From positions 682,001 through 746,000 of the forward strand of contig JACPEA010000011.1 in the NCBI GenBank assembly GCA_016183765.1: a DNA stretch of 64,000 nt, in the 5' to 3' direction. Of this stretch, positions 1 through 64,000 are shown piece after piece. This DNA is from Bacteroidota bacterium (GTDB lineage Bacteria > Bacteroidota > Bacteroidia > Chitinophagales > Chitinophagaceae). A program made the position numbers and the translations under genes. How positions within the stretch are numbered: the first letter of the stretch is position 1; the number at the start of each line of letters is the position of its first letter. A model generated the notes under the pieces. It ran no database searches. It was not told the DNA's origin and saw only the letters and a list, made by a program, of their open reading frames with translations.

Positions 1-114
1 CCCGACTACCGCGAAAAATTGGATGCTGAATTGAAAGAATTGCATGATAGTGAAATATGGCAGGCAGGAAGGACCGTAAGAAGTTTACGTCCAGAGAACC
101 AGCCAGCAAAATAA
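1..114 (+). CDS. C-terminal fragment of an unidentified protein
   Basis: An open frame enters from the left edge and ends at TAA at 112-114, giving the last 37 residues of a protein. The tail is hydrophilic and charged with no motif I recognise, so no function is assigned. It runs in the same direction as ilvA, and a strong hairpin follows it within about 10 bases, so it is probably the last gene of the upstream transcription unit. Confidence 0.6.
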   Translation, partial: PDYREKLDAELKELHDSEIWQAGRTVRSLRPENQPAK

Positions 115-124
115 CCTGACTTGT

Positions 125-161
125 CCCTGGCGCTTTCTCTTAATAAGAGAAAGCGCCGGGG
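125..161 (+). terminator. 17-bp hairpin between upstream gene and ilvA
   Basis: Bases 125-141 pair with 145-161 in a nearly perfect GC-rich stem (one T-G wobble) with a three-base loop. No T-run follows, so this is not a textbook intrinsic terminator. It could terminate the upstream gene or act in the ilvA leader. It ends immediately before the ATG at 162, which argues that ilvA really starts at the ATG at 180. Confidence 0.5.
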
Positions 162-179
162 ATGAGAAAAAAGACCGAT

Positions 180-1439
180 ATGGATACCCGATCAAGTACC
201 GCAACCCCCACACTGGATTTTGAAAGCGCCAGAAAACGTTTACAGAAGATAGTGAACCGTACCCCGCTTACGTATAACCACAACTTATCGCGCAAATACC
301 AGTGTGATGTTTTCCTGAAACGGGAAGACCTGCAGGTGGTACGATCGTATAAACTTCGTGGAGCCTATAATATGATGAGTAGCCTCCCGCAGGAGCAGTT
401 GCAGAAAGGGGTGGTCTGTGCCAGTGCGGGTAACCATGCGCAAGGTTTTGCCTATAGCTGCAAAAAACTGAATGTGAAAGGGGTGGTATTCATGCCCATC
501 ATTACACCCAACCAGAAAGTGAACCAGACCAAAATGTTCGGAGAGGGCTTTATAGAAGTGGTGCTTACGGGTGATACTTTTGATGATTGCGCTTTTGCGG
601 CCAAAGAATATACACTGGCACATGGGATGACCTTTATCCCGCCATTTGATGACCTGCGTATCATTGAAGGACAGGCAACGGTAGCTATGGAGATCATGGA
701 AGACAGGTCGGATATTGATTATGTATTTGTGCCGGTTGGCGGCGGCGGATTGGCTGCGGGTATTGGCGCTTATTTCAAAACATTTTCTCCCAGAACAAAG
801 ATCATCGGCCTGGAACCCGAGGGTGCACCATCTATGTCTGAAGCCTTAAAAGCCGGACATCCTGTTACGATCGAGAATATTGAACGTTTTGTAGACGGCG
901 CTGCCGTGCAACGTGTGGGAGATATCACTTTCGATATCTGTAAAGATGTGCTGGACGATATGCACCTGGTACCGGAAGGTAAAGTCTGTACCACCATCCT
1001 GCAGTTGTACAACGAAGACGCGATCGTGGTAGAACCGGCCGGGGTATTATCCATAGCCGCATTGGATGATTACGCTGATGCGATCAAAGGGAAAACCATC
1101 GTTTGTGTGGTAAGCGGCAGTAACAACGATATCGACCGCATGCAGGAGATCAAGGAGCGTTCACTGCAGTACGAAGGACTGAAGCATTATTTCCTGATCC
1201 GTTTTGCCCAGCGGCCGGGTGCTTTAAAAGAGTTTGTAAACCATGTACTCGGTCCCGGTGATGACATTACCCGTTTTGAATATATGCAGAAACATAATAA
1301 AGAAACCGGCCCTGCATTGGTAGGCATAGAGCTGAAGTCGAAACATGATTATGAAACACTGTTGGAAAACCTGAACCGTTATCATATCAACTATACTGAG
1401 TTGAAGCAGAATGATAATTTGTTCGGTTATCTCGTATAA
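180..1439 (+). CDS. ilvA: Threonine dehydratase (threonine ammonia-lyase), biosynthetic
   Basis: PLP enzyme converting threonine to 2-oxobutanoate and ammonia, the first committed step of isoleucine synthesis, in the cytoplasm. The PLP lysine lies in SYKLRGAYN (about residue 58). The phosphate-binding loop GGGGLAAG is near the middle, and SGSNND follows. A C-terminal domain of roughly 85 residues resembles the ACT-like regulatory domain of the short (about 420 aa) IlvA class, so isoleucine feedback is likely. The ATG at 180 is preferred because an in-frame ATG at 162 abuts the hairpin at 125-161. It lies directly upstream of thrA-thrB-thrC, so substrate production and use are encoded together. 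Confidence 0.93.
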   Translation: MDTRSSTATPTLDFESARKRLQKIVNRTPLTYNHNLSRKYQCDVFLKREDLQVVRSYKLRGAYNMMSSLPQEQLQKGVVCASAGNHAQGFAYSCKKLNVKGVVFMPIITPNQKVNQTKMFGEGFIEVVLTGDTFDDCAFAAKEYTLAHGMTFIPPFDDLRIIEGQATVAMEIMEDRSDIDYVFVPVGGGGLAAGIGAYFKTFSPRTKIIGLEPEGAPSMSEALKAGHPVTIENIERFVDGAAVQRVGDITFDICKDVLDDMHLVPEGKVCTTILQLYNEDAIVVEPAGVLSIAALDDYADAIKGKTIVCVVSGSNNDIDRMQEIKERSLQYEGLKHYFLIRFAQRPGALKEFVNHVLGPGDDITRFEYMQKHNKETGPALVGIELKSKHDYETLLENLNRYHINYTELKQNDNLFGYLV

Positions 1440-1505
1440 TGAACATATTTTTTAATTATCTTAGATCACGCTTAGCAAAAGATGCCATTACAGCAGTTAC
1501 ATATC

Positions 1506-1568
1506 ATGTCCGCCATAGCAACAGCCCCGCTGTTCGCAACTGCTATTATTACCATTACAACCCTGTAA
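1506..1568 (+). CDS. thrL: Threonine/isoleucine-rich leader peptide upstream of thrA
   Basis: A short frame ATG(1506)-TAA(1566) encodes 20 residues, MSAIATAPLFATAIITITTL. The C-terminal half is packed with Thr and Ile codons (six Thr and four Ile overall). It sits 105 bp before thrA and is followed by overlapping inverted repeats. This is the architecture of a threonine-operon attenuator, in which ribosome stalling at Thr/Ile codons reports charged tRNA levels. An in-frame ATG at 1482 would lengthen it to 28 residues. The identification rests on composition and position, not homology. Confidence 0.75.
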   Translation: MSAIATAPLFATAIITITTL

Positions 1569-1640
1569 GGGGTTATACAGTATCATATCATCTTCGGGCT
1601 GTTATAGCTGTTCTTCCCAGGGGAACCAGTATCCTATTTT
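1520..1640 (+). promoter_or_regulatory. Putative thr operon attenuator region
   Basis: Within and after the leader peptide, AACAGC(CC) at 1520-1527 can pair with GCTGTT at 1529-1534, with GGGCTGTT at 1596-1603, or with GCTGTT at 1607-1612. These pairings exclude each other. AACCC overlapping the leader stop codon can also pair with GGGTT just after it. A weak stem (1614-1617 with 1622-1625) precedes TATCCTATTTTC, which could be the terminator element. The exact terminator fold is uncertain. Confidence 0.45.
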
Positions 1641-1673
1641 CAAAACATTTATTCAAGCAACAAGTATCCAGAT

Positions 1674-4118
1674 ATGCAGGTATTAAAATTTGGCGGTAGC
1701 TCTGTAGCCAATTCAGTAAACATCAACAGGGTAGTCAGTATTGTACAGTCTTCCATACAGAAAGAAGCTACGATTCTTGTAGTGTCTGCACTGGGAGGCA
1801 TTACGGACAACCTGTTACATGCCGGTGAACTGGCTTCGCATGCAGATGAAGCCTATAAACAGTTATTGAAAGAGATGGAAAACCGCCACCTCGATACTGT
1901 GCGTGAACTCCTGCCCATACAACAGCAGAGCGCAACACTCAGCCTGCTAAAACAACAGTTCAATGAACTGGAAGGGATCTGCGATGGCGTATTCCTGCTC
2001 GGTGAATTATCTGCGCGCACCAAAGACCGTATCGTAAGTTATGGAGAGCTATTGTCTTCCATGATGATCTCGGCAAAGTTCCAGTCGCTCGGAGTGAACC
2101 AACATTGGCTCGATTCACGCAAACTGATCATTACCAATTCCAGCCACGGCAATGCAGTGGTGGATTTTGTGCAGACAGAGAAAAATATCCAGGATTATCT
2201 CAAGATTAATCCACATCAACTATATATAGCACCGGGATTTATTTCAAGTGATACCCATGGAAATACCACTACGCTGGGTCGTGGCGGTTCCGATTATACC
2301 GGTGCTATCTATGCAGCTGCCGTACAGGCCAGCGCGCTGGAGATCTGGACAGATGTGAGCGGTATGATGACCGCCGATCCCAGGCTGGTGCAGAATGCCA
2401 GACCCATCCAGCGCATCTCTTACCAGGAAGCCATGGAGTTGTCGCATTTCGGCGCCAAGATCATTTACCCGCCTACCATACAACCGGTGATGAAAAAACA
2501 GATCCCCGTTTGGGTGAAGAATACATTTGCGCCGGACGACTTCGGAACATTGGTAGAGCATGAATCGGCCGTTACGCCCGATAGTTTTATCCGCGGTATT
2601 TCCAGTATCAACCGCATCAGCCTGTTAAGCCTGGAAGGAAGCGGAATGGTCGGCATTCCCGGTTTCTCCAAACGTTTGTTCGAGGCATTGGCACTGGAAA
2701 AAGTGAATGTGATCCTGATCACCCAAAGCTCTTCAGAACATTCGATCTGTGTGGGTATCAACGAAGCTGATACCGACAAGGCGAAACGTGCTATCGACCA
2801 CGCGTTTGACCACGAGATCCGTTCCGGAAAAGTAGATCCGCTGAAAGTAGAAACAGGGCAATCTATCGTGGCACTGGTAGGCGAACAGATGAAGAGTCAC
2901 CCCGGCATCAGCGGTAAAATGTTCGGTGTGCTGGGCAGGAACGGCATCAATGTAAGGGCCATTGCCCAGGGTTCATCCGAAAAGAACATATCGGCGGTAT
3001 TATCTTCCGCTGATGTTAAAAAAGCGATCAATGTATTACACGAAGAGTTTTTCGAAACCACTTATAAACAATTGAACGTATTCATTGCCGGAACCGGTAA
3101 TGTGGGAGGTAAACTCATAGGGCAGATCCAGAAACAATTCAAATACCTGCAGGATCATCTGCGCCTGCAGATCCAGATCACGGGCTTGGCCAACAGCAAG
3201 CGTATCCTGATCAACGAAGAAGGGGTGAACCTGGCCGACTGGAAACAGGACCTGCAGCAGGCGCAACAGGGCAATATCCATGACTTTGTACAACAGATCA
3301 TCCAAAAGAATTTACGCAACAGTGTATTCGTGGATGTTACCGCTAATGCGGAAGTGGCATCTGTGTATGGGTCTTTGCTGGAGAAAAGTATTTCTGTGGT
3401 GGCCTGTAATAAAATTGCTGCTTCGTCATCGTATGCGTCGTATAAGAAATTGAAATCATTATCGCGCGAGTACAATACTTCTTTCCTGTTCGAAACCAAT
3501 GTGGGCGCAGGTCTGCCGGTGATCGGCACTTTGAACGATCTCTTACGCAGCGGCGACCAGGTGAACCGGATACAGGCCGTATTGTCCGGCACGCTCAATT
3601 TCGTATTCAACCACTATGATGCCACACGCCCGTTTGCGCAGGTGGTACGCAAGGCACAGGAAGAAGGGTATACAGAGCCGGATCCGAGGCTTGACCTGGG
3701 TGGCACCGATGTGATGCGTAAGATCATGATCCTGGCCAGGGAAGCCGGTCAGCAACTGGAGATGGAAGATATCAGCAACGAATACTTCTTGCCCGCCTCC
3801 TGCTTTGAAGGAAGTGTGGAAGATTTCTATGCAGAAATGGAAAAACAGGAAGCCCATTTCCAGGCCCTTTATCAGGCAGCTGCCAATAAGAATTGCAAAC
3901 TCAAATTCGTGGCACAATATGAGAACGGAAAAGCATCGGTAGGATTACAGCACATACCTGCGGATTCTGATTTCTATCACCTGTACGGTAAAGACAACCT
4001 CGTCTTGTTCTACACAGAGCGGTATCCCGAACAGCCGTTGGTGATCAAAGGTGCCGGCGCCGGCGCCGATGTAACGGCGAGTGGTGTGTTTGCCGATATC
4101 ATCCGGGTAGCGAGATGA
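1674..4118 (+). CDS. thrA: Bifunctional aspartate kinase / homoserine dehydrogenase I
   Basis: Fusion enzyme of 814 aa catalysing the first (aspartate to aspartyl phosphate) and third (semialdehyde to homoserine) steps toward threonine. The N-terminal kinase domain opens with KFGGSS and contains GRGGSDYTG and WTDVSGMMTADPR. Two ACT domains follow at about 310-460 (allosteric threonine sensing). The NAD(P)-dependent homoserine dehydrogenase begins near 465 with IAGTGNVGG and includes NKIAA. Length matches the enterobacterial ThrA/MetL class. It is the first gene of thrABC, preceded by the leader peptide at 1506-1568. Confidence 0.96.
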   Translation: MQVLKFGGSSVANSVNINRVVSIVQSSIQKEATILVVSALGGITDNLLHAGELASHADEAYKQLLKEMENRHLDTVRELLPIQQQSATLSLLKQQFNELEGICDGVFLLGELSARTKDRIVSYGELLSSMMISAKFQSLGVNQHWLDSRKLIITNSSHGNAVVDFVQTEKNIQDYLKINPHQLYIAPGFISSDTHGNTTTLGRGGSDYTGAIYAAAVQASALEIWTDVSGMMTADPRLVQNARPIQRISYQEAMELSHFGAKIIYPPTIQPVMKKQIPVWVKNTFAPDDFGTLVEHESAVTPDSFIRGISSINRISLLSLEGSGMVGIPGFSKRLFEALALEKVNVILITQSSSEHSICVGINEADTDKAKRAIDHAFDHEIRSGKVDPLKVETGQSIVALVGEQMKSHPGISGKMFGVLGRNGINVRAIAQGSSEKNISAVLSSADVKKAINVLHEEFFETTYKQLNVFIAGTGNVGGKLIGQIQKQFKYLQDHLRLQIQITGLANSKRILINEEGVNLADWKQDLQQAQQGNIHDFVQQIIQKNLRNSVFVDVTANAEVASVYGSLLEKSISVVACNKIAASSSYASYKKLKSLSREYNTSFLFETNVGAGLPVIGTLNDLLRSGDQVNRIQAVLSGTLNFVFNHYDATRPFAQVVRKAQEEGYTEPDPRLDLGGTDVMRKIMILAREAGQQLEMEDISNEYFLPASCFEGSVEDFYAEMEKQEAHFQALYQAAANKNCKLKFVAQYENGKASVGLQHIPADSDFYHLYGKDNLVLFYTERYPEQPLVIKGAGAGADVTASGVFADIIRVAR

Positions 4119-4176
4119 GGAACCTGTTTCACAGGCCAGCTTTTTGGCGTTGACCGGTGAAACAAAAAAGATTCAT

Positions 4177-5154
4177 ATGAGACTGTTTTGCAGCAATACA
4201 TTTTTTTATTCCCCTTTCGGTAACGAGGGTGGTGAGATCATAACGGTACATGCACCGGCAACGGTTGCCAATATGGTCTGCGGTTTTGATGTGCTCGGTT
4301 TTGCGGTGAATGAACCGTACGATGAGATGCATATCCGCTTTTCCGATAAACCCGGTGTATCCATCGTCAACCTGGATGCATATGACCTGCCCACCCAACC
4401 CGAATTGAATGTGGCCGGAGCAGCTTTGCTGGCCATGCTGGAAGAAATACCGGAACCGACCGGTTTCGAGCTGGCTATCTGTAAACATATCAAACCCGGC
4501 AGTGGTGTGGGTTCCAGCGCAGCAAGTTCTGCGGGCGCTGTGGTTGCCGCCAATCGTTTACTGAACGATCGTTTCAGCAAACAGGACCTGGTTCGTTTTG
4601 CGATGAATGGAGAGAAAGTGGCATCGGGCGTCAAACACGCCGATAATATTGCACCCTGCATTTACGGGGGCGTAACACTGATCCGATCCATCTTTCCGCT
4701 GGATATTGTCCCACTCAGCGTGCCGGAATTATATGTGACCATTGTACATCCCCAGATAGAAGTAAGAACGGCAGATGCGCGCGGTATCTTAAAACAGCAG
4801 GTACTGCTGAAAGACGCGATTCGCCAGTGGGGTAATATTGCTGGCCTGGTAGCAGGCTTGTTGCAAAAAGATTATGATCTCATTGGACGTTCCCTGGAAG
4901 ATGTGTTGATCGAACCGGTCAGAAGTATCCTGATCCCTGGTTTTGACAATATTAAAAAGAACAGTCGCGAAGCCGGCGCACTGGGAGGCGGCATCTCAGG
5001 CAGCGGTCCTTCCATTTTCATGCTGAGCAAAGACGAAGCTACCGCCAAAGAGGTGCAGGCACAAATGCATGCTGTGTACGAGAAGCTATCACTCGATCAC
5101 CATACCTATGTCACTACGATCAATTGCACCGGTGTACGTTTCATTGATCAGTAA
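4177..5154 (+). CDS. thrB: Homoserine kinase
   Basis: GHMP-family kinase phosphorylating homoserine to O-phosphohomoserine. The sequence shows the N-terminal APATVANMVCGFDVLG segment, the ATP loop PGSGVGSSAASSAG and the C-terminal glycine-rich motif GGGISGSGPS. The conserved core only begins about 22 residues after the ATG at 4177. A TTG at 4144 would add 11 more residues, so the ATG is preferred; no in-frame ATG lies closer to the core. It sits 58 bp after thrA and 29 bp before thrC. Confidence 0.93.
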   Translation: MRLFCSNTFFYSPFGNEGGEIITVHAPATVANMVCGFDVLGFAVNEPYDEMHIRFSDKPGVSIVNLDAYDLPTQPELNVAGAALLAMLEEIPEPTGFELAICKHIKPGSGVGSSAASSAGAVVAANRLLNDRFSKQDLVRFAMNGEKVASGVKHADNIAPCIYGGVTLIRSIFPLDIVPLSVPELYVTIVHPQIEVRTADARGILKQQVLLKDAIRQWGNIAGLVAGLLQKDYDLIGRSLEDVLIEPVRSILIPGFDNIKKNSREAGALGGGISGSGPSIFMLSKDEATAKEVQAQMHAVYEKLSLDHHTYVTTINCTGVRFIDQ

Positions 5155-5183
5155 TATTCACCCTTCACCATTGTCCATTTACT

Positions 5184-6482
5184 ATGCATTACTACAGTCT
5201 CAATAAACAAGCGCCCAATGTCAGTTTCCGTGAAGCCACCATCCAGGGACAGGCTCCGGATAAAGGATTGTATTTCCCCGAAACCATTCCAACGGTAGAC
5301 CCGCTGATCATCAAAAATTGTAACGATTATACCCGGGAAGAACTGGCCATGCTGGTGATGCAACCTTATGTGGGCGATACCATTGATGAGAAAAGCCTGT
5401 TCCGTATCGTTTCTGAAACCATCGGGTTCGATTTTCCGCTGGTGAAAGTGAATGAACAGATCTCTTCGCTGGAACTGTTTCATGGACCTACCCTGGCTTT
5501 CAAGGATGTAGGGGCACGTTTCATGAGCCGCTGCCTGGGTTATTTTTCGCAACAGGCAACAGGCAAGGTTACTGTACTGGTAGCCACTTCGGGTGATACC
5601 GGCGGCGCCGTGGCCAATGGTTTTTTGGGTGTGGAAGGTGTGGAAGTGGTGATCCTCTATCCTTCGGGTAAAGTGAGTCCCGTGCAGGAATTACAGTTGA
5701 CCACCTGCGGACAAAATATCAAAGCGCTGGAAGTATCAGGTAGTTTTGATGATTGCCAGGCCATGGTGAAAGATGCATTCATGGATACTGATCTGAATAA
5801 GGCATTACAGCTTACATCCGCCAATTCCATCAATGTGGCGCGTTGGCTGCCGCAACAGTTATATTATTTCTTTGCCTACCAGCAATGGCAGGATAAGGAA
5901 CAAGCCCCTGTGATCGCTGTACCGAGCGGTAATTTTGGCAATATCTGTGCAGGTTTGCTGGCACATATCAGTGGTTTGCCGGTAAAACATTTTATAGCTG
6001 CCTGCAATGTGAACGATGCAGTGCCCGAGTACCTGCGTACCGGTAATTATGCAGCTAAAACAGCCGTACCCACTATCTCCAATGCCATGGATGTGGGCAG
6101 TCCCAGTAATTTCATCCGCATCATGGAACTGTTTGGCAATAAATATGAAACGATCCGGGAAAAGATCTCCGGTTATACGGTTACCGATGAGACCACCCGT
6201 CAGACCATTGCCGATGTGTACCACCAGTATGGGTACATCCTTGATCCGCACGGCGCCGTTGCATACCATGCTTTGCAGGAATACCTGTCCGGGCATCCCC
6301 GGGAGGCAGGATTCATTCTGGAGACCGCACACCCGGTCAAGTTCCCTGATACGGTAGAAGCTATGATCGGGAAAAAGATCGAAGTGCCGGCATCAGCGCA
6401 GCACCTGTTCGGGTTAGAGAAGAAGAGTATCTCCATGAAAGCCTCTTTTGCTGATTTGAAGGAATGGTTGCTGAACGGATAG
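5184..6482 (+). CDS. thrC: Threonine synthase
   Basis: PLP enzyme of 432 aa converting O-phosphohomoserine to threonine and phosphate, the last step of the pathway. The PLP lysine is in GPTLAFKDVG (K107) and the phosphate-binding loop is SGDTGGAVANG. Length and the full-length N-terminal domain fit the class typical of enterobacteria and Bacteroidota. It closes the thrABC run. A gap of about 100 bp containing a repeat follows. Confidence 0.95.
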   Translation: MHYYSLNKQAPNVSFREATIQGQAPDKGLYFPETIPTVDPLIIKNCNDYTREELAMLVMQPYVGDTIDEKSLFRIVSETIGFDFPLVKVNEQISSLELFHGPTLAFKDVGARFMSRCLGYFSQQATGKVTVLVATSGDTGGAVANGFLGVEGVEVVILYPSGKVSPVQELQLTTCGQNIKALEVSGSFDDCQAMVKDAFMDTDLNKALQLTSANSINVARWLPQQLYYFFAYQQWQDKEQAPVIAVPSGNFGNICAGLLAHISGLPVKHFIAACNVNDAVPEYLRTGNYAAKTAVPTISNAMDVGSPSNFIRIMELFGNKYETIREKISGYTVTDETTRQTIADVYHQYGYILDPHGAVAYHALQEYLSGHPREAGFILETAHPVKFPDTVEAMIGKKIEVPASAQHLFGLEKKSISMKASFADLKEWLLNG

Positions 6483-6520
6483 GCTGAGAGCTTGAAGACA
6501 ATCTACCGTGCGTGATTTTT

Positions 6521-6560
6521 TTCACCGCGGAGGCGGGGAGAGCGGGGAGGTGGCGCAGAG
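6521..6560. repeat. Family A GC-rich intergenic repeat (copy 1)
   Basis: The sequence TTCACCGCGGAG followed by GGGGAGAGCGGGGAGG and GCGCAGAG matches, in the same or opposite orientation, stretches at 8331-8370, 20697-20737, 21512-21611 and 22859-22949. It fills the thrC to GH43 gap. No coding role is apparent. Confidence 0.6.
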
Positions 6561-6580
6561 AATAATAGTACATTTATTAT

Positions 6581-8326
6581 ATGAAACTACGTTTTGCTTT
6601 TTGCCTGGTTGTACTGGTGGCGATGGTCCATGCAGTGAACGCCCAACAGAAGACCTACTGTAATCCGATCAATGTAGATTATGGGTATTGTCCCATCCCC
6701 AATTTTGTGGAGCAGGGAAAACACCGGGCAACAGCCGATCCGGTGATTACCCTGTTCAAGGGTAACTATTACCTGTTCTCCACCAACCAGTGGGGTTACT
6801 GGTGGAGTCCTGATATGCTGAACTGGCATTTCGTATCGCGTAAATTCCTCAAACCCTGGCACAAAGTATATGATGAGTTGTGTGCGCCCGCCACACTGGT
6901 ACTGGGCGACACTTTACTGGTGATCGGCTCCACCCATGAAAAGAATTTCCCATTGTGGATGAGCACCAACCCGCAGAAAGACGAGTGGAAAGAAGCGGTG
7001 GACTCCTTCCAGGCCGGAGCCTGGGATCCCGGATTTTTTGTGGATGATGACAAACGCGTATACCTGTATTGGGGGTCCAGCAATTTCTATCCGATCTACG
7101 GACAGGAAATAGACCGTAAGACCCTGCAACCCATCGGTGAGAAAAAAGAACTGATCCGCCTGAACGATACTGTACACGGCTGGGAGCGTTTTGGCGAGCA
7201 TAACGATAACACTTTCCTTAAACCTTTTATGGAAGGAGCCTGGGTAAACAAACACAACGGTAAATACTACCTGCAATATGGCGCTCCCGGCACTGAATTC
7301 AGTGGTTATGGTGATGGGGTGTATGTGTCTGATAAACCCATGGGACCATTCACCTATCAATCGCATAATCCCTTCTCGTACAAACCGGGCGGGTTTGCCC
7401 GTGGTGCAGGACATGGTGCTACCTACCAGGACCCATACAACCAGTGGTGGCATGTGTCCACGATCGTGATCGGCTCAAAGAATAATTTTGAAAGACGCAT
7501 CGGTATCTGGCCAGCACAGTTTGATAAGGACGGGATCCTATCCGCTAACACAGCATTTGGTGATTACCCGCATTATCTTCCCTCCGCAACAGCAGATCAT
7601 AGCCATTCACAGTTCACCGGATGGATGCTGCTGAATTACCAGAAGCCGGTGAAAGTATCTTCTACCCTGGGAGCATTTGCAGCGAACCTGGCAGTGGATG
7701 AAGATATTAAGACCTACTGGAGCGCTGCTACGGCTGATAAAGGGGAATGGATCCAGACGGATCTCGGGGCGATATCCGCCGTGCATGCCGTGCAGATCAA
7801 CTATGCCGACCAGGACGTGACACTGATGGGTAAATCCACTACCACCTATCATCAATACAAACTGTACAGCTCAGTGGATGGCATTAACTGGAAACTGCTG
7901 GTAGATAAAAGCCAGAACAAGACCGATGTGCCGCACGAGTACCTGGAACTGTTGAAACCCATACAAACCCGTTACCTGAAACTGGAGAATATACATATGC
8001 CCACAGGGAAATTTGCCATCAGCGGCCTCCGGGTATTTGGAAAAGGTGGGGGAGCCGTACCGGATCAAGTGAAACATTTTGTGGTACTTCGCGGAGACAG
8101 CGAACGCCGGAACAGCTGGCTCAAATGGGAAGTGAACCCCACAGCAACCGGTTATACCATCTACACCGGAACGGCACCAGACAAATTGTATACCAGCATC
8201 ATGGTATACGGCAAGAATGAATACTATTTCTCCGCCATGGAAAAAGATCAGCCCTATTATTTCCAGATAGAGCCTTTTAATGAGAATGGCGTAGGCAAGA
8301 GAACCGCAATCGCCAAAGTTGAGTAA
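6581..8326 (+). CDS. Secreted GH43-like glycoside hydrolase with discoidin-type and Fn3-like domains
   Basis: 581 aa with a Sec signal peptide (residues 1-21, cleaved near VNAQ). A five-bladed-propeller GH43-like catalytic domain spans roughly 35-330. Candidate acidic residues are Asp in ADPVI, Asp in AGAWDPGFF and Glu in FMEGAWV, the usual base / pKa-modulator / acid arrangement. A beta-sandwich of F5/8 type C (discoidin) character covers about 350-490. The last 85 residues look like a fibronectin III-type fold. It probably releases arabinose or xylose residues from plant polysaccharide outside the cell or in the periplasm; substrate cannot be read from sequence. It stands alone, without SusC/SusD partners here. 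Confidence 0.85.
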   Translation: MKLRFAFCLVVLVAMVHAVNAQQKTYCNPINVDYGYCPIPNFVEQGKHRATADPVITLFKGNYYLFSTNQWGYWWSPDMLNWHFVSRKFLKPWHKVYDELCAPATLVLGDTLLVIGSTHEKNFPLWMSTNPQKDEWKEAVDSFQAGAWDPGFFVDDDKRVYLYWGSSNFYPIYGQEIDRKTLQPIGEKKELIRLNDTVHGWERFGEHNDNTFLKPFMEGAWVNKHNGKYYLQYGAPGTEFSGYGDGVYVSDKPMGPFTYQSHNPFSYKPGGFARGAGHGATYQDPYNQWWHVSTIVIGSKNNFERRIGIWPAQFDKDGILSANTAFGDYPHYLPSATADHSHSQFTGWMLLNYQKPVKVSSTLGAFAANLAVDEDIKTYWSAATADKGEWIQTDLGAISAVHAVQINYADQDVTLMGKSTTTYHQYKLYSSVDGINWKLLVDKSQNKTDVPHEYLELLKPIQTRYLKLENIHMPTGKFAISGLRVFGKGGGAVPDQVKHFVVLRGDSERRNSWLKWEVNPTATGYTIYTGTAPDKLYTSIMVYGKNEYYFSAMEKDQPYYFQIEPFNENGVGKRTAIAKVE

Positions 8327-8330
8327 ACCT

Positions 8331-8425
8331 CTGCGAACCTCCCTGCTCTCTCCGGCTCTGCGGTGAATGGTCAATCGTGAGTCGTGAATTGTGAGTAGGA
8401 AGTTGGCAATAGCGAATGGTCAATG
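8331..8425. repeat. Family A repeat copy joined to family B repeat
   Basis: Directly after the GH43 stop codon, 8331-8370 is an inverted-orientation family A copy (CCTCTGCGAACCTCCCTGCT, then GCGGTGAATGG). It runs into a stretch built of GTGAATTGTGAGT-like words (8371-8425), related to 17183-17233. From 8426 to 8606 one frame reads 38 codons ending at 8545 without recognisable homology, possibly a gene remnant; I assign nothing further there. Confidence 0.5.
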
Positions 8426-8606
8426 GGTACCCGCCAAGTACAAAAGCTCAACTTTTTGATTCCATGGTGGATTATATGGATTATGGCAAACTGCATCATG
8501 AAGCAATACGGGATATTGCAGCTGGCATTGGCTCCGAATAAATTAGTGCATCCAGATTGGGTAGGTGAATCAGATTTTTTGGGATCTTTACAGACAATTC
8601 ATTCAG

Positions 8607-9185
8607 ATGTACGAATTATTCTTCCGTAAGTTCAATGAAAAGATCTCTCTTACAGAGGAAGAAGAGACGCTGGTAAAACAGTATCTGACGCCGAAGAAAC
8701 TACGCAAAAAGCAATACCTGCTGCAGGAAGGAGACATCTGTAAGTCCATAGCATTTGTTGAAAAAGGAGCATTAAGGGCATACTCGGTGGATGAAAAAGG
8801 CAATGAACACATCATCCAGTTTGGCCTGGAAGGATGGCTGATCTCAGACCTCTATAGCTTTCTTTCCAATGAACCTGCCACTTACAATATTGATGCTATT
8901 GAAGACGCCGAACTGGTACTCATAAGCAAGTCGGCTCACGAAGAATTATTAAGGAAACTGCCCAAATATGAAACTTTTACCAGGCTGAATATTACCGGTG
9001 CATACCTTGCCATGCAGAAAAGATTAACCTCTATCATTAGTTCAACGCTGGAAGAGCGATACATGGGCTTTATCAATCTCTATCCCAATATCGTACAACG
9101 GGTACCCCAACACATGATAGCTTCCTATATGGGCCTCACCCCGGAAACCCTGAGTCGGGTTCGTCAAAAAATGATTCGCAAATAA
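8607..9185 (+). CDS. Crp/Fnr-family transcriptional regulator
   Basis: 192 aa. An N-terminal cyclic-nucleotide-binding-like beta-roll (about 20-120, with EGD and the turn EKGALRAYS) is followed by a dimer helix and a short C-terminal helix-turn-helix (MIASYMGLTPETLSRVRQKM). Only one cysteine lies in the sensor domain, so an FNR-type FeS cluster is unlikely. ATG 8607 is preferred over a GTG at 8565. It lies 112 bp before a palindrome and the redox operon at 9298, and is the best candidate regulator of that operon. Confidence 0.88.
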   Translation: MYELFFRKFNEKISLTEEEETLVKQYLTPKKLRKKQYLLQEGDICKSIAFVEKGALRAYSVDEKGNEHIIQFGLEGWLISDLYSFLSNEPATYNIDAIEDAELVLISKSAHEELLRKLPKYETFTRLNITGAYLAMQKRLTSIISSTLEERYMGFINLYPNIVQRVPQHMIASYMGLTPETLSRVRQKMIRK

Positions 9186-9211
9186 CTCAGAATCAGTTAT
9201 TTACATTTTTT

Positions 9212-9227
9212 ATTGATTTTCGTCAAT
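9212..9227. promoter_or_regulatory. Crp/Fnr-type palindrome upstream of redox operon
   Basis: ATTGA at 9212-9216 and TCAAT at 9223-9227 form an inverted repeat with a six-base spacer, giving the classical TTGA-N6-TCAA geometry of Crp/Fnr sites. Its centre lies about 57 bases upstream of the -7 box at 9273, compatible with activation from an upstream site. The adjacent regulator gene (8607-9185) makes it a likely target. Confidence 0.6.
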
Positions 9228-9272
9228 GCCATTTCTTGTCCGAACGCAATGGAACCAGGCATCGCTGTGAGG

Positions 9273-9280
9273 TAGTTTTG
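9273..9280 (+). promoter_or_regulatory. Bacteroidota -7 box for the redox operon
   Basis: TAGTTTTG fits the TAnnTTTG -7 consensus and lies 17 bases before the ATG at 9298. No good -33 TTG element is at standard distance, which suits an activator-dependent promoter. Confidence 0.5.
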
Positions 9281-9297
9281 TGTAATAAATAAAAATT

Positions 9298-9960
9298 ATG
9301 CAAACCAAACAAACCATAGCGATCATAGGTGCCAATGGTAATATGGGATCGGCCATTGCCAAAGCAATCGCAAAAGGACCGTACAGGTTGCTTTTAAAGG
9401 GGAATGATCAGTCTGCACTGGAGGCATTGGTTCAGGGAATCAAGTCCCGGAATGCATCTGCTGATGTGGAAGCGGCCGTTTGTACCACAGAAGCCAGCTG
9501 GGAAGCCGATATCATTATTCTCGCTATTCCGTTTGAAGCAGAGAAGGCAATAGCGGCACAGATAAAGGAAGTGGCCAACCAGAAAATTGTGATCAGTATT
9601 GCCAATCCCTTAAATGGAAATTACAATGGCCTGGTGACCCCGCCCGATACCAGTGCGGCAGAGGAATTACAGAAACTGCTGCCCGGCTCAAAAGTGATCA
9701 AGGCATTCAATACCACATTCGCGGCAGACTTTTCTACTCCGGTTATTGATGGAAAGCAGGTAGATGCGTTTATTGCCGGAAATGAGGAGGAGGCTTTACA
9801 GACAGTATCTGAAATAGTTGCTACTGCAGGTTTTCATCCGATCGTGGCTGGTGACTTGACCGTGAGCAGAACCCTGGAAAATATGCAACTGCTGCTAATC
9901 CAGCTGGGTATGAAATACAATTATAACTGGTTAGCAGGCTGGAAAATATTACACAATTAA
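9298..9960 (+). CDS. NADPH-dependent F420 reductase-like dinucleotide-binding protein
   Basis: 220 aa with an N-terminal Rossmann motif IIGANGNMGSAIA followed by the fold of the NADP oxidoreductase, coenzyme F420-dependent family (ILAIPFEA, VISIANPLNG, VIKAFNTTFA). F420 is not expected in Bacteroidota, so it likely acts on another NAD(P)-linked substrate. It is the first gene of a same-strand series to 14237, just downstream of the Crp-type site and -7 box. Confidence 0.82.
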   Translation: MQTKQTIAIIGANGNMGSAIAKAIAKGPYRLLLKGNDQSALEALVQGIKSRNASADVEAAVCTTEASWEADIIILAIPFEAEKAIAAQIKEVANQKIVISIANPLNGNYNGLVTPPDTSAAEELQKLLPGSKVIKAFNTTFAADFSTPVIDGKQVDAFIAGNEEEALQTVSEIVATAGFHPIVAGDLTVSRTLENMQLLLIQLGMKYNYNWLAGWKILHN

Positions 9961-9995
9961 TCTTCTTACCATAAACAAAAAATAAAAAACAACTA

Positions 9996-10574
9996 ATGAA
10001 AAAAGTAACACTTATCCTCGCAGCATTTATTGCATTGACCGCATTCACAACCGCAGCCGTAACCTGGGAAAATGATGACCCGCATTCACAGCTCGGTTTT
10101 ACCGTAACGCACCTGGGTATTTCCAGTGTTTCCGGAACTTTCAACGATTTTGATGTAAAAATCAACGCATCGAAATCCGATTTCAGTGATGCTTCGTTTG
10201 AGCTGACCGCTAAATCGGCTTCTATTGATACCCGGGTGGAAGCAAGAAATAACCACCTGAAAAGCGCTGATTTTTTTGATGTGGCCAAATATCCTGAACT
10301 GGCATTTAAAAGCACTTCACTGAAGAAAACCGGCAATAACCAATACAAGCTTACCGGTAACCTTACCCTGCACGGTGTTACCAAAACGGTTACCATGGAC
10401 CTGAAATATACAGGCCTGGTTGTAAATCCTATGTCGAAAGCCAATACTGCGGGTTTTCATTTGGAAGGGGCGATCAGGAGATCTGATTTTGCTTTAGGAA
10501 ACGGTTTTCCGGCTCCGATGATCAGCGATGAGGTACGTATACATGCAGATGGAGAATTTACGCAAAAACCATAA
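9996..10574 (+). CDS. YceI-family secreted lipid/quinone-binding protein
   Basis: 192 aa with a signal peptide (MKKVTLILAAFIALTAFTTA). The YceI lipocalin-like barrel is recognisable from W-x6-HSQLGFTVTHLG near the N-terminus and the central and C-terminal strands LTGNLTLHGVTKTV and GFHLEGAIRRSDFALG. Family members bind polyisoprenoid or quinone-like ligands in the periplasm. Position 36 bp after a reductase and before DoxX suggests a role in handling an amphipathic redox compound. A second, divergent YceI gene is at 56183. Confidence 0.88.
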   Translation: MKKVTLILAAFIALTAFTTAAVTWENDDPHSQLGFTVTHLGISSVSGTFNDFDVKINASKSDFSDASFELTAKSASIDTRVEARNNHLKSADFFDVAKYPELAFKSTSLKKTGNNQYKLTGNLTLHGVTKTVTMDLKYTGLVVNPMSKANTAGFHLEGAIRRSDFALGNGFPAPMISDEVRIHADGEFTQKP

Positions 10575-10598
10575 TAACTAAACAAAATATTTTCAGGA

Positions 10599-11063
10599 AT
10601 GAAAAATACAATAAGCGGAAATATTGAATCCGGTACCACAGACTTTGCATTGTTAATCGCCAGGATTGGTATCGCTACTCTGATGCTCACACATGGGTTA
10701 CCTAAAATGAGCATGCTCTTTTCCGGCGATCCGGTGCAGTTCCCGCCTGTGATGGGTTTGGGAGCAAAAACCTCACTGGGTCTTGCTGTTTTTGCGGAAG
10801 TGATCTGTTCTGTACTGATCTTAGCCGGTTTTGCAACAAGACTGGCTACCCTGCCGCTGATCATCACTATGCTGGTAGCTGTTTTTGTCATTCATGAAGC
10901 AGATCCTTTCAAGGTAAAAGAGCCGGCTTTGTATTATCTGTTGGTATACCTGGTGCTGCTTTTGGGCGGTAGTGGTAAATTCTCTGTAGACTATTTACTC
11001 AGCCCCAAAAACAGGTTGGTGGATTTCGGTAATACCCGCACAGGCGATCAATCTTATCAGTAA
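10599..11063 (+). CDS. DoxX-family membrane protein
   Basis: 154 aa with four predicted membrane segments, typical of the DoxX/DoxD-like family (ARIGIATLMLTHGLPK first helix, AEVICSVLILAGF second, then LPLIITMLVAVFVIH and a last helix near the C-terminus). DoxX proteins are linked to membrane quinone or thiosulfate redox steps and to oxidative stress complexes, but the reaction here is unknown. It starts 24 bp after the YceI gene. Confidence 0.87.
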   Translation: MKNTISGNIESGTTDFALLIARIGIATLMLTHGLPKMSMLFSGDPVQFPPVMGLGAKTSLGLAVFAEVICSVLILAGFATRLATLPLIITMLVAVFVIHEADPFKVKEPALYYLLVYLVLLLGGSGKFSVDYLLSPKNRLVDFGNTRTGDQSYQ

Positions 11064-11091
11064 CAACCATTTATCATCTTAATTAGTAAAA

Positions 11092-11742
11092 ATGAAAGTA
11101 GCTTTAATAGGCGCATCAGGATTTGTAGGCAGCGCGATCTTACGAGAGCTGTTGCAGAGAGCGCACCAGGTTACAGCAATTGTCAGGAATGTTGGGAAAA
11201 TAACACCCGCAGAAAATCTGAAGGTCATTTCTGTAAATGTATTGGATGAAGCCGCCCTGCAAACTGCCATCACTGGTCACGAAGCCGTTATCAGTGCGTA
11301 TAACCCGGGATGGACAAATCCAGACCTGTATCAGGAGTTTTTAAAAGGCTCACAGAGTATACAGGCAGCTGTTACAAATGCGGGAGTCAAGCGGTTCATT
11401 GTTGTAGGTGGGGCAGGCAGTTTATTTATTGCCCCGGATCTGCAGGTTGTAGACACCAAAGAGTTTCCCGCAGATATAAAACCAGGCGCATTAGCAGCCA
11501 GGGATTACCTGACCCTGCTTACAGAAGAGACCGAATTGGACTGGACCTTTTTAAGCCCGGCAATAGAAATGCACCCCGGAACATCGGGTGTGCGGAAAGG
11601 CACCTATCGGACTGGACTGGAGAACCCGGTCTTTGATGATAACGGAAGAAGTATCCTGTCTGTAGAAGACACGGCAGTGGCGATAGTAGATGAACTGGAA
11701 ACACCCAGGCATATACGGCAGCGTTTTACAGCAGCTTATTAA
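11092..11742 (+). CDS. NAD(P)H-binding atypical SDR-type oxidoreductase
   Basis: 216 aa. The Rossmann motif ALIGASGFVGSAIL lies at the N-terminus, with VVGGAGSLF and DWTFLSPAIEM later. This is the pattern of the NAD(P)H-binding, NmrA/YwnB-like atypical SDR group. The substrate is unknown. It lies in the same run as DoxX and the dioxygenase, 28 bp and 18 bp from its neighbours. Confidence 0.85.
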   Translation: MKVALIGASGFVGSAILRELLQRAHQVTAIVRNVGKITPAENLKVISVNVLDEAALQTAITGHEAVISAYNPGWTNPDLYQEFLKGSQSIQAAVTNAGVKRFIVVGGAGSLFIAPDLQVVDTKEFPADIKPGALAARDYLTLLTEETELDWTFLSPAIEMHPGTSGVRKGTYRTGLENPVFDDNGRSILSVEDTAVAIVDELETPRHIRQRFTAAY

Positions 11743-11760
11743 CCCTATATCTCGGTTGGA

Positions 11761-12642
11761 ATGAAAAGGATACAATTTGTAAAAACAATCGTAAAAGGAG
11801 TAGTGGGTATGACAACATTAGCAGCATTCAAAAGTTTTACAGGCGGATTAGCCGAGCAGGAAAACAGGATGCCTGTTCTTTTTGTAGGTCATGGTTCGCC
11901 AATGAATGGTATTGAGGATACGGAATTCAGCCGCAGGTGGACACAGATGGCAAAGGAGATACCGGTGCCAAAAGCAGTATTGGTCATCTCGGCACACTGG
12001 TTTACAAAAGGAACACGGATAACGGCTATGGATTTTCCGAAGACCATACATGATTTTGGAGGCTTCCCCCAAGCGCTTTTCGATGTTCAGTACAATGCTC
12101 CCGGAAATCCGGCCCTGGCCAAAGAAACGGTGGAATTGCTGCATTCAGCGAGTGTAACATTAGACCACGACTGGGGATTGGATCATGGTGCATGGACAGT
12201 AGTGAGACATATGTACCCCGAAGCAAATATACCCGTACTGCAATTAAGCATCGATTATACCAAAGGCCCCCAATACCATTACGACCTGGCGAAGGAACTG
12301 TATGCGCTTCGGAAAAAAGGAGTTTTAATTATAGGAAGCGGCAATATGGTCCATAATCTTCGGATGGTGGCATGGGATAAGTTGAACGATGCAGCATATG
12401 CTTATGACTGGGCCCTACAAATGAATGATAAGTTCAAGGAATTGATACAGGCCGGTGATCATAGATCCCTGATCAATTATACAGCTTTGGGCAGGGAAGC
12501 GATGCTGGCTATCCCAACGCCAGAGCATTACCTGCCATTGATGTATACCCTGGGAGTCAAGACCGATAAGGACAAGATCTCTTTTTTTAACGATAAAGCC
12601 GTAGGCGGTTCACTTACGATGACATCGGTACGACTCGGATAA
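11761..12642 (+). CDS. ygiD: DODA-type extradiol aromatic ring-opening dioxygenase
   Basis: 293 aa, LigB-superfamily dioxygenase of the 4,5-DOPA-dioxygenase (YgiD) group. Likely metal or catalytic histidines are H44 (VGHGSP), H79 (SAHW), H142 (DHGAW) and H208 (MVHNL). The first 30 residues contain a hydrophobic, signal-like segment (TIVKGVVGMTTLAAF), unusual for cytoplasmic YgiD, so export or a membrane anchor is possible. It may open catecholic rings. Neighbours include an esterase and an SDR, consistent with aromatic or quinone metabolism. Confidence 0.87.
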   Translation: MKRIQFVKTIVKGVVGMTTLAAFKSFTGGLAEQENRMPVLFVGHGSPMNGIEDTEFSRRWTQMAKEIPVPKAVLVISAHWFTKGTRITAMDFPKTIHDFGGFPQALFDVQYNAPGNPALAKETVELLHSASVTLDHDWGLDHGAWTVVRHMYPEANIPVLQLSIDYTKGPQYHYDLAKELYALRKKGVLIIGSGNMVHNLRMVAWDKLNDAAYAYDWALQMNDKFKELIQAGDHRSLINYTALGREAMLAIPTPEHYLPLMYTLGVKTDKDKISFFNDKAVGGSLTMTSVRLG

Positions 12643-12707
12643 TAAGAGCAGCCTGTCATTTGTTTGCAGAAGGATTGCGCTTCGTTTATCACTAAAACAG
12701 TATAAAG

Positions 12708-13388
12708 ATGATTGTTTCCGAAATAAGTCAAACAGTTACAGATACCGGTAAGGAACTTTCCCTGCCCTATCTCGTGCGGGAGCCAAAACTTGTCTTGACA
12801 AGAAAACGGGCCATTATTTTATTACATGGGGTGGGCAGTAATGAGCAGGATCTCTTTAGCCTGGCCGAACGGTTACCGGCGGATAGTTATGTTATTTCGC
12901 CCAGAGGCCAGTTCATGCTGGGTACCGGTCGGTATGCCTGGTACCAGGTTGACTTTTCAACCGGGAAGCCCGTGATCAACCCGGCGCAGGAAACATCCAG
13001 CAGGGAACTGATCCTGACTTTTATCAGGCAGATAAAGCAGCAATACAAGGTAAATGAAGTGTATATAGGCGGGTTTAGCCAGGGTGCCATCATGAGTTAT
13101 GGTATTGCACTCACGCATCCGGATGAAGTGCAGGGCCTGATAGCTTTAAGCGGCCGCTTGCTGGACGAGATCGAACCATTTGTATTTGCGGGGGAAAAGA
13201 GTTATCTTAAAGGTCTTAAAGTTTTTATCGCACATGGTGTGCAAGACACTGTACTGCCAGTTTATTACGCAAGGGCCGCAAAAGAGTACCTGGAAAAATT
13301 AGCCATTCCCCTGACCTACCACGAATACCCGACAGGACATGAAATCAGTAGCCTCGTGCTCGATGATCTGAACAACTGGTTGAAATAA
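12708..13388 (+). CDS. Phospholipase/carboxylesterase-family alpha/beta hydrolase
   Basis: 226 aa with the nucleophile elbow GGFSQGA (S124), an Asp in HGVQDTVLP and a His in PTGHEIS completing the triad. The oxyanion region is LLHGVGSNEQD. It matches the YpfH/carboxylesterase 2 family, cytoplasmic esterases of small acyl esters. It is the sixth gene of the redox cluster and might release aromatic acids or alcohols from esters; this is inference from context. Confidence 0.88.
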   Translation: MIVSEISQTVTDTGKELSLPYLVREPKLVLTRKRAIILLHGVGSNEQDLFSLAERLPADSYVISPRGQFMLGTGRYAWYQVDFSTGKPVINPAQETSSRELILTFIRQIKQQYKVNEVYIGGFSQGAIMSYGIALTHPDEVQGLIALSGRLLDEIEPFVFAGEKSYLKGLKVFIAHGVQDTVLPVYYARAAKEYLEKLAIPLTYHEYPTGHEISSLVLDDLNNWLK

Positions 13389-13445
13389 CCGGCCAGATGG
13401 TTTATTTGTGCTTTAGTGATTGTTAACTACTTAAAATAAACGGAA

Positions 13446-14237
13446 ATGAAAAATTTTGAAAACAGAACCTTCATTGTTACCGGCGCAGCTATGGGACTTG
13501 GTCTTGCGGCAGCGAAAGAACTTGCTTCAAAAGGAGCAAACCTTACACTGGTTGATTTTAATGAAACCGCACTGAATGAGGCCAGCAAAGAAATTGGCAA
13601 ACAATCGCCTACAGGAAAAATAATTACTGTTACAGCAGATGTTTCTAAAGAAGAAGCGGTAAAGAATTATGTAGACGAAACCCTGAAAGCATTTGGCCGT
13701 ATTGACGGACTGTATAATAACGCAGGCATTGAGGGCAAACAGGCGGAAATGACAGCGTATGATGTGGCCATCTTTAAAAAAGTGATCGACATCAACCTGA
13801 TGGGGGTTTATTATGGTATGCGTTATGTTATTCCGGTGATGCAGAAGCAAAAATATGGCCGTATTGTAAATGTGGCTTCAGTGGGTGGCATCAGGGGCGT
13901 GTTGAACCAGGTTCCCTATGTTGCCAGTAAACATGCCGTCTCTGGCATGACGAAAAATGCCGCACTGGAATACGGAAAAGATGGGATCAACACAAATGCT
14001 ATCGCTCCCGGAGCCATACTAACGCCCATGGTGGCAGAAGCTTTCCGCCAGGTGAACCCGGCAGATCCCAAAGCTGCAGAAGCCGAGTATGCAAAAGCCA
14101 ATCCAACCAAACGATTGGGACTACCCGAAGAAGTAGCCAAAGTAGTCGCTTTTTTACTGAGTGAGGACGCTTCTTATGTAAATGGACAAACGATCGCCAT
14201 TGATGGCGGTCAGTCTAATAGCTATGGAAATGTTTGA
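13446..14237 (+). CDS. Short-chain dehydrogenase/reductase (SDR)
   Basis: 263 aa classical SDR. It has the cofactor motif TGAAMGLG (12-19), an Asp after the second strand (LVDF) favouring NAD(H), NNAG, the catalytic Ser region NVASVGG and YVASK. The C-terminus VNGQTIAIDGGQS is typical. The substrate is unknown. It is the last gene of the cluster starting at 9298. Confidence 0.92.
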   Translation: MKNFENRTFIVTGAAMGLGLAAAKELASKGANLTLVDFNETALNEASKEIGKQSPTGKIITVTADVSKEEAVKNYVDETLKAFGRIDGLYNNAGIEGKQAEMTAYDVAIFKKVIDINLMGVYYGMRYVIPVMQKQKYGRIVNVASVGGIRGVLNQVPYVASKHAVSGMTKNAALEYGKDGINTNAIAPGAILTPMVAEAFRQVNPADPKAAEAEYAKANPTKRLGLPEEVAKVVAFLLSEDASYVNGQTIAIDGGQSNSYGNV

Positions 14238-14422
14238 TGAGACCCGGTATATGACATCTGATAAAATTGCAAGATAGATTGGTTAAAAGCAAGTATCGGG
14301 GATAACATAAAAAACAGGTACTCCTGGTGTTGTTGAAAGTGCTGTGATGAACCCGGTTGAATAAATATAGATTTGTGATAATACACCGATCTGAACCTGG
14401 ACCATTCATAATAAAATAACAT

Positions 14423-16441
14423 ATGGAACACCATCATCATGAACAGCAGCATGCGGCAACCAGTCATGACCATGCAGGCCATTCTCAGGGCGGGCACGAC
14501 AAACATGCAGGGCATCATGCAGACGATTTCTGGAAACGTTTTTGGGTATGTTTGATCATCTCTGTTCCTGTACTGCTCCTGTCGCACATGATTCAGACAT
14601 GGCTGGGATTTGAGTTGGGCTTTCCCGGCGACAAATATGTGTTGGCCCTTCTGTCTACTTTCGTTTTCTTCTATGGAGGTTACCCATTCCTGAAGGGTTT
14701 GTATGATGAAGTGAAAGACGGCAGCATAGGGATGATGACCCTGATCGGAGTTGCCATCACAGTTGCGTGGGGGTATAGTGTAGCCGTTACATTAGGACTG
14801 CCAGGCATGGATTTTTACTGGGAAATGGCCACCCTGATCGATATCATGCTGATAGGGCATTATTTTGAGATGAGATCGGTAATGGGCGCTTCCCGTTCGC
14901 TTGAATTGCTGGTGAAAATGATGCCGGCAACAGCACATCACCTGAAGAATGGGCATATACACGATATACCTGTGGCAGATATCAGGATCGGTGATCAGGT
15001 TTTGGTAAAACCAGGAGAAAAGATCCCGGTAGATGGTGTTGTGCTGGAAGGAGAAAGTTACCTGGATGAAAGCATGCTTACCGGTGAAAGTAAACCTGTA
15101 AAAAAAGAAAAAGACAGTAAAGTGATCGGCGGTTCCGTGAATGGCAGCGGTTCATTGACTGTTCAGGTGACAAGTACCGGAAAAGACAGCTATCTCAATA
15201 AGATCGTTAAACTGGTAGAAGACGCTCAAAAAGTAAAATCCACTACACAGAATTTTGCCGACCGGGCAGCAAAAGTCCTGACATTTGTTGCGCTGGGAGG
15301 TGGTATCATTACCCTGCTGGTATGGTTACTGTTAGGTTTTCCATTTGTGTTCGCATTAGAACGAATGGTTTCGGTAATGGTCATATCATGTCCACATGCA
15401 TTGGGACTTGCAGTTCCCCTGGTGGTAGCTATTTCTACTACCGTAGCGGCACAGAAAGGGTTGTTGTTGCGCAACAGGACCGCTTTTGAAAACGCCCGCC
15501 TGATTACTACCATCATCTTCGATAAAACGGGAACCCTTACACACGGATCGCATGCGTTGCAGGAAACTGTGGTCGTAAATAAACAGTTTACGGAAAAAGA
15601 ACTAATGCGCCTGGCAGCAGGTGTTGAGCAGTATTCAGAGCACTACATCGCTAATGGCTTGATCAGGAAAGTGAAAGAAGCGGGCATCAATATTCCGAAA
15701 CCGGAAAAGTTCAACTATCTCCCCGGAAAAGGTATAGAGGGAATTGTGGAGGGAAAGGAGATAAAAGTTGTAGGGCCCAACTATTTACAAGAAAAGAATC
15801 TTGCAGTTATTGAAGAAGCGGCCATATCGGATAGCACGGTTGTGTATGTGTTGATCGATAACACGGTTGCCGGGTATTTCTCTTTCGCAGATAGTATCCG
15901 GGAAGAATCATTTGAGGCAATTGCCATCCTAAAAGAAGCAGGGATAAAAAATCTATTACTTACCGGTGATAATGAACGGGTAGCCAGGAAAGTAAGCGAG
16001 GAATTAAAAATGGATGGTTACCTGGCCAACGTACTCCCACATGATAAACTGAAAAAAGTGAAAGAGTTGCAGGACAAAGGAGAATTTGTAGCTATGACCG
16101 GTGATGGCGTAAATGATGCCCCGGCATTGGCACAGGCCGATGTTGGCATCGCTGTAGGATCGGGAACGGATGTGGCTGCAGAAACTGCAGATATCATACT
16201 TGTCAATTCAAACCCGAAAGACATAGCCAATTTATTACTGTTCGGAAGAGCGACCTATCAAAAAATGATCCAGAACCTTTGGTGGGCAGCAGGCTATAAT
16301 ATTATCGCAATACCGCTGGCTGCAGGTGTTTTATACAAATGGCATATTATGCTTAGTCCGGCTATCGGCGCTGTGTTAATGAGTATGAGCACGATCGTAG
16401 TGGCCATTAATGCGCAACTGCTGAAGCGACAATTGAAATAA
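14423..16441 (+). CDS. copB: CopB-type heavy-metal P1B ATPase with His-rich N-terminus
   Basis: 672 aa membrane ATPase. The first 40 residues are histidine-rich (EHHHHEQQHAATSHDH), replacing a CxxC HMA domain. The transmembrane metal motif is CPH (SCPHALGLAVPL), diagnostic of the P1B-3/CopB class exporting Cu or Ag. The phosphorylation motif DKTGTLTHG is near residue 367, with TGES actuator and GDGVNDAPALAQADVGIAVG hinge. It begins 185 bp after the redox cluster and may link to it through copper-dependent quinone stress, but could be independently controlled. Confidence 0.92.
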   Translation: MEHHHHEQQHAATSHDHAGHSQGGHDKHAGHHADDFWKRFWVCLIISVPVLLLSHMIQTWLGFELGFPGDKYVLALLSTFVFFYGGYPFLKGLYDEVKDGSIGMMTLIGVAITVAWGYSVAVTLGLPGMDFYWEMATLIDIMLIGHYFEMRSVMGASRSLELLVKMMPATAHHLKNGHIHDIPVADIRIGDQVLVKPGEKIPVDGVVLEGESYLDESMLTGESKPVKKEKDSKVIGGSVNGSGSLTVQVTSTGKDSYLNKIVKLVEDAQKVKSTTQNFADRAAKVLTFVALGGGIITLLVWLLLGFPFVFALERMVSVMVISCPHALGLAVPLVVAISTTVAAQKGLLLRNRTAFENARLITTIIFDKTGTLTHGSHALQETVVVNKQFTEKELMRLAAGVEQYSEHYIANGLIRKVKEAGINIPKPEKFNYLPGKGIEGIVEGKEIKVVGPNYLQEKNLAVIEEAAISDSTVVYVLIDNTVAGYFSFADSIREESFEAIAILKEAGIKNLLLTGDNERVARKVSEELKMDGYLANVLPHDKLKKVKELQDKGEFVAMTGDGVNDAPALAQADVGIAVGSGTDVAAETADIILVNSNPKDIANLLLFGRATYQKMIQNLWWAAGYNIIAIPLAAGVLYKWHIMLSPAIGAVLMSMSTIVVAINAQLLKRQLK

Positions 16442-16511
16442 AAGCTGCAATGACGGTCGTTCTATGATCCATTCCTTGTTTTTTTTAATTGATCACAATA
16501 AAAAATCCAAA

Positions 16512-17096
16512 ATGAAAAAATCAATCACCACCGTAAAAACGGCAGCACTGCTATTGATAATGGCAGCCATTGTAGCAGTAAGCAGTTGCGGAAACGCTTC
16601 CAACCTGCAGGCAAAGGTTGACTCTTTGCAGAATGAACTGAAAAAATTCAGGGATGAAAAAGCGATGACCGAGATGAGACTTACCCGGTTCGATTCACTG
16701 GACTATGTATTTTACAGCAACCAGGACTGGAAAAATTTCAATATCAGTCACGCCGACAATATCAAAGTAATTTACCCGGATGGGGCAACAACCGTAGGAT
16801 TGGCGCCGCAACACATTGATATGTTGACGCCCATGTTTGTTTTTGCGCCCGACACCAAAATTAAAAACCATCCCGTACGCTTTGGTAATGGCGACTGGAC
16901 CTGTGTCATTGGTGAAATGGAAGGAACCTTTTCACGGCCTATGCCAATAGGTAACGGCAAAACGATTCCGCCCACTAATAAGAAATTCAAGCTTGCCATG
17001 TCTACAATCGGCCATTGGAAAGATGGTAAAATGATCGAGGAGTACCTGTTCTGGGATAACCAGTCGTTCATGAAACAGATCGGGTTGGCTAAATAG
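16512..17096 (+). CDS. SnoaL/NTF2-like lipoprotein
   Basis: 194 aa starting at the ATG at 16512, which gives a lipoprotein signal with lipobox VSSC (about residues 28-31). A short heptad-like stretch (LQAKVDSLQNELKKF) precedes an NTF2-fold domain with HWKDGKMIEEYLFWDN, seen in SnoaL-like ester-cyclase-type proteins. The reaction is unknown; it is presumably periplasmic and membrane-anchored. It sits 70 bp after copB. Confidence 0.75.
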   Translation: MKKSITTVKTAALLLIMAAIVAVSSCGNASNLQAKVDSLQNELKKFRDEKAMTEMRLTRFDSLDYVFYSNQDWKNFNISHADNIKVIYPDGATTVGLAPQHIDMLTPMFVFAPDTKIKNHPVRFGNGDWTCVIGEMEGTFSRPMPIGNGKTIPPTNKKFKLAMSTIGHWKDGKMIEEYLFWDNQSFMKQIGLAK

Positions 17097-17182
17097 GGGA
17101 ACAAACATAAAATCTGGGTTTCGGTAAGTAAATATATTCTGGTTGGATGTGTTGATAAGGTGCCTTTCTCCGGAGATTCTTA

Positions 17183-17233
17183 GTCGTGAGTGGTGAGTGG
17201 TCAATTCATTCACAATTGACAATTAACCATTGA
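17183..17233. repeat. Family B GTGAGT/CAATTG-type repeat
   Basis: A stretch composed of GTCGTGAGTGGTGAGTGGTC and CACAATTGACAATTAACCAT-like words. Similar words occur at 8371-8425 and just before thrC (5158-5183). The spacer 17097-17915 has no credible gene and instead carries this repeat, the inverted-repeat element at 17382-17548, the 11-bp tandem array at 17600-17654, and a family A fragment near 17780. Confidence 0.5.
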
Positions 17234-17381
17234 CATGCGTGGTGAGTTGGATGGGAACCTTCTCCATAAGGTCTCTCGAAGAGGACCCCGCGGGTTACGG
17301 AGTGCGGAGTATGCAGGTTGAACGGGATTCGCTGCGTCTTGTTGGTCGTCTGATCATAGGTGTTAGGAATACTAAAATCAC

Positions 17382-17548
17382 TTTTGCCGCGTCCTTTAGG
17401 GCGTGGATATGAGTTATCCTTTTGTATTTTTTTGGGACTTTAGTCCCGGGTAGGTTTGGATGATCCGTTCATACAAACCACTCAGGGCTAAAGCCCGTTT
17501 ATTCTTTTAAAAAAATGTTCTCTCCGCACCCTAAAGGGCGCGGCAAAA
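17382..17548. repeat. 167-bp inverted-repeat element with two internal hairpins
   Basis: The ends 17382-17406 and 17524-17548 are inverted copies matching at about 22 of 25 positions (TTTTGCCGCG, CTTTAGGG). Inside are two short perfect hairpins: GGGACT/AGTCCC (17434-17447) and GGGCT/AGCCC (17485-17496). There is no reading frame of note. The structure resembles a non-autonomous palindromic repeat (REP/BIME- or MITE-like). Confidence 0.65.
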
Positions 17549-17599
17549 CTCTTATTCAGAAGTCCCCCCTGTGACCAGGCGCCAACAAGTGAGGGCATG

Positions 17600-17654
17600 T
17601 TATAGTTAACTTATAGCGAAGTTATAGCTAACTTATAGCTAAGTTATAGGTAAG
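17600..17654. repeat. Five tandem 11-bp repeats TTATAGCTAAC/G
   Basis: Five contiguous 11-mers: TTATAGTTAAC, TTATAGCGAAG, TTATAGCTAAC, TTATAGCTAAG, TTATAGGTAAG. The period is close to one helical turn. The last base alternates C/G in the first four, generating a local AACTTA/TAAGTT dyad. It could be an array of protein-binding sites or a simple minisatellite. Confidence 0.75.
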
Positions 17655-17915
17655 TACATCCAGTCACTATCCGGGGATACTTCGGTAGTACTCCGGTTCT
17701 GACCGGGAGGTGATCCGGCTGCTATCCAGTCCCCGTTGTACTGCTATTCAGGGAGAAGGCTGTCGGATACGCCTGATCTGTTCACCGCGGAATAGTAGAG
17801 AGTGGGAATTTGGGCAGTGAACCATGTCCGCAGGGTCTCTGCTGCCGAAATACCCGATTGTCTGAAACGAGTAAGTGATACCCTACATTTCAGCCAACGG
17901 TTGAGGGCCTTGTAC

Positions 17916-20435
17916 TCAGGCATTGTGATATTTTTTAAAGAACCAGACTTTCAATAGGTCTGCTGTTATGATATAAGCAGCAACGATTAGTAACATGACA
18001 CCGAGATTCAGTATTGGCAAGGGTATTAAACCGATGTCACCCGCAAAAGGCAAATACGGTAACCCCAGTGTGATCACTAAACCTACCACACTCAAAATGA
18101 ACAGATATTTTCCTGGTTTGCTTTTGAAGAAGTTCTTGTGTGTTCGAATGATAAACAGGATAAATAACTCTGTCAGGATTGATTCAATGAACCAGCCTGT
18201 TTGAAATGCGGATTCTTTTACTTTCAAAACATATAAAAGTATAACGAAGGTTATTACATCAAAGAGGGAACTATGGATGCCAAATATTACCATGTAATTG
18301 CGGATGAATGTCAGGTCCCACTTTCCTGGCCTGGCTAATTGCTCCTTATCAACATTGTCAGAGGCGACTGTAAGGTATGGGAAGTCGGTTATGAAATTTG
18401 TCAATAATATTTGTTTGGGTAACATGGGTAAAAATGGAAGAAGCAAAGAGGCAATGGCCACGCTGAACATATTCCCAAATGTTGAACCTGTATTGATGAA
18501 AATATATTTTAAGGTATTTGCAAAAGTTTTCCTTCCTTCTTTAATGCCATCTACTATTACCATCAGGTTCTTTTCTATAAGTACAAAATCGGCAGCTTCC
18601 CTGGCTACATCTACCGCATTTTCAACGGATATTCCTACATCGGCTGCGTTTATGGCTGATACGTCGTTAATTCCATCTCCTATATAGGCAACACTATACG
18701 TCTTTTTAAGGGCCAGTATGATACTTTCTTTTTGTTGTGGCTCTACCTCTGCAAAGAGGTGGGTCTTTTTGACGAGCTGCTTCAATGCTTCAGGACTGGT
18801 GGAGAAAAGTTGTTTTCCTGTCATTATCACAGGATTTTTTATGCCAATGTTCAAGGCGATGGATCTGGCCACATTGACATTATCCCCGGTGATGATCTTT
18901 AAACCAACCTTCAGTTTGCTCAATTCGTCAATGGTTACAATGATGTCTGATTTTATGGGGTCGTCCATTAGGATAAATCCCGCAAAAACCATGTCTGTTT
19001 CAAGGTCTTTGGAAATATGATTGGTAACAATGGGCTTGTAACAGATAGCGACAGCCCGTAAACCATTGCTTCCATAGCTCACAAACATATTTTCAAGAGC
19101 TTGTTTGTGATCGGCTATATCTTCAACACTGCCGTTGCCTGTTTTCAATTTAGAGCAGATGCTGATGATCTGAGGAAATGCGCCTTTGCTGATGAAGAGG
19201 GTTTCTTTTTCTGTGTTTACGGCAATGCTCAGTCTTTTTCTGATAAAATCATATGGCACTTCACCAATCTTTTCTGCAGATATATTGGTGTCAAGCTTTA
19301 GTTGTCTTAAAGCGTCATCGATAGGGTTTGAATATCCTGACTCAAGAGAAGCGTTCCAGAAAGCCAGTTGTTGTACAAATTCACTTTCCTGTCCTGAGCC
19401 GTCTACAATGCTTGTTACTATAATATTTCCTTCTGTGATCGTGCCTGTTTTATCTGTGCACAGCAGGTTCACTTCTCCAAGATTCTGAATGGAATTCAGT
19501 TTCTTTACGATCACTTTTTTCTCCAATAATCTCTTCGCTCCGGCACTCATGGCAATCGTTGTAATGGCAGGTAACAATTCAGGGGCCATTCCTACGGCTA
19601 AAGCCAATGCAAATAGTGCTGATTCAATGATGCCTTTGTGATTCAAAAGGTTTACTACAAGAATAAATATGGCTAAAACCAGTGTGATCTTCATCAGGAA
19701 AAAACCAAAGTTCCTGATGCCCTTTTCAAAAGCGGTCTCAATGGTTCGTGATGCACTTTTTGAGATACTGCCGAATATGGTTGCTTCACCTGTTTGAATA
19801 ACCAACGCTTTGGCATTTCCACTTACAATATTCGTTCCCTCCCAGAGGCAATTTGTTCGTTTGGCAAGTTCCGTTTGCTCATCCAATATGCCGACTTCTT
19901 TTCTGACCGGGAAAGATTCCCCTGTTAAACTGGCCTCATTGACATACAGTTCATCAGACTCGATTAAGAGGCAGTCAGCAGGCAACATGGCGCCCGCATT
20001 CAAAATAATCACATCGCCCTTTACAATTTGAGTTGAAGTGATCTCCTGTTGTAGTTCTTCACGCAGAACAGTTGATTTTAAAGAGATCATGGATTGAAGT
20101 TTCTCTACAACTTTTCCCGCATTCCTTTCCTGGAAAAAACTCAGTAAGCCGGTCGATAAAACAATAAAAAGAATGATTAATACATCTGATATATCACCCA
20201 AAAACCCTGAAATGGTCACTGCTCCGATCAGGAGGAGCATGAGCGGACTTTTAAATTGACTTATAAAAAGTAGAAAGTCTTTTTTAAATACAGATCTGTT
20301 TTTAGGATGAAGCCCTTGCTCAAGTAAGATCTTGTCTGCAGCCGCCTGGCACAGTCCTTTCTCAGAACTATTCAATTGTTGGAACCAATACCTGGTGTCA
20401 AATTTCCAAAACCTATTTTCGTTCATTGTTTGCAT
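17916..20435 (-). CDS. mgtA: Magnesium-translocating P-type ATPase
   Basis: 839 aa P3-type ATPase. The actuator motif is EASLTGESFPVRKE, the phosphorylation motif LLCTDKTGTIT, and the hinge AYIGDGINDVSAINAADVGISV. The overall length and C-terminal ten-segment architecture (FNTGWF-like FQTGWFIESILTELFILFIIRT) match MgtA/MgtB importers. It imports Mg2+ across the inner membrane. It is convergent with the gene at 16512 and isolated by repeat-rich spacers. No leader riboswitch was recognised upstream. Confidence 0.9.
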   Translation of the reverse strand: MQTMNENRFWKFDTRYWFQQLNSSEKGLCQAAADKILLEQGLHPKNRSVFKKDFLLFISQFKSPLMLLLIGAVTISGFLGDISDVLIILFIVLSTGLLSFFQERNAGKVVEKLQSMISLKSTVLREELQQEITSTQIVKGDVIILNAGAMLPADCLLIESDELYVNEASLTGESFPVRKEVGILDEQTELAKRTNCLWEGTNIVSGNAKALVIQTGEATIFGSISKSASRTIETAFEKGIRNFGFFLMKITLVLAIFILVVNLLNHKGIIESALFALALAVGMAPELLPAITTIAMSAGAKRLLEKKVIVKKLNSIQNLGEVNLLCTDKTGTITEGNIIVTSIVDGSGQESEFVQQLAFWNASLESGYSNPIDDALRQLKLDTNISAEKIGEVPYDFIRKRLSIAVNTEKETLFISKGAFPQIISICSKLKTGNGSVEDIADHKQALENMFVSYGSNGLRAVAICYKPIVTNHISKDLETDMVFAGFILMDDPIKSDIIVTIDELSKLKVGLKIITGDNVNVARSIALNIGIKNPVIMTGKQLFSTSPEALKQLVKKTHLFAEVEPQQKESIILALKKTYSVAYIGDGINDVSAINAADVGISVENAVDVAREAADFVLIEKNLMVIVDGIKEGRKTFANTLKYIFINTGSTFGNMFSVAIASLLLPFLPMLPKQILLTNFITDFPYLTVASDNVDKEQLARPGKWDLTFIRNYMVIFGIHSSLFDVITFVILLYVLKVKESAFQTGWFIESILTELFILFIIRTHKNFFKSKPGKYLFILSVVGLVITLGLPYLPFAGDIGLIPLPILNLGVMLLIVAAYIITADLLKVWFFKKYHNA

Positions 20436-20753
20436 AAGGACTTTTTGCGTGCAATTTGTGAGCGGCTCGTCTGTACGCTGCTCCTGACGTTCAGGGATTT
20501 ACGAAGTGTGGGAGAGAAGTTCTTTATGCTTTCCCTGGCCATTACAGCTTCGGGTAGCTTACAGCCAAGTTACTGAAGCCTGGTCACAAATCCAATAGCT
20601 GACATGCTGACCATGAAAGTCTAGCTGTTGAAAATTACTGCCGCCGCTGTATGTCGCCTGACCACAGGTGTTGGGGTAGTGAATTGCGTACTTTTTTCAC
20701 CGCGGAGCCGCAGAGAGCGCGGAGTTACGCGGAGGAATTTTTCAGGTAACGGG
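20436..20753. other. Intergenic spacer with family A repeat
   Basis: There is no convincing gene. 20697-20737 is a family A copy (TTCACCGCGGAGCCGCAGAG, then GCGCGGAGTTACGCGGAGGA). The remainder should hold the minus-strand mgtA promoter, but no clear -33/-7 pair was found. Confidence 0.5.
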
Positions 20754-21431
20754 TTATCTTCTTTTGAACACGCCAAAATACATATCAGACCGGTGTGCAA
20801 AACCCAGTCGTTCATACATCTTGATGGCACGCTGGTTATCCCATTTTACGTGGAGGAAAGGAATATTGCCTTTGTCGATGATCTGTTGGGCTATCAGCGA
20901 TACCAATAGTGCGCCATACCCCTTGCCTTCATAATCGGGATGGGTGCATACGGCACTGATCTCTGTGTAACCGTTCAGGTGCAATCGCTCGCCTGCCATG
21001 GCTACCAGTTGTTCTCCGTCGAAAATGCCATGGTAGTTGCCGAAGTCAATGGTATGTTCCAGAAAAGGACCGGGTTTGGTGAGTGCGGTCAGGTCCAGCA
21101 TGGCTGGTACCTGCGAAGTGGTAAGCGGCATCGTTTCAATAGCGCCATTATGGTAAGGAGTGAAATCCGTACAGGTCATCTGGTGCAGCGTGGTGGAGAA
21201 CTTAAGTTCCCAGGCAGCAATCAGTTCAACGGGTTCCTTGATCATGACCGACCAGGAACGATCAGCGGGTAAACATTCGTACAGGCTTTGCTGCAATGCG
21301 GCAGTCCAATCGGGTAATGCGGCAAAAGGTGATACGTCTGCGGGGAAATACCCAGCCACTTCATCGCCCAGGTTAAAGCGGCTGTCGACGCTGTTGAGCG
21401 CCTGCCATACGGGGTTATCTAACAATTGCAA
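20754..21431 (-). CDS. GNAT-family N-acetyltransferase (FR47-like)
   Basis: 225 aa. The C-terminal half carries the GNAT fold: ISAVCTHPDYEGKGYGALLV gives the acetyl-CoA loop (V-x3-P, then G-x-G-x-G/A), followed by LHVKWDNQRAIKMYERLGF. The N-terminal half resembles the FR47-type extension. The substrate is unknown. It lies downstream of, and co-directional with, the hydrogenase structural genes, but a 165-bp repeat-containing gap separates them. Confidence 0.87.
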   Translation of the reverse strand: MQLLDNPVWQALNSVDSRFNLGDEVAGYFPADVSPFAALPDWTAALQQSLYECLPADRSWSVMIKEPVELIAAWELKFSTTLHQMTCTDFTPYHNGAIETMPLTTSQVPAMLDLTALTKPGPFLEHTIDFGNYHGIFDGEQLVAMAGERLHLNGYTEISAVCTHPDYEGKGYGALLVSLIAQQIIDKGNIPFLHVKWDNQRAIKMYERLGFAHRSDMYFGVFKRR

Positions 21432-21511
21432 GGGATAAGGGTATATTGCTGAACTGCAAAAATACAGAAACTAAGAAGCAGATGTGTAATTCAGGCAAAA
21501 TGCCCGGGTGT

Positions 21512-21611
21512 CCCTCTGCGAAACCTCCCTGTTCTCATGTTCTCCGCGGTTGGTGCAAACTCCATCCAACCGCGGAGAACGGGAGAGCGCAACGTTTACG
21601 CAGAGAGGGTA
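21512..21611. repeat. Family A long hairpin overlapping the hydrogenase protease 3' end
   Basis: Inner arms 21539-21553 and 21566-21580 are a perfect 15-bp inverted repeat (GTTCTCCGCGGTTGG). Outer arms are CTCTGCG (21514-21520) and CGCAGAG (21599-21605). On the minus strand the outer arm encodes the last residues and stop codon of the maturation protease, so the repeat supplies the gene's terminus. It may serve as terminator or mRNA-stabilising hairpin. Confidence 0.7.
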
Positions 21612-22093
21612 ACAAGTTTTGTTTCCAGTATTTCCATTGCCTTATCGGCCACCTGCTGCAATAGCGGAGGCATGATATTTTCAACCGCAGGTGTGAGTTC
21701 AACACCTTGTTGCTGAATGGTTTCGATACTTACGACGAAGAGGTAGATATGCGGCATTTTCTCCATCCATTGCAGGGCGCTCACCATATCGCGCAAGCCA
21801 ATATCGTGGGTGCTCATGGCACGGGGAAAATCTTTGGCAAAACGGGGTTCTATCAAACGGATGGTACCGGGAGGGTTGCCATCCAGGGTGGCATCGATCA
21901 GAATGACGGTATCATGGTCTTCAAAATACTGCAGGAGATAGAAGCCGCCGGTACCTCCATCCACGATCTCGATACTTTCCGGCAGCTGCTTCTCCTGCAG
22001 CCTGAGTGCGGTGTGTACACCTACACCCTCATCCCCCATGAGGTAATTACCGATGCCCAGGATCAACAGGTTTGGATTGGGTGCTGTCATCAT
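21596..22093 (-). CDS. hyaD: Hydrogenase maturation protease (HyaD/HupD-like)
   Basis: 165 aa endopeptidase that removes the C-terminal extension of the large subunit after nickel insertion. Motifs are ILGIGNYLMGDEGVGVH (nickel-probing Glu/Asp), IVDGGTGGFYLL and STHDIGLRDMVSAL (conserved His). It overlaps the cytochrome gene by 4 bp (ATGA). The large subunit at 22950 has the matching cleavable tail. The final residues LSA and stop codon lie inside a family A repeat arm. Confidence 0.92.
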   Translation of the reverse strand: MMTAPNPNLLILGIGNYLMGDEGVGVHTALRLQEKQLPESIEIVDGGTGGFYLLQYFEDHDTVILIDATLDGNPPGTIRLIEPRFAKDFPRAMSTHDIGLRDMVSALQWMEKMPHIYLFVVSIETIQQQGVELTPAVENIMPPLLQQVADKAMEILETKLVTLSA

Positions 22094-22818
22094 TGTTTAA
22101 CCTTGTTGGGTGTGTGGTGTTCCTCGTTCTGGAACACGTCTTCTTCAATGAATTTCCAGCCACCGCCCATACTGCTCATTTCTCCCCGTCCTTCCACATA
22201 GTCATGGTAAAATACCAGGTATACATGGATCACCGCAAAAAGAATGAAGAACCACATGGCCCAGTGATGTATCTGCCGGGTCATGATATCGCCGCCGAAC
22301 ATAGCCGGTACCCAGCTGAATAACTTGGGTAGCCACCAGGTTCCCATGGAAGCATAGAGGCCAAACCCTGTTAAACACTGGATGAGGAAAGCCCAGAAAG
22401 TCAGGAAATAAATAAATCCAGCCATTGCATTATGTCCGATGCTGATATGCTCTTTACCGCGCAGCATCAGGATATCGATCTTGAATACGGTCCACATTTC
22501 CTTGATGAATTTCCGCGAAGTGGGGATGAACTGGCGCCAGTTGGCGTATTTGTTTCCCACAAAACCCCAGTACAGCCGGAACAGGAAATTGAAAAAGAAG
22601 ATATAGGACGCGATAAAATGGATCAAACGTACCCAGCCCATGGTAAAACGCATGGCAGCTTCATCCTTGCTTTGCAAAGCCAATGGATCGGCAATAAAGA
22701 AACCGGTGACGATAAGCGCCAGGATGGCCAATGCGTTCAGCCAGTGATAATACCGTACGGGCAACTCCCATACATATACGCGGCGGAGCCGGTGAACATG
22801 CAGGTATTTTGTTTTCAT
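22090..22818 (-). CDS. hyaC: Ni/Fe-hydrogenase b-type cytochrome subunit
   Basis: 242 aa membrane protein with four hydrophobic helices and several histidines (VRYYHWLNALA, LIHFIASYIF, HWAMWFFILFAVIHVYLVFYHD) suited to ligate two b haems. It anchors the hydrogenase dimer and passes electrons from its small subunit to the quinone pool. It follows the large subunit after a 131-bp gap with a family A hairpin and overlaps hyaD. Confidence 0.93.
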   Translation of the reverse strand: MKTKYLHVHRLRRVYVWELPVRYYHWLNALAILALIVTGFFIADPLALQSKDEAAMRFTMGWVRLIHFIASYIFFFNFLFRLYWGFVGNKYANWRQFIPTSRKFIKEMWTVFKIDILMLRGKEHISIGHNAMAGFIYFLTFWAFLIQCLTGFGLYASMGTWWLPKLFSWVPAMFGGDIMTRQIHHWAMWFFILFAVIHVYLVFYHDYVEGRGEMSSMGGGWKFIEEDVFQNEEHHTPNKVKQ

Positions 22819-22858
22819 ATTGAATTACTTAATTGTTAGAAGCCAATGTGTATCGGTT

Positions 22859-22949
22859 CCCTCTGCGTAACCTCCCTGTTCTCTTGTTCTCTGCGGTTGG
22901 TGTAAGCTCCATCCAACCGCAGAACAAGAGAGGCAGAGTTTTCGCAGAG
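22859..22949. repeat. Family A long hairpin between hydrogenase large subunit and cytochrome b genes
   Basis: The arm 22880-22900 (TCTCTTGTTCT, GCGGTTGG) pairs with 22913-22931 (CCAACCGCAGAACAAGAGA) except for a two-base bulge. Outer CTCTGCG (22861-22867) pairs with CGCAGAG (22943-22949). It begins directly at the large-subunit stop codon. Being intercistronic, it could set different mRNA levels for the structural genes and downstream hyaC-hyaD. Confidence 0.7.
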
Positions 22950-24674
22950 TTATTCTCCCACCACGCTTACGCGGCTGATGGTAGTGCCTTCCTCATCGTA
23001 CAGGTGAACACTGCAGGCCATACAGGGGTCGAAACTGTGTATGGTGCGCAGGATCTCCAGTGGTTGTTTCTCATCATGAACAGGTGTATCGATCAGGGAT
23101 GATTCATAGGCAGATAATCCGCCTTTGTTATCCCTTGGCGATGCATTCCAGGTGGTGGGTACCACCAACTGGTAGTTGGCGATCTTCTGGTCTTCAATAT
23201 TGATCCAGTGTGCCAGGGCACCCCGTGGCGCTTCGGCATGTCCCACACCCACGGCCTGTTTGGGCCAGGTAGAAGGTTCGAACAATGTGGTATCTGCCAT
23301 ACGTGTATCGCCATTTTTGATGTTGGCGATCAGTTTATCGAAGAATTCCAGTCCCCACTGTGCCACCAGCACACTTTCCAGTCCGCGGGCAGCCGTTCTG
23401 CCCAATGTGGAGAACAGGGCGGTAACAGGTACGTTCAGGTCTGTCAGTGCTTTGTCTACCACAGCTTTGTAATCTTCGCGTCCCCTTGCATAACCGATCA
23501 GCACACGGGCCAGTGGACCCACTTCCATCGCATGGCCTTTCCAGCGGGGTGTTTTCAGGTAACTGTATTTCTGGGTGGTATCCAGGTGCTCGAACGGCGG
23601 TTTGGGTCCGGTATATTTCACTTTGCTTTCGCCCTTCCAGGGGTGCAGGCCCATATCATCGCCACCTTTGTATTCGTACCAGGAGTGTTTGACAAATTCC
23701 TGTACCTCATCGTCTTTGCGCAGGTCCACGTCCATCACTTTGCTGATATCCTTGTTCAGGATGGCGCCGGAAGGGAATTTGAAAGAAGCCGTATCGCGGT
23801 AACCGTTGGTGGGCAGGTCTCCATAGGCAAGGAAGTTACCCAGTCCGCCACCGATGGCGCCCCAGTCTTTATAGAAAGAAGCGATGGCCATCAGGTCGGG
23901 GATGTATACCTGCTCAATGAATTCTTTACCGTCTTTCATCAGCTGCTCCACATAGGCCAGCCTTTCTGCGTTGATACCGCTTACATCGTCAATCCCGATG
24001 GCGCAGGCCATACCGCCCACCAGGTAATTGGGGTGCGGGTTCTTACCGCCGAATATGGCATGTACTTTTACGATCTCTTTCTGCCATTCCAGTGCTTCCA
24101 GGTAGTGAGCCAGGCCGATCAGGTTCACTTCGGCAGGCAGTTTGTACGCGGGGTGTCCCCAGTAACCATTGGCAAAAATGCCCAGCTGGCCACTGGCCAC
24201 AAATTTTTTGATGCGCTCCTGTATGTCACTGAAATACCCTACAGAGCTTTTGGGCCATTTGGAGATGCTCTGAGCCAGCTCGGATGTTTTCTTCGGATCG
24301 GCTTTCAGTGCATTCACCACATCAACCCAGTCCATCGCGTGCAGGTGATAAAAGTGAACCACGTGATCATGCATGTACTGTGCGCAGAACATGATGTTAC
24401 GCACCAGTTCCGCATTGGGCGGGATGGTAATGCCCAGGGCATCTTCTACACACCTTACCGAGGTAAGCGAGTGAACAGAAGTGCATACGCCGCATACCCG
24501 GCCTACAAAGGCCCAGGCGTCGCGCGGGTCACGGCCCTGCAGGATCTCTTCCAGCAAACGTACCATGGTACCACTGCTGTAGGCATCCTTGATCTTGCCG
24601 TTTTCAATATCTGCTTCTATACGCAGGTGACCTTCAATTCTGGTGATGGGGTCAACAACAATTCTTTTGCTCAT
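22950..24674 (-). CDS. hyaB: [NiFe]-hydrogenase large subunit, group 1 uptake type
   Basis: 574 aa catalytic subunit. The two nickel-binding cysteine pairs are present: GRVCGVCTSVHS near residue 75 and DPCMACSVH near the C-terminus. A 17-residue tail after the final His would be cleaved by HyaD. The start MSKRIVVDPITRIEGHLRIE is the usual group 1 N-terminus. It oxidises H2 at the periplasmic membrane face together with the small subunit, whose gene lies 23 bp upstream. Confidence 0.97.
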   Translation of the reverse strand: MSKRIVVDPITRIEGHLRIEADIENGKIKDAYSSGTMVRLLEEILQGRDPRDAWAFVGRVCGVCTSVHSLTSVRCVEDALGITIPPNAELVRNIMFCAQYMHDHVVHFYHLHAMDWVDVVNALKADPKKTSELAQSISKWPKSSVGYFSDIQERIKKFVASGQLGIFANGYWGHPAYKLPAEVNLIGLAHYLEALEWQKEIVKVHAIFGGKNPHPNYLVGGMACAIGIDDVSGINAERLAYVEQLMKDGKEFIEQVYIPDLMAIASFYKDWGAIGGGLGNFLAYGDLPTNGYRDTASFKFPSGAILNKDISKVMDVDLRKDDEVQEFVKHSWYEYKGGDDMGLHPWKGESKVKYTGPKPPFEHLDTTQKYSYLKTPRWKGHAMEVGPLARVLIGYARGREDYKAVVDKALTDLNVPVTALFSTLGRTAARGLESVLVAQWGLEFFDKLIANIKNGDTRMADTTLFEPSTWPKQAVGVGHAEAPRGALAHWINIEDQKIANYQLVVPTTWNASPRDNKGGLSAYESSLIDTPVHDEKQPLEILRTIHSFDPCMACSVHLYDEEGTTISRVSVVGE

Positions 24675-24697
24675 ATAACAAATTGTATTGTTAGTAA

Positions 24698-25828
24698 TCA
24701 GGATTTGAGTGCTTGTTCATTCTGTTTGCCTTCTTCTTCCACTTCGCGGATCAGTTTTTTCTTGCGCACGTTGGTCATTACAGCATGTCCGGCCAGTGCG
24801 GCGGCGGTTACGCCCAGGGCCACTTTACCGAACGTGTCGGCATTGGCTTCAATACCGAATCCGGCAAAGGAAGAGCCGCGTTCATAGAGCCGGCCATTGT
24901 CCCAGAAGTTCTCTTCCGAACAGCCGATACAGCCGTGTCCGGACTGAATGGGGAAGCTGGTTCCGTTGTTCCATTTCATCACACCGCAGGCATTGTAGGT
25001 AGAAGGTCCTTTACAGCCCACTTTATAGAGGCAGTAACCTTTTTTGGCGTTCTCGTCGTCGAAGCTTTCTACATACAGGCCGGCATCGTAGAATGGGCGG
25101 CGGTAGCAGGTATCGTGCACCCTTTTGCTGTAGAAGGCTTTGGGACGTCCCAGGCGGTCCAGCTCAGGAATGCGGTCGAAAGTCACCAGGTGAACGATCA
25201 CACCGGCCATCACTTCGCCGATAGGAGGACAACCCGGCACTTTGATCACGGGTTTGCCTTTTACCAGTTTATGGATCGGGGTGGCGTTGGTAGGGTTGGG
25301 TTTGGCGCTCTGTACGCAACCATTGCTGGCGCAGCTGCCCCAGGCAATGATGGCTTTGGCGTTCTCGGCGGCTTCCTCCAGGATCTGCAGAGAGGTCTTG
25401 CCCCCGATCATACAGTAAACACCGTCAGCACCGGTTGGTACACTTCCCTCTACACATAGAATATATTCGCCTTTGTATTTCTTCATGGTATTCTGCATCG
25501 CTTCCTCAGCCTGGAAACCGGAAGCGGCCATCAGGGTCTCGGTATAGTCGAGTGATATTTTGTCCAGCAGGATATCCGCCACAATGGGGTGCGATGAACG
25601 GATAAAGCTCTCACTGCAACAGGTACATTCCTGGAAGTGCAGCCAGATGACCGGTACCCGGGGTTTGGTTTCTAAAGCTTTGGCTACCTGTCCGATAGCT
25701 GTATTCTCCAGGCCGATAAAGGCCGTCATCATACTCACGAACTGCAGAAAATCGCGACGGCTGTAGCCTTTTCGCTGTACCTCTTCGTAGTAGGTGGGTT
25801 GTTGTGTGGGAATGATCTCGTTAGACAT
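24698..25828 (-). CDS. hyaA: [NiFe]-hydrogenase small subunit, Tat-exported, six-Cys proximal cluster
   Basis: 376 aa. The twin-arginine signal is [13 protein letters not shown] (about residues 22-34). The mature N-terminus has ECTCCSES, where the standard enzyme has ECTGCS, and GSCASNGC carries a second additional cysteine; VPGCPP follows. These six cysteines match the [4Fe-3S] proximal cluster known from oxygen-tolerant membrane-bound hydrogenases (E. coli Hyd-1, Ralstonia MBH). Distal and medial cluster ligands ([25 protein letters not shown]) and a C-terminal membrane helix ([16 protein letters not shown]) are present. It is the first gene of the minus-strand operon. Confidence 0.97.
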
Positions 25829-25976
25829 GTTGGATAGATTTAAGAAGCTACAAAGTACTTGTCAGCATAGCTTTTGGGAATGACGTTTATCATCGGCTGA
25901 AATGATTATTGTCATATTTCTCCGGGGGTGCATTTGCTATTTTGCAGGAAATACGAACACGAAAAAAAAAGATAAT

Positions 25977-26168
25977 ATGAAAAAAGTAATTGCTTCCCTG
26001 GCGGCCTTAACTCCCTTGTTTGCATTGGCCCATCCAGGTCATGGTGAAACGGAAGGTTATACCATTATCCACTATTTCACCGAACCGCAACATGCACTGG
26101 TAACACTGGGTGTAGTGGTGCTGACCACCGTTTTTGTGATGCGGGAAAGAAGAAAAAAACAATCCTGA
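25977..26168 (+). CDS. Small hydrogenase-associated membrane protein with HPGHG motif
   Basis: 63 aa from the ATG at 25977; an upstream extension to 25902 is unlikely. A signal-like N-terminus (MKKVIASLAALTPLFALA) is followed by HPGHGETEG, reminiscent of the AHPGH start of mature HupE/UreJ nickel-permease-like proteins. One hydrophobic helix (ALVTLGVVVLTTVFVM) and a basic tail RERRKKQS come next. It is far too short for HupE. It opens the accessory operon 19 bp before hypA and is divergent from hyaA; a role in metal handling or enzyme assembly is inference. Confidence 0.7.
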   Translation: MKKVIASLAALTPLFALAHPGHGETEGYTIIHYFTEPQHALVTLGVVVLTTVFVMRERRKKQS

Positions 26169-26187
26169 CCATAAGCAACCCTGTACC

Positions 26188-26532
26188 ATGCACGAGTTAT
26201 CCATAGTAATGAGTATCGTAGAACTGGCTTCTGCACAGGCATCCCACCACGATGCTGCTGTGATAGAAGAGATAGAGCTGGATATCGGCTGCCTGAGTGG
26301 CATTGAAATGGACTCCTTCGATTTTGCATGGAAACAGGCTGTTAAAAGAACCATTCTGGAGAATGCCCGTCGAACAGTGAACCGGATAGAAGGCAGGGCC
26401 CTGTGCCTTGACTGCAACACGGACTTTACGATGGAGCATTTGTACGATGGCTGTCCGAATTGCGGCAGTCATCTCAGCCAGATCAGGAGCGGAAAGGAAC
26501 TGAAGCTCCGCTCACTTGTACTACCCGATTAA
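26188..26532 (+). CDS. hypA: Hydrogenase nickel incorporation protein HypA
   Basis: 114 aa with the invariant MHEL N-terminus (nickel ligand His2) and a zinc loop CLDC...CPNC at about 70-90. It works with HypB to insert nickel into the large subunit. It starts 19 bp after the small membrane protein gene and stops 19 bp before the hypB ATG. Confidence 0.95.
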   Translation: MHELSIVMSIVELASAQASHHDAAVIEEIELDIGCLSGIEMDSFDFAWKQAVKRTILENARRTVNRIEGRALCLDCNTDFTMEHLYDGCPNCGSHLSQIRSGKELKLRSLVLPD

Positions 26533-26551
26533 TCTCACAAAAACCTTAGTT

Positions 26552-27289
26552 ATGTGTGCTACCTGTGGCTGCGGCCCCAATTCACATCACCATGATCATT
26601 CGCATGATCATACCCACGAAACCTCTCCCGGTAAAAAAGTAGTGGATGTTGAGCAGGATATCCTGCTGGAGAACAACCTGCTTGCCCAACGCAACCGTGG
26701 TTTCTTTGAAGGAAGGAATATCCTCGCCATCAATCTGGTCAGCTCACCCGGCTCTGGTAAAACGAGCCTGCTGGAACGTACCCTTACCGATCTGAAAGGA
26801 GAACTCGGTTTTGCCGTGATCGAGGGCGACCAGCAAACGGCCAATGATGCAGACCGTATTCACGCCACCGGAACCAAAGTGACCCAGATCAATACCGGCA
26901 AAGGCTGCCACCTGGATGCCCATATGGTGTTACACGCCGTACAGGGTATGAAACTGCAGGCTGATTCAGTGCTCTTCATCGAGAATGTAGGTAACCTGGT
27001 ATGTCCTGCCATGTTCGACCTGGGCGAACAGGAGAGGGTGGTGGTGATCAGCGTGACCGAAGGAGAAGACAAGCCCATCAAATACCCAGATATGTTCCAT
27101 TCATCCACTTTGTGTGTGATCAATAAAACGGATCTGCTGCCTTATGTCAAATTCAATGTGGAGAAAGCCAAGGAGTATGCCCGTAAAGTGAATCCCAGGC
27201 TGGAGATCATTGAACTGAGCTGCACCAGCGGCGAGGGAATGGACCAGTGGTATGAATGGCTGAAGAGTAAAGTATTGCAACCTGTATAA
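26552..27289 (+). CDS. hypB: Hydrogenase nickel GTPase HypB
   Basis: 245 aa from the ATG at 26552, giving the N-terminal high-affinity nickel motif MCATCGCG and a short His-rich patch (HHHDHSHDHTHE). The G-domain shows NLVSSPGSGKTSLLE (P-loop), the Cys-His metal site of the G domain GKGCHLDA, and NKTDLL (guanine specificity). It hydrolyses GTP to drive nickel delivery with HypA. An upstream in-frame start overlapping hypA is rejected because it precedes the conserved N-terminus. Confidence 0.95.
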   Translation: MCATCGCGPNSHHHDHSHDHTHETSPGKKVVDVEQDILLENNLLAQRNRGFFEGRNILAINLVSSPGSGKTSLLERTLTDLKGELGFAVIEGDQQTANDADRIHATGTKVTQINTGKGCHLDAHMVLHAVQGMKLQADSVLFIENVGNLVCPAMFDLGEQERVVVISVTEGEDKPIKYPDMFHSSTLCVINKTDLLPYVKFNVEKAKEYARKVNPRLEIIELSCTSGEGMDQWYEWLKSKVLQPV

Positions 27290-27303
27290 CCCCCGCGCTA
27301 CCG

Positions 27304-29649
27304 ATGCCTGCGTATCATATACATATTACAGGAATGGTACAGGGCGTGGGTTTCAGGCCCTATGTACACAAACTGGCCGTACAGCAGCAGCTGAACGGAA
27401 GGGTGCATAATGGCTCCAACGGTGTACATATTTACTGCAGCGGCAGCCAGGAACAGGTAAGTGTTTTGTACGAAAGCCTGCTGCAGCAACCACCTCCGCT
27501 GGCCATCATCACCGGCTACCACATGGAACCCTATACAGGTGAAGTGGCTCCCGGATTTTTCATTGATATGAGCACCGGTTCCGAAACCGTTGACATGCTC
27601 ATCACCCCCGATATCGCCCTCTGCGATGATTGCCGCCGCGAACTGAACGATCCGGAGAACAGGCGTTACCGTTATCCCTTCACTACCTGTGTCAATTGCG
27701 GTCCCAGGTACTCCATCACCACAGCATTGCCTTACGACCGCAGGCATACCACCATGGAACAGCTGCCATTTTGCAACAGCTGCAAAAAAGAATATGAAGA
27801 AGTGCAGGATGCAAGGCATCACAGCCAGACCAATAGCTGTCCTGATTGCCGTATCGCCATGCACTTGTACGATGCCTATCGCAAAGAGATACCCGCTACC
27901 GAACAGGAACAACTGCAACAGGTGAACGGGTGGCTGCAACAGGGCAAGATCATTGCCGTAAAAAATACGGGTGGTTACCTGTTGTTATGCGATGCCACAA
28001 ATGCAGGAACGATATTACTGCTGCGCGAACGAAAACGCCGGCCGGCAAAACCCTTTGCCCTGTTATACGCCGACCTGGAAATGCTCAATGCAGATGTGAC
28101 CTTGCGGGGCACAGAGATCACCGCATTGAAAGATAAAGCTGCCCCCATTGTCCTGTGCAGGTTGAAGCCTCACCCCGAGAACAGGATCGTGACGGATCAG
28201 ATAGCACCGGGATTACAACGGGTAGGCGCCATGTTACCCTCATCGCCCCTGCTGGAACTGATCGCGAAAGCCTTTGGCAAACCCCTGATCGCCACCAGCG
28301 CCAACCTCAGCGGTTCACCGATGATCTATGATGATGCAGAAGCCCTGCACTGGCTGCCGGCCATTGCCGATTACATCCTCACATACGACCGGGAAATTGT
28401 AGCGCCACAGGACGACAGCGTACTGCAGTTCAGCAGCCGCGGTCAAAGGATCATCCTCCGACGCAGCCGTGGACTGGCACCCAATTATTATCCCCTTCCA
28501 TTCAGCGACCTGCCTGCCGATACGCTGGCCATGGGGGGTGAACTGAAAAGCGCTTTCGCGGTATCGCATGCCGGCCGTCTCTTCATCAGCCAGTTCCTGG
28601 GCGACCAGCAATCGGTGGAGTCGCAGGAAAGTTATGAGAAGTCGTTGCAGCAGGTAAACAAGCTGCTAAATTTCACGCCCAAACATATTGTGGCCGATAA
28701 ACACCCGCGTTACCAGGTATCACAACGCGGTCGCGATATGGCTGCCATGGACGCCTGCTCATTTACCGAAGTGCAACACCATGAAGCACATTTTGCAGCG
28801 GTCATGGCCGAACACGACCTGTTTGCACAAAAACAACCGGTGTTGGGCATTACCTGGGATGGTACCGGTTATGGTAATGACGGACAGGTATGGGGTGGCG
28901 AAGTATTCCTGTATGACCAGGGAGAGATCAGCCGCGTGGTGCACCTGGATTATTTTCCCCAGCTGCTGGCCGATAAGATGAGTCATGAACCCCGGCTGAG
29001 CGCTCTGAGCATACTGGGCCGTTCTGCCATAGCTGAACACAGGTTGAAACATCTCTTCACCGAAAAAGAATGGGTGTATTACCAGCAGCTACTGCAACAG
29101 CCCGCTCGCATGCAGACCAGCAGCATGGGCCGGTTGATAGATGCAGTGGCCTGTTTGCTGGGTGTAGCATCTAAAACCAGTTATGAAGGCGAAGCAGCCA
29201 TGAAACTGGAGGCACTGGCACAGAGCTGTACCTATCATTCATACGATTATTACAGTATGCCACTGACCGAAGGGGTATGGAACTGGCAGCAGCTGATACA
29301 TGAACTACTGGATGACTGGCAACACAAGGAGCCCAATGAAATGATCGCCTGGAAATTCTTTTATTCACTGGCCAAAGCCATCGCATACCTGAGTTCTTAT
29401 TACGATATCGACAAACTGGCTTTCAGCGGTGGGGTATTCCAGAATGCGTTGCTGGTAGACATGATCATGGACCTGTTGCAACACAAACGCAAACTCTATT
29501 TTCACAGGCAGGTGAGTCCGAACGATGAATGTATCAGCCTGGGTCAACTGGCCTGGTATGCACATTTTGGAGAGCGGCCTCATACATCCATGGAAGCGCA
29601 AAAAAAAAGATTTGAGAACATCATCGCACCGCTGATGCAGGTGCAATAA
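27304..29649 (+). CDS. hypF: Carbamoyltransferase HypF
   Basis: 781 aa. Domains in order: acylphosphatase (1-90, GMVQGVGFRPYVHKLA), tandem zinc fingers (CDDC, CVNCGPRYS, CNSCKKEY, CPDC, about 103-182), YrdC-like domain (about 200-380) and a Kae1-like domain with HHEAHFAAVMAEH and FSGGVFQN. It converts carbamoyl phosphate and ATP into carbamoyl adenylate and passes the group to HypE for cyanide ligand synthesis. It starts 14 bp after hypB. Confidence 0.96.
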   Translation: MPAYHIHITGMVQGVGFRPYVHKLAVQQQLNGRVHNGSNGVHIYCSGSQEQVSVLYESLLQQPPPLAIITGYHMEPYTGEVAPGFFIDMSTGSETVDMLITPDIALCDDCRRELNDPENRRYRYPFTTCVNCGPRYSITTALPYDRRHTTMEQLPFCNSCKKEYEEVQDARHHSQTNSCPDCRIAMHLYDAYRKEIPATEQEQLQQVNGWLQQGKIIAVKNTGGYLLLCDATNAGTILLLRERKRRPAKPFALLYADLEMLNADVTLRGTEITALKDKAAPIVLCRLKPHPENRIVTDQIAPGLQRVGAMLPSSPLLELIAKAFGKPLIATSANLSGSPMIYDDAEALHWLPAIADYILTYDREIVAPQDDSVLQFSSRGQRIILRRSRGLAPNYYPLPFSDLPADTLAMGGELKSAFAVSHAGRLFISQFLGDQQSVESQESYEKSLQQVNKLLNFTPKHIVADKHPRYQVSQRGRDMAAMDACSFTEVQHHEAHFAAVMAEHDLFAQKQPVLGITWDGTGYGNDGQVWGGEVFLYDQGEISRVVHLDYFPQLLADKMSHEPRLSALSILGRSAIAEHRLKHLFTEKEWVYYQQLLQQPARMQTSSMGRLIDAVACLLGVASKTSYEGEAAMKLEALAQSCTYHSYDYYSMPLTEGVWNWQQLIHELLDDWQHKEPNEMIAWKFFYSLAKAIAYLSSYYDIDKLAFSGGVFQNALLVDMIMDLLQHKRKLYFHRQVSPNDECISLGQLAWYAHFGERPHTSMEAQKKRFENIIAPLMQVQ

Positions 29650-29670
29650 ATAACCCTAAAAACAAACACC

Positions 29671-29925
29671 ATGTGTTTAGCCATACCCGGAAAGATCATC
29701 GCCATCACCGAAGAACTGGATACCACTTTCCGTAAAGGAAAAGTCTCATTCGGCGGCATACTCAAAGAGATCAATCTCTTCATGGTCCCCGAAGCCCAAA
29801 TCGGAGATTATGTACTGGTCCACGTAGGCGTGGCCATCAACCTGGTAGACGAAGAAGAGGCCCAAAAAACCTTCAGCTATCTGAAGCAGATGGGGGAGGT
29901 GGAGGAGATAGGGGGCAATGAGTGA
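29671..29925 (+). CDS. hypC: Hydrogenase assembly chaperone HypC
   Basis: 84 aa with the signature MCLAIPGKI, whose Cys2 carries the Fe(CN)2CO unit with HypD. The stop codon TGA at 29923-29925 lies within the first units of the ATGAGTGA satellite (29917-29965), so the last two residues (Asn-Glu) are repeat-encoded. The next hyp gene, hypD, is displaced by about 560 bp by an inserted cassette. Confidence 0.94.
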   Translation: MCLAIPGKIIAITEELDTTFRKGKVSFGGILKEINLFMVPEAQIGDYVLVHVGVAINLVDEEEAQKTFSYLKQMGEVEEIGGNE

Positions 29926-29965
29926 ATGAGTGAATGAGTGGATGAGTGGATGAGTGAGTGAATGG
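29917..29965 (+). repeat. Octamer satellite (ATGAGTGA)n, left flank of cassette
   Basis: About six imperfect copies of the 8-mer ATGAGTGA/ATGAGTGG begin inside the hypC 3' end. The reverse complement of the same array lies at 30445-30482 just before hypD. A third, direct array is at 49003-49050. Confidence 0.85.
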
Positions 29966-30019
29966 GTAGAATAGTGTTAATTGGAGGGACAAATTGTTGG
30001 TGGTGAAGTGAGGTTATAG

Positions 30020-30056
30020 ATGGTTTGTTTTATAAGATTGATAAAAGACAAACCAT
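30020..30056 (+). promoter_or_regulatory. Inverted repeat covering the start codon of the four-helix-bundle gene
   Basis: ATGGTTTGT (30020-30028) and ACAAACCAT (30048-30056) are perfect 9-base complements, extendable to 12 pairs with one wobble. The right arm includes the first two bases of the ATG at 30055. In RNA this would hide the start codon; in DNA it would be a palindromic operator. Confidence 0.55.
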
Positions 30057-30429
30057 GGACGAGAAAGCTCTTTTTATTGAAGCGTTCCGGAAGCGCACCA
30101 AACAGGTGGCCATCGGGTGTATCCGGCTGGTGCAGGTAATGCCCAGAACTGAGGAAGCAAAGGTGCTGACCAGGCAGTTAGTGCGGAGTGCCAGTTCCTG
30201 CGCGGCCAACTACCGATCGGCATGCAGGGCCAGATCACAGGCTGAGTTTTACGCTAAAATGAGCATCGCCATTGAAGAAGCAGATGAAACACTATTCTGG
30301 CTGGAACTGACCGAAGAGGCGGCGATCTGTAATGACACAGAACTCAAAACAATACAACAAGAAATAACAGTCATCATCAAAGTATTATCAAAAGCCAGAA
30401 AAATCACATCAAATAACCAGAATAAATAA
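30055..30429 (+). CDS. Four-helix-bundle protein (23S rRNA IVP / Avd-like)
   Basis: 124 aa from the ATG at 30055. The composition is all-helical, with the family signature regions FRKRTKQVAIGCIRLVQ, QLVRSASSCAANYRSACRA and EADETLFWLELTEEA. These are characteristic of the four-helix-bundle (S23/IVP) family found in 23S rRNA intervening sequences and as the Avd accessory of diversity-generating retroelements. No reverse transcriptase or rRNA is nearby. It splits hypC from hypD and is bracketed by inverted octamer satellites, suggesting arrival as a small mobile or repeat-associated cassette. The biochemical role is unknown; nucleic-acid binding is plausible. Confidence 0.85.
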   Translation: MDEKALFIEAFRKRTKQVAIGCIRLVQVMPRTEEAKVLTRQLVRSASSCAANYRSACRARSQAEFYAKMSIAIEEADETLFWLELTEEAAICNDTELKTIQQEITVIIKVLSKARKITSNNQNK

Positions 30430-30444
30430 TCAGCACCCAATAAA

Positions 30445-30482
30445 TCATTCACTCATTCACTCACCCACTCATCCACTCATTA
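30445..30482 (-). repeat. Octamer satellite, right flank of cassette, inverted
   Basis: About four and a half copies of TCACTCAT/CCACTCAT, the reverse complement of the 29917-29965 array, end one base before the hypD ATG at 30484. Together the two arrays bound a unit of about 566 bp. Confidence 0.85.
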
Positions 30483-30483
30483 T

Positions 30484-31599
30484 ATGAAATACCTCTCCGA
30501 ATACCGCGACCCCGAACTGGTACATGAATATGTGCAGGAACTGCATCGCATCACTACCAAACCCTGGACATTGATGGAGATCTGTGGCGGGCAAACGCAT
30601 AGCCTGGTGAAGAACGGCATACTGGATATGTTGCCGGAACAGATCACGATGGTGCATGGACCGGGTTGTCCGGTTTGTGTGACCAGTGTCAGTGTGATCG
30701 ATGAAGCCATTTACCTGGCCGGTCAACCGAATGTGATCCTTTGTTCATTTGGCGATATGTTGCGGGTGCCGGGCAGCCGGAAGAGTTTGCTGGAGGCCAA
30801 GGCCGAAGGTGCCGATGTACGCATTTTGTATTCGCCGCTGGAAGCGGTGGAACTGGCCAAAAAGAATCCCGATAAGGAAGTGGTGTTCTTTGCGGTGGGT
30901 TTTGAAACTACGGCGCCGGCCAATGCACTGAGTGTGGTGCATGCCGATAACCAGGGTATCAACAATTACAGCATACTGGCATCGCATGTACTGGTGCCAC
31001 CGGCCATGGAAGCCATACTGAGCGATGAGGAGAACCAGATCGATTCTTTCCTGGCGGCAGGACATGTGTGCACCATTATGGGCATGGAAGAATATTATCC
31101 GGTAGCAGAGAAATACCAGATACCCATTGTGGTAACAGGTTTTGAACCGGTTGACCTGTTACAGGGCATCCTGATGGCCGTAAGACAACTGGAGAAGGGC
31201 GAATACAAAGTAGAGAACCAGTATGCCCGCAGCGTGCAGCGCGAAGGCAACCGCATGGCACAGGATACCATACAGAAAGTATTTGAAGTGAGCGACCGCA
31301 CCTGGCGCGGCATCGGCTCCATACCGCAGAGTGGATATGAAGTGAATGAACGTTATCGCCAGTACAATTCGCGGGTCAAGTTCGCAATCGATATACCGTT
31401 GGCCGAGGAGAACAAAGAGTGTATCAGTGGCGATATCATGAAAGGTTTGAAGAAACCCCGTCAATGCCCGAACTTCGGTACCAAGTGTAAACCCGAGCAT
31501 CCATTGGGTGCACCCATGGTCAGCAGTGAGGGGGCTTGCGCGGCGTATTATCAATATAGTTTATCCGGAACAGGTGTCACAGAAGTAGTCTCATCCTAA
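30484..31599 (+). CDS. hypD: Hydrogenase Fe(CN)2CO assembly protein HypD
   Basis: 371 aa with the redox and iron-binding motifs [18 protein letters not shown] and the C-terminal cluster region [17 protein letters not shown]...[10 protein letters not shown] that ligates a [4Fe-4S] centre. It forms the HypC-HypD scaffold on which cyanide and CO ligands are attached. The gene is intact despite the satellite array ending one base before its start, so its translation signal is now satellite DNA. Confidence 0.96.
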
Positions 31600-31610
31600 A
31601 AAAGAGCAAC

Positions 31611-32666
31611 GTGTCTGATAAAAAACATTTCCAGTTACAATGTCCCATGCCAAAATTCGATTTCGATGTGATCACGATGGGTCACGGTAGTGGAGGACTG
31701 CTTACCCACCGGTTGCTGCAAAGCGGGGTGTTCGATATCCTGAAGAATGAGCTGCTGGACCAGCAGCACGATGGTGCCAGTTTTGAACTGGAGGGACGGA
31801 CGGCATTCAGTACCGACAGTTACGTGATCTCACCCATCTTTTTCCCGGGTGGTAATATCGGTGAACTGGCGGTGAATGGTACGGTGAATGACCTGGCCAT
31901 GTGCGGCGCCGATGCCAAATATCTTTCACTGGCATTCATCATAGAAGAAGGCTTGTCGATGGAAGCTTTCTGGAACGTGTTGACCGGTGTAAAATATGCC
32001 GTGCAGAAAACCGGCGTCAAGATCGTTACAGGCGATACCAAAGTAGTGGAAAAAGGAAAGGGAGACCAGTTGTTCATCAATACATCGGGCGTGGGCATCA
32101 TACACCCCCAGGCACAGATCCACCATGACCATATTGAAGCGGGCGATAAGATCATCATCAGCGGCAACCTGGCACAGCATGGTATTGCCATCATGAGCAA
32201 ACGCCAGGGACTGGAGTTTGAGACAGATATCGTGAGCGATACCGCCAACCTGAACCATACCGTACGCGGATTACTGGATGTGATCGGCCCGGATATCAAA
32301 TTCATGCGCGATCCTACCCGGGGTGGACTGGCATCGGTGCTGAATGAACTGGCCGAGATCCGCAAACTGGGTTTTGTGATCGAACAGGATAAGTTGCCCA
32401 TCGATGAACAGGTGGAAGGCGCCTGCGAAATGCTGGGCCTTGACCCCTTGTATGTGGCCAATGAAGGTTCTTTTGTGGTCATCGTATCACCACAACATGC
32501 AGACCTCGCGGTTTCTTTGTTACACGCTGACCTCAATGGAATAAATGCCCGTATCATTGGCGAAGTGACCCGGGAACATGCCGGCAAAGTGATGCTGAAG
32601 AGCCGCATTGGCGGACACCGGGTAGTAGGGTATCTTACCGGTGAACAACTGCCCAGGATATGTTAA
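31611..32666 (+). CDS. hypE: Carbamoyl dehydratase HypE
   Basis: 351 aa, PurM-like ATP-dependent dehydratase turning HypE-thiocarbamate into thiocyanate for cyanide transfer. The C-terminal PRIC, whose last Cys receives the carbamoyl group, is present. ITMGHGSGGLLTHRLL marks the N-terminal domain. A GTG start at 31611 is used because it keeps the conserved QCPMPKF lead-in; an internal ATG exists at 31647. It ends the accessory operon. Confidence 0.95.
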   Translation: MSDKKHFQLQCPMPKFDFDVITMGHGSGGLLTHRLLQSGVFDILKNELLDQQHDGASFELEGRTAFSTDSYVISPIFFPGGNIGELAVNGTVNDLAMCGADAKYLSLAFIIEEGLSMEAFWNVLTGVKYAVQKTGVKIVTGDTKVVEKGKGDQLFINTSGVGIIHPQAQIHHDHIEAGDKIIISGNLAQHGIAIMSKRQGLEFETDIVSDTANLNHTVRGLLDVIGPDIKFMRDPTRGGLASVLNELAEIRKLGFVIEQDKLPIDEQVEGACEMLGLDPLYVANEGSFVVIVSPQHADLAVSLLHADLNGINARIIGEVTREHAGKVMLKSRIGGHRVVGYLTGEQLPRIC

Positions 32667-32763
32667 ACCAGTCTGCTTAGTTCGGAATACAGATTTTCCT
32701 GATACAATGGAATGTTTTGATGATAAATATTTCGGCAGATTATCAAAGACTCAATCTTCAAAA

Positions 32764-33312
32764 ATGAAAATTAAGATCAGTAGTATACTTTGTTTGTTTC
32801 TGTTTACTGGTATGCTGCAGGCGCAGTCAACCGATTTTAGCAGGTTCCACTTTTTGCTGGGTAAATGGAAAGGTGCCGGTAAGGGTTTTGGGAATGACCA
32901 TTCTACCATCACATCAGGATTTACCTTGATGATGGATGGCAGGTATCTGGAAGTCCAGAATGAATCCAGGTTCGAGCCTACTGCTAAAAATCCGGAAGGG
33001 GAACATCATCTTGACAGAGGCATCATCAGTTTTGATAAAAGCAGGAAGACAATTGTGTTCAGACAGTTCCATAGTGAGGGATTTGTGAATCAATACATCC
33101 TGAATGAAGCGCTCTCCAGCGATTCGGTGCTGGTATTTGAAACGGAATCCATTGAAAACTTTATCCCTGGCGGCAGGGCACGCTGGACGATAAAAAAGAT
33201 CTCGGAAACAGAGATCGAGACCATTTTCGACCTGTCTCTTCCCAATAAAGGCTATACCTGTTACGGTACTAATCTTTTACGAAAAGAACAGGCACTCACT
33301 CCAAAGAAATGA
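32764..33312 (+). CDS. Secreted lipocalin-like protein (DUF1579/THAP4-like barrel)
   Basis: 182 aa with a signal peptide ending near LQAQ. The mature part begins FHFLLGKWKGAGKGFG, the G-x-W signature of lipocalin-like beta-barrels that bind haem or fatty acids, followed by alternating strands. No specific ligand can be named. The ATG at 32764 is chosen because it creates the signal peptide; an upstream ATG would overlap hypE. Confidence 0.7.
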   Translation: MKIKISSILCLFLFTGMLQAQSTDFSRFHFLLGKWKGAGKGFGNDHSTITSGFTLMMDGRYLEVQNESRFEPTAKNPEGEHHLDRGIISFDKSRKTIVFRQFHSEGFVNQYILNEALSSDSVLVFETESIENFIPGGRARWTIKKISETEIETIFDLSLPNKGYTCYGTNLLRKEQALTPKK

Positions 33313-33388
33313 CCACTGGTGCTTTGTTCCGCTGGTATGTATCTTACAGATTCAGATAAATAATCCTGTTGCTGATCTCATCCCAGGA

Positions 33389-35854
33389 TTAAAACTCCAC
33401 GATCAGTCCTATCGACGGAATAAAGTTGGCTGAATCATCCTGCAACAGGATGGGGATGGCATTGCTGCCATCTGCTTTCAACGCCCTTCCATCTGTGGTA
33501 ATGAAAGCCGTGTTGTTGGCATTCCTGGTGAAAGTGAAATTGGGTAAGGGTTGGTTACGTGCCCGCAGAAAATTGGTGATGTCGAGGAACAGGTCGATCG
33601 TGGTCTTCCTGAAGTTCCATTTTTTGTCGATGCGGATATCAGCCGAATGAAAACCACGCAAGCGCATACTGTTCAGTTGCGCATAATCAAACACACCCCG
33701 TCCCAGCGATAGATAATTCAGGCGTGAGGCGTTCATGTCATATGGCGTATAGGGCGCCCCGCCCTGGTAGCGGAATTTCATGCCCAACTCCCAGTTGCGT
33801 TTGAACTTATAACCCCAGGTAAGACTTAAAAGGTGTTTGTTGTCCCAACTGCTGGGCAGGTAATTCCCATTGTTGCCGCTGTATTGGCTCCGGTAGAAGG
33901 TATACGAGAAAATTCCGAAGAACCGTTCGGTCAGTTTTTTCTGGGCAAACAATTCAACGCCCCAGGCTTTTCCTTTTCCATTGGTGATCACTGCCTCATT
34001 CCCCAGCACATCGAAATTACCGCCCAGGTTGGCCAATGAAATGCCATTGCGGACCGATACCGGCACGTTATCATACAATTTATAAAAAGCTTCTGCGGTG
34101 AAACGCAGTCCATCATTGGGCAGGTATTCGATACCGGCCACATAATGATCGCTTCGCTGGTAGCGGCTGTTCCTGTTTACCAGTAAGCCGTTGTTATCAG
34201 CAAAACCCAGAATGGTATACGGTGGCAGTTTGTAGTAGCGACCGGCAGAGATATTGGCCGTCCATTTATCTGCCAGTACATAACTGAATGAGATCCGGGG
34301 CGATAAGGTTTGCAGGGGCTGATTACCTTCGGATGTAAAACTGTTCATATCGGTGCGTAAACCACCACTGATGCCCAAACGGTTATCCAGGAAACGTTTG
34401 CCCGCCTGCACAAAAGCACCATACCGCCAGAAACCCGACAGGGGACTGTTGAAGTTCACCGTGATCGCAGGCTGTATCAGGTTGCCCACACTGTCTTTCA
34501 GTTCTTTCCTGATCACGCTGAACGAGCGGTTCTGGTACTGTACGTATTGCAGGGAAGCGCCGTAACTGATCTTCCAGCCTTCGATGTTCTTGTTCACATC
34601 GACCCGCAGTTTGTTCTCTGTTTCTCTTGAAGTATAATCGAGTGTACGTTGTGAGGGCAGTTTCAGGGTATTGTCCTCAAAAGATTCAATGGCATTGTCA
34701 AAAGCATTGCGGCTGAGGGCCCAGTTCACATACCCGTTCCGGATGAGTTTTTTCAGGCTCAGTCCGAACGTGTAGTTCCATTGGTTGATGGAGGGGTTGG
34801 CGTTGATGATGTATAATTTTTCCGGAGTGGCTTTTTTTACCGGCGCCAGGCTGAACTGGTCGATCGCTCCCAATGCCATGAAAGACAAAGTGGTCTTAGG
34901 GTCGATCTGCCGGGTGATCTTGGTCTGGAAATCCCAGTAGTTGGGGCGTATGGGCAGATCGATGGCAGAGAACAGTAATTGCAAATAAGAGCGGCGTGCC
35001 GATGCCAGGAAACTGGTTTTCCTGTCTTTCGACAAAGGCCCTTCCAGTGTGGCCGATACGTCCGTGGCGCTGATACGGGCATTGCCCTGGAACTTATTGG
35101 CATTACCGTTGCGCTGTTTGAACTGGAATACGGAACTCAGAGCGTTATCGTACCGTGCATCAAAAGCGGAAGAGCTCAGTTTCACGTCTTCGATAAAAGA
35201 GATGTTGAGCATACCCTGCGGACCGCCCGAACTTCCCTGCGTCTGGAAATGGTTCAGCACCGGGATCTCGATCCCGTCCAGGTAATACACATTCTCATTG
35301 GGTGCGCCGCCACGGATGATGATATCGTTGCGGAAACTGCCGCCTTCCGCGCCGCCGCCCACTCCGGGTAAAGCCTGAATGGCTTTGCTGATGTCGAAAT
35401 TGCCGCCGGGGTTACTCCGGATCTCTTCCAGCGTTAAACGCTGTACACTTAAAGGGCTTTCCAGTGTGGCAGCTTTGGCCGTGCGCCGGTTATTGCTTAC
35501 CACAACGGCTGCCAGTTCGGTTACCTGGGGCTCCAGTTCTATGTTCACAGTATATTCATTACCCGCGCTCAGGATGATATTGTATAAACTGAGCAATTGG
35601 TAACCAGTGGCTCTTATCTCAATAGTATACGTCTTTACGGGTATGCCGGTGATGCGGAACAGGCCATTGGTATCGGTGAGTGCTGCTTTGGTGCTGCCTT
35701 TGATGCTGACGGCGGCCCCGGAGATCGCTTTTTGTGTACGCTTATCCAGTACGGTTCCGGAAATACGACCATTGTCCTGTGCATAGGTGACAAAAGCAGT
35801 CATACTGCCGATCACGATCAGAAACATTCTCCATAATCTTGCTGCAGGAAACAT
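33389..35854 (-). CDS. TonB-dependent receptor with carboxypeptidase-like N-terminal domain
   Basis: 821 aa outer-membrane transporter. A signal peptide (after the alternative start MFLIVIGSM at 35827) is followed by a carboxypeptidase-regulatory-like beta-sandwich (ISGTVLDKRTQKAISGAAV, about 30-110). Then come the plug (about 120-230, with DIIIRGGAPNENVYYLDGIEIP) and a 22-strand-type barrel ending in a terminal aromatic (LIVEF). There is no SusD partner, which argues against glycan import via SusCD; the substrate is unknown. It is divergent from the ATPase at 36026. Confidence 0.92.
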   Translation of the reverse strand: MFPAARLWRMFLIVIGSMTAFVTYAQDNGRISGTVLDKRTQKAISGAAVSIKGSTKAALTDTNGLFRITGIPVKTYTIEIRATGYQLLSLYNIILSAGNEYTVNIELEPQVTELAAVVVSNNRRTAKAATLESPLSVQRLTLEEIRSNPGGNFDISKAIQALPGVGGGAEGGSFRNDIIIRGGAPNENVYYLDGIEIPVLNHFQTQGSSGGPQGMLNISFIEDVKLSSSAFDARYDNALSSVFQFKQRNGNANKFQGNARISATDVSATLEGPLSKDRKTSFLASARRSYLQLLFSAIDLPIRPNYWDFQTKITRQIDPKTTLSFMALGAIDQFSLAPVKKATPEKLYIINANPSINQWNYTFGLSLKKLIRNGYVNWALSRNAFDNAIESFEDNTLKLPSQRTLDYTSRETENKLRVDVNKNIEGWKISYGASLQYVQYQNRSFSVIRKELKDSVGNLIQPAITVNFNSPLSGFWRYGAFVQAGKRFLDNRLGISGGLRTDMNSFTSEGNQPLQTLSPRISFSYVLADKWTANISAGRYYKLPPYTILGFADNNGLLVNRNSRYQRSDHYVAGIEYLPNDGLRFTAEAFYKLYDNVPVSVRNGISLANLGGNFDVLGNEAVITNGKGKAWGVELFAQKKLTERFFGIFSYTFYRSQYSGNNGNYLPSSWDNKHLLSLTWGYKFKRNWELGMKFRYQGGAPYTPYDMNASRLNYLSLGRGVFDYAQLNSMRLRGFHSADIRIDKKWNFRKTTIDLFLDITNFLRARNQPLPNFTFTRNANNTAFITTDGRALKADGSNAIPILLQDDSANFIPSIGLIVEF

Positions 35855-36025
35855 GGGGTATTGTTTAAGTTCTCGAATCCCATTTGGGTTCTACTGTTAA
35901 CAAAGAAAGTTGTATTTGGTTGAAGGAGATAGCCGTTTTCTTCGATTATTTGTTAAACGAATGTCTCAGCAGTTCTTAAGGATCACCTACCCGTATTCTT
36001 GCGTAACTTTAGGCAAAGCCAAACT

Positions 36026-38596
36026 ATGAACTGGCATCGCCTGAGCATCGAAACCGTTTTTGAACTGATGGGCTCAGCCCCACAGGGACTGAGTTCGCTG
36101 CAGGCAGAAGAGAAACTGCTGGACCAGGGTCCCAACCAACTGGAAGAAGGTAAGCAAAAAACAGCCATCGGTATATTGCTCGCACAGTTCAAAGATGTGA
36201 TGATCCTGATCCTGCTGGCTGCTGCGGTTATTTCGGCGGTTATTGGCGAAGCTACCGATACGCTTGTCATCATCATCATCGTGTTCCTGAATGCGCTGAT
36301 CGGTTTCTTCCAGGAATACCGGGCCGAAAAAGCCATGCAGGCACTCAAACAGATGAGTATCACGCAGGCAAAGACCATGCGCAATGGTGTAGTGACCTGG
36401 TTGCCGGCCACAGAACTGGTACCGGGCGATATTGTGTTACTGGAAGCCGGTAATGCCGTTCCAGCCGATATCCGTATCATCGATTCTGTCAGTCTCAAAA
36501 TAGAAGAAGCCGCACTTACCGGAGAGTCGATGGCCGTAGATAAAATTGCCGCTACCCTGGAAACGGAAGAGCTGCCACTGGGCGACAGGCTCAATATGGC
36601 ATTCAAAGGCACCTATGTGACCTATGGCCGCGGCAGCGGTATCGTGATTGCCACCGGTATGCAGACCGAACTGGGCCGCATTGCCAAAATGCTGCAGGAA
36701 GAAGAAGTGCAGACACCGCTGCAGCAGCGCATGGCATCCTTCGGAAAAAAACTATCAGTGATCGTGTTGATCCTGTGTTTGTTGTTCTTACTGGTGGGCT
36801 GGCTGCGCGGTGAGGGCCTGCTCAAAATGATCATGACCAGTATTTCACTGGCAGTGGCTGCCATACCCGAAGCATTACCAGCCGTGATCACCATTTCTTT
36901 GGCATTGGCAGCCAAACGGCTGGTGCAATACAACAGCCTGATCAGGAAATTACCTGCCGTAGAGACCCTGGGGTCGGTTACCTATATCTGTACCGATAAG
37001 ACAGGCACTCTAACCAAGAACAAAATGCACGTTGAGCAGGTGTATGTAAATGATCACCTCTACGACCGGAACGAACTGGCTGAGGTACAACACCAGAAAA
37101 ATGTTTCGCTGCTGCTGCACGCATTTGCCCTGAATAACGATACTCTGTCTGATGGCGACAGTATGGTGGGCGATAGTACCGAGATCGCTCTGATGGAAGT
37201 ATCGAATGAACATTATATACGACCTGCTGTTTGGCCCCGTTTATCAGAGATCGCTTTTGATGCCGACCGTAAACTGATGACCACTTTTCATGAGCACAAT
37301 GGCAAGATCATTGCTTTTACCAAGGGAGCTCCCGATATGCTGCTCACCCGTTGCGAAAATGTGGATGCAGCCGCCATACACCAACAGGTGAACGGCATGG
37401 CCGCCCGTGGTTTGCGGGTACTGGGTTTTGCTTACCGTTATTGGGAGGAAGTGCCCATCAATCCCAATAGCGATCATCATGAAAAGGAAATGCACTTCCT
37501 GGGTCTGGCCGGCATGATCGATCCGCCGCGGGAAGAAGTGTACGGTGCTGTGGCACAATGCAAGACCGCCGGTATTGTTCCGGTAATGATCACCGGCGAT
37601 CACCCGCTTACTGCCCAGACCATTGCCAGGCGTATCGGCATTGTCAGCAGTGACCATGACCTGGTGATCAGTGGCCGGCAGCTGTCGGCGCTGGACCATG
37701 CTGCATTTGCCGAAAAAGTGGAGCAGATCAAAGTGTATGCACGTGTATCGCCGGAACAGAAATTACAGATCGTAAAAATGCTCCAGGAAAAAGGCCATTA
37801 TGTGGCCATGACGGGAGATGGGGTGAACGATGCCCCTTCGCTCAAACGGGCCAATATCGGTATCGCCATGGGCATTACCGGCACGGATGTGTCGAAGGAA
37901 GCGGCACATATGATCCTGCTGGATGATAATTTCTCCACCATCGTCAAAGCCATCAAGGAAGGCCGCAGGATCTACGATAATATTTTAAAATTCATCAAAT
38001 ACCTCATGACCACCAACTCGGGCGAGTTGTGGACCCTGCTGATGGGGCCGGTACTGGGTATGCCTATTACCTTATTGCCCATTCATATCCTGTGGATCAA
38101 CCTGGTGTCTGATGGTTTGCCGGCCATTGCCTTATCGTTTGAGAAAGCCGAAAAGAATATCATGCACCGCCCGCCGCGGCCACCACAGCAAACGGTATTT
38201 GCCGATGGACAGGGAGCGCACATGATCTGGGTTGGTATGTTGATGGCAGCAGTGGCACTAAGTATGCAGGCCTGGGCCATTGCAGAAGGATTGCATTGGC
38301 AAACCATGGTGTTTAATGTATTGTGTTTATCACAGATGGCGCATGTGGTTGCCATACGTTCGCAACACCAGTCTGTTTTCCGCATCGGCCTGTTCTCTAA
38401 TCCGCTGTTGATGGCTTCGGTACTGCTTACCCTGCTGCTGCAGTGGGCGGTCACCTATCTGCCGCTGCTGCAAACGGTTTTTGCAACACAAGCCCTGGAC
38501 CTTCGCGAATTCATCATTGTGGGCGCTGCTTCCACCATCGTGTTCATAGGTGTGGAACTGGAAAAAATGATCATGCGCAGGAAAAAACACCTGTAA
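36026..38596 (+). CDS. Cation-transporting P-type ATPase, Ca2+ (PMCA/SERCA-like) type
   Basis: 856 aa P2-type pump. M4 carries AAIPEALPAVITISLALAAKRL with the PEALP calcium-site motif. The phosphorylation site CTDKTGTLTKNKM is near residue 323, the actuator has LTGESMAV, and the hinge is TGDGVNDAPSLKRANIGIAMG. It likely exports Ca2+ (or Mn2+) from the cytoplasm. The ATG at 36026 fits the family N-terminus better than 35999. It is followed after 160 bp by a cation/H+ antiporter. Confidence 0.92.
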   Translation: MNWHRLSIETVFELMGSAPQGLSSLQAEEKLLDQGPNQLEEGKQKTAIGILLAQFKDVMILILLAAAVISAVIGEATDTLVIIIIVFLNALIGFFQEYRAEKAMQALKQMSITQAKTMRNGVVTWLPATELVPGDIVLLEAGNAVPADIRIIDSVSLKIEEAALTGESMAVDKIAATLETEELPLGDRLNMAFKGTYVTYGRGSGIVIATGMQTELGRIAKMLQEEEVQTPLQQRMASFGKKLSVIVLILCLLFLLVGWLRGEGLLKMIMTSISLAVAAIPEALPAVITISLALAAKRLVQYNSLIRKLPAVETLGSVTYICTDKTGTLTKNKMHVEQVYVNDHLYDRNELAEVQHQKNVSLLLHAFALNNDTLSDGDSMVGDSTEIALMEVSNEHYIRPAVWPRLSEIAFDADRKLMTTFHEHNGKIIAFTKGAPDMLLTRCENVDAAAIHQQVNGMAARGLRVLGFAYRYWEEVPINPNSDHHEKEMHFLGLAGMIDPPREEVYGAVAQCKTAGIVPVMITGDHPLTAQTIARRIGIVSSDHDLVISGRQLSALDHAAFAEKVEQIKVYARVSPEQKLQIVKMLQEKGHYVAMTGDGVNDAPSLKRANIGIAMGITGTDVSKEAAHMILLDDNFSTIVKAIKEGRRIYDNILKFIKYLMTTNSGELWTLLMGPVLGMPITLLPIHILWINLVSDGLPAIALSFEKAEKNIMHRPPRPPQQTVFADGQGAHMIWVGMLMAAVALSMQAWAIAEGLHWQTMVFNVLCLSQMAHVVAIRSQHQSVFRIGLFSNPLLMASVLLTLLLQWAVTYLPLLQTVFATQALDLREFIIVGAASTIVFIGVELEKMIMRRKKHL

Positions 38597-38757
38597 ACAG
38601 GCATGTGTTTACAGCAGTAGTCCTATTCCTAAGGGTTCATGATATGATTAACATCCTGTACCTGGGTACAAAAACTATGTTAATCTGACCGGTTGCCATG
38701 ATTCATACTGCCATATGTTTTGTATTTTGAAGAATATCATCATTCAAAATACGGCGC

Positions 38758-39942
38758 ATGACCAATGCTATCATTATCACTCTTTGTGTTTTATTGCTGA
38801 TCGCTTATGTATTTGACCTTACCTCATCCAAAACAAAAATCCCTTCGGTGATCCTTTTGTTATTGCTGGGTTTTTTAGTGCGTGAGTTGGCAGGTATTCT
38901 GGATCTTTCCCTGCCCGATCTTACCCCTGTATTGCCGGTGCTGGGCACTATCGGGTTGATATTGATCGTACTGGAAGGGGCACTTGAACTGGAGTTCAAT
39001 GCTTCCAAGACGCCCCTGATCAAACGCTCTGTTGCCGTAGCTTTGTTGCCCATGCTGGCATTGGCTTTTGGCCTTGCCTGGGTATTGCAACAGGTGGGTG
39101 GTTATGATTTTAAAGACAGTCTGACCAATGCCATCCCGCTCTGTGTGATCAGCAGCGCGATTGCCATACCCAGTGTAAAATCACTTGGAAAGCACAACAA
39201 GGAATTTGTGATCTATGAAAGCAGCCTGTCTGATATCCTGGGTGTGCTACTGTTTAATTTTGTGGCACTGAACGAATTCATTAACCTGTATACGATAGGT
39301 GGCTTCTTCATGCAATTGCTGGTGATTGCTGCAGTCTCGTTTGTGGCAACCATTGGTTTATCCTTGCTGCTGAGCCGCATTGATCATTCCATAAAATTTG
39401 CACCCATCATCCTGCTGGTGATACTGATCTATGAGGTATCAAAAGTATACCATTTGCCAGGCCTGATCTTTATCCTGCTCTTCGGGTTGTTCCTGGGTAA
39501 CCTTGATGAATTGCAGCATATAAAATGGATCCATAAACTGAATCCGGTAGCCTTGAACAAGGAAGTGCATAAATTCAGGGAGATCACTACAGAAGCCGCA
39601 TTCCTGATACGTTCCCTGTTTTTCCTGTTGTTCGGTTACCTGATCGAAACCGCTGAACTGCTGAATACAGAAACCCTGGTGTGGGCGGCAGGTATCGTAA
39701 CCGCTATTTTCCTGTTACGTGCCATACAGCTCAGGTTATCGGGCCTGCCATTGAAACCACTCCTGTTCATCGCACCACGGGGTTTGATCACGATCCTTTT
39801 ATTCCTGTCCATAACACCTGCCAGCAGTATCCCGTTGGTGAACAAGTCGCTGATCATACAGGTGATCATTCTCTCAGCATTAGTGATGATGTTCGGTTTG
39901 ATGACCACCCAGACAAAAAAACAACATCCTCCTGTGCAGTAA
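38758..39942 (+). CDS. Cation:proton antiporter (CPA1 Na+/H+ exchanger family)
   Basis: 394 aa with about 11-12 hydrophobic segments and the exchanger-fold core region (LVLEGALELEFN, then VISSAIAIPSVKSL, and a conserved RGLITILLFLSI near the C-terminus). It exchanges Na+ or K+ for protons at the inner membrane. No C-terminal nucleotide-binding (TrkA) domain is present. Its place after a cation ATPase suggests ion homeostasis, though no regulatory link is visible. Confidence 0.88.
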   Translation: MTNAIIITLCVLLLIAYVFDLTSSKTKIPSVILLLLLGFLVRELAGILDLSLPDLTPVLPVLGTIGLILIVLEGALELEFNASKTPLIKRSVAVALLPMLALAFGLAWVLQQVGGYDFKDSLTNAIPLCVISSAIAIPSVKSLGKHNKEFVIYESSLSDILGVLLFNFVALNEFINLYTIGGFFMQLLVIAAVSFVATIGLSLLLSRIDHSIKFAPIILLVILIYEVSKVYHLPGLIFILLFGLFLGNLDELQHIKWIHKLNPVALNKEVHKFREITTEAAFLIRSLFFLLFGYLIETAELLNTETLVWAAGIVTAIFLLRAIQLRLSGLPLKPLLFIAPRGLITILLFLSITPASSIPLVNKSLIIQVIILSALVMMFGLMTTQTKKQHPPVQ

Positions 39943-39974
39943 GTTCGTTGTAGAAAAAGTCCATACCCGGAAAA

Positions 39975-40002
39975 CATAACAAAAAGCCGGATTCTTGTTA
40001 TG
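39975..40002. promoter_or_regulatory. 8-bp inverted repeat CATAACAA/TTGTTATG
   Basis: Perfect arms at 39975-39982 and 39995-40002 with a 12-base spacer sit in the gap between the antiporter and the amylase gene. GCCGGATT/GATCCGG in the same place could form a competing stem. It may be a terminator for the antiporter or an operator for the GH13 gene; no T-run follows. Confidence 0.35.
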
Positions 40003-40056
40003 CTTGATCCGGTCATTGTTGTAGATTTAGTGCCGTCAACCTTTAAATCTCCTGTT

Positions 40057-41790
40057 ATGTTTTTTACCAGATCATTGACTGTGTTATCCGCTATGTTACT
40101 TGTTTTCTGCTCCTGCCAGAACGGCCCTGCCAAAAAAGATCCAGTAGTAGACAGCAGCGAACAAAAATGGTGGAAAGAAGCCATCGTGTACCAGATCTAT
40201 CCGCGTAGTTTCAAAGACAGTGATGGAGATGGTATCGGTGACCTGAAGGGTATCCTCTCCAAACTGGATTATATCAAGAGTCTGGGTGTTACGGCAGTAT
40301 GGTTGAATCCGATCTACAGCTCGCCGAATGATGATAACGGGTATGATATCAGCGACTATCGTAACATCATGCGTGAATTCGGTACCATGGCGGACTTTGA
40401 TGCTTTGCTGAAAGGGCTGCATGACCGCAACATCAAACTGGTGATGGACCTGGTGGTGAACCACAGCAGCGATGAGCATGAATGGTTCAAGCAAAGCCGT
40501 ACCTCACGTACCAGCAAATACCGGAACTACTACCACTGGTGGGATGCGGAAAGGGGCAAGCCCAATTACCGCTACAGCCTGTTTGATGTGAACCACGATG
40601 CCTGGAAATACGACTCGCTCACCAATAGTTATTACCTGCATTATTTCTCACGCAAACAACCCGACCTGAATTGGGAGAACCCCGAACTGCGCAGGGAAGT
40701 GTATGCTATCATGAAGTTCTGGGCCGATAAGGGAATCGATGGTTTTAGGCTGGATGCTTTTGGTTTTGCGGCCAAAGACACCAGTTTTCCCGCATTTCCA
40801 AAAGGATATGAGAAGGATTTCATGAAATATTATTCCATGGTGCCCGGTATACACGATTACCTGAAAGAGATGCACAGGGAGGTATTCAGCAAATACGATG
40901 TGATGAGTGTGGCAGAAGGCGCCGGTAACAGTTTTGAAGATGCACATAACCTGGTGGACGCCTCCCGCAAAGAGCTGCATATGGCTTATGCTTTTGAAGG
41001 CGTTGATATTGCCAAAGCCGGCGGGTACAGCCTGCAGCATTTTAAACAGGTATACAGCAAATGGGACAGCGCTTTTGCCAAAGAAGGCTGGTTATCCATT
41101 TTCCTGGCCAACCACGACCAGGCAAGGATGGTCAGCCGCTTCGGGAATGATAGTCCGGAATTCCGCGACCTGTCTTCCAAAATGCTCACCACTTTCATCA
41201 TGACGATGCGCGGCACCCCATATTATTACAATGGTGATGAGCTGGCCATGACCAATGCAGGTTTTACCAGGATCGAAGACTACCGCGATATGCCAACGCT
41301 GAACGAATACAAGAACCAGTTGGCCAATAAGGGGGATCTTCCTGCATTCCTAAAACGTATGCAGTTCGAATGCCGCGATAACGGCCGCACGCCATTGCAG
41401 TGGGATGCCAGCCTGAACGCGGGCTTCAGTACCGGCACACCCTGGTTGCAGGTGAATAAGAACTATACGGTCATCAACCAGGCGGCGCAGGAGAAAGATC
41501 CGAACAGTGTACTCCATTATTTCCGAAAAACAGTAGCGTTGCGGAAAAATAACCCGGTACTGGTATATGGTAAATACACGATACTTGATAAAGATAATCC
41601 CGCCGTATATGCCTACACACGCGAGTGGCAGGGCAAAACTTTTTTAGTGATGCTGAATTTCACCGCAAAACCGGCAACGGTACAAACCGGGGTTGATATG
41701 GGTAAAGCACAACAGCTGCTGAATAACTACGGAACACCTGCAGCCACTGGTAGCCTGCGTCCCTACGAGGCAGTGGTGTACCAACTGTAA
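40057..41790 (+). CDS. GH13 alpha-glucosidase/oligo-1,6-glucosidase-like lipoprotein
   Basis: 577 aa from the ATG at 40057, which yields a lipoprotein signal with Cys in LVFCSC. GH13 regions in order: DLVVNHSSDEH (I), GFRLDAF with the nucleophile Asp (II), SVAEGAG with the acid/base Glu (III) and FLANHDQAR (IV). The start of the catalytic domain, WWKEAIVYQIYPRSF, is typical of alpha-glucosidase/trehalose-6-phosphate hydrolase relatives (GH13_31-type). It probably cleaves short alpha-glucosides in the periplasm or at the surface. Confidence 0.92.
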   Translation: MFFTRSLTVLSAMLLVFCSCQNGPAKKDPVVDSSEQKWWKEAIVYQIYPRSFKDSDGDGIGDLKGILSKLDYIKSLGVTAVWLNPIYSSPNDDNGYDISDYRNIMREFGTMADFDALLKGLHDRNIKLVMDLVVNHSSDEHEWFKQSRTSRTSKYRNYYHWWDAERGKPNYRYSLFDVNHDAWKYDSLTNSYYLHYFSRKQPDLNWENPELRREVYAIMKFWADKGIDGFRLDAFGFAAKDTSFPAFPKGYEKDFMKYYSMVPGIHDYLKEMHREVFSKYDVMSVAEGAGNSFEDAHNLVDASRKELHMAYAFEGVDIAKAGGYSLQHFKQVYSKWDSAFAKEGWLSIFLANHDQARMVSRFGNDSPEFRDLSSKMLTTFIMTMRGTPYYYNGDELAMTNAGFTRIEDYRDMPTLNEYKNQLANKGDLPAFLKRMQFECRDNGRTPLQWDASLNAGFSTGTPWLQVNKNYTVINQAAQEKDPNSVLHYFRKTVALRKNNPVLVYGKYTILDKDNPAVYAYTREWQGKTFLVMLNFTAKPATVQTGVDMGKAQQLLNNYGTPAATGSLRPYEAVVYQL

Positions 41791-41847
41791 GGTGTACCAG
41801 GTATGATCCGTTGTAATCTCAGTTCTCGGGAACCGCTACCAGAGTTC

Positions 41848-42822
41848 TTATTTTGGGAAAACCTGTTTCAGAAAACCGTCAATATATGCTATGGTAGGTG
41901 TGAACCAGGGCTCGAACAGGCAGAATGAATGGGGGGCTTTGTTGAATGTGTGCACTTCGGTATAGATGCCGAAAGACTGCAGCGCTGCTATATAATCATT
42001 GCGACCGGCATGCATTCTGTCCATGCTGCTGTTTAGGAACAGGGTGGGTGGTGTATGCGGACCTGTGTAACTTAAAGAAGAAGCGGCTTCCCATAATTTC
42101 TCATTTCCTTTCCGGGGATAACCGAACCAGTAGGTGGCGGCAGAAGTTCTTTTGCTATCGTCTCCCTCGCCCGATTCCGGATGAACAAATGAGAGTATAC
42201 CATCTATATCGATCACTGCCTGCACCCGGCTTGAAGTGACAGGCATACTAAGGGTGCCTTCAAACAAAGGCATATTACCCGTAACACCCAGGAAAGCTGC
42301 CAGTTCGCCACCGGCAGAGAAACCACCTGCAACGATCCGGGTGGAATCGATGCGGTACCGGCCGGCCTGTTGCCTGACCCAGCGGATAGCCGTTTTCAGA
42401 TCATATACAGCAGCGGGGAACAAAGCTTCTGTAGAAAGGCGGTATTCGGGTGTAAAACAGGTATAACCTAATGCCGCCAGTTGTTGCGCCAGTGCATGAT
42501 GCTGGCTTCGGTTGCCACTGCGCCATCCGCCGCCATGGATAAAGAGGATGGCGATATGGTTACTGTTCTGTTTGGGATAGAATACATCCAGCAACAACGA
42601 TCGTTTACCGGTTTGGGCATAGACGATATTTTTTTCTTCTTCCACTAATGGGTCCTTTGCAAGGATCACCCGGCTGGTTTCAGGATGGGTTTTCCGGCTG
42701 CTCTGGAATGCGCTTTCCAGGGTATAGGAACTGTCGGTCCTGTCTGTAATACCTGCCAGCGATTGCGATAACAGGGGTTGCATCAATAAGCCGGAGAGTA
42801 TGCAGCAGAAGATCGTTTTCAT
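41848..42822 (-). CDS. Secreted BD-FAE/HSL-type alpha/beta hydrolase
   Basis: 324 aa from the start at 42822, giving a signal peptide (MKTIFCCILSGLLMQPLLSQ). The hydrolase core has the oxyanion motif FIHGGGWRSGN, the nucleophile elbow GGFSAGGE and a C-terminal APHSF His. The HGGGW plus GxSAGG pattern fits the carboxylesterase BD-FAE/lipase_3-like group. It may deacylate plant polysaccharides; the substrate is not readable. It is convergent with the GH13 gene. Confidence 0.87.
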   Translation of the reverse strand: MKTIFCCILSGLLMQPLLSQSLAGITDRTDSSYTLESAFQSSRKTHPETSRVILAKDPLVEEEKNIVYAQTGKRSLLLDVFYPKQNSNHIAILFIHGGGWRSGNRSQHHALAQQLAALGYTCFTPEYRLSTEALFPAAVYDLKTAIRWVRQQAGRYRIDSTRIVAGGFSAGGELAAFLGVTGNMPLFEGTLSMPVTSSRVQAVIDIDGILSFVHPESGEGDDSKRTSAATYWFGYPRKGNEKLWEAASSLSYTGPHTPPTLFLNSSMDRMHAGRNDYIAALQSFGIYTEVHTFNKAPHSFCLFEPWFTPTIAYIDGFLKQVFPK

Positions 42823-42906
42823 GTATAGTAAATGAATCCAAAAATTACAGAGAATTACCACAATACGGCTATTTTTCACCGGCAACGTTCCCGGCAATGA
42901 ATCTGG

Positions 42907-42914
42907 TATCTTTG
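42907..42914 (+). promoter_or_regulatory. Bacteroidota -7 box of the GNAT gene
   Basis: TATCTTTG matches TAnnTTTG exactly and lies 42 bases before the ATG at 42957. The -33 region lacks an obvious TTG. Confidence 0.5.
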
Positions 42915-42956
42915 TCCGCAAATTCGCCAACACCATCACTTCATTCCTGTTCTGCC

Positions 42957-43418
42957 ATGCAAACACTGATCACCCGGCCTGCTACGGTAGCCGATATTGA
43001 CACACTCCGTTTATTTGAACAGGGTGTGATCGAAGCCGAGCGGCCTTACGACCCTACACTGAAAAACGGCACCATCTACTATTACGACCTTGAACTGCTG
43101 ATCAACTCACCCGCTTCTGTATTGATGGTGGTTGAGCTGGATGGCGAGCTGGTAGCTTCGGGTTATGCACGCGTGGAAACGGCCGAACCATACCTGCTAC
43201 ACCCGCAGCATGCGTACCTGGGTTTTATGTACACCCATCCCACACACCGGGGCAAGGGCCTGAACAGGCTGGTACTGGATGCACTGAAACAATGGGCCCG
43301 TGAAAGAGGTATTACGGAATTACGCCTGGAAGTATACCATCATAACCAATCGGCCATACGTGCCTATGAAAAAGCGGGCTTCAATCAACTCATGATCGAA
43401 ATGCGGATGGGGATATGA
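42957..43418 (+). CDS. GNAT-family N-acetyltransferase
   Basis: 153 aa. The acetyl-CoA loop THPTHRGKGLNRLVLDALKQWA and the terminal LEVYHHNQSAIRAYEKAGF motif are canonical GNAT. ATG 42957 (MQTLITRPATVADID) is the family-like start. The substrate is unknown. It is transcribed alone, with a -7 box upstream and a hairpin terminator after it. Confidence 0.9.
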   Translation: MQTLITRPATVADIDTLRLFEQGVIEAERPYDPTLKNGTIYYYDLELLINSPASVLMVVELDGELVASGYARVETAEPYLLHPQHAYLGFMYTHPTHRGKGLNRLVLDALKQWARERGITELRLEVYHHNQSAIRAYEKAGFNQLMIEMRMGI

Positions 43419-43433
43419 TCGGCATCTGTTTCT

Positions 43434-43469
43434 AAGATAAAGCCCCGCATTGTTGCAGGGCTTTATCTT
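43434..43469 (+). terminator. Hairpin terminator after GNAT gene
   Basis: AAGATAAAGCCC (43434-43445) pairs perfectly with GGGCTTTATCTT (43458-43469) across a 12-base loop, 15 bases after the stop codon. It is roughly symmetrical and could serve either strand. No other feature is seen from 43470 to 43598. Confidence 0.7.
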
Positions 43470-43598
43470 GGGATGATTGGTCTGCCCGCGAGAGCGGTTA
43501 ATCTCCAGTAGCTTTTTTAGGAAATCACCGCCAGGGCGGTAATGACTGCCCTGGCCAATAATTGGATCCGCTGTTTTAGGGTGATACCGGAGACTGGT

Positions 43599-43832
43599 TT
43601 AATAAATGGAATAATAATTGTCAATGTTCACCGCCCTGTATCCTGCCTGGCGAATGGCTTTGATGAGATTGGTTTCATTGAGGCGTCCGGGTGAGAAAAC
43701 GGTCAGTTTCTTATCGCTGATGCAGAGGTCCAGCTGCCAGTTGGCTTGTCCCACAGCATGGTCGAGATAAGGTTTTACCCGCCGCAGGGCGGCTTCATTG
43801 CTGATATTGGTCTTGTATGTGATGAGTTCCAT
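43599..43832 (-). CDS. Small HMA-fold protein lacking the CxxC metal site
   Basis: 77 aa. Length and predicted beta-alpha-beta-beta-alpha-beta order (ELITYKTNI, LRRVKPYLD, WQLDLCISDKKLTVFS, TNLIKAIRQAGY, AVNID) resemble copper chaperone/HMA domains, especially KAIRQAGYRA. The usual MTCxxC loop is replaced by NISNEAAL, so it cannot bind metal in the ordinary way. It lies downstream of copA on the same strand, separated by a terminator-like hairpin. It may be a regulatory or structural partner of CopA; this is inference. Confidence 0.65.
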   Translation of the reverse strand: MELITYKTNISNEAALRRVKPYLDHAVGQANWQLDLCISDKKLTVFSPGRLNETNLIKAIRQAGYRAVNIDNYYSIY

Positions 43833-43849
43833 GATGTTTTGATTGATAT

Positions 43850-43904
43850 ATAAAATAAAAACCTGCCTACACAGACCACGATATAACACTGCACCAGGCA
43901 GGTT
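43850..43904 (-). terminator. Minus-strand hairpin plus T-run just before the HMA-fold gene
   Basis: Read on the minus strand, AACCTGCCT (43904-43896) pairs with AGGCAGGTT (43868-43860), then comes a T-rich tract to about 43850. The start codon of the HMA-fold gene is only 18 bases further on. It can end copA transcription, or act as an attenuator in the leader of the small gene. An alternative ACCTGC upstream near 43924-43930 could compete for the right arm. Confidence 0.6.
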
Positions 43905-44043
43905 CATTCCGCGTTGAACGTAAGCAGGTAGTTTAGTTTTCCTTACTGCAAACTTAGTGACTGCTTTTCTCCTGATAGCAGCAGAATAGACAGGCTGCTG
44001 ATATCTTACGTAAATGGCAGATGTAACATGTGTACGGTAAAAT

Positions 44044-46278
44044 TTACTGCCCTGGAGAAACCTGGTCCAGCTTCGAAAACTTAAGCCGCAGGCTGTTTCC
44101 CACCACACTTACACTGCTTAGTGCCATAGCGGCGCCGGCCAGCATGGGGTTCAGCAGGAATCCATTGACAGGGTACAGGATCCCCGCTGCAACGGGTATG
44201 CCTATCAGGTTGTAAATGAAAGCCCAGAAAAGATTCTGCCGGATGGTTCGAACCGTTCTCTTCGATAATTTCAATGCCTTGGGAATACTGTTCAGGTCTG
44301 AACTGATCAGCGTCATCCTGGCCACATCCATCGCAATATCGCTTCCCCTGCCCATGGCAATGCTTACATCGGCCTGGGCCAGCGCCTGGCTGTCGTTGAT
44401 GCCATCTCCCACCATCGCTACTATCTTACCCTGTTTCTGTAACAGTTTTACAAACTCGGCTTTACCTGTAGGTAATACTTCTGCTTTGAATTGTGTGATG
44501 CCTGCTTCGCGTGCGATCGCAGCTGCGGTCTGCTGATTGTCGCCGGTTAGCATATACACTTCTATGCCCTGCTGCTGTAAGCTGTTGATCGCTTTTTTGG
44601 AATGGGCTTTAATGCTGTCTGCAATCGCGATCACCGCTACTACTTCTTTTTCTTCGGCAAAAGCAACCACGGTCTTGGCCTGCTGCTGCAGGTGCTGGAT
44701 GGTACGGGCGGTATCTGCAGTCAACAGAATACCTTTCTCATGCAGCAGGGTGGTGTTGCCAATGGTATAATTTTTATTTCCGTATACGGCTGTAACGCCT
44801 TTGCCTGTGATGCTTTCAAAAGAATCCAGCTGGATATCGTGGATCTTCTCCTGCTTTAAATAACTGGTCACTGCTTCTGCCAGCGGGTGTTCAGACTGTT
44901 TCTCGATGGCCAGCAGTACAGGTTTGAGCAACGTTTTATTGGTGGGGTTGGTAAAGATCAGGTCGCTCACGGCAGGCCTGCCTTCTGTGATGGTCCCTGT
45001 TTTGTCGAGGATGACCACATTCACGCGGTAAGCGAGCTCCAGGCTCTCAGCATCCTTGATGAGGATATGGTTCTCTGCACCTTTTCCTACACCGACCATG
45101 ATGGCGGTTGGCGTGGCCAGTCCCAAAGCGCATGGACAGGCGATCACCAATACAGTTACCGCAGCCAGTAGTCCCTGCGTAAACGCATGTTCACCACCCA
45201 GCAGCAGCCATAACAGGAAGGTGAGAACGGCGATGCCCATTACAGCGGGTACAAAAATGCCGGCGATCTTATCCACCAGTTTCTGTACAGGCGCCTTAGT
45301 TCCCTGCGCTTCCTGTACCAGTTGGATGATCTGCGATAAGAGCGTGGCGCTACCCACTTTCTCTGCCATAAAGCGAAAACTGCCTTTCTGGTTAATGGTA
45401 CCGGCAAATACCGCATTGCCGGGCTGCTTTGATACCGGAACAGGCTCGCCGGTGATCATGCTTTCGTCCACATAGGATTCACCGGAGATCACCTGGCCGT
45501 CTACCGGTATCTTTTCGCCTGGTTTTACCAATAACAGTTGCTGCGGCTGCACCTGGCTGATGGGGATCTCGGATGTTTCTCCCTTCTCTGACACCAGCGT
45601 AACCGTTTTGGGCTGCAGGCCCATCAGTTTCTTGATAGCAGAAGATGTGTTGGATTTAGCGTTCTCTTCCAGCAATTTACCCAGTGAGATAAATGCAATG
45701 ATCACAGCGGCTGCCTCAAAATATACATGTGCATGCAGTCCGCGCTTGTGCCAGAAATCGGGAAAGAAGGTATTGAAGCTGCTGAACAGGTAGGCAATAC
45801 CCGTGCTCATAGCCACCAGCGTATCCATATTGGCCTTGCCACGAGCGGCCTGTCGCCAGGCGCTGATAAAGAAGTTGCGGCCGAAATAGAAGACCACTAC
45901 AGTAGCCAGCGCCATCATGATATAGTTGCCATAAGGCATACCCATAAAGAACATCCCGATCACCACGATGGGTAAGGATAGGATGGACGACCAGATGGTC
46001 CGGTTCTTGATGGCTCGCAGGTGCTGTTGCTGTGCCTGCTCCCTGGTTTCTTCACGGTTCTCCTGTTCTATCAGCATATCGTAACCGATGGCGCGAACGG
46101 CCTGTTGCAGTTGTACAGGATTGGTTAGGGCCGGGTCATAACTGATCCATGCATCCTGGCTGGCAAAATTGACCCCTGCATCAGTTACGCCTGCTGCAGT
46201 CTTCAGCATTGATTCAACACTGATGGCACAGGAGGCGCAACTCATGTCAAGTATGGGGTAGGTTTCTTTGATAAGCAT
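44044..46278 (-). CDS. copA: Copper-exporting P1B ATPase CopA
   Basis: 744 aa from the start at 46278. One N-terminal HMA domain has MSCASC. Next come the transmembrane CPC motif ([14 protein letters not shown]), actuator TGEPVPV, phosphorylation site [12 protein letters not shown] motif (SEHPLAEAV) and hinge [22 protein letters not shown]. It exports Cu+ (or Ag+) from the cytoplasm. Two AraC-type regulators with HMA-like CxxC domains lie directly upstream on the same strand, making a copper-response module. Confidence 0.95.
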
Positions 46279-46344
46279 AACAGATTGTTTCTGCAAAACT
46301 CCCATGCAAACACGGGTCTGCTGTTATACAATTCCGGAACAGAT

Positions 46345-46932
46345 TCATATTATTTCAGGTATCCCTTCTGCAGGTCTTGCGTTTTGCTTTGCATTCCGTA
46401 TGTTCCTGAAATGAGAGGGTGTTAAGCCCCTGTGTTGTGTAAACTGTTTCGACAGGTGGGCCACACTGCTGAATCCCAGCGCGAATGCTATATCAGACAC
46501 TGAACAGTTGGTATACACCAGCATTTCACTGGCCTGTCTGATGCGGTGTTCAATGATGTATTTTTCGAGGCTGTGCTGCTCCGTTCGCGTAAAGAGATCG
46601 CTGAGAGTTTCGTAGCTGGTGTTCAAACTGGTTGCCGCATAACGCGAGAAACGGAAGGCAGGGGGGAAGTCGAAATTGCCGGAATAAACATGCGATACCA
46701 GTGCTTTGATCTCCTGTACGGTCCGGCTGTTTTTTTCTTTCAGTACAGAAAACCCCAGGGATTGTAACTGTTCTTCCAGTAAAGACAGAACAACAGGTTC
46801 TGAATGGCTGATGGTGAGTTCGCCCAGTTGCAGGCTGCTGGCAGCAATGCCCAGCTCTTCCATTGCCTGTTGCACTGCTGTGACGCAGCGTTGACAGACC
46901 ATACCCTTGATATACCATTTCTGTTCCTGCAT
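46345..46932 (-). CDS. AraC-family regulator fused to an N-terminal HMA-like CxxC domain
   Basis: 195 aa. Residues 1-70 form an HMA-like fold with GMVCQRCVTAV, and the last 90 hold an AraC-type double helix-turn-helix (ASEMLVYTNCSVSDIAFALGFSSVAHLSKQFTQHRGLTPSHF). It lacks the usual AraC cupin sensor. Placement 66 bp upstream of copA and the CxxC loop suggest a Cu/Ag-responsive activator; direct metal sensing is inference. It is paralogous to the next gene at 47012-47578. Confidence 0.8.
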   Translation of the reverse strand: MQEQKWYIKGMVCQRCVTAVQQAMEELGIAASSLQLGELTISHSEPVVLSLLEEQLQSLGFSVLKEKNSRTVQEIKALVSHVYSGNFDFPPAFRFSRYAATSLNTSYETLSDLFTRTEQHSLEKYIIEHRIRQASEMLVYTNCSVSDIAFALGFSSVAHLSKQFTQHRGLTPSHFRNIRNAKQNARPAEGIPEII

Positions 46933-47011
46933 ACACCTGTTTTAGACAGGCAAGTTAGCACTGCCGGATGGAGCGGTTGTTATAACATTGTTTGGAACAG
47001 TTATATAATTT

Positions 47012-47578
47012 TCAGGGTCTGATCTTATCGAGTGGGCGCCGGTTCTTCTCTTTTAGCTTGCGGAACTCCGAAGCGGTAAGTCCGGTAACTTTTTTAAACT
47101 GTTGTGACAGGTGCTGCACACTGCTGTATCCCAACTGATCGGCGATGCCGGCAAGACTCAGTTCATCATACACCAGCAGCTCCTTTACTTTTTCAATGCG
47201 CTGCAGGATCGTGTATTTTTCGATGGTGATGCCTTCCACCGATGAAAAAAGCGAACTGAGGTACGGGTAATCGAGTCCCAGCTTCTCTTCCAGTAGGGCT
47301 GATAGTTTCAGGTTCAGGTCATCTTCGCTTCTGTGTATCAGCGATACGATGGTGGTTTTAATCTTCTCAACGATCCTTGATTTTTTATCATCCAGCAATT
47401 CAAAACCGATAGCGGATAAGTTTGCCGAAAAAGCTTCCAGTTGTGAAGGGCTGGCCTGGCTGGCTAATTCGATCTCGCCTAACTGCAGGTGTTTGTAGGG
47501 TAATTCCAGTTTGTCCAGTTCCTGCCTGACCGCCATGATGCAACGGTCGCAAACCATATTTTTTACATAGAGGAACAT
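47012..47578 (-). CDS. Second HMA-like/AraC fusion regulator (paralog)
   Basis: 188 aa from the ATG at 47578, placing NMVCDRCIMAV at residues 7-17. The layout is as in the neighbouring gene at 46345: HMA-like domain, a linker helix region, then AraC helix-turn-helix ending GLTASEFRKLKEKNRR. The two proteins are clearly diverged, so the duplication is not recent. It is divergent from the thioredoxin-like gene at 47680, with about 100 bp shared upstream region it might control. Confidence 0.78.
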   Translation of the reverse strand: MFLYVKNMVCDRCIMAVRQELDKLELPYKHLQLGEIELASQASPSQLEAFSANLSAIGFELLDDKKSRIVEKIKTTIVSLIHRSEDDLNLKLSALLEEKLGLDYPYLSSLFSSVEGITIEKYTILQRIEKVKELLVYDELSLAGIADQLGYSSVQHLSQQFKKVTGLTASEFRKLKEKNRRPLDKIRP

Positions 47579-47679
47579 AGGCTCACGGGATATAAGTGAT
47601 TGGATGGTTCGAAGATATTTATTTTTCGCGGTCAACACCCGTCCTCTGTTTGCCGGGGAACTTCATTATCTTCATTCCT

Positions 47680-48168
47680 ATGAAGAAAAAAATGGGTATG
47701 GTACTGCTACTGTCTGTGTTATTGGGTGTGTCAATGGCGCAAACGCCTGCCCAAAGGGTCCCGGACTTCCGTTTTATCAGGAAGAGCGGTGCTGCATTTA
47801 CCCGCCAGGACCTGGCAACCGGCAAACCTGTTTTTTTTGTCTTCTTTGATATTACCTGCGAGCATTGCCGCATGAGCTTGCAATACCTGAACAGTCATTA
47901 CCGTGAACTGAATAAGGCCGCACTTTACCTGGTAACCATGGACCCCGGTCCCAGTGCAGAAGCTTTCCTGGCCGGCGTAGCGCCGCAATTGGCAAAACAA
48001 CCCAATGTTTTATTGCTGCGCGATACCCGGCAGCAGTTCATCACCCTTTTTCAACCCAGGAAATTCCCTTCCCTGTTCCTCTATTCTTCCCAACAGCAGC
48101 TGATCCTGTACAGTGATGAGGAAAAGGACCTGCCCGTTTTTTTGGCAAAGATCAGGTCTGCCAGGTAA
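47680..48168 (+). CDS. Secreted thioredoxin-like/TlpA-type protein
   Basis: 162 aa with a signal peptide (KKKMGMVLLLSVLLGVSMAQ). The redoxin-like core contains FFDITCEHCRMSLQYL, a CxxC (CEHC) active site at the expected place after the first beta-strand. It probably reduces or isomerises periplasmic thiols, perhaps of metal-binding proteins given its place beside the copper module. The ATG at 47680 is chosen for the signal peptide. Confidence 0.8.
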   Translation: MKKKMGMVLLLSVLLGVSMAQTPAQRVPDFRFIRKSGAAFTRQDLATGKPVFFVFFDITCEHCRMSLQYLNSHYRELNKAALYLVTMDPGPSAEAFLAGVAPQLAKQPNVLLLRDTRQQFITLFQPRKFPSLFLYSSQQQLILYSDEEKDLPVFLAKIRSAR

Positions 48169-48310
48169 AGCGGACCTTTGTACCGCTATAGCCTTAAAGT
48201 GCGGGTAATACTTGTTTTATTGTCTGGCGAATACCCTGTATTTTTATAAGCGCGTCCAGGAACTGTTCAGGGAAACAGGCAGCGATCGCTCAAGCGCCAA
48301 ACCAAACTGC

Positions 48311-48979
48311 ATGCGCCAACCGTCCAAAGATCCCCGCCTGATCTCCTTTAAAACACTGGTACAATCCATAGGCTGGATAAGTGTTTTGTTGCCGGCAGCC
48401 ATGCTGGTGGGCAATTACCTGTTTGGCCACTGTTATGCCATACAGGATTCGGTAAGCGATTATTACTATACCATTACCGGTGGCCTGCTGGTGGGTATGT
48501 TATGTTCGGTGGCGCTGTTCCTAATCTCCTACAAAGGCAATTCCGGCGACCGGTTGGATGGGTTTCTGTCTACCTCGGCGGGTATACTGGCATTAGGGGT
48601 TGCTTTTTTCCCTACCAATGAAACCAGTGCCGACAGTTGCGCTATCATTCATCTGCCACTGAACGAGCTGCGTAATAACCTGCACAATGTGTTCTCTGCT
48701 GCCCTGTTCCTGGTGCTGGCAGCTATTTCCCTGTTCCTGTTCACCAAAAGCAGGGGTGTGGTCATCACCCGACAGAAAAAACAGCGTAACCGGGTGTACC
48801 GTAGTTGTGGGGTGTTAATGCTGGTATGTATTGTATTGCTGGCATTGTATACGAATGTGCGGGATACTATGCCCTGGTTAAAAGCCTTTAAGCCTGTTTT
48901 CTGGCTGGAGTCCGGCGCTTTATTGGCATTCGGGATTTCCTGGCTGGTGAAAGGCGGGTTGTTTTTGAAGGACAGATGA
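48311..48979 (+). CDS. DUF998-like integral membrane protein
   Basis: 222 aa with about six hydrophobic segments. The pattern of an early SDYYYTITGGLLVGMLC after the first helix, then ALGVAFFPTNE, is seen in DUF998-type proteins. Function is unknown. The start at ATG 48311 is uncertain; upstream in-frame codons exist to 48212. The stop codon (48977-48979) touches the start of a tandem-repeat array. Confidence 0.65.
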   Translation: MRQPSKDPRLISFKTLVQSIGWISVLLPAAMLVGNYLFGHCYAIQDSVSDYYYTITGGLLVGMLCSVALFLISYKGNSGDRLDGFLSTSAGILALGVAFFPTNETSADSCAIIHLPLNELRNNLHNVFSAALFLVLAAISLFLFTKSRGVVITRQKKQRNRVYRSCGVLMLVCIVLLALYTNVRDTMPWLKAFKPVFWLESGALLAFGISWLVKGGLFLKDR

Positions 48980-49050
48980 CAAGTGACAAGTGACAAGTGA
49001 CAATGAGTGAATGAGTGAATGAGTGAATGAGTGAATGAGTGGATGAGTGA
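48978..49050 (+). repeat. GACAAGT 7-mer array followed by ATGAGTGA octamer satellite
   Basis: Three and a half copies of GACAAGT (48978-49004) pass into six copies of ATGAGTGA/ATGAGTGG (49003-49050). This is the same octamer that flanks the four-helix-bundle cassette at 29917 and 30445, here without a neighbouring gene of that type. It lies directly after the stop codon of the gene ending at 48979. Confidence 0.85.
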
Positions 49051-49151
49051 ATGGGGGGGTGTTTTATTGGGGGTACTCTCATTTTAGACAGGCCCTGTTT
49101 ACAAGTACAGAAAATTTCATATTTCTATTCTTTATGTTTTTGAGCACTGTT

Positions 49152-49766
49152 CTATTGAACAGTACCGAACCTTGTGCCTATGTAAAATGAGATCCCATTT
49201 ACGCTGCCACCCTGGATAGTAGCAGGGGAGGTCCAATAGGATACATCAAAATAAACCGTCTGAAAAAAATTCGACCTGGTTTTATAAGCCAGCCTGCTCC
49301 CGCCTCTCGCAAATACATTACTCTCTCTTGCTACATCCTGCTTAGCGATGTTTGACGCAAAATCAACTGATATTCTGGGTTCACCTATATTTAAATAACC
49401 CCCACCTCCGTAGAATGAAATGAACCATTTATGATTTTTAAGGGGAATATTCTTTCCGCCGTTTAGTCCAAGCAGGAGGAGGGAACTGTTGGTATTTTGA
49501 AACAGAAAAGACGAGTTTCCGTCTCTTATTTGTTGGTCATATTTGAGTGCATTAAAATCAAATACAGCCTGGGTATACCAATTTTTCTTCAAAGCCATTT
49601 CAACGCCGGAATTGAAGGCAAGTGTTGACTGAACGGCATTCCTGAATTTCCCCTGCGGGTTTATCAATCCGATCGCAGTTGTAAAAAATAATTTGCCACT
49701 TTCCTGAGCCGGTAACAATTGGCTGCTAAATAATATTATTATGAAGACAGCTATATTTTTTTTCAT
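49152..49766 (-). CDS. Putative outer-membrane beta-barrel protein
   Basis: 204 aa with signal peptide MKKNIAVFIIILFSSQLLPAQ. The mature part alternates polar and aromatic residues (FFTTAIGLINPQGKF, WYTQAVFDFNALKYD, KWFISFYGGGGYLNIG) in strand-like runs ending with an aromatic-rich segment. This is consistent with a small porin-like barrel of 8-10 strands. No family is recognised with certainty. It follows the OB-fold gene in the same direction. Confidence 0.6.
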   Translation of the reverse strand: MKKNIAVFIIILFSSQLLPAQESGKLFFTTAIGLINPQGKFRNAVQSTLAFNSGVEMALKKNWYTQAVFDFNALKYDQQIRDGNSSFLFQNTNSSLLLLGLNGGKNIPLKNHKWFISFYGGGGYLNIGEPRISVDFASNIAKQDVARESNVFARGGSRLAYKTRSNFFQTVYFDVSYWTSPATIQGGSVNGISFYIGTRFGTVQ

Positions 49767-49847
49767 TTTTAGTACAATTAGTTTTAGGCAGCAATTAATC
49801 TGATAGTAACTTTTCTTCAGTACACGTATAAAACCGTTCTTACCTGG

Positions 49848-50318
49848 TTACTTTACAATAGCGCATTGAACCATGACGGCATGTTCATATAAGTCAAGAT
49901 CTGCATCGTAGCTGTTGCCGGCTGTAATAGCGCCTTTGATGTGTATGGTATCACCTTCTTTTACCCCCGCTATTTCCGGACTTGTTTTTAATGTAAATGT
50001 GCAACTGACGCCAGCTTTAGCGCCTTCTTCTTTTAAAATAATTACCGTTTCTCCGATCTGGTTTTCGGACACCTTGCTTACCCGGCCTTCTATAACCAGT
50101 ATTTTAGAATTACCATCCTGCGACAGGTATTTTGCATTAGCCGCATTTGCATCTGCTGAAAATTCTTGTATAAGATCGTTAACTTTTAATGCTGCAAATG
50201 CTTTTGTGGCCTGCACATCCCGATGCGGTTTAAACCACATATAAGTGGCTATGCTGCCGGCTATTATTGATCCTGCCAGAATTACAAACCCAATTCGCTT
50301 AATTGTTTTCTTTTTCAT
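49848..50318 (-). CDS. Membrane-anchored OB-fold (tRNA_anti-like) protein
   Basis: 156 aa. An N-terminal transmembrane helix (IGFVILAGSIIAGSIATYMW) is followed by an OB-fold-like domain (ILVIEGRVSKVSENQIGETVIILKEE, then EGDTIHIKGAITAG and DLDLYEHAVMVQCAI). Such tRNA_anti-like domains in Bacteroidota are found in small secreted or anchored proteins of unknown role. It is 81 bp upstream of the barrel protein and may be co-transcribed. Confidence 0.65.
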   Translation of the reverse strand: MKKKTIKRIGFVILAGSIIAGSIATYMWFKPHRDVQATKAFAALKVNDLIQEFSADANAANAKYLSQDGNSKILVIEGRVSKVSENQIGETVIILKEEGAKAGVSCTFTLKTSPEIAGVKEGDTIHIKGAITAGNSYDADLDLYEHAVMVQCAIVK

Positions 50319-50363
50319 AGTGCTTGCTTTATTGTTTTATTTGATAGACAGCCTCTGGAAAAT

Positions 50364-50688
50364 TTAACAGGTGCAGCTTTCGGCTATCATAATCGATTGG
50401 TCCATTTTCTTAAAACCTACAAGTGATATAGTGACTGATTGCCAGCTTGTCGTTGTTGTTTTTACAATGTCATCGTGTCTAATAAAGAATTCGGTAGCAT
50501 ATCCGTCATTTGCCGGGTAATCAAATCCAGGAACAAACCCTTTTAAGAAACCGGGTATCCGTTCTCACGCACTTTAAGTATGAATGATAACAACGGATCT
50601 TCCGTTTTCTTTATTCACCGTCCGATAGATGGATAGAGGCTTTTCGAAATGCCGGATTTCCCGTTAGCAATTGTTTTACTGTTTCCAT
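50364..50688 (-). pseudogene. Frameshifted remnant of an unidentified gene
   Basis: On the minus strand a conceptual protein can be followed through three frames. It starts METVKQLLTGNPAFRKAS, continues DPLLSFILKVRENGYP in a second frame, and then GFVPGFDYPANDGYATEFF to MIAESCTC-stop at 50364 in a third. Each frame stops soon after its segment. This pattern indicates at least two indels in a former gene of about 110 codons, or sequencing errors. The family is not recognised. The remainder of 50319-50858 shows no intact gene. Confidence 0.55.
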
Positions 50689-50858
50689 AGTATATGGCCT
50701 GTTTCGCTGCTCAGGGTAGTAGCCATTTCATTTCTTTATCTATTTTGGAGGACTAATCTCCGAACATATTTCCCGGTCGTAAAAGATGACAGAGAACTCA
50801 TGGTTGATGGAAGTGATGACAGTAAAACCTGTACAAACACTATTTCTTACTGCATTTT

Positions 50859-51983
50859 CTATGTCGCCATGTTAAGATGTAATGGGAGTAGTCGCTTTTG
50901 ATGTTCCTGTGAACTCAAGTGAAATTGTATACGATCCAGTTTTTTAACGTACTGTAAATTTTCTCTAAGCATGTTGACCCCTTGCCTGATGGATAAGTTA
51001 GAAAACCCTCTTTTTCTATTTTGCATGGATACCTGGAAAAGCAAATCCCAATGTCGGATAATTTCTTTCCATGCAAAGAATAGGGAATGTACAGGATCGT
51101 ACATATGTGTTGGCTCACTACCGGCGCCATTGAGTTCTATAATACTCCAGTTCTTATCCTCAGCCAATTCCTCAAAATTGTTAAACCTTATATCAAGCCG
51201 ACCAAAATAAAAACCTTCAATTTGTTGACATGCGTTATCAATAACTGATTCGATTTCCTTGTTGTTTTTATAAGAACTGTCGAGAAACAAAGAGCCCCTT
51301 ACATGGTTTCCGTAAGGCACCAGGATCTTTTCTACTCCTTTTCCCGGAATGGCATCTATCTCATCTTCTAAATTTCTTTCCAGTACAGGTAATTGTAGAA
51401 TATGACGAGGATTCCTGTTCAATAACTGCCTGATGGTACTTACGCCATCCCCCGTTATTTTTAAAAACTCCTTTTCAACTATGCCGGTTATTTTGCCTCT
51501 TTTTTCACTTGGTAATCTTACATAAAAGATGCCTACTTCTTTCGGATAAGGTATAAAAGGCTGAACAACAAAATCAACAGTAAATGTTTTAATGGCGCTG
51601 ATGAATTCATGGTCGTTATGCACTTTCAGCACAGCCTTGCCCTGCATCCCAATGTCCGGTTTAATAACAAGCGGATATTGTAAATTATTATTCCTCAACG
51701 TTTCTTTTATTTTGTCAAAGGAATTATCGACGGGAAAAAATAAGGTAACAGGCTTGTATCTTTCCGGAATCAGTTGGTCAATGTCACTTTTAGATTCCAT
51801 CAGGAAGCCTGCATTTTTAATACTTGGGTTAGAAGTGCTAAAAAAGAAAAATGACCTGGCTCTCATACAATACCATAACCATACAGGATAGATCGGGAAA
51901 TACAGCACATGAAAGGGCCAGAATTCCCAGTTCGTAAACCTGATGTAAAACGGTAACGATTTAATTTTTTTGAACACTTTCAT
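50859..51983 (-). CDS. ATP-grasp domain protein
   Basis: 374 aa. The central region shows ATP-grasp features: YPLVIKPDIGMQGKAVLKV (lysine and glycine-rich loop), VVQPFIPYPKEVGIFYVR, then YFGRLDIRFNNFEEL and the Mg-binding SIIELNGAGSEPTH near the end. It resembles D-Ala-D-Ala ligase-like enzymes but has a distinct aromatic N-terminus (WPFHVLYFPIYPVWLW) that may touch the membrane. The carboxylate and amine substrates are unknown. It overlaps the NRDE gene by 23 bp, indicating translational coupling. Confidence 0.8.
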   Translation of the reverse strand: MKVFKKIKSLPFYIRFTNWEFWPFHVLYFPIYPVWLWYCMRARSFFFFSTSNPSIKNAGFLMESKSDIDQLIPERYKPVTLFFPVDNSFDKIKETLRNNNLQYPLVIKPDIGMQGKAVLKVHNDHEFISAIKTFTVDFVVQPFIPYPKEVGIFYVRLPSEKRGKITGIVEKEFLKITGDGVSTIRQLLNRNPRHILQLPVLERNLEDEIDAIPGKGVEKILVPYGNHVRGSLFLDSSYKNNKEIESVIDNACQQIEGFYFGRLDIRFNNFEELAEDKNWSIIELNGAGSEPTHMYDPVHSLFFAWKEIIRHWDLLFQVSMQNRKRGFSNLSIRQGVNMLRENLQYVKKLDRIQFHLSSQEHQKRLLPLHLNMAT

Positions 51984-52722
51984 TAATTGATTGAAGGTTA
52001 ATATGCGGGATATTCATTAAATCATACTGAAGCATCGATTCAACATCTTGTAGTAAGTCTTTATGGCGGAACTGAACCTTTTTCTGTTCTATGCAGAGTG
52101 AAGTAATACTGGTTGTTGAGATCCTGTTTTTTCTTGAGATTAATAATCCATATTCCTTGTTGGCAGCATGTGTATTTCCGTGAAAGTCTAAAACATTTTT
52201 TTGGGTCATATCAGGGTTTTGCTGAAGCCAATTGTTAAACCAGTTATGTCTTTCAGCGATCATGAGTTTGTTATAAAGTGTTACTGATGACCAGATATGG
52301 GCTTGCCCCCTATCAAGAAGTTTCATTATCAGTTTTTCACCATCCCATTGGATCTCTCTTAACACGCATTGCTCCCATAGAATTATGGTAAAATTCTCGA
52401 TACCGTTACAATTATAGTTTTTCAATGCCGTTAAGGGTGAATCAGATTGAAATATATCAGGTAATACAAGGCCCCTGCTTTTCCGATAGGAAAGCATCGG
52501 TTTGTGTTTTTCGATCGCACCATTTAACAATATGCCGGTATCACCAAATTCATTACTGATAAACCAGGTGCCACCGGCTTTACTGTCTTTGGGGAAAACC
52601 AGCTTTCTGTTATTTACCTGATAAAACTCCGGATAGAAGGCAATGCCGCGACTGATATGTTCGTCGCGATTTGAAGTAAGAATTACTCCATTTTTAGTTG
52701 GAATATAGGTTACGGTACACAT
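51961..52722 (-). CDS. NRDE-family (TANGO2-like) protein
   Basis: 253 aa. It begins MCTVTYIP and contains LTSNRDEHISR, the NRDE signature, with Cys2 as a possible N-terminal nucleophile (Ntn-like fold). GGTWFISNEFGDTGILLNG follows. Eukaryotic TANGO2 is linked to haem and acyl-CoA handling, but bacterial function is unsettled. It is first in a two-gene unit with the ATP-grasp protein. Confidence 0.85.
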   Translation of the reverse strand: MCTVTYIPTKNGVILTSNRDEHISRGIAFYPEFYQVNNRKLVFPKDSKAGGTWFISNEFGDTGILLNGAIEKHKPMLSYRKSRGLVLPDIFQSDSPLTALKNYNCNGIENFTIILWEQCVLREIQWDGEKLIMKLLDRGQAHIWSSVTLYNKLMIAERHNWFNNWLQQNPDMTQKNVLDFHGNTHAANKEYGLLISRKNRISTTSITSLCIEQKKVQFRHKDLLQDVESMLQYDLMNIPHINLQSINESVQKN

Positions 52723-52993
52723 GAATTATCCGATTCTTTTACCATTCGTTGAATTCTATAGCCAAGACGGGGAAATGTCACTTACCTTACAAAGGAGTAT
52801 CTAAAATATAAAACTGCGGCGATATTGCGTATTTCTTTTCGTAAGGCAGGAGCAAGGTCGTTCGGGACGGACTATTGTAAAGGAGCCTGTTATCAGCAGT
52901 AGCTTTTGCGGGCATTTTTAGCCGGAGCGAAAGGAACAGCGACTTCTTACGTCTTTAAATCAAAGAAAAACACCTGTAGGGCCATGTCTTTTT

Positions 52994-53475
52994 AAAAACA
53001 AGTATGTTTTGATTGCAACTGGCTCAACCAGGGAGGTTATTGATCCAGCTCCTTATAGCAGTGATTATGGGCTATGTTATAGCCTGATCATTTTTATACA
53101 AAGGGGCAAAAGTAGTATTGGTTAGCGAGTCGGTAAATATCCGATTGCAATATCCAGCTTAATAATTGTGTCAGTTATTTCCGCTGCTGAAGTGCATCTT
53201 GCCGGCAGCCTGAATTTTAATGATATTGATATTGCAGTGTTTGCTGCAGCCGTGGCAGATGATAAACCGGAAGTAGTGCCGAGGATAAAACAAAGAAAGA
53301 AGGTGATGAACTTTTTTTAAATTTATTATAGATCCCGGTATAGCTTCGGGGTTTGGTAAAGTATAACGCAATGATCAGGCTTCTGCTGGGTTTGCACAGG
53401 AAACCGACAATGGAACACGCTGAGGATTCATTGCTGAAAAGATCATTTGACAGGATTGTACTAAATTCAATTACT
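52994..53475 (+). pseudogene. coaBC: Decayed coaBC (phosphopantothenoylcysteine synthetase part)
   Basis: Segments of the CoaB domain are readable in order but in different frames with stops between. KYVLIATGSTREVIDPAPYS (from 52994) matches the start of the synthetase domain. KGAKVVLVSESV follows near 53100. DIDIAVFAAAVADDKPE (about 53220-53275) is the signature AAVADxxP. AGFAQETDN (about 53384) and FDRIVLNSIT (to 53475) match GFALET and IVLNS. No single frame spans it, so it cannot make a functional enzyme. A working copy must lie elsewhere. 52723-52993 contains nothing identifiable. Confidence 0.8.
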
Positions 53476-53565
53476 GGCCTATATTGTATAAAGATGGAGT
53501 AGTTTTTACCTTTTCTCTATAACAGTAATAGTACTATGAACCCTTATAATAAGTGTTGAAATACA

Positions 53566-54153
53566 ATGATGATGGTTTTAATTGGAATTTTTATGGGCTT
53601 ATATGGGTATATTTTCCCCGGGAATATCAACCTGATGATTTTGGAATTATATACTTCAAAAAGACATAGATTTCTCATAGTCATGCTGGCTCTGGTGGTA
53701 GTATTTGAGAGCATTTATTGTCTTGGATCACTTCTGTTTATTAATACCCTTAAAAACAATACCAGGCTTTTTTTAGGTATTGAATCAGTGTCCTATATTT
53801 TACTTTTTATTTTGGGATTATGGATGTTATTGGAGAGAAAAGGAAATAATAAGCAACCTCATAAAAACACCATAGTCAGAGGCATTCTTGCTGTAATAAT
53901 TCATCCTCAGCAAATTCCTTATTGGCTCATTGCTGGTAGTATATTAAGTGAGTCGCTGAACCTTATTCCTACTAACCGGGCCATCCTTACATTTATTTTT
54001 TTTAATGCAATAGGCACTTTATTGATAATGCTGACCTATATGTTTTTAGGAAAAAGAATATTGAATTATTTTAAAATGAACATATTTCTACTCAATAAAG
54101 TTATGGGCATTGTGTATATTCTACTGTTTTTCACACATATGTTCATCATATAA
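53566..54153 (+). CDS. LysE-like small integral membrane protein
   Basis: 195 aa with about six hydrophobic helices. An early PGNINLMILELY loop and IIHPQQIPYWLIAGSI in the second half recall the LysE/RhtB exporter layout, but sequence similarity is weak and I would not assign a substrate. The region is AT-rich with several ATG codons at the start (53566, 53569, 53572). Confidence 0.55.
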   Translation: MMMVLIGIFMGLYGYIFPGNINLMILELYTSKRHRFLIVMLALVVVFESIYCLGSLLFINTLKNNTRLFLGIESVSYILLFILGLWMLLERKGNNKQPHKNTIVRGILAVIIHPQQIPYWLIAGSILSESLNLIPTNRAILTFIFFNAIGTLLIMLTYMFLGKRILNYFKMNIFLLNKVMGIVYILLFFTHMFII

Positions 54154-54327
54154 TTAAATGCTTCAGGTACTCAGCAGCTGCGTTAAAAATGCTGATTATT
54201 TCAGAAGTACCACTTTTTTCAGATAGTTTTTGGCTACATTTCTGATCTAAGAAGAGATATTACTTCGATATATTTTTTTTATTTTGATTTGTAAGGAATA
54301 TTGCTATTCAAAGTCTTTACAATAAAG

Positions 54328-54804
54328 ATGATGCGTAATAAGATGCTACTGTCCGGCCTGATGGCAGTCATAGCCGTTCTGATTTTTGCCTTTATTCAAA
54401 AAGACAATAATGAAATAAGTGAAGGCAACAATGATCCTGCTAATAAGTCTGGTATTCAATTTATATCGTCAGACTGGAGCAAAGCCTTAGCTGAGGCAAA
54501 AAAACAGCATAAATTGATTTTCCTCGATGCTTATGCCTCCTGGTGCGGTCCGTGTAAATTATTGAAGAAAAAAACCTTTCCTGATAAGTCTGTTGGCGAT
54601 TTTTTTAATGCAAACTATATTAATATAGCCATTGACATGGAAAAAGGAGAGGGGCCTTTGTTAAGTGAGAAATTCGAAGTAAGCGCATATCCGACCCTGA
54701 TTATTGCTGATGCTGACGGTAATATTGTTACTTACACACGAGGATACATTACGCCCAAACAATTGATCGAATTTGGCGAATATGGGATTAAACACAAGAA
54801 ATAA
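54328..54804 (+). CDS. Membrane-anchored thioredoxin-like protein (WCGPC)
   Basis: 158 aa from the ATG at 54328. An N-terminal hydrophobic segment (MLLSGLMAVIAVLIFAFI) is followed by a thioredoxin domain with FLDAYASWCGPCKLLKKKTF and the cis-Pro region SAYPTLIIAD. The variable start and long linker resemble DUF255-type periplasmic thioredoxins. It likely acts as a periplasmic disulfide reductase. It is 6 bp upstream of a second thioredoxin-fold gene. Confidence 0.85.
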   Translation: MMRNKMLLSGLMAVIAVLIFAFIQKDNNEISEGNNDPANKSGIQFISSDWSKALAEAKKQHKLIFLDAYASWCGPCKLLKKKTFPDKSVGDFFNANYINIAIDMEKGEGPLLSEKFEVSAYPTLIIADADGNIVTYTRGYITPKQLIEFGEYGIKHKK

Positions 54805-54810
54805 TACGGC

Positions 54811-55431
54811 ATGTCAACATTATTAGCAAAGCTGGGACTTTACACTTACGAAGGCTACCTCAAAAAGTTTGAAGAATGGGTTCAAAGGGGAATAACAAGT
54901 TCTGTGCCTCATTCACAGGCTTTAGTGGAATACACAAAATTAAATTGGACAAGGACCCAGCGCATTCATAAAACCATTTTAATAACCCCGGAGTTAAAAA
55001 CAGCAGTAGAAAAAATTAAGCATTATTATACCTGGATCCTGCTCACTGAAGCATGGTGCGGGGATAGTGCTCAAAACCTGCCTGTTATTGCTGAGATAGC
55101 GAAATTAAACACTGATAAGATAAAGCTGTTTATCCTGCTTCGGGACGAAAATCCCGAATTGATGGATCGTTATCTTACCAATGGCGCCCGGGCAATACCT
55201 AAATTAATAGCGATAGATGAAACGCTGGGCAAAGAAGCATTTGTATGGGGTCCCAGACCCTTGCCAGCCCAGCAAATGTTGAACAACTGGAAAACAGCCC
55301 CTGGTGGTAAAAACTGGGAGGATTTTGAAAGGGAACTGCACGGATGGTATACAAAAGACAGATCTGTCACTTTACAAGCTGAATTTCTTGAAATATTTAA
55401 ACAGTTGGAATTGCAGGCAAAAACTATATAA
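54811..55431 (+). CDS. Thioredoxin-family protein with single active-site cysteine
   Basis: 206 aa, probably cytoplasmic. The core TWILLTEAWCGDSAQNLPVI shows a thioredoxin-like strand-helix with WCGDS in place of CxxC, so only one redox cysteine remains. IPKLIAIDE and VWGPRP follow. This fits the Thioredoxin_9-type group. Probable thiol peroxidase-like or repair role; unproven. It is coupled to the upstream thioredoxin gene. Confidence 0.8.
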   Translation: MSTLLAKLGLYTYEGYLKKFEEWVQRGITSSVPHSQALVEYTKLNWTRTQRIHKTILITPELKTAVEKIKHYYTWILLTEAWCGDSAQNLPVIAEIAKLNTDKIKLFILLRDENPELMDRYLTNGARAIPKLIAIDETLGKEAFVWGPRPLPAQQMLNNWKTAPGGKNWEDFERELHGWYTKDRSVTLQAEFLEIFKQLELQAKTI

Positions 55432-55481
55432 TATTAAACTGTCAGGTATTAGACAATACCCCGTCATAACCAGAAAGAGAT

Positions 55482-55940
55482 ATGCAAAACAAAATTCAAC
55501 AATCGGTCTTCAGTGGTGTAGTCGGTACTATTATCATGACTCTTTTAATGATGTTAGGTAGTGCTATGGGAATGCCTAAAATGAGCCCGCCTGCAATGCT
55601 TGCCGGAATGATGGGTGTTCCGGTTATATTTGGATGGGTTATTCATTTTTTGATAGGTATTGTATTTGCGGCCGGTTATGTTTTCTTTTTCAATAACTGG
55701 TTAAAGAAAATGACAAGTAAAATAGCCAGGGGCGCTTTTTATGGCATAGTTGCATTTTTTATGGCGCAGATTGGCTTCCCGGTAATGGCTGCTATTTCCG
55801 GAAGTTCAACCATGCCGCAACCCGAAGGTTCAATGCTACTGATGATCATAGGGAGTGTTTTGGGTCATGTATTTTTTGGGATTGCCATTGCTGTTTTAGT
55901 TAAGCCTGTTGCTCCTTTAACAAAACAGATAATAAGATGA
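55482..55940 (+). CDS. Four-helix membrane protein of unknown function
   Basis: 152 aa with four hydrophobic segments (VVGTIIMTLLMMLG, VIFGWVIHFLIGIVFAAGYVFFF, GAFYGIVAFFMAQIGFPVMAAI, MLLMIIGSVLGHVFFGIAIAVLV) and a methionine-rich loop (MGMPKMSPPAMLAGMMGVP). It is similar in layout to the protein at 59155. The methionine-rich loop could contact copper, but this is speculative. Its last codon overlaps the 46-codon gene that follows. Confidence 0.7.
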   Translation: MQNKIQQSVFSGVVGTIIMTLLMMLGSAMGMPKMSPPAMLAGMMGVPVIFGWVIHFLIGIVFAAGYVFFFNNWLKKMTSKIARGAFYGIVAFFMAQIGFPVMAAISGSSTMPQPEGSMLLMIIGSVLGHVFFGIAIAVLVKPVAPLTKQIIR

Positions 55941-56077
55941 GTAGTTATCCCAATTGTAATTGTGGTAATGGGGGTGCCAACAGAAGGTCTAAATCTTTCT
56001 GGACATTTTGCAATATCAAATCGATTGTTACAGTAATGATTATGATCTGGTGGCTGATAAGTTCATTTTTTAACTAA
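55937..56077 (+). CDS. 46-residue Cys-rich single-helix protein
   Basis: ATG at 55937 overlaps the TGA of the preceding gene (ATGA), a strong sign of translational coupling. The N-terminus has CNCGNGG; a further Cys (TFCN) and a hydrophobic helix (IVTVMIMIWWLISSFF) follow. No family is recognised. The coupling, the sensible topology and the length argue for a real small protein. Confidence 0.6.
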   Translation: MSSYPNCNCGNGGANRRSKSFWTFCNIKSIVTVMIMIWWLISSFFN

Positions 56078-56182
56078 TGCTTTAGTTCAGTTACATATGT
56101 TGAACAAAAACAAAATGTATAAGAGAGGATAAACTGTAAGGTTTTACCGATTCAAATGTCAATAATAATAAAATCAAAAAAT

Positions 56183-56749
56183 ATGAAAAAGAGTATTCTT
56201 TCTACAGCATTCGCAGTTATTTTAGCAGTAGGTGTAAATGCCCAGGGCAAGTATGTAACCAGAACTGGCCAGGCTACTATTTATTCGCATACGGTTGCCG
56301 AAGATATTTCGGCCACTAATAATACGGTTACCGGTGTTATCAATGCTTCTACCGGCGATATCGCGATTTCGGTGCCGGTACAAAGTTTTTCTTTTGAAAA
56401 ATCATTGATGCAGGAGCATTTTAACAATGCCAATTTCATGGATTCAAAGCAGTTTCCTAAAATTAGCCTGAGAGGAAAAATCTCCAATTTTACAGCAGTT
56501 AATTTCGAAAGAGATGGCACTTATGAAGTTGCTGTAACCGGCGACCTGACCATTAAAGGTGTTACCAAGCCTGTTACAGAGAAAGCGCAAGTCACAGTTA
56601 AAGAGGGAAAGGTTTCAGTACATTGTAAATTTATCGTGAAAGATATTAGTGCTTATGGGGTTGGTAAACCAATGGGAAAAAAGAAGAATAATGTAGCTGA
56701 TGATATCGAAGTCAACTACATTGCCGCATATGATAAAGGAGAGGAATGA
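56183..56749 (+). CDS. YceI-family secreted protein (second copy)
   Basis: 188 aa from the ATG at 56183. The signal peptide ends near GVNAQ. The barrel strands include VSVPVQSFSFEKSLMQEHF-like repeats with FMDSKQFPKISLRG and VTGDLTIKGVTKPV, the YceI hallmarks. It lacks the N-terminal W...HSQLGF motif seen in the copy at 9996, so it belongs to a different subgroup. Likely a periplasmic binder of an isoprenoid or similar ligand. Confidence 0.85.
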   Translation: MKKSILSTAFAVILAVGVNAQGKYVTRTGQATIYSHTVAEDISATNNTVTGVINASTGDIAISVPVQSFSFEKSLMQEHFNNANFMDSKQFPKISLRGKISNFTAVNFERDGTYEVAVTGDLTIKGVTKPVTEKAQVTVKEGKVSVHCKFIVKDISAYGVGKPMGKKKNNVADDIEVNYIAAYDKGEE

Positions 56750-57114
56750 TAGTGGGTGGTGATAGCGTCGGCCAATGGCTGTGAATATTAGCAACTGTAT
56801 CGCCGGTCTTTTTAGATAATTATTGAAGGAAGAATTGAAGGGACTGAAGATCCGGAAAAATTAGGAAACGGCAGGATTGGACAAAACGGATACATTCCTA
56901 TGCAGGTATGCTATTGATCTCACGCTGAATCCTGGGACTTTGATAATAAAAACGGAACAGAAGAGAATTAAGGTGGACAGGTTTCTACGACAGGGCGATA
57001 CTTGATGCCGGATTGGTAACAGCTTACTTCAATTTTGAAAACCGAATTGTGTTAACATTGGGGTTGAGTTAGAAGAAAAAACAGGCGAAGGGTATAAAAG
57101 TAAAATGAAAAATA
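56750..57114. other. Gene-poor spacer with possible remnant
   Basis: No intact gene is seen. A short plus-strand frame at about 56996-57072 reads ILDAGLVTAYFNFENRIVLT before a stop and looks protein-like, suggesting gene decay. The promoter of the DinB-like gene should lie here but was not identified. Confidence 0.35.
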
Positions 57115-57618
57115 ATGACAATACAGCAATCTGTTCATGTTATTTTCAATCAACTCGAAGATTCATTATTGCAACTTAGGGATCAGCAATATTGTCAAAA
57201 AATTGATACACTTTCTGGTGCAAGTATCGGGCAGCATGTACGGCATGTAGTGGAAATGTTTGTATGCTTACAGGATGGATATATATCCGGAATTGTGAAT
57301 TACGAAAAAAGGAAAAGAGATATTGTTATTGAAACGTCTCAGGAAATGGCCATTAGTATAATGCACCATATAAATGTGTCATTGCATGTTAAGAATAAAC
57401 AATTGATACTTGAGGCCGGATTCGATGAAAACACCTTCGAACTAAACCGGATACCTACTAATTATTTTCGGGAAATAGCGTATAACCTGGAACATGCCAT
57501 TCATCATATGGCATTGATAAAAATTGGTATTCGGGAAGTTTCGAATATCGGATTGCCGAATAATTATGGCGTTGCATCCTCAACCATTAAATACAGAAAC
57601 CGGCTGATGTCGAAATAG
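57115..57618 (+). CDS. DinB-like four-helix metalloprotein
   Basis: 167 aa, all-helical. It has histidines at GQHVRHVVEMF and NLEHAIHHMALIKIG in the positions used for the DinB/YfiT-type three-His metal site. Family members are thiol-transferases or of unknown role. It is followed within 50 bp by an AraC-type regulator. Confidence 0.75.
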   Translation: MTIQQSVHVIFNQLEDSLLQLRDQQYCQKIDTLSGASIGQHVRHVVEMFVCLQDGYISGIVNYEKRKRDIVIETSQEMAISIMHHINVSLHVKNKQLILEAGFDENTFELNRIPTNYFREIAYNLEHAIHHMALIKIGIREVSNIGLPNNYGVASSTIKYRNRLMSK

Positions 57619-57663
57619 AAATATGTTTTGAAAAAGGGCTCCAACACTACAATTTCCGATATC

Positions 57664-58515
57664 ATGCTAAAGAGTTTCTATAATTCAAAAGTTGAAGCCA
57701 GGTTCATTTTGTGTGAAAATGAATTGAGCACTCCCCCCTTTGATAAGAGTAAAAAATATCTGCGGATTATCTGGAACAGATCGTTGAGCCCGATCGAATT
57801 TTTGGTTGACGATAAACCTGTTTTATTGCTTCCCAGCCAGTTGATATGTCTCACATACTTGCAACATATCCACATGGTCAATACCGATGCATGCTATTCT
57901 GCGCTATTATTCAACCGGGAGTTTTATTGTATTCATACAAACGATCAGGAAGTATCCTGCAACGGGCTTCTGTTTTTTGGATCTGACGCCACCCCCGTAA
58001 TATACCTGGATGAAAGTGAAAGTGTAACACTTGGTTATTTGTTTACTGCACTGAAAGAAGAATTTGATACCGTCGATAATAACCAGGAAGAAATGCTGCG
58101 GATCTTACTGAAGCGGCTGATTATACGCTGTACGAGGGTGGCAAGAAAACAATGGTTTAGAAGCACAGCATCTTTAACTGATGTTGATACCGTCAGGCAG
58201 TTTGTGGTTCATGTGGAAGAAAATTATAAAACGCTTCATAAGGTGAGCGACTATGCTGCCGTCATGCACAAGTCTCCCAAGACGATCACGAATACATTCA
58301 GCCTGTTTTCGGATAAAACACCTTTACAGATCATACACGAAAGAATTATCCTGGAAGCCAAAAGGCAACTTCTTTACACCGATAAGTCACTGAAACAAAT
58401 TAGTCATGAGTTGGGTTTCCAGGACCCGGCTCAATTCAGCAAACTCTTTAAGAATATAGAAGGTCAAAATGCAGCTGACTTCAAGAGAAAGCACCTGCAG
58501 CCGGTTTCCGGGTAA
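57664..58515 (+). CDS. AraC-family transcriptional regulator
   Basis: 283 aa from the ATG at 57664; a TTG at 57628 would add 12 residues. A cupin-like N-terminal half (FLVDDKPVLLLPSQLICLTYLQ) precedes a C-terminal AraC helix-turn-helix pair (YAAVMHKSPKTITNTF and QLLYTDKSLKQISHELGFQDPAQFSKLFKNIEGQ). It is probably the activator of the AhpD-like gene 78 bp downstream, as such pairs are common in Bacteroidota. Confidence 0.9.
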   Translation: MLKSFYNSKVEARFILCENELSTPPFDKSKKYLRIIWNRSLSPIEFLVDDKPVLLLPSQLICLTYLQHIHMVNTDACYSALLFNREFYCIHTNDQEVSCNGLLFFGSDATPVIYLDESESVTLGYLFTALKEEFDTVDNNQEEMLRILLKRLIIRCTRVARKQWFRSTASLTDVDTVRQFVVHVEENYKTLHKVSDYAAVMHKSPKTITNTFSLFSDKTPLQIIHERIILEAKRQLLYTDKSLKQISHELGFQDPAQFSKLFKNIEGQNAADFKRKHLQPVSG

Positions 58516-58544
58516 AATTGACAAGTCGGCGTGTTGTTTTGCCA

Positions 58545-58575
58545 TTGTAAACCGCGTTCGTGTATAGGAACTTTG
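58545..58575 (+). promoter_or_regulatory. Probable promoter of the AhpD-like gene
   Basis: TTG at 58545-58547 and GAACTTTG at 58568-58575 are separated by 20 bases, close to the Bacteroidota TTG/TAnnTTTG layout with one mismatch in the -7 box. The ATG follows 18 bases later. Confidence 0.45.
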
Positions 58576-58593
58576 TATCATAAAATTATAATC

Positions 58594-59130
58594 ATGAAAC
58601 AATTTGAAGTTCCCACAAGAGAGGAGGTTTCTCCGGTTAACCAGGCAATTTTTGATGACCTTAAAAACAAATTAGGTTTTGTACCTAATATTTATGCCAC
58701 TTATGCTTATTCAGCTCATGCATTAGGCAGGTTTCTTAATTTTTCATCAGGTAATACATCACTGTCAAACAAAGAAAAGGAAGCCATCTTTCTTGTAGTA
58801 AGCCAGGTAAATAATTGTTTGTATTGCTTGGCTGCACATACGGCAGTTGGCAAAATGAATGGATTTACCGATGATCAGATTATTGAATTGAGAAAAGGGG
58901 CTGCAACTTTCGACAGTAAACTGGATGCCCTTGTAAGATTGGCGAAGTCTATTATTGAAAACAGGGGAGTAGTACCGGATAGTGTATTGAATGCCTTTTA
59001 CGATGCAGGATATACAAATGAAAACCTGGTAGACACAATCGTTTCAGTGGGTGAGAAAACGATCACCAATTTCCTGCACAAAGTAACGAATATACCCCTT
59101 GACTTTCCCGAAGCAGTGCCGCTCAATTAG
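58594..59130 (+). CDS. AhpD-like carboxymuconolactone decarboxylase-family peroxidase
   Basis: 178 aa. The CxxC-x3-H-like motif NNCLYCLAAHTAVGK identifies the peroxidase-related AhpD/CMD family. LGFVPNIYATYA at the N-terminus is typical of the uncharacterised peroxidase-related branch. It probably reduces peroxides or recycles a thiol partner. It sits downstream of an AraC regulator. Confidence 0.88.
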   Translation: MKQFEVPTREEVSPVNQAIFDDLKNKLGFVPNIYATYAYSAHALGRFLNFSSGNTSLSNKEKEAIFLVVSQVNNCLYCLAAHTAVGKMNGFTDDQIIELRKGAATFDSKLDALVRLAKSIIENRGVVPDSVLNAFYDAGYTNENLVDTIVSVGEKTITNFLHKVTNIPLDFPEAVPLN

Positions 59131-59154
59131 TCAATTAATTTTAAAACACTAATC

Positions 59155-59574
59155 ATGAACCATAGAATCAATTGGAAAAATGCCATTCTTGCAGGCATTG
59201 CCGGTACTTTACTATTTGATATTTTCGGATTTGTTATGACGGGCAAATGGTGGGATATTCCTGCCTTGCTCGGAGAAAAAACAGAACTTGGATTTGCCTA
59301 CGGTGTAGCGGCTCATTTTGGTAATGGTATGTTGCTCGCCATACTGTACGCCGGCATTAAGTCCTCATTATGGGGACCGCAATGGATCAGACCTTTCCTG
59401 TTTATTACTGTGCAAACCATTGCGCTGGTATGGCTGTTTATGTTTCCTTTATTGGGAGCGGGGGTGGCAGGGAATAAGATGGGGGCCATGACTGCTATCG
59501 GCTCAATTCTGCGACATTGGGTATATGTCATTCCTTTCGTTTTCCTGCTCAAAGAAAAAGAGTCAGGTGCGTAA
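59155..59574 (+). CDS. Four-helix membrane protein of unknown function
   Basis: 139 aa with four hydrophobic segments (ILAGIAGTLLFDIFGFVM, FAYGVAAHFGNGMLLAILYAGI, FLFITVQTIALVWLFMFPLLGAG, AIGSILRHWVYVIPFVFLL). Layout and the AHFGNGMLLAI helix resemble the protein at 55482 (IHFLIGIVFA). It may share an operon with the AhpD-like gene 24 bp upstream. Confidence 0.7.
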   Translation: MNHRINWKNAILAGIAGTLLFDIFGFVMTGKWWDIPALLGEKTELGFAYGVAAHFGNGMLLAILYAGIKSSLWGPQWIRPFLFITVQTIALVWLFMFPLLGAGVAGNKMGAMTAIGSILRHWVYVIPFVFLLKEKESGA

Positions 59575-59594
59575 GATGTTCGAATCCCCCCTTT

Positions 59595-59623
59595 AAAAGG
59601 TCGGTTCAGGTAACCGGCCTTTT
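59595..59623 (+). terminator. Intrinsic-type terminator after membrane-protein gene
   Basis: AAAAGGTCGGTT (59595-59606) pairs with AACCGGCCTTTT (59612-59623) with one G-T wobble and a five-base loop, 20 bases after the stop codon. From 59624 to 59952 there is no clear gene. Confidence 0.75.
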
Positions 59624-59952
59624 CGTAGTAACAACCACCAGTAATAAACGATTCATTCCGGTAGCAACTTTTCCAGGAAGAGATCATCAGATCAGCATTG
59701 TGCTGCTATTAGGTAATTCAGAATTTATCTTGATTGAAGCAGGAAAAGCTGATCCGGATTGATAGGTTAAGATTTTCTGAATGGGAACGGATTCTCGCCA
59801 CAATTGAGCTTGAGCGATACGGATTCCGGCTACAGGTTGATTCTTTAATAGCATAACAGCTTAATCACCAATATTTTCCACTCACAAATATGACGCGTCT
59901 CGAATTTCCAGTAAACATATATCGAACAGATGAGGTGTTTTTTTTAAATATA

Positions 59953-59974
59953 TATTTAAGAATTTGCTTAAATA
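59953..59974. promoter_or_regulatory. ArsR-family operator upstream of mer operon
   Basis: TATTTAAG-N6-CTTAAATA is a perfect palindrome with 8-bp arms, 39 bases before the arsR start. This is the size and AT-rich style of ArsR/SmtB operators. A TTTG inside it (59963-59966) with TATATTCG (59988-59995) 21 bases later forms a plausible promoter, so a bound repressor would cover the -33 element. Confidence 0.65.
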
Positions 59975-60013
59975 ATAAACTTATCATTATATTCGTACTA
60001 AATAGAGAAGAAC

Positions 60014-60385
60014 ATGAACACCTGTATCCGTTTATATGCCGATCCTGTTCAAATAAAAGTCTGTAAAGAAAAGATTGAAAACACAGCTAATGCCTTTTCT
60101 GCCATGTCAGCAGTGTTATCATTGGCCGGCAATGAAGTGCGTCTTAAGATCATGTATCTGCTGGAAGAAGAAAAGGAACTCTGCCCCTGCGATTTGAGTG
60201 ATATACTTGGTATGAGCATTCCTGCCATTTCACAACATCTGCGTAAAATGAAAGATGGCGGAATCATACAGGCGCGTAAAGATGGACAAACTATTTTTTA
60301 TTCCTTACAACCTGAACATTTAAAAATGCTCCGGTCTTTATTCAAATACATTAACGAATTAAATAGAAAATTTGAATTAGTATGA
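60014..60385 (+). CDS. ArsR/SmtB-family metalloregulator of the mer operon
   Basis: 123 aa winged-helix repressor. ELCPCDLSDILGMSIPAISQHLRKM shows the ELCxCDL metal-binding helix (alpha-3 Cys pair) and the DNA-recognition helix. An extra N-terminal Cys (NTCIRLYADP, VCKEK) may complete a thiol site as in CadC/ArsR. It overlaps merTP by 4 bp, so it very likely represses arsR-merTP(-merA) until Hg(II) binds. Note that an ArsR protein, not MerR, controls this operon. Confidence 0.92.
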   Translation: MNTCIRLYADPVQIKVCKEKIENTANAFSAMSAVLSLAGNEVRLKIMYLLEEEKELCPCDLSDILGMSIPAISQHLRKMKDGGIIQARKDGQTIFYSLQPEHLKMLRSLFKYINELNRKFELV

Positions 60386-60996
60386 GTACAGATAAATCAA
60401 ATAACAAAACCTGGATAGCCGGGTTACTTACTGCAGCTGCAGCCTCCTTATGCTGCATTACCCCGGTACTCGCTTTAATCAGTGGTACCAGCGGAATAGC
60501 TTCAACATTTTCATGGATGGAACCTTATCGACCTTATCTTTTAGGTTTTACGTTTGCGGTATTGGGATTTGCCTGGTATCAAAAATTAAAGCCTGAAAAA
60601 GCCAATATAGATTGTGCTTGCGAAGAAGAGAAACCCTCATTCTGGCAAGGCAAAACATTTCTGGGACTGGTTACTTTATTAGCTTTTGCACTGGTGACAT
60701 TTCCAAAATATTCACACATCTTTTACCCCCAAGCAGCAAAAAAAGAAATAATTGTAGTTGATAAAAACAGCATTCAACAGGTAGCGTTTAAAATTGAGGG
60801 AATGACCTGCGAAGCCTGTACGGAACATATAAATCTTGCCTTGTCAAAGGTGCCTGGTGTACTTGAATATAAAACCGATTTTAAAACAGGCAGCAGCACT
60901 GTAAAATTTGATAATTCAAAAACCAAAGAACAAACCATTAGGGATGCGGTAAATGAAACCGGTTATAAAGTAAGCGGGACAAATCCGATTAAATAA
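60382..60996 (+). CDS. merTP: Mercuric transport protein fusion MerTP
   Basis: 204 aa combining a MerT-like membrane part (helices with SLCCITPVLALI, the paired Cys that takes Hg(II)) and a C-terminal MerP-like HMA domain (IEGMTCEACTEHINLAL). A cytoplasmic loop carries CACEEE, another Cys pair. It imports Hg(II) to deliver it to MerA. It starts within the arsR stop region (4-bp overlap). Confidence 0.93.
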   Translation: MSTDKSNNKTWIAGLLTAAAASLCCITPVLALISGTSGIASTFSWMEPYRPYLLGFTFAVLGFAWYQKLKPEKANIDCACEEEKPSFWQGKTFLGLVTLLAFALVTFPKYSHIFYPQAAKKEIIVVDKNSIQQVAFKIEGMTCEACTEHINLALSKVPGVLEYKTDFKTGSSTVKFDNSKTKEQTIRDAVNETGYKVSGTNPIK

Positions 60997-61249
60997 CCAA
61001 CACTTTTGCAATGACAGGAATGACTGGCCTGAAGCGCCAGGCATATACATGCCGGACTTAAAAATATGAAGGATATATTGGTAAGAAGGTACAATAACCA
61101 GCAGAAATTTCAGAAAAGAAATGATTACGGTAGTTGAAATGATTGGATAGGAAGTTGAAATGATAAGAAATAAAGACTGTTATTATTCTTCATGTTACAG
61201 TGTCTGGGTAGGCCCTTTTTCATTCTGAAATTAAAACGTTACTAAGAAA
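60997..61249. other. merTP-merA spacer with two direct repeats
   Basis: 253 bp without a gene. AGTTGAAATGAT occurs at 61132-61143 and again at 61153-61164, 21 bp apart (two helical turns). GGCCTGAAGCGCCAGGC near 61028 forms a small hairpin. The spacing hints at a regulator-binding site and a separate merA promoter. Confidence 0.4.
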
Positions 61250-62965
61250 ATGAAATATTTTAAAAAAATACTAAGTCCGGATGACGGACACAATAACGGT
61301 GACAATACAAGGGGGAAAAAAATGTCGATCGAAATTGCCGGTATGACCTGTGACCATTGTGCCGTGAGTATTGAACGTTTACTGGGAAAAAAGGCGGGGA
61401 TCCTTTCAAAGAAAATAAGTTATGCATCCGGGAGAGGGGAAATTGTATTTAATCCAGACCATATTTCAAAAGAAGAGATTATAGATTCCATCAATCTTAC
61501 ATCCGCTTACCGGGCAAAAGAAGCCAATAGCAATGTGCTGGCGGAAACTAAGGTAAAGCAGGTTGATGTAATCATTATTGGTGGCGGTTCAGCAGCTTTT
61601 TCAGCTGCTATTAAAGCCAATGAACTTGGTGTAACCACCCTGATGGTAAATGGGGGCTTAGATTTTGGAGGCACTTGCGTGAATGTTGGATGTGTGCCGT
61701 CTAAAACCCTTATCCGTGCGGCGGAAACTGCTTATCATGCGTCACATTCCAACTTTGCCGGTATAAAACCAAAAGGTGCGGATATTGATTTTGCGCGGGT
61801 CATTAAAAACAAAAAACAATTGGTGAAAACCCTGCAGCAAAAAAAATACCTGGATGTGGTGAGTGATTTTAAAAATCTGCAATTAATTAAAGGTTGGGCA
61901 GAATTTGTGGATGATAGAACCATTTTGGTAAATGGCAAGGATACATACACTGCCATAAAATTCATTATTGCAACTGGTGCAACCACCAATATACCTGATA
62001 TTGAGGGGTTGAAAGATATTGGTTACCTCACCAATGTGTCTTTATTTGATTTGGAAGAGCAACCTGCCAGTATTACCATTCTGGGTGCTGGCTATATAGG
62101 GTTAGAAATTGCAATGGCCTATAACCGTCTTGGAACAAAGGTCCGCATAATTGAATTTACCGACCGCGTACTGCGGACCCAAACACCTGATATCAGCGAA
62201 GAACTGGAAAAGCACATGAAAAATGAAGGCATTGAAATTCTGCCGAATTTCCGTGCAGTCAAATTTGAAAAATCAGGTAGCGATACTATCATTCATTGCA
62301 AATGTCCTGATGGTTCTTTTACAAAAATGGTAGAGCCGGGCAAAGTAGTGGTGGCTTCCGGTACAAAACCAAACACAGAGAAACTTGGACTGAATAAAAT
62401 AGGCCTGCAACTAACCAGGACCGGTCATGTGCAGGTAAATGAATTAATGGAAACAAACCTGCCAAATATTTATGCTGCGGGTGATGTTGTTAATACTCCC
62501 TCATTTGTTTATACCGCTGCTTATGAGGGAAAGATAGCTGTTGAAAATGCGTTTTCGGGTAGTGAAAACAAAGCGGACTATTCATCTTTGCCCTGGGTTG
62601 TGTTCACTGATCCACAAGTGAGCGGTGCAGGTTTAGATGAAGTACAGGCAGCGGCACAAAACATACCTTATGAGGTTTCTACAGTAGCATTAAAAGAAGT
62701 GCCCCGTGCTATTGCTGCATACGACACCAGGGGATTTATCAAACTTATCCGCAATACTGAAACTGATAAATTGATTGGAGCAAGAATAGTAGCACCCGAA
62801 GGGGGTGAACTGATTCAACAATTAAGTATGGCGATTAAACACGGAATAACCATAAAAGAATTAGCTGAGAATTTTTATCCTTATTTGACATTAGGGGAAG
62901 GTATTAAATTGGCGGCTATCACATTCGGTAAAGATGTGGCAAAGTTGAGTTGTTGTGCCACTTAG
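61250..62965 (+). CDS. merA: Mercuric reductase with N-terminal HMA domain
   Basis: 571 aa flavoprotein reducing Hg(II) to Hg(0) with NADPH. An N-terminal HMA domain (IAGMTCDHCAVSIERLL) is followed by the FAD motif IIGGGSAAFSAAIKA and the redox pair GGTCVNVGCVPSKTL. The NAD(P) Rossmann motif ILGAGYIGLEIA comes next, and the C-terminal CC pair (KLSCCAT) receives Hg(II). The start could be 61250 or ATG 61322, which begins at MSIEIAGM; both keep all domains. Confidence 0.96.
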   Translation: MKYFKKILSPDDGHNNGDNTRGKKMSIEIAGMTCDHCAVSIERLLGKKAGILSKKISYASGRGEIVFNPDHISKEEIIDSINLTSAYRAKEANSNVLAETKVKQVDVIIIGGGSAAFSAAIKANELGVTTLMVNGGLDFGGTCVNVGCVPSKTLIRAAETAYHASHSNFAGIKPKGADIDFARVIKNKKQLVKTLQQKKYLDVVSDFKNLQLIKGWAEFVDDRTILVNGKDTYTAIKFIIATGATTNIPDIEGLKDIGYLTNVSLFDLEEQPASITILGAGYIGLEIAMAYNRLGTKVRIIEFTDRVLRTQTPDISEELEKHMKNEGIEILPNFRAVKFEKSGSDTIIHCKCPDGSFTKMVEPGKVVVASGTKPNTEKLGLNKIGLQLTRTGHVQVNELMETNLPNIYAAGDVVNTPSFVYTAAYEGKIAVENAFSGSENKADYSSLPWVVFTDPQVSGAGLDEVQAAAQNIPYEVSTVALKEVPRAIAAYDTRGFIKLIRNTETDKLIGARIVAPEGGELIQQLSMAIKHGITIKELAENFYPYLTLGEGIKLAAITFGKDVAKLSCCAT

Positions 62966-63055
62966 TCATCGCATAGCCGTAAGCATATTTGCCAGGCAGC
63001 TGTGGCCTGATATCTTTTTTGCCAATGTTATTGCCTGATCAAGGGTAATTCACAT

Positions 63056-63090
63056 AAAAAGTCCGCTCCTGGTTAAGGAGCGGACTTTTT
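63056..63090 (+). terminator. Strong intrinsic terminator after merA
   Basis: AAAAAGTCCGCTCCT pairs perfectly with AGGAGCGGACTTTTT across a five-base loop (GGTTA). It functions in both directions and isolates the mer operon from what follows. Confidence 0.9.
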
Positions 63091-63212
63091 AGTCTGGTAA
63101 GGATCGGACTTGTGTCTAAAGTGTAGTAAATTTCTATTTTTGTTTGCTGCCGCTTATCAAGAGACACTTACATCGTTCGGCAAAGTATTTTTTAATGGAA
63201 GAACAAGTGTAG

Positions 63213-63413
63213 TGTCCTTACATCAACTTTCTTCGATTGAATAATACGATCATTCTACCTGAATACAGTCTACCCACTGCCAAGGAGACAAAGTATTATA
63301 ACACTCGTAATTTAGAGATACTAACAAACTTGGGATTTGAAGTAAAAACGATCAATTGCGATCAGTTAGCAAAAATGGGTGGCTCATTACATTGCCTCAG
63401 TTTTACATTTTAA
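63213..63413 (+). pseudogene. 3' remnant of an agmatine/peptidyl-arginine deiminase-like gene
   Basis: After an in-frame TAG at 63210, 66 codons read CPYINFLRLNNTIILPEY, then LEILTNLGFEVKTINCDQ and MGGSLHCLSF to TAA at 63411. YxNF...VPxY and GGxxHC are the C-terminal landmarks of the guanidino-modifying deiminase family, with the catalytic-type Cys in LHCLSF. The N-terminal domain is absent, so this is a fragment. Confidence 0.6.
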
Positions 63414-63526
63414 TCTACGTAAGAAGTTCTAAAATTTCCGCAGCTCTTACGCCTTAGTTCGAAAACCTTAATGGTAAACATTGAAATTTTGTTGCTATAT
63501 TATATTGTCATTATAACAAGAATTTT

Positions 63527-64000
63527 ATGGAAATAGGAAGCATAATCAAGGCTCATCTTTATTTAAATAGTGAGAGAGATGAAAATGGGAAAGTTTCTGA
63601 ATCCAGCTTAGTACATGCGTTAAGAAACATTAGGTTAATAACAGAAAGAGATCAAGATACTGGAATTGCAACACCTAATGGATATTTGGGAAACTGGATT
63701 GGAGCGATAGGTTATATAACAATTTTAGATCAAATAGGTAAGTGTTACAGACCAACATATAAAGAAATAATAAAGGACACTAAAATATCACCAATTAAAA
63801 AAGCATTATTCTATTTTGCCAATTTGAACGAGAAGGAAGTAGACGCTATTTATGCTTTGCGTAATGCTTTTCATCATGACTTTAGTTTACTTAATCTTGA
63901 TGAAAATAAGAAAAGGGCTAAATATATTCACCATTTTCAAGTAAATGCGCATCCGACAGAATATATTGTAAAGCTTCCTTTGACACAATGGGACGGAGAT
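63527..64000 (+). CDS. Possible HEPN-type protein, cut by window edge
   Basis: Open from ATG 63527 to the right edge, 158 codons with no stop. AT-rich and largely helical. ALRNAFHHDFSLL matches the R-x4-H motif (RN-x3-H form) of HEPN RNases found in toxins and defence proteins, but the identification rests on this motif alone. No partner gene is visible. The gene lies after a deiminase remnant. Confidence 0.5.
   Translation, partial: MEIGSIIKAHLYLNSERDENGKVSESSLVHALRNIRLITERDQDTGIATPNGYLGNWIGAIGYITILDQIGKCYRPTYKEIIKDTKISPIKKALFYFANLNEKEVDAIYALRNAFHHDFSLLNLDENKKRAKYIHHFQVNAHPTEYIVKLPLTQWDGD

Follow-up and report, generated by a model that had tools for sequence, protein, structure and literature searches.

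A four-helix-bundle protein gene boxed by inverted octamer arrays in a hyp operon: a candidate intergenic intervening-sequence element

Introduction

Why should a gene for a four-helix-bundle protein lie between hypC and hypD, with a tandem octamer array on one side and the inverted octamer on the other? The locus is part of a stretch of 64,000 nucleotides of a Bacteroidota genome (hereafter the window), in which Pfam gives the gene order hypA, hypB, hypF, hypC, IVP, hypD, hypE. The inserted gene belongs to the IVP/S23 family, members of which are encoded in the intervening sequences (IVSs) of 23S rRNA. In these IVSs, terminal complementary sequences form a stem that carries the S23 ORF in its loop, and the whole is removed by RNase III (PMC4990558). 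The function and origin of the S23 protein and of the rRNA IVS have been unclear for decades, as has their mobility, which is merely hypothesised (PMC4990558).

Tandem heptamer repeats in intergenic regions form a second body of observations that has no agreed origin, and include GGGAATC in Xanthomonas and GGGGA(C/T)T in Nostoc (PMC4692102), as well as TAACTGA (PMC4679880). Linking IVSs and heptamer repeats makes both testable, with each copy of the element naming its own candidate target sequence.

Organisation of the hyp insert

A first-pass annotation of this DNA described an IVP/Avd-like gene that separates hypC from hypD and is flanked by ATGAGTGA arrays in opposite orientations, the left one supplying the hypC stop codon. 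Both Pfam, which places the gene in PF05635, and the sequence bear this out (Table 1). Two details of that description need correction: the right array, which had been placed one base before the hypD ATG, ends at a distance of two bases from it, and the arms, described as exact reverse complements, pair best between 29925-29961 and 30445-30481 with 33 of 37 positions matched. The complementarity of the two flanks scores 54; across 1,052 genes of the same genome the median score is 18, and the 99th percentile lies at 35. The perfect 9-bp inverted repeat noted earlier at the IVP start codon is present (30020-30028/30048-30056) and lengthens to 12 bp if one G-U pair is allowed, and a similar hairpin is found at the IVP start in the two nearest orthologues.

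Table 1. Features of the hyp insert and of a second octamer array in the window
Feature	Position	Strand	Remarks
hypC	29671..29925	+	Pfam HupF_HypC, 1.8e-25; last codons and stop (29923-29925) lie within the left arm
Left arm, AATGAGTG octamer array	29916..29964	+	G-rich, nearly C-free; pairs with the right arm over 29925-29961
12-bp hairpin with one G-U pair	30020..30056	+	Bases 1 and 2 of the IVP start codon form part of it
IVP/S23-family four-helix-bundle protein, 124 aa	30055..30429	+	PF05635/TIGR02436
Right arm, inverted octamer array (CACTCATT...)	30443..30481	+	C-rich, G-free
hypD	30484..31599	+	Pfam HypD, 3e-154; ATG two bases past the right arm
Second AATGAGTG array, ORF-less	49001..49053	+	3' of a + strand gene

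RNA folding of the unit predicts an outer stem built from the two arms (MFE -174.8 kcal/mol, z -4.9), with 0 of 100 shuffles as stable, and this predicted stem runs from the last base of the hypC stop codon to two bases 5' of the hypD ATG. Rfam has no match within the window, and the unit sits between two protein-coding genes rather than inside a 23S rRNA helix, so that it is not filed here as a 23S IVS.

The protein itself matches PF05635 with an E-value of 4.9e-16 and 59.3 bits (cut-off 33.8), and TIGR02436 with 7e-23 and 80.9 bits (cut-off 24). AF2 models the monomer with confidence as a four-helix bundle (pLDDT 91), for which the best PDB matches are 2rld and 2gsc, the latter being XCC0516 of Xanthomonas campestris ATCC 33913, followed by the Avd structures 4dwl and 8ub7. 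The Foldseek match to 2rld, a structure that contains five chains, has an E-value of 9.8e-6 and a TM-score of 0.77-0.83. The dN/dS of the hyp IVP is 0.14-0.17 against two orthologues, and that of orthologous PF05635 proteins is 0.07-0.20 where measurable; judged by these ratios, the PF05635 proteins of such elements are under purifying selection.

Most PF05635 genes examined are boxed by inverted words

All 13 PF05635 copies found in the same genome are flanked by inverted tandem words, nearly all of them different (for instance, GGGTTAAAGAGGTTAAAA, ATTGGTAATTGGTAATTAGG, GGAACAGATGAACAGATG and AAGTATATGAAGTAAATAG), and their flank scores range from 26 to 110, where the 95th percentile of the background genes is 25. 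The sequence read covers 1.22 of the 3.67 Mb of the genome, a portion picked in part for AATGAGTG arrays, and copy counts are therefore not densities. In the copies inspected, the left arm begins at or near the preceding stop codon, the right arm ends just 5' of the next start codon, and the insert and both neighbouring genes run in the same direction.

The variety of words bears directly on the form in which mobility was originally proposed, that of a non-autonomous element with fixed inverted ATGAGTGA satellite termini. That proposal accounts for the inverted box and for the existence of empty sites, but neither ATGAGTGA nor AATGAGTG stands beside any of the 12 other copies of the genome, each of which carries another word instead. 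By itself this absence would have told against the cassette, but it reflects the variation of the word from copy to copy. Most family members have arms made of other words, and the word also differs among species at the hyp site, so that fixed termini are refuted in the form given and we regard this version as very improbable.

The arrangement extends well beyond a single genome. At 139 distinct loci across Bacteroidota, each upstream flank was set against the downstream flank of its own locus and against the downstream flanks of every other locus; the true partner ranked in the top 5% of the mismatched-locus controls at 104 loci, where about 7 are expected. These comprise 13/13 loci of the genome itself, 46/51 of the genus and 45/75 of the rest of the phylum, significant flank pairing being absent in 30 of the 75 phylum-level loci. 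Of 82 loci, 47 have a word period of 7 and 29 a period of 8 (76/82 together). The left arms of 49 well-paired loci hold 496 G and 124 C, with G in excess of C in 46 of them, and this composition leaves an arm able to pair with its partner yet with little scope for pairing within itself. In 72 of 89 loci, both flanking genes run in the direction of the insert (background, 51.5%), and RNA folding predicts half or more of the arm to be paired in 38 of 39 loci.

Beyond Bacteroidota, plasmid records of the cyanobacteria Calothrix brevissima, Nostoc edaphicum, Anabaena, Pseudanabaena and Geminocystis and of the gemmatimonadal Gemmatirosa also hold copies with strong inverted words; those of Picosynechococcus and other plasmid copies are weaker, and one Calothrix copy (L339) has none. 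One query of phages returned no PF05635 relative. On cyanobacterial plasmids, three copies (L338, L340 and L345) lie inside CRISPR operons, in the order cas6-IVP-cas4 in Anabaena and Pseudanabaena and cas10-IVP-cmr3 in Picosynechococcus, where the IVP gene is likely to be an insert rather than a cas gene.

In the case of Azospirillum lipoferum 4B, an IVP gene lies within a 23S rRNA gene (Rfam RF02541, 1786-4984 of L347), and its borders consist of TCAGAGGACGGATGACAGAGGACGGAGGACAG and the inverted counterpart, that is, of the same kind of word arms.

A separate feature was seen directly 5' of the IVP ATG at nine loci (L039, L142, L143, L227, L229, L232, L233, L235 and L238), where a hairpin of 10-16 bp is followed by a T-run in a terminator-like arrangement, and where a motif resembling GTAT(T/A)(T/A)ATAC often occurs some 56 nt upstream. 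Stems of at least 9 bp upstream of the start are found at 14% of IVP loci, as compared to 4% of other genes.

The hypC-hypD junction in relatives

The first-pass annotation had looked to relatives with hypC directly beside hypD for the empty site, and such relatives are the rule. The survey covered 80 HypD loci, 78 of them also with hypC; 73 of these 78 junctions have hypC next to hypD with a gap of 0-257 nt, and five contain an IVP gene, the protein identities being 84, 77, 62, 54 and 54%. All five relatives have inverted arrays on both sides of the gene, which makes six such hyp copies with the one described here. The octamer, however, depends on the species, and while the two nearest have AATGAGTG, L046 and L064 have AATGATAG and L091 has GATTGAAG. 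Left and right arms of the same copy score 43-64 against one another, whereas pairs of different octamers score 12-46; in most cases a left arm fits a right arm with its own type of word far better than one with another type, and so the two arms changed together. In the closest relative (L044), the 5' end of hypD is partly duplicated over 4999-5200, and an extra right array is present (5146-5183).

Concerted change of this kind is also compatible with a non-mobile origin, in which the arms are hairpins of the host that serve as operon insulators or in mRNA stability or attenuation, arose by replication slippage and gene conversion between the arms, and enclose an IVP gene that is simply resident. 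The many copies at orthologous sites speak for such an origin, as do the copies with a perfect hairpin and T-run directly 5' of the ATG and the location of ORF-less arrays at gene boundaries. Against it stand the coexistence of filled and empty orthologous sites, the boxing of PF05635 genes as a class when other genes stay at background score, and the same box in 23S rRNA.

Do the protein and the word move together?

A further point against resident host hairpins is that related proteins at different sites have related words. In a comparison of 1,786 locus pairs, the two members of each lying at different sites, the similarity of the proteins correlates with that of the words (Mantel r 0.28), whereas none of 1000 permutations exceeded 0.12 and arms that retain composition only gave r of 0.09-0.12. 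The TAATTAG family (L229, L233, L232, L142 and L151) is one example that spans more than one site. Slowly evolving host hairpins are the strongest objection to mobility, and it is this association of protein and word, together with the lodging in rRNA, that weighs against them; we consider them an unlikely, though not negligible, explanation.

The bounded cassette of the original proposal is thus upheld in the sense that the arms stay associated with the gene across different sites. Of the mobile element as then conceived, the cassette and the empty orthologous sites stand, and the ATGAGTGA termini do not, as the termini are not fixed and each copy has a word of its own.

Three junctions that are filled with an IVP gene in relatives lack one in the genome under study. 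At some conserved sites (L035/L222 and L041/L240), the flanks are about 86-90% identical and the IVP proteins 55-61%, which suggests replacement of the cargo at these sites. Where filled and empty orthologous sites were compared, the spacers were wholly different, with neither a target-site duplication nor a precise empty site readable, and no near-identical IVP copies were found at different sites. In related species many copies occupy the same site, so that any movement is slow. On these comparisons mobility is supported, not caught in the act.

One further box was seen at L275 (G000 C15:154540-154999), where inverted CACCGCAGAG surrounds a PF13366 gene (PDDEXK_3, GxxExxY-type) at a site that holds an IVP element in the relative G159, which hints that boxes of this kind may have a second cargo. 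PF13366 was not retained as a second general cargo, one of two copies in the genome being boxed, which is too few.

ORF-less arrays dispersed through the genome

The words are not confined to IVP genes. A 16-mer of AATGAGTG has 235 near-matches in its own genome, as compared to 0 for the reversed control, and exact 16-mers occur in 4 of 147 genus genomes, the same four that have the hyp IVP, although these four may be one clade and so count as little more than one event. Two independent tests of the prediction come from words that were taken from a hyp copy and then sought genome-wide: GGATTGAA, from the genome of L091, is found at 88 sites there, against 0-1 in each of 12 further genomes with hyp genes; GAATGATA, from that of L064, is found at 23 sites there, against 0-2 in 12 others. 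Within the 1.22 Mb, arms of other copies in the genome under study recur at 49, 31, 11, 9 and 8 sites, as compared to 0-2 for controls, and words scattered here that match no copy of this genome fit arms that box IVP genes of sister species (28, 13, 11 and 6 sites). In contrast, the arms of 31 distant IVP copies have a mean of 0.19 sites in this genome, similar to controls.

The ORF-less arrays are located at gene boundaries. Among pairs of adjacent arrays, 39 are convergent and 2 divergent, and such pairs are thus mostly hairpins of one polarity. With respect to the nearest gene, 42 arrays point outward and 26 do not, a weak bias that depends on crude gene calls.

Such dispersal could also be that of an independent element, a satellite that inserts at gene boundaries and has reached the flanks of IVP genes as a passenger insertion. 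This would fit the presence of AATGAGTG arrays at many other gene boundaries, as well as the word GAACAGAT, which abounds in G071 and also in G106, where the orthologous copy has other arms; words can evidently exist without matching a current copy. An independent satellite is difficult to reconcile with 13 copies that have different words, or with the occupation of both sides at all six hyp copies. In addition, several of the boxed words (for instance, those of L032 and L042) are not dispersed in the 1.22 Mb examined, from which it follows that the box precedes dispersal, and we regard a passenger satellite as improbable.

Two local observations may be added. The second AATGAGTG array of the window (Table 1) is abutted by a TGACAAG heptamer array, the two together occupying 48977-49053, and TGACAAG is not found among the words of the IVP copies of this genome. 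On contig C2 of G000, three intergenic regions of about 500 bp (L013, L016 and L018) contain nested, roughly symmetric arrays of several families with AATGAGTG outermost, and resemble a large compound hairpin.

A probable intervening-sequence-type element in mRNA

The stem-loop layout of the IVS, together with the word arms of the Azospirillum copy, leads us to interpret the hyp unit as an mRNA-borne element of the IVS type. In this interpretation an intergenic IVS element is looped out of the operon transcript and moves with its protein and arms as one unit. We assign a probability of about 0.7 to this reading. Here, the arms would pair in the operon transcript to give a double-stranded stem from which the gene is looped out, and this stem would keep the hypC stop and the hypD start within a few bases of one another, leaving the operon little disturbed. 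In this way the operon could tolerate an insert of 0.5 kb, much as 23S rRNA accommodates an IVS by way of an extended helix, and the stem may likewise be cut by RNase III, as in the rRNA IVSs.

The co-inheritance of protein and word suggests a putative recognition of the arms by the protein, which, as a pentamer, would bind its own stem or the matching DNA or cDNA. The proposal of the first-pass annotation, that the protein may bind its own hairpin or the satellite, is in keeping with this co-inheritance. We infer that the protein spreads the words, helping to copy the element with its word to new junctions, and the ORF-less hairpins would then be non-autonomous offspring. One option for copying would be an RNA intermediate and a reverse transcriptase acting in trans, a partnership that the Avd fold of the model suggests.

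A broader generalisation is offered tentatively, at somewhat less than even odds, namely that PF05635 proteins drive, in trans, a new class of bacterial mobile element. Each protein would spread its own heptamer or octamer word, both as the element and as ORF-less hairpins; the heptamer repeats of Bacteroidota, of cyanobacteria and perhaps of Xanthomonas would be traces of this activity, the 23S rRNA IVS one lodging of the same element, and Avd a relative whose partner is a reverse transcriptase.

The element is frequent among Bacteroidota and also occurs in cyanobacteria, and its protein is conserved. For annotation, genes for a 'four helix bundle protein' inside operons are likely to be inserts rather than members of the operon.

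Comparison with known systems

The open-access literature searched yielded no report of IVS-type elements in protein-coding operons or of PF05635 proteins linked to heptamer or octamer intergenic repeats. The published heptamers are similarly arranged in intergenic tandem arrays of 7-nt units, with many convergent inverted pairs in Xanthomonas and with TAACTGA beside start codons, and the two descriptions (PMC4692102, PMC4679880) do not mention S23 or four helix and propose no linked protein of the PF05635 family.

In REP/REPIN repeats with RAYT transposases (PMC3733652, PMC6006769), a gene likewise lies between inverted, lineage-specific repeats that are dispersed as ORF-less hairpins. The hyp unit differs from REP/RAYT in that its repeats are tandem heptamers or octamers and its protein is a PF05635 four-helix bundle, with no HUH transposase or nuclease. 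BrickBuilt of Porphyromonas gingivalis (PMC4596501) resembles it as an intergenic tandem repeat within an element with inverted-repeat ends in a Bacteroidota genome, but this minisatellite MITE has a 23-nt unit, and its abstract describes no ORF.

The protein shares its fold with Avd of the diversity-generating retroelements (PDB 4dwl, 8ub7), at a sequence identity of about 15%, and Avd has been described as homologous to PF05635 (PMC10053308). Unlike a diversity-generating retroelement, the unit has hyp genes as its immediate neighbours, with no reverse transcriptase or TR/VR beside it. The closest likeness in layout is to the 23S rRNA IVSs of Coxiella and Leptospira (PMC4990558), which also place a PF05635 ORF in the loop of a stem made of terminal complements. 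Compared with these, the hyp unit lies between protein-coding genes of an operon, its words vary from copy to copy, ORF-less copies of it are dispersed through the genome, and its protein is under purifying selection.
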